Assembly: GCA_038049695.1 (NCBI GenBank)
Contig: CP142456.1
Coordinates: forward strand, 18,008,501 to 18,072,500
DNA length: 64,000 bases
Source: Cinnamomum chago
Taxonomy: Eukaryota; Streptophyta; Magnoliopsida; Laurales; Lauraceae
Direction: 5' to 3'
In this document: positions 1 through 64,000 of the stretch, piece after piece
Numbering within the stretch: the first letter of the stretch is position 1
How the letters are laid out: each line of letters opens with the position of its first letter
Made by a program: the position numbers and the translations under genes
Notes under the pieces: model-generated
Databases searched by the model: none
Seen by the model: only the letters and a program-made list of their open reading frames with translations
What the model was told of the DNA's origin: nothing

Positions 1-1266
1 ACTATCGTGGGATTAAACTTATGAGTCATACTATGAAGCTATGGGAGAGAGTAATGGAGCAAAGACTTAGACAGAAGACTAAGATATCTGAAAATCAATT
101 TGGTTTTATGCCAGGGAGGTCAACAATGGAAGCTATCTTCTCACTTAGGCAATTAATGGAAAAATATCGAGCAAAGAGGAAAATTTTGCATATGGTCTTC
201 ATCAATCTAGAAAAAGCCTATGACAAGGTACCTAGAGATTTAATTTGGTGGGTTTTAAATAAAAGGAATGTTCCAAGAGGTTATATTGAAAATTTGAAAT
301 TATCAAAGACATGTATGAAGGAGCAATAACAAGTGTGAGAACTACTTGTGGAGAGATAAGGAGTTTCCAGTGACCATAGGTTTGCATCAGGGGTCAACCC
401 TAAGCCCTTATCTCTTTGCACTAATTATGGATGAGTTAACTACTCATATTCAAAAAGAAGTACCTTGGTGCATGTTATTTGCAGATGATATTGTGCTAGC
501 AGATGAATCAAGAGATGGTGTGGATGCAAAACTCAAGAGATGGTGGGAGGCTTTAAAATAATCCGTACAAAGACGGAATATATGGTTTGTAACTTTAGTG
601 GGCACATAGAAAGAGGTGAAACTACTGTGAGAATTGAAGACCATGAGATACCACAAAGTGATTATTTCCGCTACCTTGGCTTTATAGTTAGTAATGATGG
701 GGAGATTGATGAAGATGTCGAACATAGGATAAAAGCGGAATGGCTGAAGTGGAGACTTGATTCTGGAGTTCTTTGTGGCCGACGAATGCCCACAAGATTT
801 AAGGGAGAATTTTACAGGACAGCGATTAGACCAGCTATGACCTATGGAGCAGAATGTTGGCCAATCAAGAAGCAGCATATGCAAAAAAATGGATGTAGTA
901 GAGATGAGAATGTTGAGGTGGATGTGTGGTAAAACTAAGAAAGATAAAATTAGAAATGAGCGCTTTCGAGAGCATTTAGGGATAGCAACAATAGGGGATA
1001 AAATTAGAGAAACTCATTTAAAATGGTTTGGGCATGTCCAACGTAGGCCAGTAACGACGCTGGTAAGGAAAAGTTTGGCCATGAAGGTTGATGGCCCACC
1101 AAGGGGAATGGGTAGGCCAAAGAGGACGTGGATGGAGGTGGTAAAAATGGATATAAGAAAGTGTAACTTATCTGAGAATTTAGCTCAAGATAAATCGGAA
1201 TGGAGAAATATAATTCGTGTAGCCGACCCCAACATAGTTGGGACAAGGCTGTGATGATGATGATGA
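1..1266 (+). pseudogene. RTE-type LINE, 5'-truncated and frameshifted
   Basis: This is the reverse-transcriptase and C-terminal part of an RTE-clade non-LTR retrotransposon. The frame is already open at the window edge. It contains NQFGFMPGRS and KAYDKVPRDL (RT blocks), LHQGSTLSPYLF, the catalytic FADDIVLADE near 477-507, a late block GRPKRTWMEV and the C-terminal ADPNIVGTRL just before a TGA at 1252-1254. Similarity moves through several frames (breaks near 310-350, 540 and 850-930), so it is dead. It ends in a short (TGA)n tail at 1252-1266, typical of RTE elements, which end in microsatellites rather than poly(A). The 5' part lies outside the window or is missing. It probably sits in an intron of the minus-strand CNGC gene. 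The assignment is confident; the number of frameshifts is only estimated by eye. Confidence 0.9.
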
Positions 1267-2520
1267 TCTATAGTAAATTATCTCAAATTATATCGAATTA
1301 GTAGTTGTTACAATTCAACAGATTAGTGGTCATCCTTGTGTTTGGATTCACAGCCGTAGGTAGTGTAGGATAGAAATGTTGAACTCCCCCACCATAGATT
1401 CCACATCAAACCTACCTAAACTTGAGTACTCTTGGTTGCATTAAATATTCCTCTAAATCAACACCCAGCACTCTAAACTAACAAATGTGGGGTTATGATT
1501 TGAATGAGCACTTTCGCAAAGTAAATCTAACAGATTTGGATGTATAGACAATACCCAAATACACACAAGGACAGCTTTCTACATAAATCACTAGCCAACC
1601 CTGACCCAAATCAGTTATAACCTGAGATTTAAACATAAAAGAGGGTTAAAGACCACCTTATATGTAGAATCAAGTCATTTGGAAGTGGAACCCTTTTTAA
1701 ACAGAGCTGAAATCATTAGTAGATCGATTGTCTGCAATTGTCGACCCAAGGACAGGATTTTAGGAAAAATCTCTCAAAAAAAAAAAAATTCCCTAATACA
1801 CCCTTTTACAAACTGATGTTTAGTTATTTCTTAATCAAAGAGGAATTAACAAATTTAAAAGAAATACATATGCAATTACTTACCGTTCATAGGTAGACTT
1901 CGTATCCAGGTTTCGCTAGCCCAAATAACTTCAAAACCTTGATTAAATCCTTAATCTTTACAACAAGAAGCCCTCACCAATCAAACAAGGTGTAGTTCTC
2001 CATTGCATGGCTCTTTTTACATAGCTTACAGTCAGTGTTTGAGAATCTGGAAACTAGCAATTTGAAACAATTCACAGTCCACTCACAAAATTTCACTAGC
2101 ATGAAATCCTCCAGAATCTAGGAGATAAATAAATAAATAAAAACCAATCCACACCAAATAGACTGCTTCTTACATCAGTCTACTATTCCCTAGGGTGCTC
2201 TCATACCAAGTTGGAGACTTGGGAGTGATTGATAGTTGATTCTAAGATATCTAGGGATTTTCCCACGAATGCCACAAAAAACCCTAGGATGTCAAAGATG
2301 AAAAATAAGAAGAAGAGAATTGAGGAAAGAATGGAATGATCGTTCCCTCTTCAACCCCCTAATATTTTCTAAATTACATGAAAGCCCTAAAGTTCATTTA
2401 ATTAATATATAAGTTCTACTATTAACCCATAACACCTCACCAATTTCCAGATGCTCTAGACTCAGTGGGCCCCACTAGTTGTAACAGTGGCAGAGCAGCA
2501 TTCCGAGCAAACACAAAGAC
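1267..2520. other. Non-coding, probably intronic
   Basis: No coding similarity is visible on either strand. The sequence is AT-rich with an A-run near 1778-1790. Parts have the look of untranslated retrotransposon DNA, but no LTR ends or target duplications were found. Confidence 0.4.
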
Positions 2521-2568
2521 AGACACACACACACACACACATATATATATATGTATGTATATATATAA
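2521..2568. repeat. Compound (CA)n/(TA)n microsatellite
   Basis: A run of CA dinucleotides passes into TA and GTAT units. It is flanked on both sides by an imperfect direct repeat containing AGTGGCAGAGCAGCA (about 2485 and 2572), which suggests local slippage or duplication. Confidence 0.85.
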
Positions 2569-2729
2569 CCAGTGGCAGAGCAGCACTCTGGGCCAAGCAG
2601 CATTCCGAGACTAGTTGTAACTAGTGGCAGAGCCAGACATATTGTTTCTCCTATTCTCACTTCTTCTCTCTTTCTTCCTACCTTTTCCTTTCTTCTTAAT
2701 TCCATTAAATTAAGAGGAAACTTGAAAAA

Positions 2730-3700
2730 TAAAAAAATAAAAAAACACCCAAGTTTTTCACAGTTTTCAAAAAAGGACACAAGAAATCGATTATTTCGAA
2801 ATAGGGTTGAAGTTTTCCCATTTTTTCCAATTGGGTCCTTTCCGGCCAAAACCTCACCACCACTACCTTTTCCCCCTTTTTTAAAAATGACTTAAATGTC
2901 CTTTCTCATAAGAGAGGGCGAGGGCCCTTTTTAAACCTAAATTTTCCTTTATCCTCCATTCTTCCCTCCCGTTTTATCTTCGTCACTTCTCCTTTACCGG
3001 CGACCCCTAGCAGAAATCACATGTTTGAGAGGACTATGTCACCATGCGCATAAATTCATTTAAGTGAAATTTGGACAATACATAAAAATGTGATGGGACT
3101 CTGATTTCAAGTCGGTAGGGTTTTTAAGATGAATACTTTCTTCAGATATGACTGAACTGAAGTTCAGCATAAATCCAACAAGAGTGACATTTTCACAAAG
3201 ATAATACACGCTGAGATGGTGATGATTAGTTTGGATTTCAGATTTGATTCCTACTGATTGATTTATGATACTTGGCTCAAGAGGAAATTGTGGTGTCTGA
3301 CCTTCAAATATCCCAATTTTGGGAACTCATACACAGCCAAAACATTACATAATGCAAGTTAAATATACAGATTGTTGGTGGTAGGTTTGAGTTAAAACAA
3401 CTCTATTTCACAAGTTGCCGGTGGTCATCGGTGAAGGACAAGTGAGGAAGAGAAAGAGGAGGGAAGAAGGGGAGAATGAAGGTAATGGAAAAGTTAGGTT
3501 TAAAAAATCACTAGCCCTATCTTAAGAGAAAAGGCATTTTTTTTCATTTAATAAAAGGAGAAAAGGGTTGCCTGCAGAGAGAGGTTTGGCTGGAAATGAC
3601 TAAATTGAAAAAAAAAATGGAAAATGACCATATTTTAAAAATAATGGACTTTTCACATTCTTTTTGGAGAACTGTGAAAAATTAAGGATTTTTTGAAATT
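2730..3700. repeat. Long imperfect inverted repeat (~280-bp arms)
   Basis: The segment about 2730-3005, read in reverse complement, matches 3418-3700 over roughly 280 bp with scattered mismatches. Shared landmarks in the same order are GAGGGAAGAA, TTTAGGTTTAAAAA / TTAGGTTTAAAAA, GAGAAAGG/GAGAAAAGG, AAATTGAAAAAA-like tracts and GAACTGTGAAAAA / AAACTGTGAAAAA. About 410 bp separates the arms. Possible origins are a foldback transposon with long terminal inverted repeats or two inverted copies of one dispersed repeat. No target duplication was recognised. It lies in the presumed third intron of the CNGC gene. Confidence 0.8.
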
Positions 3701-4275
3701 TTATGTTAAATGGAAGATGACAACGTTTTCCATTGAATTAAAGATGACAACTAGCTTCGGGGAGAGATTTCAAAGGGTTATTTTTTCTCTATAACCCATA
3801 TGAGCATATTTTTCTCACATGGATTGTATTTCCTAATTTACCCTAAGAATGTTGAGGGCATCTTATGTAATTTAGGCTGCATTACTATACAATTATTCCA
3901 TCAAGAGGCGTACTTTTGGTGCTCCAAATTCATGTGAATTAACAAGATGAATTTGTATTCAATAAACTGTGAACATGTACCACATATATGCGGCCATGAA
4001 AAAAAAACAGAGAGGGATGTAAATATAAATATTTTGCCTGATTTTCAGGAGAGGTTTATGCACTAGAAGTTGAAAATTTTAAATAAAGGTTCAATGAGGT
4101 TGCACATAAATCAAACATACTTGGAAAAAAAGAAAACCATTAAAAAAGCAATAGTACACCAGGGAAAAAATTAAGATGAAAAAGGTCCACACTCTTAATT
4201 CAGAAATAAAACTAACAAAGGGATCGTAAACAACAAAATTGGATGGTATTAATGTCTAACTATGCGGCTACTTAC
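3701..4275. other. Intron 3 (part) of the CNGC gene
   Basis: AT-rich sequence without coding similarity. On the minus strand it begins with the donor GTAAGT at 4275-4270. None of the downstream CNGC exons (pore, S6, cyclic nucleotide-binding domain) could be seen between here and position 1. Confidence 0.7.
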
Positions 4276-4488
4276 ATGACTAGCAAGCATGTACCACAAC
4301 AAATAATACGCAGCACCAGCCCATGCAGTTTCAGCAAACACACCAGCAGTCTTTTTCAGCTCAGAAGTTAAAGGTATAAAACGAAAAAATCTTGGAATAT
4401 ATTGAAGCAAGACTACAAAAAGCAATGCATTTTTTGTGGCCAGCACATCTGAACCTTTCAATCTATGAAGGAACCTCCAAATTACAAC
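4276..4488 (-). CDS. CNGC channel, coding exon 3 (S4-S5 region)
   Basis: This exon is 213 nt (71 codons, phase 0 at both ends) of a plant cyclic nucleotide-gated cation channel, a plasma- or endo-membrane channel that conducts calcium and other cations. It starts VVIWRFLHR after an acceptor TTGCAG and ends at YMLASH before a perfect donor GTAAGT. It covers the end of S3/S4 (ALLFVVLLQYIPRFFRF), the linker PLTSELKKTAGVFAETAWAGAAYY and S5. Joined to the exon at 9079-8512 it restores the family sequence LPxPQ-VVIWRF exactly. The next expected residues (the VGAFWYL pore region) are not in the window, so the gene continues past the left edge or is truncated. No stop or frameshift is seen in this exon. 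Confidence 0.93.
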
Positions 4489-6119
4489 CTGCAAGCAATT
4501 TGAACAAACAATAAACAGAAAATAGAAAATGAAAGCCTTTCTTCACTGCACACTAAACTCAAACATGCAGTAGGCAAAGATATGTACAGAAATAAAATCA
4601 AAGAATTTGTTACTGTTTGTTCTCTTTCAAGTAAATAATGATAATAATAATAATATCATGGCTTGTTGCAATAAGTTTTAATGCCAGATAGTGGAAATTT
4701 ATTTTTCTAATGATTTTTAATTTGTTACAAAATATTTCTCCCACCAAGACACAAATCTAAAATCAGCAAATGTATTAGCACACAGAAGTCGCGCCCCAGC
4801 AAAAAAAAAATCATTTGGGAAGGTACAGTAAGATTATTAAGTTAGAATAGCTGAAAGAAGCATAGTAAAAGATGCTAGATAGATGAAAAGAAAAGCTCCA
4901 GCTAATCATTCCTTCTTATCATTGCCAGTAAAGAAACTAGATATGTACTAGACACCTACAGCACAAGGGAGGAAAGAGACACAGAGCAAAAGCCTAAAAG
5001 CTAAAGAAAGGGTAGCTTAACAGGCTGAAGTCAGGACCCAAAAGCAGAGCTTAAGCAAGAAGAAATAAAGTCTTGGTCATTGCTACCACTGCAGGGAGAA
5101 TCTGCTTGACAAACCACCCATGGAAGGAGTTCAGGAGCTGATGTAGTTTCATGAATTTGCATGTGTGAATCTGGGAGGCAAGACAGATGTTCTTCAGGCT
5201 TGTGGGGCCACTTGATGCAGATCATGATTAAAATTATGCAATTGGGTGAGCTACGGTGTAAATGGAGCTGTATGATCAACCACATGGGGTCTGAACACTT
5301 GTGAAAGAGCCCACTCAAGTTGGAGAGCCCAAACAGCCCAAATTTACTGTGATTTTCCCAATTTAGGGGCCGTTCCATCATTCCAATATAACACAGGTAT
5401 TTTGCAAATTATAAACTCAATTCAAAAAGAACAGTCAGTGAAGACGACTGGTGGAGTAGTTCTTTTGGGCTGAGAATTACAGGGCCCAATTGGGACCAAA
5501 CCTGATTGAGTCCAGCACCCCATGGGTGTAGAAAACATTGAAAGGGCCCACCTTCAGGATCAGTTGATTCTGGACCTCATATGCTATATCATCTAGAAGG
5601 CCTGGAACCACTGGTTCTTAGGAAACTTCAATAAACTCTTTGATTTATTTCTAAATAGTTGATAACTTCTTTCCATTAGGACATTATGAGTTGGTAAATA
5701 TGATTACAGACAGAACTTATGGATTTGATTGCCTGTATTAAGGATTTGGGGATTTTATACATGCTGCTTGCACTCGGCTGGGAAGACAGTAAACAGATGA
5801 CATTTTTTGAATGAAATAGTGGGCTTTCAGCCACTATTCATTACTCAATTGCTTCTTTACATTATCTTTCTATTGTTTTCTATTGTTAATGGCGTTTTGG
5901 GTGAGGTCTAACCTATTAGTGATAATCAATCGTATTGTCCATTGCTTATTTCTTCATTCCAGCAACACTGCTGTCATCATAACCTGGTTTCATAGCAGTA
6001 TTTTGGCTGTTGAAACAGGTTTTTGTGTTCTCTTGAGCAACCGTGACTGCGTCACCACTGGAAGGGTTGCTCCAATGACACAAAGGCTTAGAAGTCTAGG
6101 AATGAAATCAAGACACTTA

Positions 6120-6277
6120 AATAATTAGAAATATTCATTTTCATAAGAGGGAAAGTCATGTATGTTCACATGTAGAAGAGGAATGTTTATATGAAAAGAG
6201 GGAAAGCCACGCAAGTGTCCCTCACCCTATGGTGAGGGATGGATGCACATGAACATTCCTCATATACATACATACCT
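6120..6277 (-). mobile_element. MITE, truncated copy of the 28.4 kb hairpin element
   Basis: The sequence from AATTAGAAATATTCA to ATGCACATGAACATTCC matches the reverse complement of 28395-28540 throughout, including AAGAGGGAAAGCCA and the inner inverted-repeat block GTGTCCCTCACCCTATGGTG. The other terminal arm is missing, so this copy is one-ended. It is followed by a TA/CATA microsatellite. Confidence 0.8.
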
Positions 6278-6335
6278 ACATATATATATATACATATATG
6301 TTGTGTGCGCGCGCGCGTGCACGAATGCGTGTGTG
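6270..6335. repeat. Compound TA / CG / TG microsatellite
   Basis: CATA, TA, then alternating GCGCGCGCGTGC and TGTG units. The alternating purine-pyrimidine tract could adopt Z-DNA; that is inference. Confidence 0.8.
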
Positions 6336-6589
6336 CACAGTTACCGCAGTTACCCTTGAGGTTAGTTTTTCTTCGTGGTCTGTCATTTAATGGATTTAAT
6401 AAGGGGCCGGATCGTGATTGGGCTAGTCCTAGTAACAGTATGCAGCGAGGTAGGGTTATTATGGCCGATCAGGGGCAGTCCTATACACGACAGGTAGTTG
6501 GTGGAATGAAAAGGTAAAGGCTGTGATCAAATACTTACGATTTGGAGAACCCGGAATGTCTTCCAACTGTAGAAACACACAGTCAATAT

Positions 6590-6960
6590 TGCATAGAACA
6601 GACGCAATGACGCCAATGATGGAGATGTGGAAGCATATGATGGAGATGATGGTCATCACGATGAGGGATCGTGTCATAATGATGGTATCATCTACGACGA
6701 TGGTGGCAACTCATTGGTGATTTGAAAGAGCACCTTATTCTCTCCAAAGACACCAAAAGAGGACGATTGGCTTCATATGAATCCACACCACTAGCACTGT
6801 CAAGGAGCAAAAATGACAACTGATTGTGAATGTGGGTAGTTGTGCAAACAGGACTTCACAAGAGGTCATTGACAAACTTAAGATTCCCATAGAGAAGCAT
6901 CCAATGCCATAGAAGCTTTCCTAATTCAAGCGCGGCAATGAGGTACCACTTACCAGCTAC
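6590..6960 (+). pseudogene. Ty3/gypsy gag-protease remnant
   Basis: The translation contains, in order, a D/E/H/G-rich spacer (6600-6705), then KSTLFSPKTPKEDDWL (about 6725-6773), and after a frame change GSCANRTSQEVIDKL followed by KIPIEKHPMP (about 6835-6918). This follows the layout of plant gypsy polyproteins, where a spacer precedes the conserved PKEDDWLR-like block and the aspartic protease DSGSC..NVVS..VVDKL.LP..KHP. The catalytic Asp position is degraded (reads CECGSC) and there are in-frame stops and frameshifts. The region is a short relic with no LTR or integrase seen nearby. Only the short motifs support the assignment, so it is moderately sure. Confidence 0.65.
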
Positions 6961-8511
6961 AACTAGAACTTTGATTTCGTTTTCAATTGGAGGATTCTAT
7001 CATGATAACATGTGGTGTAACCTAACCCATATGGACATTTGCCACATATTATTGGGTTATTGGGTAGGGCATGGCAATACGACCGTCTGTACAATTTGTG
7101 TACTTTGATACCAAGTTGGATAATTGAATTTACAGAAAATTGAATTTTATTGAAGAAAGGTCTGAGATTTTTCATGAAAATTGGCATGGGAAGTGAGAAA
7201 AAGAGAGAAGAGGTTTAAGAGCGATAACTGGATGGTTGCCCAACCTTGCTCTTATTTTATTAAGTCTTTCAAAGTGACACGCAGACGGAAAAAATCATAC
7301 TATATTTACAGAACAGTCCCTGATTTTTTTGAAATTTCAGAAAAGTCCACCTTATTTCTCAGTTTCTCAACAGAAAGTACTGGCTGGCTTTTGTAAATAA
7401 TGAAGAAGTTCAATTCATATTATGATATTATCTTTCACCAAATGAAATTTTCTTTGGTTGTACGGATACAAAAGGAGTACCTGTAACTCCTGAATTATTA
7501 GCAATGGAATAACAGGTGGACTTAGAGGGTATTTTAAAAGAAAACTCCTTGTTTTATTGCTGCATGTGGTGTTTCAGAAATTAATATTATGAAGCATTAT
7601 GCAACTCTGGGCTTAATTATCTTCGCTATTTTCATAGTATCAAACCCTAGGGTTTCAATGCTGTCTTGGTGTGAAAATATTTAATAGTTATAGCATATGT
7701 TTTGCCTATGTTTTTTGTTTCTGAAAGGTGATCATTTCTCCGCTTGATCTGTGCCAAAAAAGAAATATATGCATTCACTGATGGTAGCAACTGCATACTG
7801 GCATAATGAGATCTTGATTGAAAAAAGATGACTTCTAACCTATGATGTCTAGATACGGATATGGATATGGACACTAATACGGGGATCAGGGATATGACTC
7901 CTAACTTATGAAAATCTAGCACACAGATACCGATATGGGTGTTCTAATTTTTCTTTAGATAACTTTTAAATCAATGAAATTATCCTTGTTTTCGTCCCTT
8001 TCTAGCATTTTTTATGGTAAGAAGTAAAAATATTAAAAGAGCTATATGAAATAATAGACCTTATAGGTAGGATATGTTAAAGTTGTTCCCTATTAATATC
8101 GGTGTAGTATCAGGTACCAATACAAGTGTCGTATCGGTCCGATACGGATATCATCGCTTCTTACTAATCTTGATATTTAGATTTCTTTTTTTATTATTAT
8201 TTTTGAATTCGCTCTAGTGTGTTTGAAGAGGTTAAAGGTGGCAAACACAACAAGAGGTGTAAAAATAGCACTATTACTTCTCAACATAGCTGCCAAATGG
8301 AGTAACTTTGAAAATATGGTTAATTATCTCTCTGTCTTAATATAAAAGTCGACCATTAAAGATGCAAAAGGTCTTGCATTTAATGTAAAGAAAATAAAAT
8401 AGTACAAACGTCATAGTCAATTGAAAAAGGTTTGCACTAAAGATATATATGTATTGCTGCAGAAAGGAGAGAGAGAGAGAGAGCACAAAAATGTCACTTG
8501 GTTCTTCTAAC

Positions 8512-9079
8512 CTGTGGAATAGGTAGCACAGCCAAGAAGTCTACAATAAAGTACCGACTCAGGTACCTCTCGGCTATCTGGGCAGGGTCTATCACAAGTT
8601 CACCTCTACCAAAAACACGAGATGATGGAGCAATATAAGCCGTACGAAATTGGAGAGCCATGCGAATAACATAGAATGCATCAACAATTGTCCGCACTGT
8701 GGTTGATGTGATTGCTAGCTTCTGGTCTATACCGAGACACATTGTCTCCTTGTAAACAACTGGAAGATAAAAAAATAATGGATCGACTGATACTGCAAGA
8801 ATACAAGATATAACAAAAAGCCTATTCAGTCTCTGAAGAAATTTATCCTGAGGATCGAATATCTTCGTCTTTGACACCTTGAGATCTTCAGGGAACATGG
8901 CCCTAGAAACCCCTGAGCGAAGCGATTGACCAATTGACTTGAGCCCTTCAGATCCCTTTCTCATTCCTTTCCTAAAGGATTTTGATGGCGGTTTGGATGC
9001 ATGACCCAGCCCATCAATATTAAATCCACATCTGTTCTTTTTTCCAGTATCAGAAGTCAGCGCCATTTTAGAGTCCAGC
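8512..9079 (-). CDS. CNGC channel, coding exon 2 (N-terminus to S3)
   Basis: A 568-nt exon of the same CNGC gene. The acceptor ACATCAG precedes 9079 and its first base completes an Arg codon begun in exon 1. It encodes an N-terminal cytosolic segment with CGFNIDG, KGSEGLKSIGQSL, FPEDLKV and KIFDPQDKFLQRLN, then S1 (LFVISCILAVSVDPLFFYLP), S2 (TIVDAFYVIRMALQF), APSSRVFGRGELVIDPAQIA and S3 (RYFIVDFLAVLPIPQ), ending at donor CAG|GTTAGA. These blocks are characteristic of group II plant CNGCs (CNGC5/6/9 type). The internal ATG at 9066-9064 is probably not the start, because a matching upstream exon exists at 15719-15661. No disabling mutation was seen. Confidence 0.95.
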
Positions 9080-9681
9080 CTGATGTATAAAAGCAAACAT
9101 CAACATTGCCTCTCATTTCTCTCTTCTTATAAACCACTGAAATACATATATGTATATGTGTGTATACATGTGTGTATGAAAATGATCCAAGTGTGCACCA
9201 TAATTAAGGTTTAAACCTTCCACTGTAGCATAACCTGGCCCGCTATGATTCAGCCATTCCGCGCTCTCACACTGACTACTGTCTTCAACCCCATGAATTG
9301 GCATTCACCCATTTTTGACACTTACCCACTCATCATTGGATTGAAAATGAAAAATATTGAAGCCTTTTTCAGAACCAATGATGGAGTTGAGAAGATGATG
9401 TGATGGGACTGATATTTAGGGCTAATGATCAATGAGACCAATCCATCCTCCCTCCACACCCCTCCACGCAATGACTAACATGCACCTAGGTGATCTCCAT
9501 CTCCTAAGTGACACTTTCATGTGTAATACTTGCACAAAACTCCAAAGGCCCACTGCAGGCCCCCACTAATCAAGGGGATGAAGGGACAAGAAAGTTCAAT
9601 AGATACATAAGGGATAGACTAATAACCATCCAAATCGTATTCCATTTCGCATGGATTTTAAGGGTTGAACATGAACAGTAA

Positions 9682-9935
9682 TATGTTTAAAAAGAAGGCG
9701 TCTCAATCCAATGGTGAATATAATTCAGATGAGTGTCAAATTGGGGTGTGCTGATTCATTAGGCGAGGGGCAGAAAGAGTGAGGGATCGCTTGGAGTGTC
9801 TCTTATTTAGTTTATGAATATGATATTTATATACATACATAATGTGTTTAAAAAGATGGTGGCCCAATCCAATGGTGAATAAGAGTCAAATTAAGTGTCA
9901 ATGTGGGGTGTGCTGATTCATTAAGGGAGGGGTTA
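9682..9935. repeat. Imperfect direct repeat, ~90-bp units
   Basis: The units at about 9682-9771 and 9842-9933 share GTTTAAAAAGA, CAATCCAATGGTGAATA and GGGGTGTGCTGATTCATTA in the same order, with small indels between. They look like an old segmental duplication or two copies of one short repeat. Confidence 0.75.
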
Positions 9936-10069
9936 TAAAGAGCAGGGTAAACCCTTGTGGGGCCCCAATGATCAGCGATAAAGTCACCTCCATCCAATCA
10001 TGCGGAATGATCCATAAAAAATTAAATATATACAAGTCAATCACTAATATCACAGCTCTAACATGCTCG

Positions 10070-10209
10070 CTATTATGAACATGCACTTCAAATTGGGCAA
10101 TGTATTATGTCGTATCATATCCGATACTTCACTTTTTATGAGTAAAATCTGCATCTCTGCCAAGTTTATGGCATGTCCCTATCGTAGTCATGTCGTATCT
10201 GGGCATCAT
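10070..10209. mobile_element. hAT-like MITE, diverged copy
   Basis: Same family as 16577-16708 and 50516-50633. The shared core is TTCAAATTGGGCAA / CGTATC / ATCCGATACTTCACTTTTTATG and the terminal motif CATCATA. Ends are degraded, so the boundaries and flanking duplication (ACATGCTC / ACATGATG) are only approximate. Confidence 0.65.
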
Positions 10210-12837
10210 AACATGATGGGATAGGGATGAAACTCCATCTACACTATCCATGTGGTAACTCACGTCATCCCGCCCACTTCCATGAATTGGCATTAGCCCA
10301 AAAGGGCGCTATAAATTTCATGTCACTATAGCAGGAGCATGTATAGTTCTGATTTAGCATAATGGGACAATTATATATGTATTCTTCCATTACTAAAGAA
10401 TTTTCAATAAAAATATAAAAACACTCAACACAGATGCTAATCCAATGTACAAGCTCTAGTTGATAAATAACAAGGGTTCGGAACGAGCCAAAAAATTTTC
10501 ATCAAAGGAAATGATATAGAAAGAGGAAAATAGCAAAGATACAAGTGCCAGGTAATTTGACCACATGATTGAACCACTAGGGACCCCTCTAAAATCATCC
10601 AAAGACAAATAAGCATAATCTTTATTTAAGGCAATAACAAACAGATAAAACAATAGCATACCATTCATCGAGAATTTAGAACAATCAACTTTTGAGAAAA
10701 AATCTTTTCTCAAAACATAAGGTAAATTGTTGAACAAATCAAAATAACATAACAATAAAAAAAGAGAATCATACGGTTACATCTATACTAGTTAAATCCA
10801 CAAAAAGGTGAATTTGCTAGGATTGAAAAGAATTAAAATGAACCTATGGTACATCTGGAAGTATAATGAAATTCAGAGAAGAGAAGTTAAAATTTATAGC
10901 ATGGTACACAACCCATTGTTAATAAACATTTTTATTTCAAACTTTTCATTACAGAACTGTCAGTTTGTCATATACGTAACAATGTACAAATAAAATAGAT
11001 CGATTGTCATTTAGATTTCCAACCATGTTAGTGCAACCTTGGATCATCTTTGTTACTTAGGATCGTCTAGGCTGGACTGCCCTGTCCTTCAATCATGTTC
11101 TATCAAATCACTTACAATAACAAATTGACCATCAATCATGTGTTTGATACCACATCTTCAGATGACACATGCTTGCAAGTAGGGACATACACAAGCCAAG
11201 CAGAGCTAGGCTATGACCGTTTGAGCCAAATTGGAGCTAGAGCTTGGCTTGATAATGCGCAACAAGATTATTAACTGAAGGTCTGATGTTTCTATAGCAT
11301 ATTCTTAAATAGATTATATATTCAATATAATCATTGTTTTGAATATCGAAAGGTAGGATGAAACCGATTCAAGCGTTTCAGTCCGAAAATGATTGACATG
11401 TATTAAAAAAAAAAGGAGTAGAGAAATCAATTCGAATGCTTCAGTCACATGCGTATTCCTTACTTATTTCTAAAACCTCCCCAAATCCCAAAAAATTTTA
11501 AGAGGTTTCATAAATCTCTAGATAACCTCCTAAAATAAAACTAAAAAAAACTACTAAAATTAGCAATTCCCTCCAGACAAATCACCTGAATCATAAGATT
11601 TGTTAAGGATGTATCAAATCCTAAGATTCCCACACAAGTCAGGTGACTTTTTTGTGTATTTGAATTTCTCCATTGTTTGGATTAGGATTTTCAAGGGAAA
11701 CCAGTTCTACTTGTGTTGGACGCATGTGTGATCATCCTAAAATCATATCAGTTTTTTTTGTGCATTTGTCTAGGACCTCAGCACCCTATTTGTGTTACGT
11801 TTCAGCCACTTGGCCTGAACAAAGAAAAATTTACAACTAAGCCCCTTAGCATGTCTTCTTTTCCCCAAGTGTTAACACTCAAGCCTATCATAAACAATGG
11901 TACCTCCTATTCAATTTGTCCACATCATGCACCTAAGCTTTCCTGCTTTATTCTTGAATCTACGGACAATGCTAACCTTTTCAAGATGATATTTGAATTC
12001 TTAACCACAAGTGAAAACCTCCTGTTGGCATCACTGCAAATATAATTGAAGACATTATACAGAGAATAGAGAATCCTCTAAAACCAGTGCTCCTTGTTGC
12101 TCAAAGTAAGAATAAAGCCCAACCAAAATTCTCCTTTGTTCAGTCTATTTCTTGATCTCTCCAATTGGTAAAGGGGGTAGAAATGATCTATTCCTTTCCA
12201 CCATTTTGTTAGAATATTGAAATATTCATCAGCTGGCAATTCACCTTGTTGATGGCTAATTCCATATAGAACCAGTCGACCCTCGCAGAATCTTCCCTCT
12301 GAGAATATCTTCTAGCTAGAGTCAGCTACATTTCTTTTGCAGTCCCAAGGAAATAAAGGCCATTACATATTCTCTTCCATAGAATTAAGAAGCCATCACA
12401 TAACTATAAGTTCTCACTTTTCCGATCATTGTGGATGGATATCATCCTCTGCAGGCTCTTCAATTTTATAGTAATATAATCAAGTTTCTTCCAACTTCCA
12501 ATAAATATACATGCTGTTATTAAAAAAAATTGAATAAATAAATATACATGCCGACTGATCTCACAATGGATATTTACATTCCAAGTAACTCTCATTTCCA
12601 GGAGGTCAATGTGACTGCTACCTTGGAATTAAGACTTATTAAATTAATATATGAGGAAATGCTGCTATATACTTAAGCAACTTGAGAGGGAATTCAGTTT
12701 GAAAAGGAAGAATGGAATATATGTAAACATATAAGAGATATAACTATGCCAGTTTATAATTGATGGTCCCAAGCATAGATAAAGGAGGAGGGTTGCGTCA
12801 GCCGTCCGGTAGGTTGACAGCCAACGTAATTGTCACA

Positions 12838-12900
12838 ACTAACACATGAATTCCGAAAAATTGGCATTCAGCTGACCCCAACATAGTAAGGATATAATGT
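12838..12900 (+). pseudogene. Possible short RTE LINE 3' fragment
   Basis: GGCATTCAGCTGACCCCAAC followed by ATAGTA resembles the 3' end of the RTE copy at position 1225-1245 (GTAGCCGACCCCAACATAGTTG), coding for ADPNIV. The match is only about 25 bp, so this is tentative. Confidence 0.3.
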
Positions 12901-13248
12901 ATGATATAAATGTATGCGGGAGAAAAGAAAGAGAAAGAATGGAGGGGATTGAGAGCTCCTAAGGCTTTCATGCCATGTGATGAGAAAATGAAAGAAAATG
13001 AAAATAAGTGAAACAAAAACGATATGCATGAGGAACTGAACAGGTGGTCTCTACCAGTAAGGTAAGCCCTCTTCTACAAGAGATTTCTTACAATTGATGA
13101 TTACAGTTACTTAGGATGTTAATCAGCCAATTAGATCACAAAGGATAACTAAAGGTGATCACAAAAATGTGAAGCAAGATAAGAAAAAAATCAACCAATA
13201 TAATCAACCAATATGATGCTCATCATGGCTAAATTGAAAATATCATTG

Positions 13249-14390
13249 TTTTTTTTTTTTTTTTTTTTTTTTAAATGGTAACTTGTATTGATAGAGAAAA
13301 GGAAATTTACAAAAGAGCTTTACAGTATAAAAGAATTATACTAAGAAGCGGCCGGGCAAAAACCCCAAAAAACAACCACCTCCCAAAAGGAGGGGAAACA
13401 AAAACATGGAGAGGGAAAGAGAATCAAATCAAATCGAGATGACTTCCCTCCAATTGAACATGATTGCATCAGTAGATAAGCCCCAAAAATCTGGAAGATA
13501 GGAGACCCACGAGGCGACACAGAATTTCAATCTAAGGATTAAGTCTTCTTTGGAGGAAGCAATCCCTTCAAAACACCTTCTATTTCTCTCTTTCCAAATC
13601 GTACAGATGCAAGCCAAAAAGGATAGGCGCCACATGATCTTCCCTTTGGAGGTGTTAATCGGGGTAACCCACTAATGGAACAGGTCTTGTAAAGACTGCA
13701 ACATGACCTAGCTATAATTGAACTCGTAAAGGATTGCAGACCAAAGTGCTTTCATCTGCTTGCAATGGAGCAAAAGATGATCAACCGACTCCTCGTCCGC
13801 TAAGCAGAGAGGATAGGCGTTGACAAGGAGAATATGTCTGCGGCGAAGATTATCCATTGTTAAAATTTTATTTCGGAGAGCAAGCCAAGTAAAAGCGATG
13901 ACTCTGGGAGGGGCCTTGATCTTCCATAAAGCTGACTAACTTCGAGAAAACACTGAAGTGGTCGATAAGGCGGAGAAGAAGGAAGATACCGAAAAAGAAC
14001 CATCACGAGAAGGGAACCATATCCTGCTATCTTGCCCTTCTCTAGAGCCATCTATGCCATTAAGAACCTCAAAGAGATTAAAGAGATTAGATTCTTCTGC
14101 CTCGTAAAAATTCCTTCTGAAAATAGGCCACCACAATTGACTGTTAGTGCTTGTGTCGAGATAATCTCTAATCTTAGCATTTTGGTTTCTGGCATATCTG
14201 TAGAGATCAGGGAACTGAAGCGCTAAAGTGGTGTCACCAGCCCAAACATCATGCCAGAAGGAAATTTTCTCTCCATTGCCAACGCGGTAGCGGATGGATT
14301 GGGTAAAAGAAGCGTTAGAACTGTAAATCCCTTTCCAGAAATTTGAGCATCTTCGCGGAGGAGGAGAGATATGATATAAAACCTAGCCTA
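13249..14390 (-). pseudogene. L1-type LINE, 5'-truncated, zf-RVT end
   Basis: This is the 3' end of an L1-like LINE on the minus strand. The zf-RVT-type domain downstream of the reverse transcriptase is recognisable in pieces: DSRIWFPSRDGSFSVSSFF (about 13976-14032), then WRLSFLACICTIWKERNRRC (about 13576-13632) followed by FEG and ASWVSYLPDFWGLSTD. The pieces lie in different frames with intervening stops. The element ends GTTACCATTT followed by a 24-nt A-tract (T-run at 13249-13272 on the plus strand), the expected poly(A) tail. The 5' boundary near 14390 is a guess; no clear target duplication was found. Confidence 0.85.
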
Positions 14391-14834
14391 GTCAAACAAT
14401 TTTACTTTAAAACATTATTTTCCCAATTCCCTCTCCTCAATAGCCTTTCCTAAAGTTGTCTCTACTCTTATATGGTTCTAAATCACTAAAAAAATACAAA
14501 ATTAACTATGACACAAGATTCGAAATTTTTTACCACTTAAAAAAATTCACACTGATACGCTACTATGTATCACCGCAACCGTTAAATATCGCCCGTTGTA
14601 TAGCATTTCAACCACCAGCTGCTACGCCCAACACAATTTTTTTTTATCCATGATGCTCATGTGTATTTGTACTCCATAGTCTGCAGTATGAAGTTCTTCA
14701 TATATGTTACAGAGCTCCTCATGCCATCAAACAGAACTGTTCTCATTTCCCTTGATTCTCTACAACCACACAAGGCATTAATGCCTTGTTTATTTACATG
14801 TGTGGAGGAGTAAAGCGGAGATGGATGACAAATC

Positions 14835-15345
14835 ATGGAAAAAGTAAAGGTAAGGTATATTAAAGTAGGCTACTGCTCTGAAAACAAAGCGGAACTGCTA
14901 CCTTTAAATAATGGTCTTCATGAAGCATCCCATCTCAATCCTAACCACCTAATTGTGGAAGGTGAATCTGCTTGTGTCATTTGGTGGGTTTCTTTTTCAT
15001 CTAATCCCCCATGGTATCTTGCTGATCTGATTGATGAGGTGCTAGAGGTCGTGTCTAGCTCTTTGGATGTTTCCTTCAATCACATAAAGCGCACATCCAA
15101 TGACAAAGCAGACACGCTAGCAAAGGAGGGGGTCCACAGATCTGAACTCTTTATTTCTGTTGAAACTTAATTGTTTTTGCTTTTTTTGGGTGGTCATGGC
15201 TGCTGTTTTAAGGCCATGGCCACGTCTTGGCTGGCTGTTTTTGAATTCAGTATACTTCTATATTGTACAGCTTCTTTGTTTTAATAAAGTCATCATTTTC
15301 ATAAAAAGGTATATTAAAGTTTAAGAAAAAAAAAAAGTAGAGGTG
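14835..15345 (+). pseudogene. LINE RNase H-domain 3' end
   Basis: An open frame at 14835-15170 carries the C-terminal half of a plant LINE RNase H domain: ENKAELLPLNNGLHEA, LIVEGESACVIWW, and the ending FNHIKRTSNDKADTLAKEGV, then a TAA. It is followed by a 3' UTR with AATAAAG near 15282 and an A-rich stretch near 15322-15337 that may be a decayed poly(A) tail. Reverse transcriptase is absent, so this is a 5'-truncated insertion. Its orientation is opposite to the CNGC gene. Confidence 0.85.
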
Positions 15346-15660
15346 TGTTAAAATCCTTATTTGGACAGTATGAGCTAAAGTATAGGTGAAAAGCACTTTT
15401 TGTCATAAAGTCTACTACACAATTTATCACACTTATTAAAACGTGTAGTAGTAAAAGGTTAGTGGTGTCACATCATAAGTTTACTTTCTCCGCTCCAGTT
15501 TTTTCATCCCAGCATGGTGAAGTAAAAAAAAAAATCACGTCACATGCCTACTTTTACGACTACTCGTGCTAAACAAAAAGCTCCTAAAGAATATTCGCAG
15601 TAAAATAAAATAAAATATAACCATAGATATGAAATAACTTTTATTAAAGAACAACCATAC

Positions 15661-15719
15661 CTTACAAACTTCTCTCTCTGTCCACCTATAACTTGTGTTT
15701 TGTAGCCACAATCAAACAT
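15661..15719 (-). CDS. CNGC channel, coding exon 1 (start codon)
   Basis: This small first coding exon encodes 19 codons plus two bases: it begins MFDCGYK, contains GGQREKF and ends V-(AG) at a donor GTATGG (minus from 15660). The split Arg codon AG|G is completed by the first base of exon 2, giving EKFVR-LDSK, which matches the N-terminus of group II CNGCs (an MFD start with ENFVRLDDLDS-like sequence). Exons 1-3 join to 840 nt, 280 codons, in one frame. The bases just upstream (TGTGTTAG|GTTTTACAAA-ATG) could be a 5' UTR intron acceptor. The start is chosen on family similarity. Copia-1 lies 383 bp further upstream. Confidence 0.88.
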
Positions 15720-16102
15720 TTTGTAAAACCTAACACAAAGATGTTGTGTTACAGATCATCATAACATTGCCACCCAAAGAAAAGCTAATGCCAAATTTTC
15801 AATCTAAAACAGTGTCTTCATTCATCTGACAGCATCAACATAGGCTCTGCACCACATAGCCAAAAAAAAAAAAAAAAAAATGTTAGACGCTATCATCCTC
15901 TAAAACCACAAATTGATGTAATGATTGAAAAACTCATTATCAACTGCAATTTTTGGCGCAAAAAAACCTTGCACTGCCATTAGAAAGAGGAAATAAAAGG
16001 TTTACTGCAACAAAGTTATAGTGCATTTAACTGTCTGATTCAGTAATATGAATCCATGATTTTGTAATCAGTAACTGATTGATGGTTTCTGCAGTGGATG
16101 GA
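15720..16102 (-). other. CNGC 5' flank or 5' UTR intron
   Basis: AT-rich sequence between the CNGC start codon and Copia-1. A possible acceptor TTAG lies at 15733-15730. There is an 18-nt A-run near 15863-15880. No TATA-like promoter could be assigned. Confidence 0.45.
16098..16102. repeat. Copia-1 target site duplication (left)
   Basis: ATGGA, identical to 21654-21658. Confidence 0.9.
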
Positions 16103-16393
16103 TGTAGAAGATGACAGGCCCAGCCCATGTGCCAAGCCCACTCATGGGATATACACAAATCTGTACAGGATTAGATTTAGTCCTTAATTTCTCACCTTCT
16201 ATGTATAGGATATAATTGATTCTTTCCATTCTTTTGTTATTCTGATTTGTATCTAATTTGTAATCTTTACTTAATTAGAGCCTTGATTAAGGCATCATAT
16301 CAATATAAATATGATAGTCGATGCTCTGTGTTGGCACGACCTTCTCCCACAATTTCTCTTCTTCTTCCTCTCCTTTCTTCATATATTATTACA
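16103..16393 (+). repeat. Copia-1 5' LTR
   Basis: 291 bp, from TGTAGAAGATGACAGG to ATTATTACA. A TATA-like AATATAAATATG occurs near 16301-16312. It differs from the 3' LTR at five single bases. Confidence 0.96.
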
Positions 16394-16406
16394 TGGTATC
16401 AGAGCC
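16394..16406 (+). promoter_or_regulatory. Copia-1 primer-binding site
   Basis: TGGTATCAGAGCC follows the LTR directly. It is the standard plant copia site complementary to the 3' end of initiator methionine tRNA. Confidence 0.95.
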
Positions 16407-16576
16407 ATAATCTCTTGGAGACGTCATCTACATCATCTTGGCAATACAGATCACGCATCTGTGCCTTTTGGAAGCAAAAACGTGAGTGAAAACTCACTGT
16501 TTCTCATCATGATCATAGTGGCCCACCTGCGATCATCACAATATACACAAGTCTCTCCCCAGCCTTGGTCGCCCAT

Positions 16577-16708
16577 CTATGATGCACGGATACTTCAAAA
16601 TGGGCAACGTATCGTATCCGATACTTCACTTTTTATGTGTAAAATCCGTGTCCCTGCCGTGTCTATAGTGTGTTCTTGTCATATCCATGCCGTATATGTG
16701 CATCATAG
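16577..16708. mobile_element. hAT-like MITE nested in Copia-1 leader
   Basis: 132 bp with terminal inverted repeats CTATGATGCAC ... GTGCATCATAG and an 8-bp flanking duplication TCGCCCAT (16569-16576) / TCGCTCAT (16709-16716), one mismatch. The 8-bp size points to the hAT superfamily. It has no coding capacity. It shares its core (CAACGTAT, ATCCGATACTTCACTTTTTATG) with the copies at 10070 and 50516. It must have inserted after Copia-1 or been present in its source copy. Confidence 0.9.
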
Positions 16709-17165
16709 TCGCTCATCTCTTCTTGTCTTTTTGAAGATTTTTTCAAAATTTTTCAGAGATCAGAGGTAGGCCTTTTGATCCATCTTGTGATTATTCAACT
16801 TTCTGAAATTGTTTTCATCACAGCCGCACAAAATCCTAGATTCTGAATGGATTTTGGTGCGACCTTCGCTGCTGGAAAGGGATTTTGATCCTGGTTTCTA
16901 GCCTCTCATCTGATTATCAATCAGATCTCCCTGTGGGCCCCACGAAGGGATCAAGCCATCAAAATCCAGTTCGTCTGGACTGTTTCTAGGCTGATTTTTT
17001 TGCACTTGTGTGTGCTGTGTGCGTTTGGACACCTCATCCCCTACTATTGAAGTGCTGTCTTGGATTTGGGGGTTGTTTGAACTCCTCATCAACTATTTTT
17101 GGCCTGCTGCTGGTTGTTTTTCTTCTTCAAATTGCTGCTGATCTTTCTTATCTTCTATTTCTGCA

Positions 17166-20100
17166 ATGGAAAAGTATAATGTTATCCCAATTAAATTTAA
17201 CGGATAGAATTATATGTCCTGGTCTTTCCATTTAAAGAACTTCGTTGAAGGACAAGGGCTTTTTGGTTATCTTGATGGGTCGATCACTCAGCCACAGCCT
17301 ACCAGTACCACTGATTCCAAAAACTTAGCCACCCGATCCAAAGAAAATGCTAGAGTGATCACGTGGATCCTTAACTCCATTGATCCATCTCTTGCTGTGG
17401 CTCTTCAAGCCTACACTACCGCAGCTGACATGTGGGCTCATCTCAGGAAAGTCTATCATCAAACCAATAAGGCCCGGAAGTTTCACTTGGATAGTGAAAT
17501 TGCAAAGTATAATCAAGGGGATAAATCTGTGCAGGATTACTTTAATGGTTTCCTCACCTTATGGACTGAAAGGGATTCCATGTTGATCCAAACAGTCACT
17601 TCCGGATTTCTATCTAAGGCTCTCCAGTTGCAAAAAGAAACTCATATTAGCCAGTTTCTTATGAATCTACGACCCGAATTTGAATCTGTCAGGTCAACTC
17701 TCATGAATAGAGAAAATTCTGCTAATCTTGATACCTGCTTTCAAGAGGTCCTTCGCGAGGAACTTCATCTCACCTCCCAGCGTACTATTCTGGAAGAACC
17801 AAAAGCCTTCCTTGCACCACTTCCCGCCGACTCGGCTCTTTTGGCAACCCCAACTCCGAAGCAGACTCAATGTTATGAATGCAAAGGCTTCGGACATATT
17901 GCCAAAAATTGCCACAAGAAATTGGTTTGTAGGTATTGCAAACGGACCGGTCATCTTATTGAGGACTGTCGCAGCCTACAGCAATGGAATGAGACACAGC
18001 CTAAGAAGCCTCCCTCCAATCTGCCACGACAGAATATGCCTTTCGCGTTCCAGGCTCAAGCACCATCATCTGATGCAGGAAGCACTTCATCTGGGGCTGT
18101 ATCCATGACTCCTGCTCAGATTCAAGAACTGATCCAGAGCACGGTTACCTCTGCATATGCGTCTATGGGCTTCTCTAGCGGTCGGTATCAAACTCATTCT
18201 CATATAGCATCTCCAGCTTTTCATTCCCCTGCCTCTCTTTCCTCTCCTATTACCTCTTCTACATGGTTTTTAGATTCAGGAGCCTCAAACCACATGACAT
18301 CTGTAGAACATAGTTTTACAAAGTCCCACCCGTACCTTGGAAAAGAGAAAATAACCACTGCTAATGGTGATCAACTACTCATTTCAGGAGTTGGTACCAT
18401 TACTTTATCTAGTGTGTTTGGCCAGTCCATCACCCTTCTCAATGTTTACTTTGTTCCTAAATTATCTGCCAATCTTCTTTCTGTAGGACAACTTACTGAT
18501 GATGGCTATCTTGTTCACTTTTCCTCCTCTGGTTGTGTTATACAGCGGTGACAAACTGGGAAGGTGATCACGACGGGGAGTAAACACGGGAGCCTGTTCT
18601 TGCTGGACATTGGACATCATTCCTTCTTTGCTTCTTCTTCTTCTAATGTCAATAAATTGTGGACTGTTTGGCATAGACGTCTTGGTCATGTGAACAATGC
18701 ACATTTACTTTCCTTGTTTAAATTTGGTTGTCCGGATTCTACTATGGATAATAAAATGTTGTCTTCCTCATCTCAATCTAAGTGTGAAACTTGTTGCTTA
18801 AGTAAAAGTCATGTTTTGCCTTTTCCTGTTCATAATGCTCGTGCTTTGGCATCATTTGACATTATTCATTCAGATGTTTGGGGAATTGCTCCTACCTTGA
18901 GTAGGACGGGATTTAAATACTATGTGACCTTTATTGATGATCATTCTCATTATACTTGGATTTACTTTATGCGCGTGAAATCTGAGGTCTTCTCCATTTT
19001 TCAAAAATTTTATAACATGGTCCAAACCCAATTTCAGAAAGCAATCAAAATTCTTAGATCAGATTCCGGTGGAAAATACATGTCTCATGAATTCTCTGCC
19101 TTCCTTTTTGATAAAGGAATTCTTCACAAAAAATCTTGCCCGTATACTCAGCAAAATGGGATTGCGGAAAGAAAGATCAGACATATTCTTGAAACTGTTC
19201 GTACTTTGTTGATTGCATCCTTAGTCCCTCCCAAATTTTGGTGTGATGCTGCACAGACTGCTGTGTATCCTATCAACCATCTTCCTAGCACTGTTCTAGG
19301 CAAGACTACTCCTTACGGAGTTCTCTTTGGTCAAACCCCTTCATACTCTCACTTACGTGTTTTTTGTTGCCTGTGTTTTGTTCATCTTCCTCCTACTAAG
19401 CGCACAAAGTTATCTCCACAGGCTGCTAAATGTCTCTTTTTGGGTTACAGTAATGAAGACAAAGGGTTTTTGTGTTATGATCAATTGGACAAACGCATGC
19501 GCATCTCTCGTAATGTTATTTTCTTGGAACATATTCCCTTCTTTTCTTTACATTTGGAGAGTCATCCTATTGTTGTATCTTATCTGCCACAATTCTCGGA
19601 GTCTGCTTCTCCAGCACCTCTTCCCAAAGTCTATGTCCGGCTAAACAAGGTCCCTCATCTGGCGACTCCCTCTCCTGATCCTCTCCTAGAGCCGCCTACT
19701 GAATCTTCAGATAATGTAACTTCTTCTGATAGCACCATTTCTCTGCGACGCTCTAATCGTCCTTCTGTTGCCCCTAACCGTTATAGATTTCTTGCTCTTC
19801 TTACTTCCTTAGATAGTACTCATATACCCACCTCATATTCACAGGCCTCAAAGGTTGCTTACTGGCAGGATGCTATGACTGAGGAATTAGTTGCTCTTGA
19901 AGCAAACCAAACATGGGAATTGGTACCGGCCCTGGATGGAGCATCTGTGATTGGCAGCAAATGAATATACTCCGTCAAAGTCCACTCTGATGGGAAACTT
20001 GATCGCTACAAAACCAGATTGGTTGCATAAGGATATAAACAGGAATATGGCATTGATTATGAGGAAACATTTGCACCAGTGGCGAAAATGACTACCATTC

Positions 20101-21374
20101 GTACTCTTCTTTGTGTCGCGGCAGCCCGTAATTGACCTCTATAACAAATGGATGTCAAAAATGCTTTTCTACATGGGGATTTGCGCGAGACTGTTTATTT
20201 AAAACCTCCACCAGGATATGCTTGTCCTCCAAAGAATGTGTGCAAATTGAGGAAAGCTCTTTATGGGCTTAAACAAGCTCCCCGGGCTTGGTTTGATAAG
20301 TTCCGGGCAGCAATCCTTCAAGCCGGATTTCGTCAGAGTCACTCTGATAGTTCCATCTTCCTAAGATGGACATCAAAGGGCTACACATTCCTCTTGGTCT
20401 ATGTTGATGATATGATTATCAGTGGAAATGATACTGCCAGCATTACAGATCTCAAACACCACCTTACTCACCACTTCAAAATGAAGGATCTTGGTCCTCT
20501 TACCTACTTTCTGGGGCTTGAGTTTGTATGTTACAAATCCGGCATTAAGGTCCTTCAGCGCAAATATGCGTAAGATTTGATCACGTCAGCCAGGCTTGAT
20601 GATGCTCACACTTTCGATACGCCTCTGGAATTTAACAGCCAAATCAGTTCCAATGATGGCACTCCCCTGGATGATCCATCTGTTTTCCGGCGGATAGTTG
20701 GTAGTTTGCTCTACTTAACTATAACTCGGCCGGATATTTCTCATGCAGTTCACACGGTAAGTCAGTTTGTTAGCAATCCCCACAAACCGCACCTTGTTGC
20801 TGCGTTACGCATCCTCCGCTATGTTAAAAGAACTCTTCATCATGGTCTCTTTTTCCCTTCTGATACTTCTCTGCGATTATCAGCTTATGCGAATGCTGAT
20901 TGGGCTGGCTGTCCGGACTCTCGGAGGTCTACCACTGGCTGGTGTATGTTTCTTGGAAAATCTCTGATATCATGGAAGCGCAAGAAGCAAACCACTGTCT
21001 CAAAGTCTTCTGCTGAGGCAGAATATCGGGCGATGTCCTCCACCGGTACTAAAATTATCCGGCTCCACCGCCTTCTGTGTGAATTGGGTGTCCTTGTTGG
21101 TAGTTCCACACCTCTCCATGGGGACAATACCAGTGCTACCAGAATTGCCAACAACCTAGTCTTCCATGAAAAAACAAAGCACGTCGAGATTGACTGTCAC
21201 TTCATCCGTCGACATGTTGTTACTGAGAAGATAACTCTGCCTCATGTATCTTCTTTTAACCAGTCGGCAGATATCTTCACCAAAGCACTTCCCAAACAGC
21301 GTCATCATGATCTAACTTGCAAATTGATGTTTTCAAACTTACCACATCAATTTGAAGGGGAGTGTAGAAGATAA
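17166..21374 (+). pseudogene. Copia-1 gag-pol with seven nonsense codons
   Basis: A single register from ATG 17166 to TAA 21372-21374 without frameshifts. Domains in order: gag with two zinc knuckles (CYECKGFGHIAKNC, CRYCKRTGHLIEDC, about 17871-17970); protease TWFLDSGASNHM (about 18260); GAG-pre-integrase VWHRRLGHV; integrase with HSDVWG, FIDDHSHYTW, RSDSGGKY and NGIAERK; reverse transcriptase MDVKNAFLHGDL, LYGLKQAPRAW and YVDDMII; RNase H ADWAGCPDSRRSTTG, HGDNTSA and KHVEIDCHFIR. In-frame stops are at 17205, 18549, 19962, 20028, 20133, 20142 and 20571. At least two sit where the family has Trp (TGG to TGA). The protein ends inside the first bases of the 3' LTR, as is common for copia elements. 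Confidence 0.95.
21354..21362 (+). promoter_or_regulatory. Copia-1 polypurine tract
   Basis: GAAGGGGAG immediately precedes the 3' LTR. It is the expected primer for plus-strand DNA synthesis. Confidence 0.9.
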
Positions 21375-21653
21375 CAGGCCCAGCCCATGTGCCAAGCCCA
21401 CTCATGGGATATACACAAATCTGTACAGGATTATATTTAGTCCTTAATTTCTCTCCTTCTATGTATAGGATATAATTGATTATTTCCATTCTTTTGTTAT
21501 TCTGATTTGTATCTAATTTGTAATCTTTACTTAATTAGAGCCTTGATTAAGGCATCATATCAATATAAATATGATAGTTGATGCTCTGTGTTGGCACGAC
21601 CTTCTCCCACAATTTCTCTTCTTCTTCCTCTCCTTTCTTCATATATTATTACA
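21363..21653 (+). repeat. Copia-1 3' LTR
   Basis: 291 bp, 286 identical to the 5' LTR. It is followed by the target duplication ATGGA at 21654-21658. Confidence 0.96.
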
Positions 21654-21658
21654 ATGGA

Positions 21659-23062
21659 CACCCACAATTGTCCTCAAATGGAAGATTAAACGCTCGGATG
21701 TTGCCTTACAGAATAGACAGTTGAAAAAAAGAAAAAAGTACAGCAATGATCCATACAAGGGTTAAAAGGCAAATGGTTAAGATCTACTCATTGTGATGGT
21801 TTTGCAGCATCCTCCATCCACAGGAGCCATCAGTATTACCAAGCCAGAGGTCCAGAGGTGCTGAAATAGTAAACATAGTAAACAATTATTGGTAAAACCA
21901 TATGATTCATAATTTGGATCATGAAGATGGTTTAAAATATTGACCAATACTTGTACATATCAGCCGGGCCATGGCTGAACCAATATTTTGCTTCGTATAA
22001 AAAAACACAGAATATCAGCCATCTTCTCGATTTTATTGACCTGATGTATAAAGGTGAGATAAAGTATGTGCTGAAGTAATGTTTTGGTCCAGCATGTATG
22101 AGGCAAAGTAAATTACGATAGAGAGAGAGGTAAAGTGTTGCTTTTTGCCTTGGTGTTTACTTTACCACACTTTACCTCAGTTTTATGAGGTAAAAAAAGG
22201 CACTTGTGAGAAAAAAAAGCGGATGACGTGAACTACCTCTTTTGTCCTTGGTGTTTTGGTGTTTTCTTGTGTGGAATATTGGTATTTTGTTTGAACAGTT
22301 GGTGCATAAGCAAAGATTAAGGCTGCCAAAGGGTTGGGCTCTCCTGGGCCAGGATAAGCATTTACCCTACCCTCGCCTCACATATGCAACCTTCAATTTT
22401 TAGGCACTTATTCTGCCCTCAAGGGCTAGGACCCTGTCAGGGCCAATATAAATATATATAATGTTATAGCATACAATAACTCCATTACCAAAGACAATAA
22501 CGATGCGCGCTGAACAAGAGAAATCTTTAAAAAATTTATAATAAGATTGCTACATGAAATTCGAAAAAAAGAATTATGTTATTATGATAGAACTAAATCA
22601 TATAATACAAAGAACACTCGGCGATCAAATGGTCAGCAAGTGTATTTATATTTTAGCAAGCGTGTTGAGAGGAAGTGGCAATTGTTCTGCAGTTTCCCAT
22701 AATTACAGGTTTTGCAGGCAACTACATTTACAAATATAGACTACTTAAACAAACAAAGGATCCAAATTCCAAACAGGCCTTGCAATTATTACAAGACCAG
22801 AAAATCATAATACATTCTACCGGATTCCAAATCAGCATTATGTAAACATGAATTCCCTAGAATGCAGCATTTTTCAGAATTAAGAAAAGTTCTATTCTAG
22901 AAATGGAGGACTCAAAATAATGCAAAAAATATAGGATCAGATTTAAGCTTGCAGTTGCATGTATAAAACTCTCTTTACATTTTAAAAAAAAAAAGGATCG
23001 TACGATATAATAATGCTCAGATTTAACATAAAAAAGAAAGAAAAAGTATTGATCTCATGCAC

Positions 23063-23066
<4 letters not shown>
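21659..23066. other. No gene recognised
   Basis: AT-rich sequence. A GGTAAAG/CTTTACC-rich patch at 22120-22190 has some internal inverted symmetry. Otherwise nothing was identified. Confidence 0.5.

Positions 23067-23130
<64 letters not shown>
23067..23130. repeat. (GA)n microsatellite
   Basis: An uninterrupted run of 32 GA units. It lies just downstream, in the minus direction, of the CpG-rich patch described next. Confidence 0.95.
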
Positions 23131-23138
<8 letters not shown>

Positions 23139-23303
23139 AGAAAAGACGCTATATTTTAGGAAAAAGGGATTGAACAATAAAACTAGGGATTGCACTCAAG
23201 ATTTGTTGATAATCACATGAAGGATTAGGGATTAAAGACGTACTGATAGAGTTTGAAAGAGGGGATAAGAAAAAAAAAACTTGAAATCTGAAATGGCCGA
23301 TAC

Positions 23304-23560
23304 CTTTCTTGGCCTCTTTTGCTAAAATCTGTAATGGCCCTGGCCGAGAGAGAGAGAGACACAGAGACAGAGACAGAGACCTCTCTGGGTCTGGGAGGTC
23401 GTTGGAGAGGATGGGGTAGTCATCGTCTTCTCCTTCTTCGTCTTCTCTTCCTCCCATTTCTCGCGAAAATGGGGGCGGGAAGCGGGGGTGAAACGAGGAG
23501 AAGAGAGTGTTTTGCTGGTGTCATGTCGTGAAATTTTTCTATTTCTTGTTTTCTCTTTTC
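23304..23560 (-). promoter_or_regulatory. Candidate 5' UTR exon / promoter of the CNGC gene
   Basis: A locally GC- and CpG-rich patch in an AT-rich setting. On the minus strand it is CT-rich like many plant 5' leaders and ends in a plausible donor CAAGAAAG|GTATCG at 23304/23303. The next minus-strand coding exon is the CNGC start at 15719, which has an acceptor-like TTAG just upstream of its ATG. A short frame beginning MGGREDEEGEDDDYPILS (ATG near 23455) could be an upstream ORF or a separate unidentified gene. If the exon is correct, Copia-1 lies in a 5' UTR intron. This is inference from base composition and splice motifs only. Confidence 0.3.
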
Positions 23561-24088
23561 TAGACAGACAGTCGATAGACCCTGGAGGTTTCCTGGTGCG
23601 ACATACCCTGCCCGCCCAGTGGGCGCACAATGACATATTCGAATGGTCCATAAAATCCAGTGATAAGTCACTCACGGACCCATAAGTTTGCACAAATGGA
23701 CTAAACGCTCGGTTTTATAATCAATTTTATATGCAAGGAAATATTTATGTGCATCATCCCTCGCCGATATTACGATGAGGGATAACATAAAAGGATCGAC
23801 TTTATTATACATTAAAACCATCTACACATGTAGGACCCCCTAAATTACATTAAATTCATTGAGTTTTATCTCTTCGAATGCATTGGACCTTGGCTTCAAG
23901 GTCAATTTTTTTCTTTAATATATAGTTGTTAAATTTATGGGTCATGGGTGAAAGGGTTATGGGGCATGGTATTGACTCCAAACTTGATATATAAGCCCTT
24001 CCAAGATGCATCTTTTCATCCCCACAAGTCACGTGATCACTGAGGCCCTAGGAGGGCCTCATTAAGTTTGTCCCTTACCATATAGTTT

Positions 24089-24450
24089 AAAAACGTCTAT
24101 GTTTCGGCCCTTCTTATTTTTTTCATGGGGCCCATGTTAAGTCAATCTAATCCCCCCCCCCCCCCCTCCCCCCCCACGACACTCATCCAACTTTTACTCA
24201 CTGTTGGATTGAAATCATGATAAAATGGTGCCTTTAAACCATTAAATCTTAGAGCCATAGATCAAACGATTAGAATGTTCTTATGAACTCCAGATTTTGC
24301 ATATAGGTAGGACTCATATGGATTTTTCCATACAATGGACTTCCATAATGATAATACACCTTAGTGCCCAACCAGAAAAGGCGTTTTCTCATAAAAAAAA
24401 AATTTGTTTTGGTGCTGTGTAGCGCTCTCATATATATATATATATATATG
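24089..24450. mobile_element. MITE-like repeat, copy A (TA-flanked)
   Basis: It is similar along about 350 bp to 27439-27800: AAAAACG(T/C)CT, GTCAATCTA, CACTCATCCAACTTT, ATAGGTAGG, GGCGTTTTCTC... and the shared end GTGCT(G/A)TGTAGCGCTC running into (TA)n. It also carries a poly(C) run at 24152-24176. No coding capacity. Confidence 0.7.
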
Positions 24451-25560
24451 AAAAATCTTCAAAATGTTGCTCCATATCCAACGACCAATAAAAAGTAACT
24501 ACATTTATTATTGTTGTAATGTATTCAATTCAATGATAAATATAGCTTAAAATTAGCTCAATGTCAAGGATATTTAATGAGAAGTTAACTGCACCTTAAA
24601 ACAATTGTACACATTCCCATATGTCACCTTTCAAATTCACTATCCTATGAATTCATCCAAGGCTAAATTTAACTCCATAACAAGTGGGCCCCACAGTCCA
24701 ATCAAATAATTGCAATTGTTCAAAGTCTCTAGCATGCATTCATTCAAACAAATTTCACTCCAAAGCAATTGGCCCACAATCCGTTCAAAGTTGTTATCCC
24801 ATGTATTCGTCATAGGCCAAATTTTATTCAAAAGAAGGTGGGGCCCAAAATCCAGTTGAAGAATTCAAACCGTACAAATTAACTATCCTAGGTGGGGGCC
24901 CATTCCAATTAAAAATATGCACAAAACATGGATTTCCTCTCTCAAAATATTTTTTGTTTCATTTAGTCACATCTTTTACATATGATCCAGTTAAAGTTGA
25001 CCCCACTTTAATTCAGTCCAGCCATAATGAAAGAAGTGATGATGCTTTCAAACAGTTTGGGTCCAAGTGGTGGGCCCAACTGATGGATTGATTGGGTTTG
25101 CCTCTTAGAAATCTGCCCTACTAACAATCCAGGCTACCCACGAGGCCCACTCATTCAAATATGCATGTGGGCCACACCTTTATCATGACAACTCTCTAAT
25201 AAAATCAAGTGGTGGGGCTACCTTTGATTAAAGTGAAATTTGGGTAAATGTTAATTCAGATAAAGACATTGATTTTGAATGGCATAGATTTTATAAGAGG
25301 TCCTCTATTTTTTCATAGTGACTAAATGAAAAAGGAAAAACAAAAAAACAAATAGAATAATGTGTTTTGTGCATATTTTTAAGAGATAATTAGCGAAAAG
25401 TCTCTAGAATTGAATCTATCCATCCTCCAGTCCAGGCAAATTCTTTTTAAGGGCTCTGGTCCAAGAAGCCAGACTGTTTGTAGCCAGAAATCCCTAGATA
25501 CAATTTGCATGACTAATTTGCCCTCTTCCAGCTATTTAGGCATCTAATTTTGAAATTTCA
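24451..25560. other. No gene recognised
   Basis: AT-rich sequence with several short GGGCCCA-type words. No coding similarity was seen on either strand. Confidence 0.5.
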
Positions 25561-25639
25561 AATTTCAAATCTTCCATTCTCCCCCTCATTACTTCAAACC
25601 GGACATGGATATTGACGGATTGGATCTCAACAGTTGAGA

Positions 25640-25790
25640 TTGATCTCTGAAGAAGAAGACCCCTGCAACGAAGAAGAAGAAGAAGAAAAAGACCCATGCA
25701 ACGAAGAAGAAGACCCCTGCAAAGAAGATGAAAAAGAAGAAGAAGAAAAACCCTGCAAAGAAGAAGAAGAAGAAGACTTGCAGAACACGA
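25640..25790. repeat. GAA-rich tandem repeat
   Basis: Units combine GAAGAAGAAGA with GACCC(C/A)TGCAACGAA or CCCTGCAAAGAA. The open frames on both strands here are products of the repeat (poly-Glu/Lys plus strand, Phe/Leu minus strand) and are not called as genes. Confidence 0.8.
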
Positions 25791-26044
25791 AACAAAGAAG
25801 AAGACGATCTTTTGCGCCATCGACGGATTTCCTGCGCCACCGTTGTTCCTACGTGTTGCCGGAGAAGGGGGATTGCCACCAGACGTCGTGCTATGCCATC
25901 GCCGGAATCGAGGAAGAAGGCAAATGAAAGTTTGCTTTTGTGTTTCTGATTCCAGAACGAAGAAGAAGAAGAAAGTAGGCCTAGGATCTGCAGCAGTTTC
26001 GGGTTAGTTCTAGGTCAAGTTTGACCTGACCCGTTCTAGAAGTT

Positions 26045-26440
26045 CATCCCCGTTTCAGTCAAATTTATCGGAGTTCTGGATAAATTTATCTGAGTTCTGG
26101 ACAAATCTGACTGAATTTTGGCTATTTATCTGACTTCTGGAACAAATTTATTTGAGTTCTAGATAAATTTATCTGAGTTTTGGACAAATCTGTCTGAGTT
26201 TCTGGCTATTTATCTGACTTCTGGAACAAATTTATCTGAGTTTTGGCCATATTTATCCGAGTTTTAGGCTATTTATCTGAGTTCTGGAAAAAATCTATCT
26301 GAGTTGTAAACAAATCTATATGAGTTTTTGGCAGATTTATTTGTGTTTTTGAATTTTATTTGTGTCTTTTGAAATTTATTTTTATTTTTTAAAATAAATT
26401 TAACTGATTTTTTGACAAAAAAAAACTTGAGTTTTTTGCC
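26045..26440. repeat. Degenerate ~20-24 bp minisatellite, phase 1
   Basis: More than a dozen diverged units around AAATTTATCTGAGTTCTGGA, with higher-order repetition (ACAAATCTGnCTGA ... GGCTATTTATCTGACTTCTGGA repeated at about 26100 and 26190). Confidence 0.85.
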
Positions 26441-26830
26441 ACATTGTTCTCTAATTTGGAAACTAGGGTTATCTTAGTTTTGGCAAATGTATTTTTATTT
26501 TTTTTTAATTTATTTGCTTTTTTTTAATTTTATTTACTTCTTTTGAAATTTATTTATATTTTTTTGAAATTTATTTGGATCTTTTGAAATTTATTTTCAT
26601 CTTTTGAGATTTATTTGTGTCTTTTTAAATTTATTTGCTTTCTTTTGAAATTTATTGGTTGTTTTAAATTTATTGTGTTTTTTGAAATTTATTTTGTTTT
26701 TTTAAATTTATTTGCTTTCTTTTGAAATTTATTTGAGTTTTTTAAATTTTATTTCATTTTTAGAAATTTATTTGAAATTTTTTTCCTGTTTTTTTAAACT
26801 TATTTGTGTTTTTTTTAATTGATTTGAAAA
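26441..26830. repeat. AT-rich ~16-22 bp minisatellite, phase 2
   Basis: Units around CTTTTGAAATTTATTTG with variable T-tracts, directly continuing the phase-1 array. The shared word ATTTAT suggests one array that drifted or expanded in two steps. Confidence 0.8.
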
Positions 26831-27438
26831 TCTCATTATTGGAATTTTATTAATCGTAACTAATTTAATGATAGTTGACCATTATTAATGGCTTATCCCA
26901 CTAATCATGGGATATGATTTAAAGAAAGGGTAAATTAGACATTTTAGGTTTTCAAATTTGGAAAAATGACCTATCACACTATAAGAAAAGATTGTGGACT
27001 TAAGGCAATAAAGTGAAATGTTCATGGACCCGTCGCCGAATCCCCCTATTTTTAATAGGACTGGGCCCCACCTGTTTTAGAGTAAATCCTGGCCTAGGCT
27101 GAGTACATAGGATAGTGACTTTGTATGGTTTTGATTCTTCAATTGGACTATGGTTTGGCTCCTATTAATGTAGGAAAGACTTCCTTGTGGAAAGGAGAAA
27201 AAATAGGGAAGAAGAGTTCTCACCCGATAATTTGAAAAGAAGAAAGATAGAAAGTCATTGAAGTCATTTAAATAGGAGAAAAGGTAGGATACAAACGTAA
27301 AGTTATTAATAATAAGTGCACGTCACCCCTCTTACTCATTCATTCCTACCGGGGGCGTTTTGCTTTACAAAATGCCCGAGTGCTATCTAGCGCTCCCCAT
27401 AAATATATATATATATATATTAAAAAATGCCCCACTTT
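26831..27438. other. No gene; truncated MITE end near 27355-27404
   Basis: The sequence GGGCGTTTTGC ... AAATGCCCGAGTGCTATCTAGCGCTCC running into (TA)n repeats the 3' end seen in copies A and B. The rest is featureless. Confidence 0.5.
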
Positions 27439-27800
27439 AAAAACGCCTCTTTTTTTCTAGTTATGGAGCCATGTTGAGTCAATCTAGTCTTTTCACATAC
27501 ACTACCCCACCATGAATAATCAAAAGTCCAAATTTGACACTCATCCAACTTTCCTCACCATTGGATTGATATTATAATAAAATGATGTCTTTAAACCATT
27601 GAACTTTAGGGCCATGGATCAAAATGTTAGAATGATCTTATGGACTCAAGACTTTACATATAGGTAGGCCTCATATGGATCTTTTCATCCAATGGACTTC
27701 TATAATCATCATGCATCCCAATGGGCCCAACTAGGAGGGTGCGTTTTCTCCTAAAAAAATGCTCGGGTGCTATGTAGCGCTCCTCTATATATATATATGG
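27439..27800. mobile_element. MITE-like repeat, copy B (TA-flanked)
   Basis: Companion of copy A at 24089. It ends AATGCTCGGGTGCTATGTAG followed by CGCTCC and (TA)n. Confidence 0.7.
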
Positions 27801-28155
27801 GGCCAGCTCTCCTAATCTCAAGCTTAGGATAAGGTAAGCTCAAGTGTGTGGTGAGGCCCACTTGGGGACCCTCATGGGGATGGAGATGGGGGGGGGGGGG
27901 GATTTCAAAGACTCCCTGGGATTCTCCTCTCTACAAAAAATCAGCTCGAACCGTGATTTCTATGATCTCCATATGGGCCCAAAAGTTTAATGGTCAATAG
28001 TCCATTTTGATAGTCGATTCAACGGTCCAATAAATTCGGATTTGACCAAAAGTTGGTGGACATGTGCAATTTAAGGGGGTCATGTGTTTGGTTCATTTGG
28101 ATGGACCAAAGGTGGGCTCCACAAGCATGAGCTTACGAAATTTTCACTATATATA
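27797..28155. mobile_element. Probable MITE with partial inverted ends
   Basis: It lies between two (TA)n tracts. AGGTAAGCTCAAGTGTGTGG near its left end is partly complementary to the segment CCACAAGCATGAGCTTACG near its right end (both next to GTGGGC/GCCCAC). It contains a 12-13 nt G-run near 27889. The terminal repeats are imperfect. Confidence 0.5.
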
Positions 28156-28394
28156 TGAGTAACGCTACAAAAATCCGCGGGCGTTTTTCACAAAAAAGGC
28201 TCCTCTTTTAACCAATGAAAGTGTGACATGTGTCATCAATGGTACACTTATCCATTTTCTCTCCTAAATGTTCTCCTAAAACTGTGGATATTTTATAGAT
28301 TCTCTTAAATCATTTGCTAATAGATAGGGGCAAAATCTCCCCTTTCAAGATATGAGAGTTTTTTAGAATTTCCATATATATATATATATATATG

Positions 28395-28587
28395 ATGGGA
28401 CATTCATGTGCATCCATCTCTCACCATAGGGTGAGGGACACTTAACATGGCTTTCCCTCTTTGCACATGAAGATTCTTTTTCTGCATATGACCATTTATG
28501 GCTTTTCCTTTTTTGCACGTGAATATTTCTAATTATGTAAGTATCCCTCACCCTATGGTGAATGATGGATGCACATGAATATTCTCC
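28395..28587. mobile_element. MITE with ~50-bp terminal inverted repeats in (TA)n
   Basis: The arms 28395-28444 and 28538-28587 are inverted copies: ATTCATGTGCATCCATC and ACCATAGGGTGAGGGA are shared. The roughly 95-bp middle has no coding potential. Both sides are (TA)n. A one-ended relative is at 6120-6277. Confidence 0.88.
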
Positions 28588-28613
28588 ATATATATATATA
28601 TATATATATATAT

Positions 28614-29324
28614 AAGGGGGGCTCTCCTAAGCTACAACTTATGTTATACTAAGCTGAGTAATACTCTTTTACGAGCTTCTCTTACTGTCTTAAGATTCAA
28701 GCCACCTCGTGAGACCACCTACTGGTTCATCTGAGCAAACCATCCAAGCCCAAACCCCTGGTTTATTCGTTGACAAAAAGGGATCCCGTAGTTCGAACTA
28801 CACAAGAATGGTCCTCCTGTTGATTTTTTTTTATTTTCTTTTTATTGTGCTTTTAGAATGAGTGGTGATAATGTCACCCAAAGATAAGTATGGGCGACGC
28901 TATTGTTGCTCTTCACATTATATCCCTGTCGACCACCATATTTTCTCGTACCTTTTTTCATTTGCCTTTTTCATAGTACTTACATTTTTTGTCTGTAGCT
29001 CTGCCATCTCCTTCCTATGCCCCATCTTTATTTCTTATTTTAACTCCATTTTAGAGGTCGTTCGGCTCGATTTAAGAGGTTGATACACTCTTTAGCTTCC
29101 ATATGTGCAAGCTTACATCAAACAAATGAATAAATGTCTCTTTTGGGTTCTATGTTCTTTTGCTAAGTATAAGAAAAGAAACCCTCGATGTGCTCACATA
29201 TCTAAGGTTTGTTTATTTTGTAGCTTAAGATACAGTAGACATGTGTTATGTTGAGCCATTTTCAATTGTTTATTGTCTCAAACCCTAAGCATGCTCACGT
29301 TCGTTTATTGCATGAATGATCGCT
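28614..29324. other. No gene recognised
   Basis: It begins GGGGGGCTCTCCTAAGCTAC right after a (TA)n tract, possibly the end of another TA-flanked element. The short frame at 28862-29083 shows no known motif. Confidence 0.45.
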
Positions 29325-29960
29325 ACCTCAAGTGTAGGGTCATCACGATGCAGTAAAATCCCAATGAGTCCGGGGTTGATCCACATGTAGCTATTAGGCA
29401 CTTTTCTTGAAACTTGTCCTAAAGAAAAGCTACTACTAGCCTAATTAACCTATACAATCAGCAATCCTACTTTTGCCCAAAAATTAATTAATTACCAACT
29501 TTGATAGTGCAATAAAAAAATCCTAATCTAAAAACTGCATCCACGATGAGAATCGTTGGTTCATCAATTGAAAGAAGGTCTAGAGTTATTGTGATAATAA
29601 TCAAGGGTAATATTTTAGAAAAATAATTAGAGAATCAGATATAATAAAAATAGAATATTGCAATTTATAAATCAGGCTTCAACATGCACTAGGCACTGAA
29701 AATACAAGTAAGGGCCTTCGCAACCCTCCCATAAGGATGAGCCAAGATAAATTCCGAATTGTTCAGTATTTGAGAAATATCACCCTCATCTAGGCTCTAA
29801 CAATTATTTTCTGAATTCGGAGGTCCCTAAGCATGTTATGTATTCGGGAAAACAAAATATCAAAGGAACTTAAATTAAGATAATAGACTAAACAAGCTGA
29901 AAAATACCTTTATTTGATTTCTTACTCGCATAATTAGTTAAAGAAGTACATTGTTTACTC
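29325..29960. mobile_element. Possible gypsy-like untranslated fragment
   Basis: The phrase CAAGTGTAGGGTCATCACGA followed by TGCAGTAAAATCCCAATGAGTCCGGGGTTGATCCACA resembles non-coding segments common in plant gypsy elements. No LTR boundaries or coding domains were found, so the call rests on general recall of such sequences. Confidence 0.3.
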
Positions 29961-29985
29961 CAATCATCCTAGACTACAACATGAC

Positions 29986-30442
29986 TGTAAGAAACAATAC
30001 ACCAAGATCTTTGATCGAGGAAACCCTAATAAACCAAGATCCTCTATGTCAAATCATTGAGAGAAGTAAAGCGGAAACATACCTGGATCCATTGAATGAA
30101 GTTGTTCACAAGTTGTTGATCTTCCAATCCAATATGGCTACCCAGAGAAACCCTCTTGATTCTTCTGATGATGGGATGTCAGAGAGAATAGGTATTCTCC
30201 ATATGAATTGGGGACCATAACCCTAATATATAAGATATCATAAGTTTGCTATTTCTAATTTGGCCCTTCATCAAATCAGAAATAGCATTATGATATCTAC
30301 ACATTAATTCCATGACAAGTATACCCTTAAGCCTTACAACTTTAAGTCTTAATTAGATCACTTTAATGTAGGCTTAACCAAAGATAACATGACACATTTA
30401 ATAGTTACACGTGTGGCCCCACATGATGGAATTTTTCCAACA
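29986..30442 (-). repeat. Copia-2 3' LTR
   Basis: 457 bp. On the minus strand it begins TGTTGGAAAAATTCC and ends GTTTCTTACA. It differs from the partner LTR at 10 single bases. Confidence 0.95.
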
Positions 30443-30453
30443 ATCTCCCACTG
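30443..30453 (-). promoter_or_regulatory. Copia-2 polypurine tract
   Basis: AGTGGGAGAT on the minus strand, directly adjacent to the 3' LTR. Confidence 0.85.
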
Positions 30454-30872
30454 GGCCATATATGTAACTTAACAAATGTGTATGACTGTATGATCTCCAA
30501 AAGTTTGTTATCATAATTTAGGATATATCCGAACAATCTCGTCCATTGATTATGCCGGTATAGGATCAAAGCGGTCTTCGTCACATTTAACATGACTAAA
30601 CCCATCAATGGTCACGTACACCAACATAACCAAATGACATAGATCAATCATGGATGCGTAGCATGGAAAGTACATGCAATGTGATCTATACATGTTTATT
30701 TCCAACTGGTCCTACCGTATTCCTTAGAGAGATCAATATTTAACACAATGTAACAGAGTGAAATGAACCGAATATTGTATTTCTGATCAGAAAAATATCC
30801 AAATACATAAATGCATAAGTGTGTTCAAAATCAAACATAAAGCAATAAAACATAAAATGATACAAACTCCCA

Positions 30873-33800
30873 CTATAATGTGATATCCTCACACAAAATA
30901 ACACCCATATGAGCAGTGTGCTCATGAAAGACCTTGGGTGGTAATCCCTTTGTAAGCGGATCCGCTATCATGGAGTTTGTCCCAATGTGCTCTATGGATA
31001 TCTGTTTATCCTGTATTCTCTCCTTCACAACTAGGAACTTAATGGCAATATGTTTTGACCTAATTGAGCTCCTGTTGTTGTTGGAATATAGCACTGCTGA
31101 TTTATTATCACAATATAGTTTGAGTGGTCTTTCAATACCCTCCAGAACTCGCAGCCCAGTGACAAAATTTCGCAGCCACATTCCTTGGTTGGATGCCTCA
31201 TAGCATGCTACAAACTCTGCTGCCATGGTGGAATCAGTTACGAGTGTCTGTTTGGCACTCCTCTAAGAAATAGCTCCACCTGCTAACAGGTATATGTAGC
31301 CTGATGTGGATTTCATACTGTCTTGGCATCCAGCATAATCGGAGTCGGAATACCCTATGATCTCCAACTGATCCGATTTCCTATATGTGAGCATATGATC
31401 TTTTGTTCTCTGTAAATACCTCATAACCCGCTTGGCTGCTTTCCAATTATCCATCCCTGGATTGCTTAAATATATGCCTAAGATACCAACAATGTACGCA
31501 ATATCCGGACACGTACACACCATAGCATACATTAGACTCCCTATAGCTGATGCATATGGAATCTTCTGCATTTCCTTAACTTCAAGGTTAGTTTTAGGGC
31601 ATTGATTGAGACTGAACTTGTCTCCCTTAGAGACAGGGGTGTCACCTAGTTTGCTGTCCTGCATGCCAAACCTTTTGAGTACTTTATCAATATAGCTTCT
31701 TTGTGATATTCCAAGAATACCCCGAGAGCGATCTCGTTGTATCAGGATCCCTAATACAAAAGAGGCGTCACCAAGATCTTTCATCTCAAAATTCTTTGAT
31801 AGAAATCTTTTGGTTTCATGCAACATGCATATATCATTTGTGGCAAGCAATATGTCATCGACATACAAAACCAGGAATATGTGCTTACTCCCACTGAATT
31901 TGTGATACACACAATTATCAACAACGTTTGTCTCAAAACCAAACGAGATAATCACTTGATGAAACTTGTGATACCACTGATGAGAAGCTTGCTTGAGTCC
32001 ATAGATGGACTTTGTCAATTTACATACCATATTCTTTGGGTCTCCCGACTCAAAGTTTTCTGGCTGCACCATATAAATTGTTTCGTCAATTTCACCATTG
32101 AGAAATATTGTTTTGACATCCATTTGACGAAGCTCAAGATCAAAATGCGCAACTAGTGCCATGATTGTCCGAAAAGAGTCTTTCGATGAAACCGGAGAGA
32201 AAGTCTCTTTAAAGTCAATCCCTTCCTTTTGGGTAAAGCTTTTAGCTACAAGACGAGCCTTATACCTCTCCACATTACCATTTGAATCCCTTTTGGTTTT
32301 AAAAATCCATTTGCAACCAATGGGCTTCACACCTTCTGGTGATGGGACAAGTTCCCAAACCTTATTGTCTTGCATAGACTTATATTCCTCATTCATGGCA
32401 TCAATCCACTTTTGAGAGTTAGAACCTTGCATGGCTTGATGGAAGTTGATTGGATCATTTTCCACCATTCCAATTTCTTCCTCATGTTCTTGGAGAAATA
32501 CGAAAAAATCGTCCGGAATAGCATGTCTCCTTTCTCTAGTGGACCGCCTTAATGGCACTGGTTCTTGAGGTTGTTGAGTTTGTTCCTCATCTTGAATGGG
32601 GGGTTGATCAACATTGTTTGGTTGAGGATCCGGATTCGCTTATTGACTGATGACAGGTATAGAAACTTGCACATTGTCAAAAGCAATAGTGGAAATCGAA
32701 ACCGATTCTTCCTCAAAGACAATGTCTCTAACCTTATTTCTCCCCCCAAACTCAACATCCTAAAAAAATGTTGCAGTTCCCGTCTCAAAAATTGACCTAA
32801 GTGTGGGATCATAAAACTTATAGCCCTTAGATCGCTCAGAGTAGCCAATGAAGTAGCTGCTCACGGTTTTGGAGTCCAATTTCTTTTCATGTGGCCTGTA
32901 AGGCCTTGCCTCAGCTGGACATCCCCAAATGTGAAAATGTTTTAGACTAGGCTTTCTATCTGTCCAAAGCTCATAAGGTGTTTTTGCAGCTGCTTTAGTT
33001 GGCACTCTATTTAGAATATAAGCCGCTGTTTTGAGTGCTTCTCCCCATAGTGACTCTGGTAGAGTGGAATGATTAATCATACTCCTTACCATATCCTTAA
33101 GAGTCCGGTTTCGCCTTTCAGATATACCATTCATGCTAGGTGACCCTGACATGGTGTATTATGGGACGATTCCACATTCCTCTAGGAATTTAGTAAACGG
33201 TCCTGGACGTTGTTCACCTGAACCGTCATATCTGCCGTAGTATTCACCACCACGGTCAGACCTGACACTCTTTATTCTTTTGTTGAGTTGGTTCTCAACT
33301 TCAGCTTTAAATGTTTTGAACACGTCCAAAGACTGTGATTTCTCATGAATGAGAAATAGGTATCCATAGCGAGAGTAATCGTCTATGAATGATATGAAAT
33401 ACTGTTGGCCATTCCAGAAAGCCGTAGGGAATGGTCCATAGATATCTGTGTGTATCAATTCTAAGACGTCTGTAGTTCTATTGGCACCTAATTTCTTCAT
33501 TTTAGTCTGTTTTCCCTTGATGCAAGCAATACAAATATCAAAGTTTGTAAAGTCAAGGGAATCTAAAATGCCATCAGACACAAGTCGCTTAACTCTGGAC
33601 TCAGAGATGTGACCTAAGCGTTTGTGCCATAATGTAGCCGAGTTTTTTTTATTCAGTTTGCGTTTAGTACCTCGTGATTCCACATGCAAGGATTCATTGT
33701 AAGAAACAATTGTATCAAGCAAATATAAGTTGTCATATACACATAGAGAACCAGTTCCAACAACATTTGAATTTATAGATAAACTGAATTGATTGTTTCC

Positions 33801-34925
33801 AAATGAACAAAAATAACCAAACTTGTCCAATAAAGAAACTGAAACCAAATTCCGTCGAAAAGACGGTACAATAAAAGTGTCTAATAAATCCAAATAATAA
33901 CCAGTGTTTAATAACAACCTAAAATGCCCTATTGCCTCTACTTCTACCGACTTTCCATCGCCCACAAAGATGTGTCTTTCAGCATCACTTGGCTTTCGGT
34001 AGCTCAGGCAACCCTGCATAGAAACACTGATGTGAGTAGTAGCACCAGAATCTAACCACCACGTGTTTCTAGGTACTGTAGCTAAATTTACCTCAGAACA
34101 GACCAAAGCAAGAAATGTACCTTTCTTTACACGCCAAGCGTGATATTTGGTACATTCCTTCTTCACATGTCCAGGCTTGTTGCAAAAGAAACAACCCTCA
34201 GTTGCTGGCTGTTGTTTCTTTTCTGCTGGACCCTTAGCAGCTTCATTTTTCTTCCTCTTTTTGCCCTTATCCTTAGAGGTGCTAGCCAAATGAGCACTTT
34301 CGGTTCTGTCTTGCTTCAATCTCTCTTCCTCTTGCACACAGTAAGAAATGAGCTCATTAAGAGTCCATTTTTCCTTTTGACAGTTGTAACTGACCTTAAA
34401 TTGACTGTATAGTGCAGGAAGTGATATTAATACCAAATGCACGAGCAAGTCGTCAGACAGCTCGAGCTTCAGTGCCTTAAGCTTAGAAGCAATATGAGAC
34501 ATTCCCATAATGTACTCCTGTATGTTCCCCTTGCCATTGTACTTCATAGAAATCAAGCTTTGCAAAAGTGTGCTTGTTTCTGCCTTATCGTTTTTCAGAA
34601 AACTCTTTTCAATTTCGGCTAGGAATTCTTTGGCTGTGGTTAGCTTTTCAGATACCACACCCCTAAATGCCTCCGAAATGCCGCGCTTGATGATCATATG
34701 ACTCATGCGATTTGAGCGATCTCACTTTTCAAAGTTCTTCTTGTCATCAGGAGAACTTGCATCCGTAAGAGAAGTGGGCTGCTCAATCCGTAGTGCAAGG
34801 TCTAGATCCATGCAGTCGAGAACAATTTCTATGTTCTCTTTCCAATCCTAAAAGTTGGTCCCATTAAGTACATGTATTGAGTTAATATTAGCAGATATGG
34901 TAGAAACACTAGCTGTAAAGAAAAC
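30873..34925 (-). pseudogene. Copia-2 gag-pol with six nonsense codons
   Basis: One continuous register on the minus strand. The gag N-terminus contains LNGTNF, DWKENIEIVLDCMDLDLALR and YIMGMSHIASKLKAL; then a zinc knuckle CFFCNKPGHVKKEC; protease WWLDSGATTHIS; LWHKRLGHIS; integrase with HTDIYGPFP, FIDDYSRYGYL, RSDRGGEYY and NGISERRNR; reverse transcriptase YKARLVAKSF, MDVKTIFLNGEI, YGLKQASHQWY and YVDDILLA; RNase H SDSDYAGC, YCDNKSAV and ADPLTKGLP; stop near 30873. Premature stops are at 34848-34850, 34722-34724, 33159-33161, 32760-32762, 32640-32642 and 31263-31265. No obvious ATG opens the frame. A CTTTACAG|CTAGTG acceptor-like site at the 5' edge of gag hints at splicing from the leader, which is inference. 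Confidence 0.94.
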
Positions 34926-35529
34926 AAAAACAAACAGACAAACATGCTCATATTATTAACCAAATGCAATAAGCAACAAATTCAAATAATGGTAAGTCTC
35001 ATGTCAAGGTACCTAGCACAAATTAATATTAAGTCTTTGGACAGTGATATTAATTGTAAATGGTCATCTTGTTGTAGTGATCAAACATTGACAATAATTC
35101 ATGTCAAATAATAAATCTATCTTTGGATCGACTTATTATGCGCATGTAAAATCCTTATAATCGTCATACGTTTACCACCACAGGTGTGTATGCAATTCGG
35201 CCAAGTATTAACCTTCCTTTGGGCCGACTAAGACCCGCATGAATTTACACACACACAAACATCCAATATTCCTCATGAACAATCTAGACAAGAGAGGTCA
35301 CTTTGGTAACATCTTGTTTCAATTAGTCCTTTTAGAATAATGGACTATTTTATTTAATCATAAAAGAGATACCATAAAATATTTGAATTGGCGTTGAAGA
35401 AAACCAATGAGTTGTCTTCACATGTCACCACAAACGAAAAAAAAAAGTTTTTTTTTTTAAACTCTTGGACCACCATACAACCCAACATCTTCTCAAAAAT
35501 CGTGTAATAATTCTGGATTGCTTCCTTCT
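34926..35529 (-). other. Copia-2 leader between LPAT fragment and gag
   Basis: Non-coding and AT-rich, with a T-run/A-run near 35438-35460. No host gene similarity was seen here. Confidence 0.6.
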
Positions 35530-35980
35530 ATAGGCTTGTTAATAACAACTTTTATAGATCCCAAATTTAATGTGGCCTCCATTCCAGGAGGCATAAGCTT
35601 GCTAGTTCCAACAAGAGTAATTGGTACAACTGGCACCCTAGCCTTTGCTGCAACACTAAATGCACCTTTTTAAAGGGACCCAATTTGCCATCCTTGCTAC
35701 GAGTTCCCTCTGGAAAGAAAAAAATAAAAAAACAGATGCTCCCTTTTTCACCATTCCAATTGACTTCTGCTGTCCATTCTTCGCAATGGAATAACGCCCA
35801 TAAGAAACATGGCCCATCCAATGATCGGAATCACAAAAATTCATGTCTTGCTAATGAACTTGAAACTTCTCCCAAGAGTTAGAAGCGTATATGTATCTAG
35901 AAAGGTCTGATGATTTGAAACATAAACAGCAGGGGTGCCGGCAGGCGGCAAATTCTCTAAGATCAATATACACGCTCCCA
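35530..35980 (-). pseudogene. Captured plastid-type LPAT fragment, intronless
   Basis: This is a fragment of 1-acyl-sn-glycerol-3-phosphate acyltransferase, the enzyme that converts lysophosphatidate to phosphatidate. The closest recall is the plastid LPAT1/ATS2 type. On the minus strand it reads ENLPPAGTPAVYVSNHQTFL followed by D (acyltransferase NHx4D block), LLTLGRSFKFISKT, IIGWAMFLMGVIPLRRMD, KKGAS, FFPEGTRSKDGKLGPFKK, then in a shifted frame VPVVPITLVGTSKLMPPGME. It is broken by a TGA (35841-35843), a deletion of about ten codons before KKGAS, extra T-rich bases before FFPEGTRS and a one-base deletion near 35667. No introns separate blocks that plant LPAT genes spread over several exons, so an mRNA origin is likely. 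It is in the same orientation as the retroelement and lies inside its LTRs. Confidence 0.9.
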
Positions 35981-36210
35981 GTTCTTGGTTGCAAAGTGGC
36001 ATGCAAATAAGATATATATAAAAGTATGATTCTTCCTGCTGCAGAAACCCTAACATTAACCAAGAGAAAGGGAGGGAGAGATAACCCTAAACCCTTTTTC
36101 CCATCTAGGGCTTCGTTGTCCCAGGAAGAAAGGAAAGCAGATTGCAACCAAAGAACAGAATATCAACAGATTGATTTATATCTGGATTCTCAATGGCTTA
36201 ACATGGAGAT

Positions 36211-36222
36211 GCTCTGATACCA
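36211..36222 (-). promoter_or_regulatory. Copia-2 primer-binding site
   Basis: TGGTATCAGAGC on the minus strand, two bases inside the 5' LTR; complementary to initiator methionine tRNA. Confidence 0.93.
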
Positions 36223-36224
36223 AT

Positions 36225-36681
36225 TGTAAGAAACAATACACCAAGATCTTTGATCTAGGAAACCCTAATAAACCAAGATCCTCCATGTCAAATCATTGAG
36301 AGAAGTAAAGCGGAAACATACCTGGATCCATTGAATGAAGTTGTTCACAAGTTGTTGATCTTCCAATCCAATATGGCTACCCAGAGAAACCCTCTTGATT
36401 CTTCTGATGATGGGATGTCAGAGAGAATATGTATTCTCCATATGAATTGGGGACCATAACCCTAATATATAAGATATCATAAGTTTGTTATTTCTAATTT
36501 GGCCCCTCATCAAATCAGAAATAACATTCTGGTATCTACACATTAATTCCATGACAAGTATACCCTTAAGCCTTACAACTTTAAGTCTTAATTAGATCAC
36601 TTTAATGTAGGCTTAACCAAAGATAGCATGACACATTTAATAGTTACACGTGTAGCCCCACATGATGGAATTTTTCCAACA
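36225..36681 (-). repeat. Copia-2 5' LTR
   Basis: 457 bp, 447 identical to the left-hand LTR. Confidence 0.95.
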
Positions 36682-36686
36682 ATGGC

Positions 36687-38130
36687 TTCTACCCCTATGT
36701 CTTCGTTCTTTTGCTCCACATAATTACATAATTAATGCCTCACTCAAGAAGAAGAAAGGGGAAGTAGAAGGGCACAATTAGGGAGAGAGAGAGGGAGGGA
36801 GAGATAATGTGGGACGTCCAAGGGGGGAGAGTGAATGGGACGTCCCTCCTTTGGTGTTTTTTTTTTTTTACAACTTTGTCTCCAATTCTTAGGTAATTCT
36901 TGGCTTGCATTCCAAGTTACAGAGGAATTTAAAACTCTAGATAATCTTGGCTCCTTAATTTCCTAGGGATACAGGACTTCTAATTTGATCTTCATTGGGA
37001 GCTTGGAAACTTTTATCTTGGGCCCACCACATCTGTAAATACCCTTCAATTGGAGAGAATCTACTTTGTTGCAAATTTTACGGACCCCACTTTACCTGTA
37101 AACTTTCCAAATCTAAGAAACTAGATTTGTTGCAAAACTTGGGAGGAGTGTTTTTGGAGGTGTGATGTTGTGGGAATAATAGTTGGACGTCCACTTCTCT
37201 TGGTTATCCTCTTGGTTTGAAAATTTTCAAATCTTGGAAAGTTTCGGGTCCAAGTTGCAAGGAATCTCTAGAAGCTTGGAAACAATGATCCCTGACTCTT
37301 TTGGATTGGTTTTCCAATTTGAATTGGATGACACCAAGAGTCTTCTATCTTTAGAACTCTCCTTCTTTGTGCAACTCTTCTCGATTGGGCCCACTTTGCA
37401 CTTAAGAAATTATTCAAATATGAGTTAGATTTTTGGGTGATTATGAACGCACCATGGGTTTTCCTGAACGCACCCACAATTAAAAGTTTTTTAATTACCA
37501 AAATGCCCTCAAGTGAAAGGATGAAATCGTCTTCCACCATCAACCTCCTCTCTTCTTCCTTTTGGTTCTTCTATAGTGGAGCGTTTCGATTTCTTTACTC
37601 TCATCTCCTCCTCTTCTTCTTTTTCTTCATTCTCCCTTTTATCCATTGTTTCGTCACTGCTCCTCTGCACTCCTTCCTCCTCATTGATGTTCATCTCCTT
37701 CCTCATCATCTTCTTCAACTCTTGGAAGTATCCTCAATCTCCTTCTTTGTTTTTAACGATCTTGGAAATACTCATCTCCCTGTACCACATTGTGTATTGA
37801 AAGTAGGCATTTTCAATATGGACAAGCAGTTGACGATCTACCAAGAGGTATCATACGTTTTGACTTTGTTTCCCGCTAGTTGTTTTTTTTCCTCGCATCC
37901 TGCCCGGGATTCCAGAACCGTGCCGCTAAAGATATGTTCGGCTGGTGAAGACCATTCATAGTTATATTGCATGGCGCTATAATATCGAACAAAGTATTAT
38001 TGCACGACGTTATAATGTCGGACAGTCACAGGAAACCGAGCATATATATTAAGAACGGCCTATATAAACCGTGCAGTATAATATTGCACGGTTGTAAAAT
38101 GCCCGTGCATTGATAAAGTAAGAATTTGTA
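36687..38130. other. No gene recognised
   Basis: It includes a strongly pyrimidine-rich segment on the plus strand (about 37540-37740) that creates spurious Ser/Phe/Leu-rich frames. Short related motifs at 37960-38100 are described in the findings. Confidence 0.5.
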
Positions 38131-38137
38131 ATCATAT

Positions 38138-38555
38138 TTTCAAGAGATTGATTTATCCAGTGCTAATGAGTGCTTGTTGGATTTTACTAATGTCTTTACC
38201 ACTGACAAGATATTCAAAAGCCGAAAGGGTCTAATCCAATGGACAAGGGATGTTGGAAAGAAACATGGCTTAGTAATTTCAATTAAAACTCCAGATGCTG
38301 GTGGAGATGGTAGGAAGCCGAGAATAGTTTTTTCTTGTGAGAGAAGTGGTAGTTACGGGGGTCCATCGAATGTCTTTGAAAAGGAAAATCCTAATAAGGC
38401 AACGAAAACGAAGAAGTGTAGTTGCCCTTTTGCTTTGAATGGCCAAAAGTTGGCAACAGACGATGATTGGATGGTAACAGTGGTTTGTGGGGTGCACAAC
38501 ATCTCGAGGGACACTCGTTTGCTGGGAGGCTTTCTGATGAAGAAATTAACGTTTT
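38138..38555 (+). pseudogene. FAR1-like DNA-binding domain of a MULE, fragment
   Basis: The frame runs FQEIDLSSANECLL, FTTDKIFKSRKGLIQWTRDV, GKKHGLVISI, GGDGRKPRIVFSCERSGSY, KTKKCSCPFALNG and WMVTVVCGVHN, the arrangement of the FAR1/GCM-type zinc domain at the N-terminus of Mutator-like transposases and FAR1-related proteins. After VVCGVHN a deletion plus frameshift moves the match to a second frame, HLEGHSFAGRLSDEEINVLI. The match then stops at about 38555 where an unrelated repeat begins. The transposase core (MULE DDE domain) is not present in the window. A retired FAR1-like host gene is the alternative. Confidence 0.75.
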
Positions 38556-39725
38556 GATTAGGGTTGTACACGGATCGGATTGGTGCGGATTGGGCCAAAT
38601 CCGTCACCAATCCATTACCTACGGATTGACGGATTTGAAATCCGTCATCAATCCGTGGCCATTAAGATCCAATCCAATCCGATCCATGGAGGATCGGATC
38701 GGATTAATCCGTTCAATCCGTCCCTATACATTACATGGAAAAAAAAAGAAGAAAAAACCCATGAATTCTTCCTCTGCTTTTGGGTTCTGTTGATGATGGA
38801 TCGAGCAAGAGACGAAGGAAATGGGCTTCTCGAATCTCCGGCAGTTTCTCCCTTTTCCACCTGGAAGCTAAATTTTTCTCTAACCATATATACACATTAA
38901 GCAAAAAACTAAAAATAAAAAATAAAAAAAATGGAAGTTGAGATAGAAATCCCAGCCCCAGAAATTTCAGAGGAGGCTATGGATTCAAGCAAGAACAGCA
39001 ATCTAGGGTTCTCTACGAGCTCTGCGGCCTCCTCCTCAGCATCCTTATCCCTCCACCTCTTTCCGTCGCCGTCGCCTCCCCTCCGCCGGCGAGGCGGGCG
39101 GAGTTTTCTCCTTTGGGTTTTGCATTTCTTCTTCTGGGGATCTCGCTCTCTCTGATGTTGTGCGGATCTATGACGTTCGTGATCAGATTCATATTGATGC
39201 CTTGGGTTTTGGGGCTGGTGATGATTCTATATTTCATGGGGTTGGTTTCGAATCTATTGGGTTTGGGAAGGGCGATTCTGTTAGGGAACCTGCCAGATCT
39301 CTCAGGAATGAAATGCCTGGCGAAGAAGAAGCCACGAATGCGAGATGGAAGAGATGGGAGATGAAGGTTTGCCGTTGGGATGGGTTTGGCCGTTTGGGAC
39401 TTGGGAGAAGAAGCAGTGAATGGGGTAGGGTTTTGACCCTTTTAGGAATAAAGGTTCAGAATTACATTTTGACCCTTAAGTTTTTTTTTCTCATTTTAAA
39501 TTTAGACACCTAATTTATATTTAGACCCCTTATATATAATTTTTATTCATATTTGATGACAACGGATCGGATCGGATTGAATCCGTGGATTAAGGGTGAA
39601 ATCCGCCACTGATCCGTTGCTAACGGATTACACAATTTCCAATCTGTCACCAATTCGTTGGCCTTCGGATCGGATCAAAATCCGCGGATCGGATTATATT
39701 GACGGATTTTTTGTAAAACTTAGGA
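38556..39725. mobile_element. GGATCGGAT-repeat element enclosing a gene fragment
   Basis: It starts AGGGTTGTACACGGATCGG, a common terminus of plant non-autonomous DNA elements. The left (38570-38730) and right (39560-39715) parts are mutually similar and internally palindromic, built from ACGGATT / AATCCGT and GGATCGGATC words. Between them is 0.8 kb of different composition that includes apparently captured coding sequence. The right terminus and target duplication were not found. Confidence 0.6.
38931..39364 (+). pseudogene. Probable captured plant membrane-protein fragment
   Basis: Frame one begins MEVEIEIPAPEISEEAMD, then a Ser/Pro-rich stretch ending at about 39110. After a shift of reading frame, LLLGISLSLMLCGSMTFVI, RFILMPWVLGLVMILYFMGL and SNLLGLGRAILLGNL follow, which look like two hydrophobic membrane segments joined by a short loop. 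The GC-rich stretch at 39070-39105 and the codon-like composition contrast with the flanks. It resembles a small plant transmembrane protein of unknown function recalled from the family pattern, but no name can be given. At least one frameshift breaks it. Confidence 0.5.
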
Positions 39726-40936
39726 GGACCAATTCTTCTTTTCTTTGATTTCTTTCTTCTCGCGAGCCCTAACTTCTGAGTTCCTACAAAATAATTAAAT
39801 TTTATTTAGAAATAATAATTTTTATCAACAAGAATGATGCTATGCATGGGGCCCAACTCACATATAATGATTGCATATGAATATACCATGTTCATCAATT
39901 TTTCATCATATATGCCATGGTGCGAAGAAAACACATCATTCCACATTTGAATAAAAAGGTATGAACCGCGACAACAGTGTGGAGCTAAAGAGGAGGCGAG
40001 AAACTTTTCATGTAACTGATGTGCTACAATGCACACTTGCCGAGGGAGAAAGGGTGAGTCTGTTTTTTTTTTCTTTTTTGTGTGTGTGGCTTTAAATTTT
40101 ATAAATCGTGATGTAAATGGAGTGGAACACTACGATAGACCCCATCTATTAAAACTCACAATCATTAAGGCAAACATCCTTGCTATTTATGGGATACCTC
40201 AAATTCCCACCTCATTGTGGGTTATTTCCATGGTCAAATTCATTCCCGGCCCACTTTCACCCCTACCTAAAGGAAAAGGCAACTTGCCATATCTAGCTTC
40301 ACAGTTTTTTTGGGAGATTCTACTATTACACATAATTTTCCCTTTCCCGCACAAACTCTCTTTACACGCATTATTATAATTTAAAAACTGTTTTACTTCT
40401 TTCCACACACACCAAAAATCCCCAAATAACCCATCCTTTCATTTTTCTCTTTCTTTCCACACACATCCTTTTCCCTTTCTTCCTACACACAAATCACACA
40501 ACCGGACCTCTTCACATCTCCGGTATCTCGGTCTTTCTAGCATACCTCCGGTGTTCCCACGGTGTTTCCAGTCCTCTACACCAACTCATCTTCTAAAGGT
40601 AAATGTTTCTCTCCACCATTGTCATTTCACTCTTCTTCCCCATTTATTTTACCAATTTACCCCTTTTGCATTTCTTGGGAAGTTGAAATAACAAATTTGC
40701 CCCTATCTCCCATCTCTCTAAAGACGAATCACTCAACCGAGGATATGCAGAAAACAAGACTACCAATCTTTCCCTTTTCCGTTATTGCCTTCAATCTTAA
40801 CGTTGGACGGAAGCTACTATTGATCACTACTGTTAAAACTGTTGGGACTCATGTTGCTGAAAGGATGAATTTGGTCTCGAATGATTGTACCAAAGAAATC
40901 AATGTTTTGCTGGGATTGATTCGCCTTTGCACTTTT
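39726..40936. other. No gene recognised
   Basis: AT-rich, with a CT-rich plus-strand stretch at 40380-40720. The open frame from 40562 runs into the solo LTR and shows no known motif. Confidence 0.5.
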
Positions 40937-40941
40937 GAAAC

Positions 40942-42661
40942 TGTTGGAAATAGGTGGGTCTCGTGGATAGGTTTTAAAAACTTTTGACTCACCTGATGTA
41001 GGGATCAATTATCCACAAGGCTTCAAAAACCTAATCCAAGATCCAATCCTCAAACTCATCAACCAAGATCAATAGATAACTACCTCTAAGATAGAAAATA
41101 ACATCACCATGCATCCACAATAAATTTACAACATACAAGGAGTGTGTTTTACCTTGGGAGCTCTGAAGTGCTCTAATGGAGAAGTTGACAACTTGTTGGA
41201 TGAAGAACTCTTTATTTCTAACAAATTAGAATCTCCAAGACCCAATCGTCTTTCATGCTATATCCCGTATCAGATCCCTTTTATAAAGGAGATGGGTGTG
41301 ATCTCCTAAAGAAAACAACTACAAACTCTAATGGAAACTATAAGAGAACTAGAAGAGAGAGAGAGAGAGAGAGGAGATGGGTGTGCAACACTTGCACTTG
41401 AGAGGGCTAGACGTGGACTCCAATAGTGTTGGACGTCTAGCCCTCTCTTCTCTTCTTATTTATAGCTTCAAGCAACTCCTCTTACTAATTAAAATAGAAG
41501 TCCTACTTCCATTAAGAATTAGTAACTTTCTCCTATCTAATTATAATTAGAAGTCTCACTTCCATTACAATTAGTAACATACTATTACTACTATTAGAAG
41601 TCTTACTTCAAATAGAAATAGTAACTTTCTAATTCCTTCCTTTTAGAGTTCAAGTAGGATTAGTAACTTTCTAATCTTGGGCTAGCGTGGAGACGACTAG
41701 GGATTCTATAGAAAGCTGGTTCCAACTGGGACACCGCGAGCCCACATCTCATGTACAATCCTGGCGTACAGTTAATTGCAAATAACTCCACTATAGAAAT
41801 GTAATTGCACTCCAGTCTTATGAATAATTTACAAATAAGACCATAAACTTCCTAATTACCACAAGTAGGCCCCTCCATCTTTATCCCTGGATCAATTGGA
41901 CCTGTCCACCGAAATAGATCTACATCTTATTATTCTTGAGCCCTAATTAATTCTAGTGATCATCAGTACCTATCCAATTAACTCTTAATTGGAATGGGTG
42001 CGCACTTACCAATGATAATTCCATTAATTGGCACAAGAGGATAATTATGATAGATTTCATCTTGACCATTGGATGTTCCTCCAATCCTACTACCACGTAC
42101 CCAAGACACCGAGGTGTTGACTTACAATTGGCCTCACTCATTGGTGACTCAAAGCAAATGAATAGACAGAAACTTGAGTTCATTAATGTTTTAGAATTAT
42201 GAGCCTATTGCTAGGGAAATATGAGAGCAGGCATTAAAGTAAAGACAATGTTTCATAAGGTACTTCTCATGGTCTTTCAATACATCCAATGTACCAGCAT
42301 CATGATCCAGAATCTTACATCCTGATAATGGAGACAAATCACACTATCTCATAGTGATCAAAGTGCTGCAACATTGTCAGAAGAGATGTCTAATCTCATC
42401 ACTGGTTGTGAAGATATTCAAATATAAGAATTGCGACATGTGTCTCCCGTATGTGGATCTCATCGATACACATGTATTACATCTAGTATACTTGTGAACT
42501 CCGATTCATCTCATGAACCATCATGTCATTCGTATTGGTTATGTGTAAGAAAGTAATAACACACCATGCATCTCATGAAAGTGAAACATGATTATATTGA
42601 TAAATAAAGAAATTAATCAATTTATTACATTATTTATGGATTGAGACCATATAAACTAACA
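40942..42661. mobile_element. Solo LTR, 1,720 bp, perfect 5-bp TSD
   Basis: It runs from TGTTGGAAATAGG to ATAAACTAACA (TG...CA) and is flanked by GAAAC at 40937-40941 and 42662-42666. No internal retroelement sequence is present, so unequal recombination between LTRs is the simplest explanation. TATA-like words (CTATAAATAAG near 41465, TTTATAAAAGG near 41280) favour transcription on the minus strand, but orientation is not certain. It contains a short (GA)n run near 41360. The parent family was not identified. Confidence 0.85.
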
Positions 42662-42701
42662 GAAACCAATATTGAATATATCAGATTCATCAACCACTAC
42701 A

Positions 42702-43019
42702 CTATCGTAGATGGGTCTCACATGAGATGTGTTTGTCATAGTACACACTGTACTTAGGAGAAGCATCAAAGATACCAACATTTTGATTAGCGGATATCTT
42801 CGCCAAATCAGAAGCAAAACTAGTGGCCTCTTGGGCCTCTTGTTTTCTGTGATGGAAAGCATTGGTGAGATTAGAAGGGAATTCTTCTGAGATTTTATAT
42901 ATTTTGTGCAGCTTCTTGATATTTCTAATCCTCTTGTATTGGAGAAACAATAGCTTCTTGTCTTGGAGAAGTTGATAGAAAGAGTCTGAGCTAGATTTGA
43001 GGAGAAGAGGTGTGAGTGG
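42702..43019 (-). CDS. Unidentified open frame, 105 codons
   Basis: An open stretch without a recognisable upstream ATG in frame (first ATG-like start near 42950). It contains SSSDSFYQLLQDKKLLFLQY, RIRNIKKLHKIYKI and then FHHRKQEAQEATSFASDLAK. The composition (Lys/Gln-rich, heptad-like spacing of Leu/Ile) looks more protein-like than most random frames here and suggests a short coiled coil. It starts 40 bp from the solo LTR. No family is recognised; it may be chance or a decayed exon. Confidence 0.25.
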   Translation of the reverse strand, partial: PLTPLLLKSSSDSFYQLLQDKKLLFLQYKRIRNIKKLHKIYKISEEFPSNLTNAFHHRKQEAQEATSFASDLAKISANQNVGIFDASPKYSVYYDKHISCETHLR

Positions 43020-43197
43020 TCAGTCACTCATTTCCATTCCTACAGTTTTCCGATTTTGTGGAGCAATTCTCTTAAAAGATTGTTAGAGAGGGATCCAACT
43101 AGAGAATGGGTATTTAAGCTCTCTAAAAAGAAGTGGAAAAATGGAGATGCGTTAAATGGGATAAAATTCAAGTGCTTTGATTAAGTTATGGAACAGG

Positions 43198-43283
43198 TAT
43201 TGTAATTATATATTGGGTTTTGTTGGCATTAGTGGATAATTATTGTAATTATATATTGGGTTTTGTTGGCATTAGTGGATACA
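43198..43283. repeat. 43-bp tandem duplication
   Basis: Two adjacent units beginning TATTGTAATTATATATTGGG, differing only in the last three bases. Confidence 0.95.
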
Positions 43284-46033
43284 ATTGAATGGATATAAAA
43301 AATTAAAAAATAGGAGAAGAAATGGAGATGGCTTGTATGAGGGAGGATTTGATGGGTTTTGCTCTGGTTATTGAAGAAAATTTATTCCTACAAAAAGAGA
43401 AAGATTGGGTAGAGTTAATAAGTTGATATTAGATGAGAGAGATTTAAGAATTTATTTAAAGGAGAGATTTATAGGATCATAGGAGTTTAGATTTTTGTTT
43501 TGCTGGTGCACAGCTGGTAGTGGTAGAAGTGGCTTAGCCGTATTTCTGCGGCAACTTCTATTTGGTATTGTTAAGTGGTATAGACAAGACAATTTGTTCG
43601 AGTAGTTCTTCTCTCGGAGGAGAGAAGTAAGCAGGCACAAATGCATCATAAATGACATTCTCTCCTGCGGACAACGGAGGAATCGTACTGCGTAAAATTA
43701 TTTTTCACGTTCTGAACCTCCCCTCTAAATGTTTTCTTTGGCAATTTAATAAATTAGTAAAAGTAATATAATACATTCGTTTTCCGAACAAAGGATCACA
43801 TTAAAAGTATATATATTCAAAACTCTCCCTTTCTGAAAAAAAAAATTCAAAAGTCAATCTCCTTTCTCTACTAAAAGACAATAAAATACTCATTTTTTTA
43901 TACAAAAAGTTAAAAAGATTTCCTACCAATCCACTAATGACAAAATATCATCATAAGCCCCTTATATTTTATTCTTTTAATCTGTTGTTTTACATTACTT
44001 TTACTTTAATAACAAATTACCAAATAGGTTAAAAGAATAAAATATTTGTGTGTCATTATAATTTTAAGCAAATACAGGGGGCAATATCATAAAATAGTAA
44101 AAGATGGCGAGTGGAGATCGCAAGCTGCTTTTTCTTAAAGACGGTTACTAAAGGGATGTTTTAGTTAAAGTAAAAGGTAAAGGGGTCTTGTCTACGTTTC
44201 ATGAAAACTAGCATGAAGCTGAGTAATATATTAAAATTAATATTCCTTTCATATAAATCTATTATAATAAAATAATAAAAAATCCCAAATCAACCAAAGG
44301 ATTTTGAAACTCAAATTACTTAATTGAACATCCAAACCCAATCAAAAGCCTAAGAAAAAAAAATTGAATATCACATTTAAAAGATTAGTACATTTGGAAG
44401 GGACTTACAAATGAAGAATTTTTTTTAAAGAGATAGGCCAAATCTTTCTTTCCTTGATCAACGTTAGCATATGGGTTTCATCTTAAAAACGAAGAATTAG
44501 TATGAGTATCCATTCTCTCTCAACCACGACTATTCATCTGTTAAACGGCTCATCCTCGCAAAGTTGCATCGGAATAATCATTAACAATCCTCTTGCTCCA
44601 CACATTTTCCTTTCTCTTTTTCCCCACTCTAAAAACTTGCCCATCTATCTAATATGCAGATGAGGAAGAGGAAGGTCGGGTTTTGTTAAAAGATAAGCCT
44701 TTCCTTAAAGAAGAGGAAATAACGTTTCTTTGAGAAGATTATTTTGTTTTTTTGGGAAGAAGAAGAGGTGTTAGTAGGAAATGTTTGACGTTTCATGGGA
44801 GGGTGTGTTTCTTTCCTCAAGGACAGTCAAGAATGAGGCAAATTTTTTTTTTTTTTTTGAACTGTTCCCATGCCTTTACCAACTATTTCTCAACTTTCAA
44901 GAGAAAGAATATAGGGCTTGTTTGTAAAAAATAAATACTCCTTTTTTTTATTAACCCATTAAACCTCAATGTTCAAAGATTTCGATATGATGAAGAATTT
45001 TTATATGTAACCCGATCATTCAATGTTTACTCATATGGAAATGATGCTTCTAAACAAACATGATTTATTGTGTTTCACATGTAACATATGCGAATTTTAC
45101 ATATGTAAATCTTATTAACATAACAATCATAAAAGACGAATGACACCTTAAAATCTTTGATTTTACATACTCGATGCCGATAGCTCCTTTTGATGTATAT
45201 GTTGCTTGGAAGACATTTGGCAGGTTGATATTTACATTTGATAAGATAATTAAGTGGACTTCATTTATCATCACTTTTTATTGGGTCGGGGTTGGAAAGT
45301 TTAAATTTTATAAAATTGATGGTTATGTGGAATATTGGGTATCGCTTGTCTTAAGTACGACCAAAAACTTTTATCTTAAACACTAATTAATAAGTTTGAT
45401 TTGGAATAATACACATGCATTAGTTGACAACCAAACGAGCTTCTTCTATTTGAATAATGAATATTTCAGAGGTGAGGAGTGAATGATGCAATGTAGAGAT
45501 GTAGACAACAAATTTACTAGCTAGGAGCTTGATTTACTAGTAATGGTTGCGTAGTCAATCTCTACTAAAGGTGGGGCCATTTGATGGACATTTATAAATC
45601 TTCACTTTTATTTCGAAAAAATCTAGCCCCTTCCACACTTCCGCTGCAAGCATACTTAGAATACCCATGGAGCAAACAAAGAGACCCCTTTTGTGTAGGG
45701 TGCCTTTGTATAGTATTTGTAGAAAATCGGTTCCATGGACATTTACTCCACAGAAAACCTAACTTAAGTTTTGCACTTTTCCTCGATAAAAGCAGTTGCA
45801 CCAAATGTGGATAATTTTATTTGTGAAAAAGCAATCATAAACTTTTCATTACCTTTTCCTTGGAAATGTGGCTGTGTAAAGATGCCATTAAGGAATGCAT
45901 GTAACACTCAAAATTTCGCCTTCCAGGGATTTTCATTTCAGCAGTTTGTGGAAACAGTGCTTTCCACCCTCCTGAAAATGTTTTTCCATAGGCTTCAAAA
46001 ATAAATATTGATTTATTTTTTATCTTCCAGCAC
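43284..46033. other. No gene recognised
   Basis: Strongly AT-rich. Short frames (for example at 45174-45386 and 45581-45814) show no known motif. Confidence 0.5.
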
Positions 46034-46043
46034 AATAAAAGCT

Positions 46044-46348
46044 AGGGTTGTTCATGGGCCCGGTCGTATATCCAGGCCGAACTCGACTTTAGAAACATTG
46101 GCCCTTGCCCGACACAGGCCTTAAAAGTCAGGCCCGAGGCCGCCCATTTAGTCAATTAGCTAGGTTGGGCCCAACGGGGCTTTTTATCTCTTTTGTGGGC
46201 ATTTGATCAATTATTTGGATTGATTAAATTCAATTACATGCATTCTTTACACGGGCCGGCTTTGGTCTTTCTATCACTTCATCGAAGCCCAGCCCAATTA
46301 TTAAACAGGCCCTAATTACATATCCAAGCCAGGCCCATGAGCACCCCT
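46044..46348. mobile_element. Non-autonomous DNA transposon, 9-bp TSD (~305 bp)
   Basis: Ends are AGGGTTGTTCATGGGCC and GGCCCATGAGCACCCCT, imperfect inverted repeats. Both sides carry AATAAAAGC (46034-46042 and 46349-46357). The interior is rich in GGGCC/GGCCC words and non-coding. A 9-bp duplication is usual for Mutator-like elements. Confidence 0.85.
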
Positions 46349-46584
46349 AATAAAAGCCCACTAAACCATGGCAAAGTCTTTTTTTTTTTTGTTGGGCAAG
46401 ATCAGCTACAAATGGCTTTAGATCTTGTTTGTTTAGTGCCCGCACGGAAGTCCCAAGGCCTTGTTTCCTTATTTTTCTGCGTGGGGTCTTACTGCACCGA
46501 ACAATAAAAAATCTAATTTTATTGGAATAAAAATTCCGTTTTCATGGAAAACACCTTCTACAAACTCGCAATTCGACAAGGTAT

Positions 46585-47337
46585 TAAGGCTGCATAAAAA
46601 ATCCGATATCATTATAAAACCGGACCGAACCGACCAAACCGAGCGGTTCGGATCGATTTTATGTGGATCGGTTCGGTCAACGGTTTGAAAATCATTATAT
46701 CGGTCGGTTATCGGTTTGAACCCACGGTTAACTGTCTAAACTAAATCGATCGTAGATATTAACTTGAGTATTGAGTTTTGACTATTTTAGCTTTAGTATT
46801 TCTCACATTCATAGTTTCATACTTTCTTTCAACAACTCACATGAACTCAATACTGCGAGTTTACTTTTAGGGCTATTGGTTCTGCCTTCTGAGAACTCAC
46901 ATGAAGTCCATTTGAAATGTTATGGCTTATGGAGTTGCTGTTGGAGTGTTGGTAGTTTGAAGTAAAGTTGTTGCTTTTTTTGTTATCTACTTTAATTTGA
47001 TTTGGGATATGTAATGACTTCAAATATTTATTATGTTTTATGTTGGATTTGCTTTGGGATGTGATAACTTTAAATATTTCTGTTTGGTTAAGACTTAGTG
47101 AGTACTTATGGTACTACTATTTGCAGGTATTTTGATGATTTCTCTCATCAATTGAACTTCCATTTTTTGTAAAAAAAAAAATAAAAAACAAAAAAAACCA
47201 TAACCGAACTGGTTCCTTTCGGTTTGGTTTGAGGACATGGGCGGTTCAGTTTGGTTTGAAAAAATAGAAAACTGATGTGTTCGGTTTGGTTGATGATTTT
47301 CCTTCTAAACCGATCTGAACCGCCCATGAGCACCCCT
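46585..47337. mobile_element. Non-autonomous DNA transposon, 9-bp TSD (~753 bp)
   Basis: It is flanked by ACAAGGTAT at 46576-46584 and 47338-47346. The right end, CCCATGAGCACCCCT, is that of the neighbouring element; the left end TAAGGCTGCATAAAA is diverged. The arms consist of CGGTTCGGT/ACCGAACC-rich palindromic sequence around an AT-rich middle with no recognisable gene. Confidence 0.82.
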
Positions 47338-47379
47338 ACAAGGTATGCCCCACCAAGTTATTTTGTGTTTTTTGGTAAA

Positions 47380-49430
47380 TAAGTTATTGTTTGCTGTTGA
47401 AATGAATTATGATGATGATTTTTTTTTATGAGTTGGGAATGTTTATGATCATGCATTTCATCCAATAGCTTAAGACGAAACAATATAAAAATATATATAT
47501 ATATATATATATTTTCGAACTCTCAATGTTATTCTTATCTATATAGTTGAAAGCGAACTGAGGTTGATATGTTTTGTTTTAAAAACAAAAATACCCACAT
47601 TGGGCTCTCAAATATGGTATCTTTTTAGGCCTTGGATTGAAAATTCTGAAAATGTTGGCTTTGGGGGTTTTTTTTTTTTTTTTTTTTCAAATGAAACTCC
47701 GAACTTGAACATATTGTTTATTCAGTTCTTTTCACATTATCATAATTGCTTTTGTTGTGTGAAATGGATTGATTGAATTTGTGAATTGTTTGATGAGTTT
47801 ATGTGAATTTTTATGGTAAAATAAAAGTCACTACTTTGTGCCCAGCGGATTTGTTGCAGCCTCTTGGGTTGCGGTATCATCTCAAAGAGCAGTCAACTAT
47901 ACAATGCACCACAAACACCCATAGACCTTTTACACAATATAGTTGCCGAAATGAAAACACTTTCCTATCTTACATACAGAGACCAATATATCCTCGCAAG
48001 AAACAAGCAAAAATAATAAGCAAAAATAATTGTCGCTTGTTGCGTCATGCACAACTAAATTAAATAATCGAACCACAACGTTGAGACGGAGGAAGAGCAT
48101 GCACAAGAATGCTGTTCAACAAATGTGTGATGATCATTAATTTATTAGATGTTTAATCTTTAATGTTAAGACCTTAAAATTTATTTTTTAAATCCATGAT
48201 TTTTATTCATGGCACTTGTCCATGTAAATACTTGTATTTTGGAAATTCATGAAATGTGTTGCGAAGAATTGCAGTGTGACTATTTTCATTTATTTGACTG
48301 AATTATTTTATCATATTGTATAATTTTGTAAATGTTGTTGTTGGATTATTTGTTGGTTAAATGATGTTGTTAGTGACTCCCTACATGAATTGCTCCACGT
48401 GTATAAAATAACTTATAGAGAAATAAAGTAATTTGGTCTAATAAATGAAAATACTCTCGCCACAATTCATCACAACACAATTCATGAAGTTCCAAAAACA
48501 AAAGTTTTTACATGGACGAGTGACATGAATCCAATATCATGAACTTCATGCAAAGCCTAAAAAAAGAAATATTTAAAAATAAATGTCTAGGTTAACATTA
48601 TAGATTAAACATCTAATAAATTAATGATCATCCCACATTTGTAGAGCAATTGTATTCCAAAGCTCACATGCAAATCAAGAGTTGACATCACTCTAAAAGG
48701 ACCCAATTTCCCAATCCTCCTCAACATTGATGTCTTCATCAACATCCATCTTTTGTGCATGCACTTCCTCCATCTTATCGCTATAGTTCCATTATTTGAT
48801 TTAGTTGTACATGACGCAAAAAGTGACGACTATTTGTGCTTGTGTCTTGAGAAGATATCGTGGTCTTATCTGCAAGATACGAAAGTGTTGCTTCACGGCA
48901 AAAATGTGTTCCACTTTGCATAATTTAGACTGCTCGTAAATTGAAGGCTTCTTTGGTCATTTGTGGTCCTTGTGTAGTTGACTGTTCCTTGAGATGATAG
49001 CGCACCGAAGAGGGTGCAGCAAATATGTTGTACACAAAGTAGTGACAAATAAGCATATTTTATTTTACCATATAAATTCACATAAACTCATCAAAAAAGT
49101 CAGAATCAACTTCAATTCATTTCCCACAACAAAAGCAAGCATAATAATGTGAAAAGAAATAAAAAAACAATATATTCGAGGTCAGAATTTGATTGGGAAA
49201 ACAATACCCAAGACATGAATAACATTCAGAGTACTCAATTCAAGGCCTCAAAACGAAACCATATTTGAGTGTTCATTGTGGGTAATTTTGTATATCATAT
49301 AAAATCCATGATCATAAACTTGCAATACCCATCGGAAAAATCATCATTTACACTCCCAACTCATCAGAGAAAACATCATCATAATTCATTTCAACATCAA
49401 ACAATAACTTATTTACAAGGAAAAAAAAGA
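47380..49430. repeat. Large inverted repeat, two ~0.95 kb arms
   Basis: The reverse complement of about 48410-49430 follows 47380-48340 nearly end to end with substitutions and indels. Matching blocks in order: AATAAGTTATTGTTTG; GTTGAAATGAATTATGATGA; TCAAATATGGT; TGATGAGTTTATGTGAATTT; GGTAAAATAAAA; GTCACTACTTTGTG; CAGTCAACTA; GATCATTAATTTATTAGATG followed by TTTAATCT; TATTTTCATTTATT. About 70 bp separates the arms. The open frames at 47803-48063 and 48893-49081 (both starting MN-YGKIK) are the same repeat read in each arm and belong to no known family. Confidence 0.85.
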
Positions 49431-49485
49431 AAATAATTTCTTCATATATAGAGAGAGGAGGGAGGTGGGGTGGTCGATACGTAGA

Positions 49486-49597
49486 GGAAAGAGGAGGGAA
49501 GAAAGAGTGGGTGGGGGGACACGGTGGGGTTGATACTGAGAGAGAGAGGGAAAGAGGAGGGAAGAAAGAGTGGGTGGGGGGACACGGTGGGGTTGAT

Positions 49598-49635
<38 letters not shown>
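49486..49635. repeat. 63-bp tandem duplication plus (GA)n
   Basis: Two adjacent G/A-rich units (GGAAAGAGGAGGGAAGAAAG ... ACACGGTGGGGTTGATACTGAG) run into a (GA)n microsatellite at about 49600-49635. Confidence 0.9.
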
Positions 49636-49637
<2 letters not shown>

Positions 49638-50068
49638 CTTTGCAGTCCTGATCCTACAGAAGCTTGTGGAGAATGAGGGAGGATAAGAGGCATTGCAATT
49701 GGCTAGGGTTCCAAGGATTCAGAGGGGTGAAATTGGGGTCCGTTTCCAGCCTTCTCACAGAAAATGCTGGCGTAATGGAAAAGTGATTTCGTAGAATTGT
49801 GTAGCACCAAGCATAAGAAAAATGGGTTTTTGACAAAAAAAAATGTCCCTTTTTTTGTAGAAAAGTATTACATACACATGCCCTAAATTCCTTCGTGCCT
49901 ACAAATGCCCATTCTGTGATTGCTTGAAGAACCCTGGACTTGAGAATACCAACATATCATGAAGCCTTCAATCCTGCACCTATCTATTGCAAGCGAGTTT
50001 AGAAAAAACATCTTTTTCTTCCCTACATGAGACACCAGCCTAAAGGATGTTCTCATCCACCATTCCAA

Positions 50069-50250
50069 GGCCCCATTTGGATACTTGGAATATGGTTAGC
50101 CCGGATCAGATTACCTGTAGCTCTGATCATCTGTAGTTGGTTATGACAGTACAAAATGACTATAGACTTGCATGTAATTCAAGTTATTCAAACATAAGTA
50201 GGCATAACTCAAGATGCTTGTGCTCACGTTACACGGATCCAAATGGGCCC
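50069..50250. mobile_element. Probable MITE, GGGCCCATTTGGAT ends
   Basis: Left end GGCCCCATTTGGATACTTGG; right end GGATCCAAATGGGCCC, inverted with one mismatch plus spacing. GGCCCTAAGTA occurs right after the element and again at 50291. No clean target duplication. Confidence 0.6.
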
Positions 50251-50515
50251 TAAGTACAAGAAAATGGCTAGTTACAGATAGTAGAATTAGGGCCCTAAGT
50301 AGGCTAAATGAGAAATATGAGGGCCACATCCAATGAAAATCACGTAAATATTTAGTTAGTAGAATGATACTTATAATTCATTAAGCAGATAGTAAATCAA
50401 TCAGGATCTACCAATAGATAGGACAGACATAAATGATTGGTGCTCTTATCACACTTCTGGAATGTTGCTGTAAACTACATTTGGGTCCAGAAATAAATAG
50501 TTATTACCTTCTAAC

Positions 50516-50633
50516 CTATGATGCATAGATACTTCAAAATGGCCAACGTATTGTCGTATTGTATCCGATACTTCACTTTTTGTATGTAAAGTCTATGCCC
50601 ATGACGTGTCCATGCGATATCCATGCATCATAG
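50516..50633. mobile_element. hAT-like MITE with perfect 8-bp TSD
   Basis: 118 bp, inverted ends CTATGATGCAT ... ATGCATCATAG, flanked by CTTCTAAC at 50508-50515 and 50634-50641. Same family as the copies at 10070 and 16577. Confidence 0.93.
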
Positions 50634-50641
50634 CTTCTAAC

Positions 50642-52727
50642 TGAGGTTATTTTTGGCCTTACGAGAATCAAGTGGTGTCTCACTTCAATTGTTCATCCAT
50701 TACCAAATCAGTCAACCAACATTTTATAGCATTGCTGTTGGTAGAATTTCATTGGGGGTATTTGATGTGCACCTCCGGTGTCAAAGATAGAATCAGGGCC
50801 TTGATCTCCTACCTTACCCACAAAAAACAATAAACAAGATATAACTTGCTGAAAACTTCAGCTCTCTCTGTAAGGAAAATTGACAAAATAAACTCATGCA
50901 GCATTTGCAGTTAATTTATTTTTAAGAAAGAAAACATGGAAAATTAAAGTTCAACTAAAATATAGACAGAATTGTAACATTGTAAAAGGAAACTAAAACT
51001 TACAAGGTCATTCATTCAACAGGACTAACTTGTATTATAGTTTCAAAATCCAAACTTACACCTAGAAACGCGATAGTGTCCTTGGCCACCAACTCCAAGT
51101 GGGGATTATTCGGGGCATTTCATTATCCTTTACTCAAGTTTGGAATCTTGTCTCTTTGGGGGATCAAGTTGCAAATAGGTATAAGGCTCTGTTGGTTCCT
51201 CCCTGCACGCCGATTTAGAATGTCAGAATAAATGCAGATTTGCAAGCACCTTACACAAAAGCGGGAGTACGCGCATGCGCACGCACACAGTTCAAGTTGA
51301 TCCTTCTTTTTTAATTCCAATTTGGGCACAAGTTTACATTTTTGTTCCAATTAATAAATGGGTTGCATTTGGGTGATATTTCTAAGTTGATTGATAAATG
51401 GGTTGGTCTAGATTGAGTCCATTCTTACCATTGAACCAGCCAGTGAGCCAACCCTACCCAACCCAACTAGTTGCACAATTACCCGCCATCCAGCCCAAAC
51501 CTAACTTGTTAAAGGGTTCAGGTTGACAACCCAATTCCTAAATTCATCATGTTTGGGCTAAGCCTATACATGTCGGTTGGGTTGGCAGGTAGATTAGCAA
51601 GAATGGACTCAGCAGCAGACCCAACCTGTTTATTAACTGGTTTGGGTGTTAATGGGTTGAGTTGCGCCTAAGCCCGCCCTGATCAGCTATGGAGCTAACA
51701 TTTAGACTCGGATCCAATCAACAGTCTGAAAGTCAGGTTCAAGCCTAACCCATTTGCAAAATTTATATGCCTACTTGTGTGTTAGGCCCATGCCCATCCC
51801 CATTTAACTATTGAGCGAGCATATTAGGCCTGAATCCAAACTACATGCCTAAAAGACACCGCTCAAATCTTCCCTCCTGGGTAGAGTTCTAGTCGGCCCT
51901 GAGCTAGCACGGCCTATAATGAACCCTATTTAATCGAATCACAAAGGTCAACTTGAACCCAACCCGAAACCAGAATGGACCACCTGAACCTTAAATTATC
52001 GGGTCAGGTTCAGGTTCGGTGGGCAAATCCAAGTGGGGAATTTCCACCCCAAAACTGATCTATCAAATTGTCAAACAAGATTGCAGATCATGATTTTAGA
52101 AGTCAAAAGGACTAAACCTTTTCACCATGGAGGGGCATTTGGATCATTTGTTAAATGTAGTTTGACCAAAAATACAATAATAAATTGTAAAAGTCAAGAA
52201 CTAAAGAATAATTATCAATATTATAGGGACTTCTCAATGATTAGGGAAGGGACTATGGAATAAATTCCCCACCAAAAATTGGGGATGGATTCAATATTTA
52301 GACCTATTTTCAATTTGGGTCAGTCCGAGCCCACACCAATCAAACTCTCTCCATGAGCATATCTGAGTGAAAGAGAGAGCAAAAGGTTGGCTAGTCCACC
52401 ACACTCTTAACAGACCAAACAAAATCCTCCTCCATTGTCACTTAACCAAATTATTTTAAGGTTTCCTTCACAAGTTTTGCTTCTTCACTAGACTCTATCA
52501 TACGCCATGCTGTCAATCTTAATGAGATGTCTTTCCTCACCACTTCACCCTTCAATTCATCTCACCAGGTCTTATTCCAGTCTTCTATGCCAATGCCCAT
52601 ACCATCTCAAATGATAGTACTTGATTTTTTTTTTTTTTTCATCTTTCTTTTACAGTAAACATAGGTTACCTCTGACACACTTATTCCTAATTCTATTGTT
52701 ACTGGAGATTTTAGACATCCTTCCTAA
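50642..52727. other. No gene; degenerate GGGTTGGG/CCCAACCC region
   Basis: From about 51360 to 52030 the sequence is built of short words such as GGGTTGGGTT, CCCAACCC and GTTCAGGTT on both strands, as in the palindromic interiors of the transposons at 46 kb. No ends or duplications were found. The remainder is featureless. Confidence 0.5.
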
Positions 52728-52793
52728 CACATGCATTTCAGCCACATTAGCTTATCTTAGCACATGCATTTCAGCCACATTAGCTTCTCGCTT
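52728..52793. repeat. 33-bp tandem duplication
   Basis: CACATGCATTTCAGCCACAT followed by TAGCTT is repeated with a 33-bp period. Confidence 0.9.
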
Positions 52794-53119
52794 CTTTGTT
52801 GGCTAAAATTCAGCTCCATGCTCATGCACCTATCCTATTTGCCATATCAAACTCAAATCCTCTGCTTTGTTCCATGACCATTGCTAGATATCTAAATTTA
52901 TCACTTCGGATACTTTAGAATGCTTCTCTTCATCACAGCCCTTTGGTCCTTGTGGAAAGAGTGAAATAGTCAGTACTTCCAAATAAGTCATTGCTGCTAC
53001 AACCCTAATCTCCTCGGTCTTCCATCGGGTTATATTGGACCTTAGTGACCAAGCAGTAATAAGATATGTTGCCTCTTTGCTCGATAGATCGTGGAACAAA
53101 GTCATAGCTGACTTTAGTT

Positions 53120-53330
53120 GCCATCCTCCTATTCTGCCAAAAGGGTCTCCACTGTCACCTGGATCATTGAAGGTTAACCTTGATGCCGGTGCATTTGGGA
53201 TCCAGCCAATGTTGGATTCAGGGGTGTTATATAAGACTAAAATAAAATGATTGTCAGAAGTTACTAAGACCTGATTGGCTTCTACAGTACCAACAAAGAA
53301 AACCCTTTGCACTTGTCTCACTTGTAATGG
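53120..53330 (+). pseudogene. LINE RNase H remnant
   Basis: LSPGSLKVNLDAGAFG in one frame, then, after a frame change, PANVGFRGVI and KMIVRSY..LIGFYSTNK in another. Together these follow the start of a plant LINE RNase H domain (LKVNxDGASxGNPGxxGFGGVIRD). Stops and frameshift show it is dead. The open frame on the opposite strand is its shadow. Confidence 0.55.
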
Positions 53331-53663
53331 AAGGCATCCTATGCACAATCTCTAGGGCTAAGGATTCATAAGCACACCATGTCATGTTCAAAACATTCTT
53401 TATTAGCTTCATTATCTTTCTCATGCATTTACCATTTCCTTCTCCCATATACTCAAGGTGCAAATGGTAGTTGACACCCTAGTGAAAGGAGTTGGCGTTT
53501 TTTCATGGCGTAATCCCTTTGCCAAAGAAGGTTTTTTTATTTATTTATTCAGACCACCCAAGCGTTCATTTGAGCAGGTCCCCTGCCATAGCTCTTACAT
53601 TCTATCCATGGCTTGTTGTGTCAATATTCTTTTACTAATAAAACCCTAGCTACCACTCACACA

Positions 53664-53666
<3 letters not shown>

Positions 53667-53738
<72 letters not shown>
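53667..53738. repeat. (GA)n microsatellite, 72 bp
   Basis: 36 uninterrupted GA units. Confidence 0.95.
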
Positions 53739-53740
<2 letters not shown>

Positions 53741-53956
53741 AAATCTACATCATACTTCAAAATCACTACTATTTAACATTCACCAAATTTGCACCATCAT
53801 TCAATATGGTGGTTGCAGTGGGCATAGCAGTAGGTAGCGAAAAGACACGCACACATAGTACTTCATCCACACAAATTCTGCAAGAGGAAGAAGGCCTAGA
53901 AGACACACACACATGCCTCCTCATGGCTGTCTGATCACTGCTAGGTGTTAGATGGT

Positions 53957-54106
53957 GATTCTTGCAAAGATCCACCTTTGGATAGTGATTGTGGCAAAGA
54001 TCCACCATTGGATCTTGATCCCGGTAAAGATCCACCGTTAGATCGTGATCCCAACAAGGATCCATCATTGCATCTTGATTTTGGAAAAGACCAACGGTTA
54101 GATCTA
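53957..54106. repeat. 30-bp minisatellite, five units
   Basis: Five consecutive 30-bp units without indels, consensus GATCnTGGCAAAGATCCACC followed by nTTGGATCNT. The exact multiple of three keeps one frame open on each strand. On the plus strand each unit reads as a decapeptide like DxGKDPPLDL. Confidence 0.92.
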
Positions 54107-56818
54107 GTTCGATCCAACATTTGATAAAGATGATAAAGACCCTATGTCCCAAAATTAGGAAGACCCCACATTGGGATGTGCCACATGGGAGGGACCAACA
54201 AATAAGAGAATTGAAGATCAAGTAGGGCCCATTTGAGGGGGCCATCCAAGTGTGTATGGGTCAAATGGGCTGTATGACCCACCCAAGTTTACCTATTTCA
54301 TTAATTTTCTTTTATTTGATTATGGATTTATTGGTTCAAGTGAAGCTTTTATTTAATTTTTAACTTTTTTGACTTGGATGTTATGATCTTGGTCGTAGGA
54401 AGAGTTAGATTCTATTTTAGGGTTAGGTTTTCTTTATAGACCTCTTTCTCAGTTAATGAATGAATGATAATGAATGAATGCTTTTTGCTACTTTGCCTGG
54501 GAAAAGGATTTGGTGTGAGACCATCGGACGTGAGGCCTTCTGTGAGATTGTGAATCAAGTATCTTCTCCTTTTTCACTCTTACTTTTCTTTGAGCATACC
54601 ATCACCTGTATCATTCTGTGATGCCACAAACTGTTTTGAACAATTACAACTGTGGGTTATTTCATGTGAACTGGAACATTATCTGTGAACCCTATTTTAG
54701 TTCTATTATTTGCAAATAACCCCTTGGACCTAACCTTTTGTCAAATCCTCTAAAGGGGTAGTAATTCTATTTGAAATTTGGATTGTTCCCTAAGCTAGTG
54801 GAAGACTTCTCTTCCATTGCAACTCCCAATTTAGATTTGGCAGGTTCTCATTGTGGGATTGTGGCAAGGCCAGAGACACCTCTTAATTCCCAAACTAAAT
54901 TTTTATATAAGAGGAGCAATCTGAATTTCTCAGTTTTATAATTTTAGTTGTGAATGTTGAGTGTTTTCTTGATCTCATATTATCAATTAGATTAGCCTTG
55001 CACTGTCCTGCATCACTAAATTTCAATCTATTACACTCGAACACCTTTCTCCAAAGTAGTTATTTGCTTGCATTCTCGTCTCGCTAAAACATACCACATC
55101 ATCATGAACATCACACATGTCATATTAGACATCTCTTACTAAGTTGTCAATTGTCCTAATCAAGACATAGGGGCTTGAAGCTAACCCTTGGTGTAAACCA
55201 ACCCTAACAAGTAGCTCAGGTGAGACCGCACACATAATCATCACGCGTGTTGCTTCCCTTCATACGTGTACCATTCCAATGTCACAATTAAGAATGTATC
55301 TTTTCTTCAATGACGTTCAAGTTAACTGCCTTGGCAGTTGTCACCCTACCGAATGCTTACTTGGTCAATGAAAACCATTTATGAACTTTTCCTTTCCTCT
55401 AAACTTGTTCATGAGCCGTCTTATTATGACAATGAAGTATTAGAGACATACTTGAGGAACTCTCCTCAAAGGCCATGAGACGTTGACGAAGCACTTTAAT
55501 TTCTTCTTGGATAGACACAATAGAGTCACCCAAACAACTCATGTTGAGAGAATTCATAAACACAGATCATCAACCCTGTACTTCTCACAAACCAAACTTC
55601 AGCAGTATGGGCCGCCTTTCACATAATTAAACCACATTGCAACAGCAACTTGAGAAAATATTGAAGAAATTGTTCAAAAGTGCTCCCCCTCAGCAGTGGT
55701 CAACCCTCAGAAACAGCAGGAGTGGACCACGCCCTTATCAGATAAACGAAGTGCATAGCTGCTTCTTTAAACCCATCAGATTTTTTTCCACCATTTGTTC
55801 AACTGATTTAGCATATAACCTAGAATCCCTAACAATCACAAAAACAAGTTCAAACAAATACTTTAGATGCTCACTGTGAACCAGTAACTAGAAACTGGTG
55901 AGACCCTGCTCCCCACATAAACAATGAATTAATCACCCAGGAAAAATCATCATAACATCCCAACACAGAGGCGTAAAATCTATTGCAACCAAGAAGCAGC
56001 TTAAAACAACCTTAAAACCAACCAACCAGCAGCATGAGTGCATGACCGATAAAAGTCAACTCAGCCAACGGGAACATATATGTTTGGCATTGATGCATTG
56101 ATGCAGGAACCCCAATCACTTCAGAATTTGACCAGAAACAAATAAACACTTTGGTACAGTCACTGCTTTTGACAGGAACAGACCTGCTAAGTGGGTATGG
56201 TCACTTAGATATGGCTATGACAGGAATTTCATCTGAGAAATACAACTGCAGACATCAAATCGAACCACTTCAGATATCTGAGGAAGGAGCCTTCTAGGTA
56301 CGTCCTTAAACCACTGCATGTGGCAGATTTAAAGGACAAAGCCATGTCACCTAATTGAACCATCTGAACTACATTTAAACCTCTTAATACTGACGGGTGA
56401 ACCAACCTCTGTGAAGGAGGAAAGGCTTACATAGATCTTTATCGCTTCGTCGTGTAAGTCCTTGCCTTGTGTTACCAAGCTACACGATCAAGTCTCAGAT
56501 ACCAACTTGAAATGTTTTAATACCATTAAGATGGAAAAGGGAAGAGAAGAAGAGAGAAGAAAAAAAGAAGGAAGAGAGAGAGGAAGAAAGAAACGAAGAG
56601 AGAGAAAGGAAAGCGTGCATCACTTGTGCATGATCTCTCCAGTATTTTCTTTTTAGTCACTGATTGTGTTATGATTACATAAAACACCCATTACCCTTGA
56701 AATATATTCAATGACTATCATATTTCTATAGTTCTGTCCAAACAATGCCACTAAGTGTTAATTTAAAGCCTGTTATAAGGCATAATAACAAAATAACCAA
56801 CTTATTACACGCGCGCGC

Positions 56819-56866
<48 letters not shown>

Positions 56867-58423
56867 ACTCGACATATTACCGTGGATAACTATGTCACAG
56901 TATTTCTCCATCGATAATTGTAAAAGAAAGCCTTTTTCAGCTTCCAAGGAGAAATTTTAAACCACTGGGTGAATCCAATGGCAGAAGGGGGGAGTGTGAA
57001 CAACATAAAGTGAAGACAGTTCGCAATGGAAAATTGTTACATAAATATATATACACACATACATGAATATGCATACGTATATGTACAATGTGTGTACGTA
57101 TGTGTTTTTGAAATCATTGTTAGTGAGAAAGCATAGAGCAATTTTTCTCCTTTGGAGTACCATGTTATACCCGAATCTACACCAAAGTACACAATTCAGA
57201 TTCACTCTATAATGCATATAGCTGTTTCATAAGATCATTATGATCTTGTTTGTATCGTCAAAGATATGCATTATGTACATAAGGATCATTGGTCCAGCTG
57301 GCAAAATAGACATGCTCAATAACATCTCTACAGTTTTATTCTTCCCTTTTTTTTCAGGATTCTTGCTTTTTATAATTTAAATCTTGGGTTCAGGCTCCTA
57401 TTATGATGTCATTAGAGCAACCAAGCTTTTGATTTCCAAATTACAGCTATTCTTCTGCAATAAAGTCCTGACTATATGTTACTGTTTACTGGTAGGGTCC
57501 ACTACAACTGATCTCTAAGGTCAGAATCTGGTAGAACCTTTCATGTCTTTTGAAAATGTTCAGGGAATTAGTGCACCTAAAGGCCAGTTTTTCTTCAATA
57601 TACAGTTTAATCGTTACGTTCTACAGAATATGTCCGTTTTATCATGTTGCATATATCTCCCTCCACAATAGAAGGGCATCTTGAATTGATCATGAATGAT
57701 ATAGGGTAAAGTCCAGATGCAATGTCAAGCAAGGAACCATTTGCAGAGACCTTGCAAGCAAGGGTACCTTCTCATTAGTGGAAATATTGAAAGCCAACAG
57801 CCCACCTCATTTCTTATGCTTCAATAGGCACAAGAAATTTGAAACAAGTTTCCAAAATAATGCAAAACATAAAAGGCTGACTTTTTTTTCAGCTACATAG
57901 GAGACTTGAACACACTCTCCAACTCACCCAGGAGCAGAACCAGAAAATTTTCCATGGGGCGACCATTATGTAGTAAAGAAACTCTTTTGGGCAATGCAAA
58001 TGTAAAAGAATATGGAATTTTCTCTAGGTGTGGGGTTTTCTAAAAACCCAAGCCCCTTTCTGGTTCCACCCCTGAACTCACCCACTCATGTCCCTAACCA
58101 ACTGAGATAGAGCTGGGAGACGAGAAAAGACATAATGAGGATGGTAAAAAAAAAAAGTCATAACCTTTACTGGCTTTCTGCAAATACTAAAAATTCAAGG
58201 CTCAATTAGCACAATAAAAAAAAAAAAGAACAAATATACCAAGGTTGTAGCATTACGTTGCACAAGGAATAAATAAACAGGCATCTCTGCAGGCATAGCC
58301 TGCTGGCAAAGGCATTTCCTCCCATCAGAGAGGAAGATTTATGAGGCCTGCTTAGTCCATTGCTGAGCAAATGACTCAGCCAGCTAGCTGCTACCAACAA
58401 CAACAATAAACAAACAAATATAC
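54107..58423. other. No gene confirmed; may hold a last exon of the small gene
   Basis: The small gene on the minus strand at 59593-58424 must continue here or further left, since its second exon ends in a donor. No exon with the expected C-terminal residues could be found by eye. Other content is AT-rich with no recognised transposon ends. Confidence 0.4.
56810..56862. repeat. (CG)n/(GA)n compound microsatellite
   Basis: ACGCGCGCGCGCAC followed by 20 GA units. Confidence 0.95.
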
Positions 58424-58503
58424 CCAGGTTTCGAGCGCATGCATTGCCAGAAAAGCTTGAATGGACCCGGAACCGTCTTAAATGGATTTCCTTCAAAACA
58501 TGC
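58424..58503 (-). CDS. Small conserved plant protein, exon 2
   Basis: 80 nt on the minus strand after an acceptor GAGTGTAG. It encodes ACFEGNPFKTVPGPFKLFWQ and CMRSKP, then two bases (GG) before a donor GTATAT. It joins in frame to exon 1 (VEDVIQ-ACFEG). The residues KTVPGPFKLFWQCMRSKPG are recalled as a strongly conserved block of a short plant protein family of unknown function; no catalytic motif or signal is visible. The third exon with the C-terminus was not found in the window. Confidence 0.8.
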
Positions 58504-58570
58504 CTACACTCCAAAAGACAAACCAATGTTGCTTAGTGAAAGCTTCACATGCAATTTGATCATAGATAAG

Positions 58571-58760
58571 ATTTTTTTAATGGTAACATAATTTTATTCA
58601 ATAAAGTAAACCACAGACAAGGAAAGAACCTATAAAAAAGGGGGAAAGGGGGAAGGCGAAGAAAAAGGAAAAAACTAATCACACACCAAGAGAAATCTTC
58701 TAATTAGAAGCCCAGAGAAAGGCTGCATTCACTATCCCCATGATCCACATAAACTAAGGC
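58571..58760 (-). pseudogene. Possible L1-type LINE 3' end
   Basis: On the minus strand the segment ends TTATTGAATAAAATTATGTT followed by ACCATT and a short A-run. The GTTACCATT-A(n) end is shared with the L1 copies at 13249 and 59938. The coding part is too short to be sure. Confidence 0.4.
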
Positions 58761-59482
58761 CATTACAAATCATAAGAAACTCACATTACTGAATGACCAA
58801 TGCCCCCTTCTCCTTCATCACTACAAAGTTAATAGAAATAGAATTATAAAGATTTAGCTATTCTCGTGTCTCTATACCTGAGTTCTTTTCAGAAATCTCC
58901 ATATATTAATTCCTGTTTAAACACCCTTCTAAAAAATCCCAAATTATCCTTATTTTTACCGAAACAAACTTCTACCAATTTGCCAACCTCCAATAGGCTT
59001 ACAAATATGCAATAGAAGATCTAAAACCAAAGTTGGCAATTCTTTTATGGACCCATTTTGTTCTCGAGACTAATATGTTTCAGCCAGTTCGGTGTTTCGG
59101 TATTTCAATTCAAACTTTTGTTTCAATAAATCTTAAAAATTAAAAGAATAGATATAATTAGAAAATAGTAAAAACATGTGAAATTAATAAATAAAGACTA
59201 TGTATATTATTTCCTTCCGCTAAATCAACAAAAAAAAATGTAATTTATACATGTACAATAAATAATCCATCGACAGAAAATAGATGGATTATGAATAACT
59301 GTTTTTTAAAGTTTATTTTTTATTTTAAAGAAAGAAAAAAAACATATCCAATCTTACAATTCACGATACAATTCGATTGAACCCCTAGAACAATTTTCTA
59401 TACGGTTTTGATTTTCAAACAATGGACCAAAGTACTTCTTGAGAAATGATTATAAAGCAAAGTTGCTACCGAGAAATGTCAC

Positions 59483-59593
59483 CTGAATCACATCCTCCAC
59501 TCGATCATTGCATCTATGTGCTTGAGGTTGACGATGGTCACCCTCTGATACTCCCCATGGGCTTTCCCTCCTTGGAACAGGTCTAGTACTCAT
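59483..59593 (-). CDS. Small conserved plant protein, exon 1 (start codon)
   Basis: 111 nt on the minus strand encoding 37 residues: MSTRPVPRRESPWGVSEGDH, RQPQAHRCNDRVEDVIQ. It ends CAG|GTGACA. The bases before the ATG are TTCATTTTCACAG, a good splice acceptor, so the ATG probably opens an exon preceded by a 5' UTR intron. The predicted protein is short (63 residues in these two exons), basic and hydrophilic, with no membrane segment or targeting signal. RRESPWG and AHRCNDRVEDV are recalled as hallmarks of a conserved plant family whose role is unknown to me. No disabling change is seen. The 5' intron contains much transposon debris. Confidence 0.85.
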
Positions 59594-59730
59594 CTGTGAA
59601 AATGAATTTTCAGTTGTGCATGGGTAATTATATTGTAAAAGCCACAATGAAAAATTGGTTTCTAGAAATGGTTAATAAATTTATTACTAAAATAGGATCT
59701 AGTGAATGGTGATCAACAATGTAGTAGATA

Positions 59731-59934
59731 ATATATATATATATATATATATATGGGAGATGCTCCTATGAGAGCACCTCTCACCTTACTATGAGAGATA
59801 GGGGTGGGGGCCCTCACATTTAAGTTATTGGCATTGGATATGGATGTGAGGGCCCCACCTTATCTCTCATAGTAAGGTGAGAGAATAGATGCTCTCATAG
59901 GAGCATCTCCTATACATATATATATATATATATA
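59731..59934. mobile_element. Hairpin MITE (59755-59910) inside a (TA)n tract
   Basis: The arms of about 65 bp (GGGAGATGCTCCTATGAGAG ... and its inverse ... CTCTCATAGGAGCATCTCC) face each other across about 25 bp. ACCTTACTATGAGAGATA is matched by TATCTCTCATAGTAAGGT. (TA)n flanks both sides (59731-59754, 59918-59934). The RNA would fold into a near-continuous stem. It lies in the putative 5' UTR intron of the small gene. Confidence 0.92.
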
Positions 59935-59937
59935 AGT

Positions 59938-60240
59938 ATTTTAAAATGGTAACTAGATTTCATTGAAAAAGCAAGACATTACAAGAGAAATATACTGACC
60001 AGTTAAACGCCCAAAGAAAAACCAGCAAACCAAAAAAAAGAGCATAATTATAAAGAGCCATTAACACAAGAGGTAAACAAACTTTGACGAGCCACTCCCT
60101 CCTTAGCTAGATTATATGCCACCTCATTAGCAAATCTTGGAATATGATGAAAGATGCATTCAAATTTCTAACTAAGTCCATCACTTCCTGCATCACATCC
60201 GCCATACTCCAAGGAAATTTAGAAGCACTGGAAGCCCACT
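59938..60240 (-). pseudogene. LINE RNase H 3' end, minus strand
   Basis: On the minus strand: SMADVMQEVMDLVRNLNASF, then RFANEVAYNLAKEGVARQSL and FTSCVNGSL before a stop, matching the end of a plant LINE RNase H domain. The element ends CTAGTTACCATTTTAAAATA. Confidence 0.8.
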
Positions 60241-60253
60241 AAATGACACACAT

Positions 60254-60475
60254 GGAGGAGTTATTCAAGATGGCAGCGCTATTGGTAATCCAGGAAATGT
60301 GGGTTTTGGAGGAGTTATTCAAGATAGGAATGGAAATCTTATTCTTTCCTACTCCGGGCCAGCTGGTGTATGTTCAGTGAATATGGTGGAAGCTGTAGCC
60401 TTGCTAACGGGTCTTCGAGAGGCTTTTGGGCTTAACCTGTATGGTATTTTGGTGGAATGTAGTAGTTAATATCAC
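60254..60475 (+). pseudogene. LINE RNase H N-terminal half, plus strand
   Basis: DGSAIGNPGNVGFGGVIQDR, NGNLILSYSGPAGVCS, MVEAVALLTGLREAFGLNL and GILVECSS, then a stop: the N-terminal half of a LINE RNase H domain. It lies head-on to the minus-strand RNase H end only a few bases away. The 18-bp word GGAGGAGTTATTCAAGAT occurs at 60254-60271 and 60308-60325. Confidence 0.8.
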
Positions 60476-60759
60476 GTCACAAGGAATAACAGTGAGAAAT
60501 ATACTGTCTTTAGCCAACTTATCGCCATCCCAATGACTTCCCACAGACTCTGAAGAAGCATCTGACCTAAATCTAGTTTCATCAATCCAACCTTGGAGAG
60601 TGGTGGTCCAACTGATCCAACCAACTATCCTCGTAACTTCCTATCTTGAAAAGCATCATGATTTATTAATGAGAAATGTAGCCTCTCTCATAGTTTTAAA
60701 ACTTGGCCAAGTATGAGTCAGCTCAGTGGACTTGACTCAAACTTGGTCCACTTGTTGCG

Positions 60760-61620
60760 AATGCTAGGCAAGCAATTTGATATGAAAGATCCGGAAATCT
60801 TCATTGTTTCTTAGGCATGGTAGTTTATTGTAATGTTGATGAACTTATCCTCATTCCAAAAAATAAGTATATTTTGGATATTTTAAAAACATATGAACGT
60901 AGTTAGGGAAAAGCCTCCAGTCCCATCACAAAAAGGTCCAAACTCTCTTTGACATGTAGATCCTCTTGTACTCTAACTAGTTACTGCAGCAAAATAGGGG
61001 CTTTGCAATATGTCACTAGGACCAAACCGGATAAATCCTGTGATGTGAATACACATGTTAGATCATTGATGCTCCTACCACCGTTCATTTATCTAAAATG
61101 AAATTAATTTTATGCAATCTTCAAGGAATTTTTATGATGAGAATGAGAATTACAGTCTACTGATTGCTCTCTCCAAGCATTTTCAGTTGTGGACTGGTTC
61201 ATGTGCATTCCTTTGACCAAACCTAGTCTCTTTAAGCTCCTAAAAACGAAAGACTCTCTCACATTCTGGCACTAAAGCAGAATACTATGCTCTTGCTCAT
61301 ATATCCGAAGAATTATCGTGGAAGCAATTTATTAATCAGAATCTCAAAGCCTCTTATCACCACCTTCACTCTACTGTGACAACTTCAAAGCCACTTGTAT
61401 TGCTATGAATCCTATCTTCCATTTCGGACTCAACAAATTAAGGCCGACTATAATTTTGTCCATAAAAGAGTGAGTTGTTGAGATCTTCATTTTCACTTCT
61501 TTCCAAGTGAAACAAATTGTTGATGTCTTCACTAAAAAGCTTAAGAACAAGACATTCTAAATATCATCAATCTAGGCTAACTGTCGTCACTATCGCCAAT
61601 CAGCTAGGGGGAGGATGCAA
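60760..61620 (+). pseudogene. Decayed copia RT/RNase H fragment
   Basis: The pieces FDMKDPEIFIVS / FLGMVVYCNVDELILIPKKY with ILDILKTYE, then KASSPITKRSKLSL, GALQYVTRTKP, and after frame changes KAEYYALAHISEELSWKQF, LYCDNFKATCIAMNP and VDVFTKKLKNK follow the order of copia reverse transcriptase C-terminus to RNase H. Many stops and frameshifts are present. A purine-rich CTAGGGGGAGGATGCA near 61602-61618 may be its polypurine tract and LTR start. It is unrelated in sequence detail to Copia-1 and Copia-2 and much older. Confidence 0.8.
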
Positions 61621-61788
61621 AAGATAAAACCTATCCTTTAAATTATAACAAGCAGTGTATCTAAGGCCATATCAAACTGTGTAAATCTTATCCTAGTTGT
61701 ACAACGCATAAGAGTCGTGATTGTACTTGGATCTCATGTCAAATACATAAAAGAGAGTAAGATGCTGTACAAGTTCCTTCACATGGAA

Positions 61789-61990
61789 ACCAAACCAAAC
61801 CAAACCAAGCCTTTTCCCACTAGGTGGGGTCGGCTATATGGATTTGACGACGCCAATCAAATCTGTTAAGGGTCATGTCCTCCGTTAGATCCATGTAGGC
61901 AATGTCATGTTTAATAGTTTCTTTCCAACTTCTCTTGGGTCTCCCACTCCCTCTTCTACTCCTGGCAATCTCCACATGGAAAACCAAACT
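61789..61990 (-). pseudogene. RTE-type LINE 3' end
   Basis: On the minus strand GSGRPKRSWKETIKHDI, FDWRRQIHIADPT and then a (TTGGT)n tail (61789-61808 as AAACC repeats on the plus strand). This is the same C-terminal layout as the RTE copy at 1-1266 but with a different tail repeat. Reverse transcriptase is missing. Confidence 0.85.
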
Positions 61991-62518
61991 AAATCAGGTC
62001 ATGGCCATCCGTATAAAACTAACCAGTATCCTTAGTTGTATTTATTGGGCCCCATCAATATACAGATAACATGTTATCAACAATAACCAGCATATCCTAG
62101 TCCTACTGTGGATCATTTGATCAGAATAACAGGATAGTTGTTCAGCACGTAACCATATCAACAGAATCAGCACTTAAAAACCATTTTTGGCTAACCAAAT
62201 CAAACAAATATTATTATAGACCATCAAAGCATACCATAATTTATCAGTTGAAATAAACCCTTAATTGCATTGTAGAGATTTCTACCTCCATAGAAATCCA
62301 AGATAGAAGCAAAAGTAAATCAACAAAAATGTGCTCATGTGAGAGAGATTCAAAACTAAAATAAAAAAAGTACATGTTTCCCTAAAACAGATGGATGGGA
62401 TGGAGATCCTTTTCTACCAAATCAGATTTTTAAGAAAACTAGTGTTTTTCTTTATCCTTCTGCCTTTTTTTCTTCTGTTAAAAGACAAGGGAAGAGAAAG
62501 AGATTGGAGAGGCCATAC

Positions 62519-62710
62519 CTTGCAAACCTGTGGCTGTGATCTTAATAAGACGTCACAACCAACGGATTTATAAGCACGCAATCTCGGCGAACCTCCAACC
62601 CCAGCAACAACAATGGAGGGTAGAAGACACTGAAGTTATTCGGCCGTACAGGCCCCAAAACCTCCTGCCCCAGCATCGTACCTCACCTGCCCATTTTGCC
62701 CTTACATTTT
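62519..62710 (-). promoter_or_regulatory. Candidate 5' UTR exon of the small conserved gene
   Basis: A comparatively GC-rich patch in AT-rich DNA. On the minus strand it ends GTTTGCAAG|GTATGG, a good donor at 62519/62518. The next minus-strand acceptor TTTTCACAG directly precedes the start codon at 59593. If correct the 5' UTR intron is 2.9 kb. Inference from composition and splice signals only. Confidence 0.35.
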
Positions 62711-62942
62711 AGGGAAAGTTTAAAAAAGAGCCCCAATTTGATACGAAATTCCAAAGTTTTAGGCTAATTTATGACACGAAAATCCAGAGTCCACCCAAAT
62801 TGAGTCCGCGATGAATTTTGAGAGCTTCGTGGTTAATGTCTGAGTTGACTCTCTACTTTTCTGAGCCACTTTGTTTTGAGTTTTGACGATTGACCGACTT
62901 AAAAATAAGAGAGCCTCCATCGAGTGATCTTATTTTAATAAG

Positions 62943-63076
62943 GAGTAATGCTACTTGGACAAACTTTTTTGGCCAGAATTTGGCCAACCCATTAGGTATT
63001 CAATGCAGGCTCAGAATTCTGGCCTAATGGGTTGGCCAAATTCTGGCCAAAAAAGTTTGTCCAAGTAGACTTTTTG
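62943..63076. mobile_element. Foldback MITE with perfect 46-bp stem
   Basis: The arms 62951-62996 and 63023-63068 are exact inverse complements (CTACTTGGACAAACTTTTTT ... ATTAGG) separated by a 26-nt loop. TTTTAATAAG occurs at 62933-62942 and 63077-63086, a likely 10-bp target duplication, which would fit a Mutator-like origin. Non-coding. Confidence 0.92.
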
Positions 63077-63103
63077 TTTTAATAAGTTACTACCCTAGCC
63101 GTT

Positions 63104-63192
63104 AGTGGTGCTAGGGACCCCGGCTGGAGCCCGGGCTCCCATGGGGTCCGTTGGGCTCCAGTCGGGCTCCCAGCCGGGGTCCGTAGACATAA
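63104..63192. mobile_element. GC-rich foldback element
   Basis: GGACCCCGGCTGGAGCCCG is inverted as GGGCTCCCAGCCGGGGTCC. CCCTAGCCGTT / CCCTAGCCATT flank it (about 63092 and 63193), a probable duplication with one mismatch. It is markedly GC-rich against the surrounding DNA. Confidence 0.7.
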
Positions 63193-63203
63193 TCCCCTAG
63201 CCA

Positions 63204-64000
63204 TTCATGCTGAGCATGGTAACATTATAAATTAAATATTTGTATATTAAAAATACTATTTGGTGTACCACTTTTCATCCATTAAATAAGTTATATAAAT
63301 GAAAATAAAAAAAATTGGACGGAAACGGAGTAGAAGAGATGGAGTAGAGCAAGAAAACTTAAAAAAGATAAAGAAGTAGAACTAAAATGGAGAATAGTGT
63401 GTGGTTTGATGAGATACGAGTGGGTAGTTATAGGGAGATAATGTAAAACATTTTAACAAAGAGGAATAACTATCATTCAAGATTATAACTCACGGTTAAA
63501 ATTAAAACCAAAACCCTTGGCTTTAATATATAATAATTTGCATTCCAAATCATTTTATAGGCAAATCTAATTCCAAAAGAGTTAAAATTTATTTATAAGT
63601 AATTATGCATGAGGCTGAGAAACAGTAATTTAGAAATGATGACTGAAATGTAATTTGAAGCTTATATTTGATCTTTTATATTCGATATTTGGACTAACAA
63701 ATTATATAATATGCAATATTTTTTTTATTTTCCTTATTATACTAGTTTTCTTGCATATAGAAATTTATTAATTTAAACTAATTATCATGAATCATGTAAA
63801 TAAATGTATTTTTTAGATTAAGTAATGGATTCATTTTTAAGTATTTTTTAAATTACTTAAAAAAAGGCATGACTCTTTCGAGTCTCCGCGTTGACTCTAT
63901 CTACGTCAATTTTTTTTTGCATTTGACGAGTCGAGTCCAAGCCACGAGTTTTCAACCTTGCTTCTAAATGCACCCCGCATTTTTCTTTGCACGCCCTCTC
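63204..64000. other. No gene recognised
   Basis: Very AT-rich DNA with no coding similarity or recognisable transposon ends. Confidence 0.5.

Follow-up and report, generated by a model that had tools for sequence, protein, structure and literature searches.

The Copia-2 element and its surroundings

The window, i.e., the whole 64-kb stretch of DNA that was analyzed, harbors a 6.7-kb Copia element on the minus strand, Copia-2, which is bounded by LTRs (Table 1). Each LTR has a length of 457 bp and, read in element sense (minus), starts with TG and ends with CA. The pair differs by 10 substitutions (7 transitions, 3 transversions) and 0 indels; the same 10 of 457 had been given in the initial annotation, and our ungapped re-measurement reproduced it. 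Paired TG...CA LTRs, a primer-binding site (PBS) next to the 5' LTR and an integrase that precedes the Copia reverse transcriptase (RVT_2) in the Pfam domain order identify Copia-2 as a Ty1/copia LTR retrotransposon. A PBS search of the whole window with at most two mismatches gave 5 matches, compared to an expected mean of 0.61. A scripted search at the ends of the element did not detect any exact target-site duplication of 4-6 bases, the best reading being ATGAC/ATGGC with four out of five bases in agreement. A second Copia-2 copy was not found within the 64-kb window.

Table 1. Coordinates of Copia-2 and its parts in the window, listed in element sense
Feature	Position	Strand	Evidence and remarks
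5' LTR of Copia-2	36225-36681	minus	97.8% identity to 29986-30442, ungapped, TG...CA ends
Primer-binding site	36210-36223	minus	TTGGTATCAGAGCA; exact match; adjoins 5' LTR
Leader, 5' part	35962-36209	minus	no Pfam match in the three scanned of six listed translated pieces
Captured LPAT fragment, putatively plastid-type, pseudogenic	35505-35961	minus	Pfam PF01553, NCBIfam TIGR00530, frame analysis
Leader, 3' part	34913-35504	minus	AT-rich; 3'-splice-site-like tract TTTTGTTTTCTTTACAG at its end
gag-pol	30873-34912	minus	single continuous frame, 6 internal stops, no frameshift
3' LTR of Copia-2	29986-30442	minus	97.8% identity to 36225-36681, ungapped, TG...CA ends

The K2P distance between the LTRs is 0.0223, corresponding to an insertion age of 0.86, 1.6, 2.4 or 4.5 million years at 1.3e-8, 7e-9, 4.72e-9 or 2.5e-9 substitutions/site/year, respectively; these ages are rough, as all four rates are assumed and the true rate of the host may differ. 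Roughly, then, this copy was inserted ~0.9-4.5 million years ago. The rate of 1.3e-8 substitutions/site/year was also employed in PMC5664825.

The gag-pol frame (~4 kb) terminates at the stop at 30875-30873. Its internal stops have their first bases at 34850, 34724, 33161, 32762, 32642 and 31265; two more stops (34958 and 34955) are in the same frame but belong to the leader and were left out of the count of six. Pfam orders the domains as Copia-type gag (Retrotran_gag_2), zinc knuckle, Pol beta-barrel domain, gag_pre-integrs, rve, SH3_retrovirus and RVT_2, and gives no match in 30876-31226, the expected end of RNase H. The N-terminus of gag is devoid of an ATG, and 34913 (minus strand) is the end of a strong 3'-splice-site-like tract. 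The top-scoring donor-like site (35212, minus) could link gag in frame with a leader ORF, thereby skipping the 300-nt AT-rich stretch 34913-35212. This hint of splicing is weak, as 16 of the 65 GT sites in the leader yield an open frame and the donor weights are approximations.

Several other features were observed in the window. A second Copia element (16103-21653, plus) has 291-bp LTRs that are 98.3% alike, gag and integrase domains, a PBS-like ATGGTATCAGAGCC at 16393 and translated similarity to the pol of Copia-2; among the matches listed for this element there is no LPAT piece. An exon-like open stretch at 8497-9099 (minus) has a weak Pfam Ion_trans match (E 5.8e-5, 22.8 bits, cut-off 25) and presumably resembles a plant cyclic nucleotide-gated channel. 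The region 47572-49304 consists of large inverted self-similar stretches (69-71% alike), perhaps a foldback element. Finally, 38132-38554 (plus) weakly matches AFT/FAR1-like sequences (Pfam AFT E 7.5e-4, 20.2 bits, cut-off 21.6), and may derive from a MULE or a FAR1-type gene.

A decayed acyltransferase fragment in the leader

Between the PBS and gag, in sense with gag-pol, Copia-2 carries a 457-bp fragment with LPAT homology. This placement inside the LTRs had been proposed in the initial annotation and is borne out by the LTR pair, the exact PBS and the minus-strand domains. The span proposed there, 35530-35980, captured the piece itself, as PF01553 and the motifs indicate, and deviated from the ends of the homology by ~20-25 bp on each side. 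The fragment comprises four acyltransferase stretches, which are colinear from 35961 down to 35505 and spread over three frames. Translated separately, they match PF01553 with E-values of 2.8e-4, 0.086, 0.001 and 0.17, covering in this order profile positions 8-46, 52-74, 94-115 and 113-131, with each piece alone below the Pfam cut-off of 23 bits. A hand-stitched mosaic of the four reaches 98.8 bits (E 2.8e-28) against PF01553, and 92.6 bits (E 1.5e-26) against TIGR00530 (1-acylglycerol-3-phosphate acyltransferase), below the cut-off of 102.95; the mosaic has X at the stop and across a lost stretch and its small insertion is smoothed out, and such stitching inflates the E-values. Judged from the sequence, the homology is nevertheless well beyond chance: four colinear pieces match one family, which together with the mosaic score rules out a fortuitous similarity. 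It is almost certain that the fragment was captured within Copia-2.

A PDB search with the fragment gave two rows. One is a bacterial 1-acylglycerol-3-phosphate acyltransferase (5kym, E 0.015); the other, PsbY (E 4e-4), was judged spurious, as it is built from four short matches that score 3-6 bits apiece. A bacterial or contaminant relative was also looked for: the scan of genome contigs gave 151 matched stretches, six of which encode a relative, all bacterial and with 38-77% identity in the best segment. One of these loci, L004, with only 22 residues matched, had been considered as an intron-bearing algal contaminant and was dropped when its full read turned out to be an uninterrupted bacterial acyltransferase gene. 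No relative was present among the 22 matched stretches of the viral contigs scan. Neither were further host pieces found in the leader or the 3' non-coding stretch of Copia-2, where the sole Pfam row had an E-value of 0.14 (the scan covered 10 out of 25 listed translated pieces with a length of at least 28 aa).

The fragment carries the boxes NHQTFLD and FPEGTRS. According to PMC5333453, NHQXXXD and FPEGT constitute the pattern of plastidial LPAAT1, and NHXSXXD that of the B-class, which NHQTFLD does not satisfy because the serine is absent. The boxes thus fit a plastid-type LPAT, in agreement with the initial call, with the reservation that a single substitution could change a motif in a decayed piece. 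Whereas the fragment shares both boxes with plastidial LPAAT1 (Arabidopsis At4g30580 type), it differs in that it is limited to the central acyltransferase stretch, its frame is broken and it lies inside an element. One stop and three frame-breaking indels interrupt the frame; the indels amount to ~22 nt lost, ~8 nt gained and 1 nt lost, sizes estimated by reference to the profile positions, the frames and a plant LPAT motif. An intact enzyme reading frame is absent, and the fragment is non-coding and dead as a protein.

Evidence for a spliced source

In the fragment, the distance from NHQ to FPEG is 202 nt. Corrected for the loss of ~22 nt and the gain of ~8 nt, this spacing equals 72 codons and falls within the 68-72 codons of bacterial relatives (nine motif pairs from five of six loci; none in L005). 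There is therefore no intron between these motifs, nor was an intron-sized gap observed. The contiguity of the coding blocks reported earlier thus holds as regards introns, but not as regards the frame, which is broken by the three indels and the stop. Since the fragment is contiguous and lies in sense, derivation from spliced RNA is likely. No clear poly(A) remnant is seen at the end of the fragment: an A-run of 11 (35448-35458, minus) is situated ~46 nt past the LPAT homology and gives way to a T-run.

For an algal plastidial LPAAT1, a coding amplicon of 943 bp corresponds to a gene of 1,865 bp with introns (PMC6415348), LPAT1 (AT4G30580) primers appear under an alternative-splicing analysis (PMC12287322), and At4g30580 is among the genes drawn with exons and introns, with no positions in the text (PMC6545605). 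In the portions of the literature available to us, no plant LPAT1 exon map with intron positions within this stretch was found; likewise, the accessible text of PMC5333453 gave no exon number for plastidial LPAT, and that of PMC3270531, PMC2944999 and PMC9375321 no exon positions for the plastid LPAT1 gene.

Alternatively, the piece may have entered a single copy as DNA, for instance as break-repair filler, after or shortly before insertion and from either a broken LPAT pseudogene or a genomic exon run. Such an entry requires a genomic source of 457 bp without introns, and it makes the sense orientation (a 1 in 2 chance) and the location within the leader coincidental. We consider it unlikely, even though Copia-2 is known here from only one copy.

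Probable decay before the last jump

The ~457 bp of the LPAT fragment contain three frame-breaking indels, while none is present in gag-pol (~4.07 kb) or distinguishes the two LTRs. If indels had accrued at the same rate throughout after insertion, the fragment would receive all three with a probability of ~6e-4 with the LTRs counted and ~1e-3 with gag-pol alone (4,066 bp), in a test that draws on one Copia-2 copy. Because gag-pol is frameshift-free and the LTRs are without indel while the fragment has three, the latter was probably broken before the jump. Most likely, it carried its indels before the present copy arose, either in an earlier element copy or in a pseudogene source. We prefer decay inside an earlier element copy, which implies mobility with the element, because the piece lies in sense within the leader; its presence in the element before the last jump is, in our judgment, highly likely.

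Two of the three indels fall in homopolymer-rich tracts, which mutate fast, and the contrast between LPAT and gag-pol becomes weak once these are subtracted. The density of stops shows no similar contrast, with 6 in ~1,350 gag-pol codons vs 1 in ~150 LPAT codons, where the gag-pol stops are assumed to have arisen after insertion. Entry as DNA would account for the indel excess without an old capture, yet some of the decay of the fragment must still predate such an entry. As to the earlier suggestion that the capture travelled with a recently active element, the indel contrast reinforces it, with the amendment that what travelled was a dead passenger rather than a carried gene.

Probable route of capture and possible effect on the element

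The best explanation overall, and one that we regard as reasonably probable, is that a piece of host plastid-type LPAT mRNA entered the leader of a Copia element in an earlier replication cycle and subsequently remained as a passenger. We infer that the reverse transcriptase would have moved from the RNA of the Copia element onto a spliced LPAT mRNA packaged with it, and then back, so that the piece landed in the leader during that earlier cycle. It would then have decayed without selection, while the element lineage continued to transpose by means of gag-pol, either its own or a borrowed one. Both template switching between co-packaged RNAs and read-through transduction have been described as routes to chimeric LTR elements (PMC13317346); a sense, spliced sequence is expected from either. 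In plants, retrotransposon-transduced genes are mostly found in gag-pol sense (PMC7264820).

Transcriptional transduction would involve an element or LTR that once lay beside an LPAT gene, giving rise to a chimeric spliced read-through RNA that, after packaging, became part of the leader by recombination, in the manner of oncogene capture by retroviruses. It likewise yields a sense, spliced host sequence, and the cases of Bs1 and Rider have been ascribed to it (PMC13317346). We nevertheless rate it as rather improbable, as recombination would be required at two points flanking an internal site in the leader and, according to the same source, 5' transduction is unreported in plants.

Besides template switching as the preferred route, the possible use of the piece by the element was considered. 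If transcribed, it is an additional 5' leader with upstream ATGs, supplying 10 of the 26 ATGs between 36440 (assumed transcript start) and 35241. If anything, these ATGs would burden the translation of gag. A leader ATG at 36056 continues in frame into the first LPAT block, resulting in a chimeric ORF of 71 codons. This ORF, which may be due to chance, speaks for the idea that the piece belongs permanently to the whole Copia family, long fixed and kept for a leader use such as packaging, translation or a small-RNA role. Indels and the stop preclude any protein use beyond the 71-codon ORF, and we hold such a standing role to be very improbable. Likewise, the antisense RNA idea of the initial annotation finds no support in the layout: as the piece lies in sense with the element, the transcript of Copia-2 itself is sense to LPAT mRNA, and antisense or small RNA from the piece would require a further step.

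Comparison with known captures and implications

Capture of gene fragments by plant LTR retrotransposons is already well established, and the LPAT piece in Copia-2 is a further, fairly ordinary case. In maize, 425 intact LTR elements with gene fragments represent at least 189 independent captures, and 36 of these elements are Copia (PMC2774510), while 672 and 1,343 LTR-captured genes are given for rice and sorghum, respectively (PMC3726574). As in these genomes, the gene fragment described here is borne by an LTR retrotransposon, a category that includes Copia elements. The accessible text of both sources did not name LPAT among the captures, and, going by titles and the beginnings of abstracts, no published LPAT capture by an LTR retrotransposon was found. 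Similar to Bs1, in which host gene segments without a full-length ORF lie within an LTR element (PMC13317346), Copia-2 contains host gene sequence devoid of a full-length ORF. However, the three host segments of Bs1 are fused into a transcribed and translated chimeric gene, whereas Copia-2 has one broken fragment beside a stop-ridden, frameshift-free gag-pol. In the retroduplication of pepper NLR genes, spliced mRNA was captured and kept inside LTR elements, ~72% being in elements without gag or pol coding potential (PMC5664825). Those are annotated genes, mostly in elements lacking gag/pol, in contrast to the short dead fragment that sits beside gag-pol in Copia-2.

In summary, the LPAT piece of Copia-2 is a clear, roughly datable gene scrap that a Copia element with gag-pol carries in its leader. 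The comparison of a frameshift-free element frame with an indel-rich passenger provides a simple, single-copy test of whether a capture predates the last jump, and is usable in other genomes. That the piece is common to many recent copies of the Copia-2 family, and that its transcripts or small RNAs act on the host plastid LPAT gene, is improbable in the extreme. The Arabidopsis counterpart of this gene is listed as needed for embryo development (PMC2944999). If family-wide, the LPAT piece could connect an essential lipid gene with a mobile element, and, if RNAs from it did act on LPAT, a housekeeping lipid gene would be partly controlled by a mobile element.
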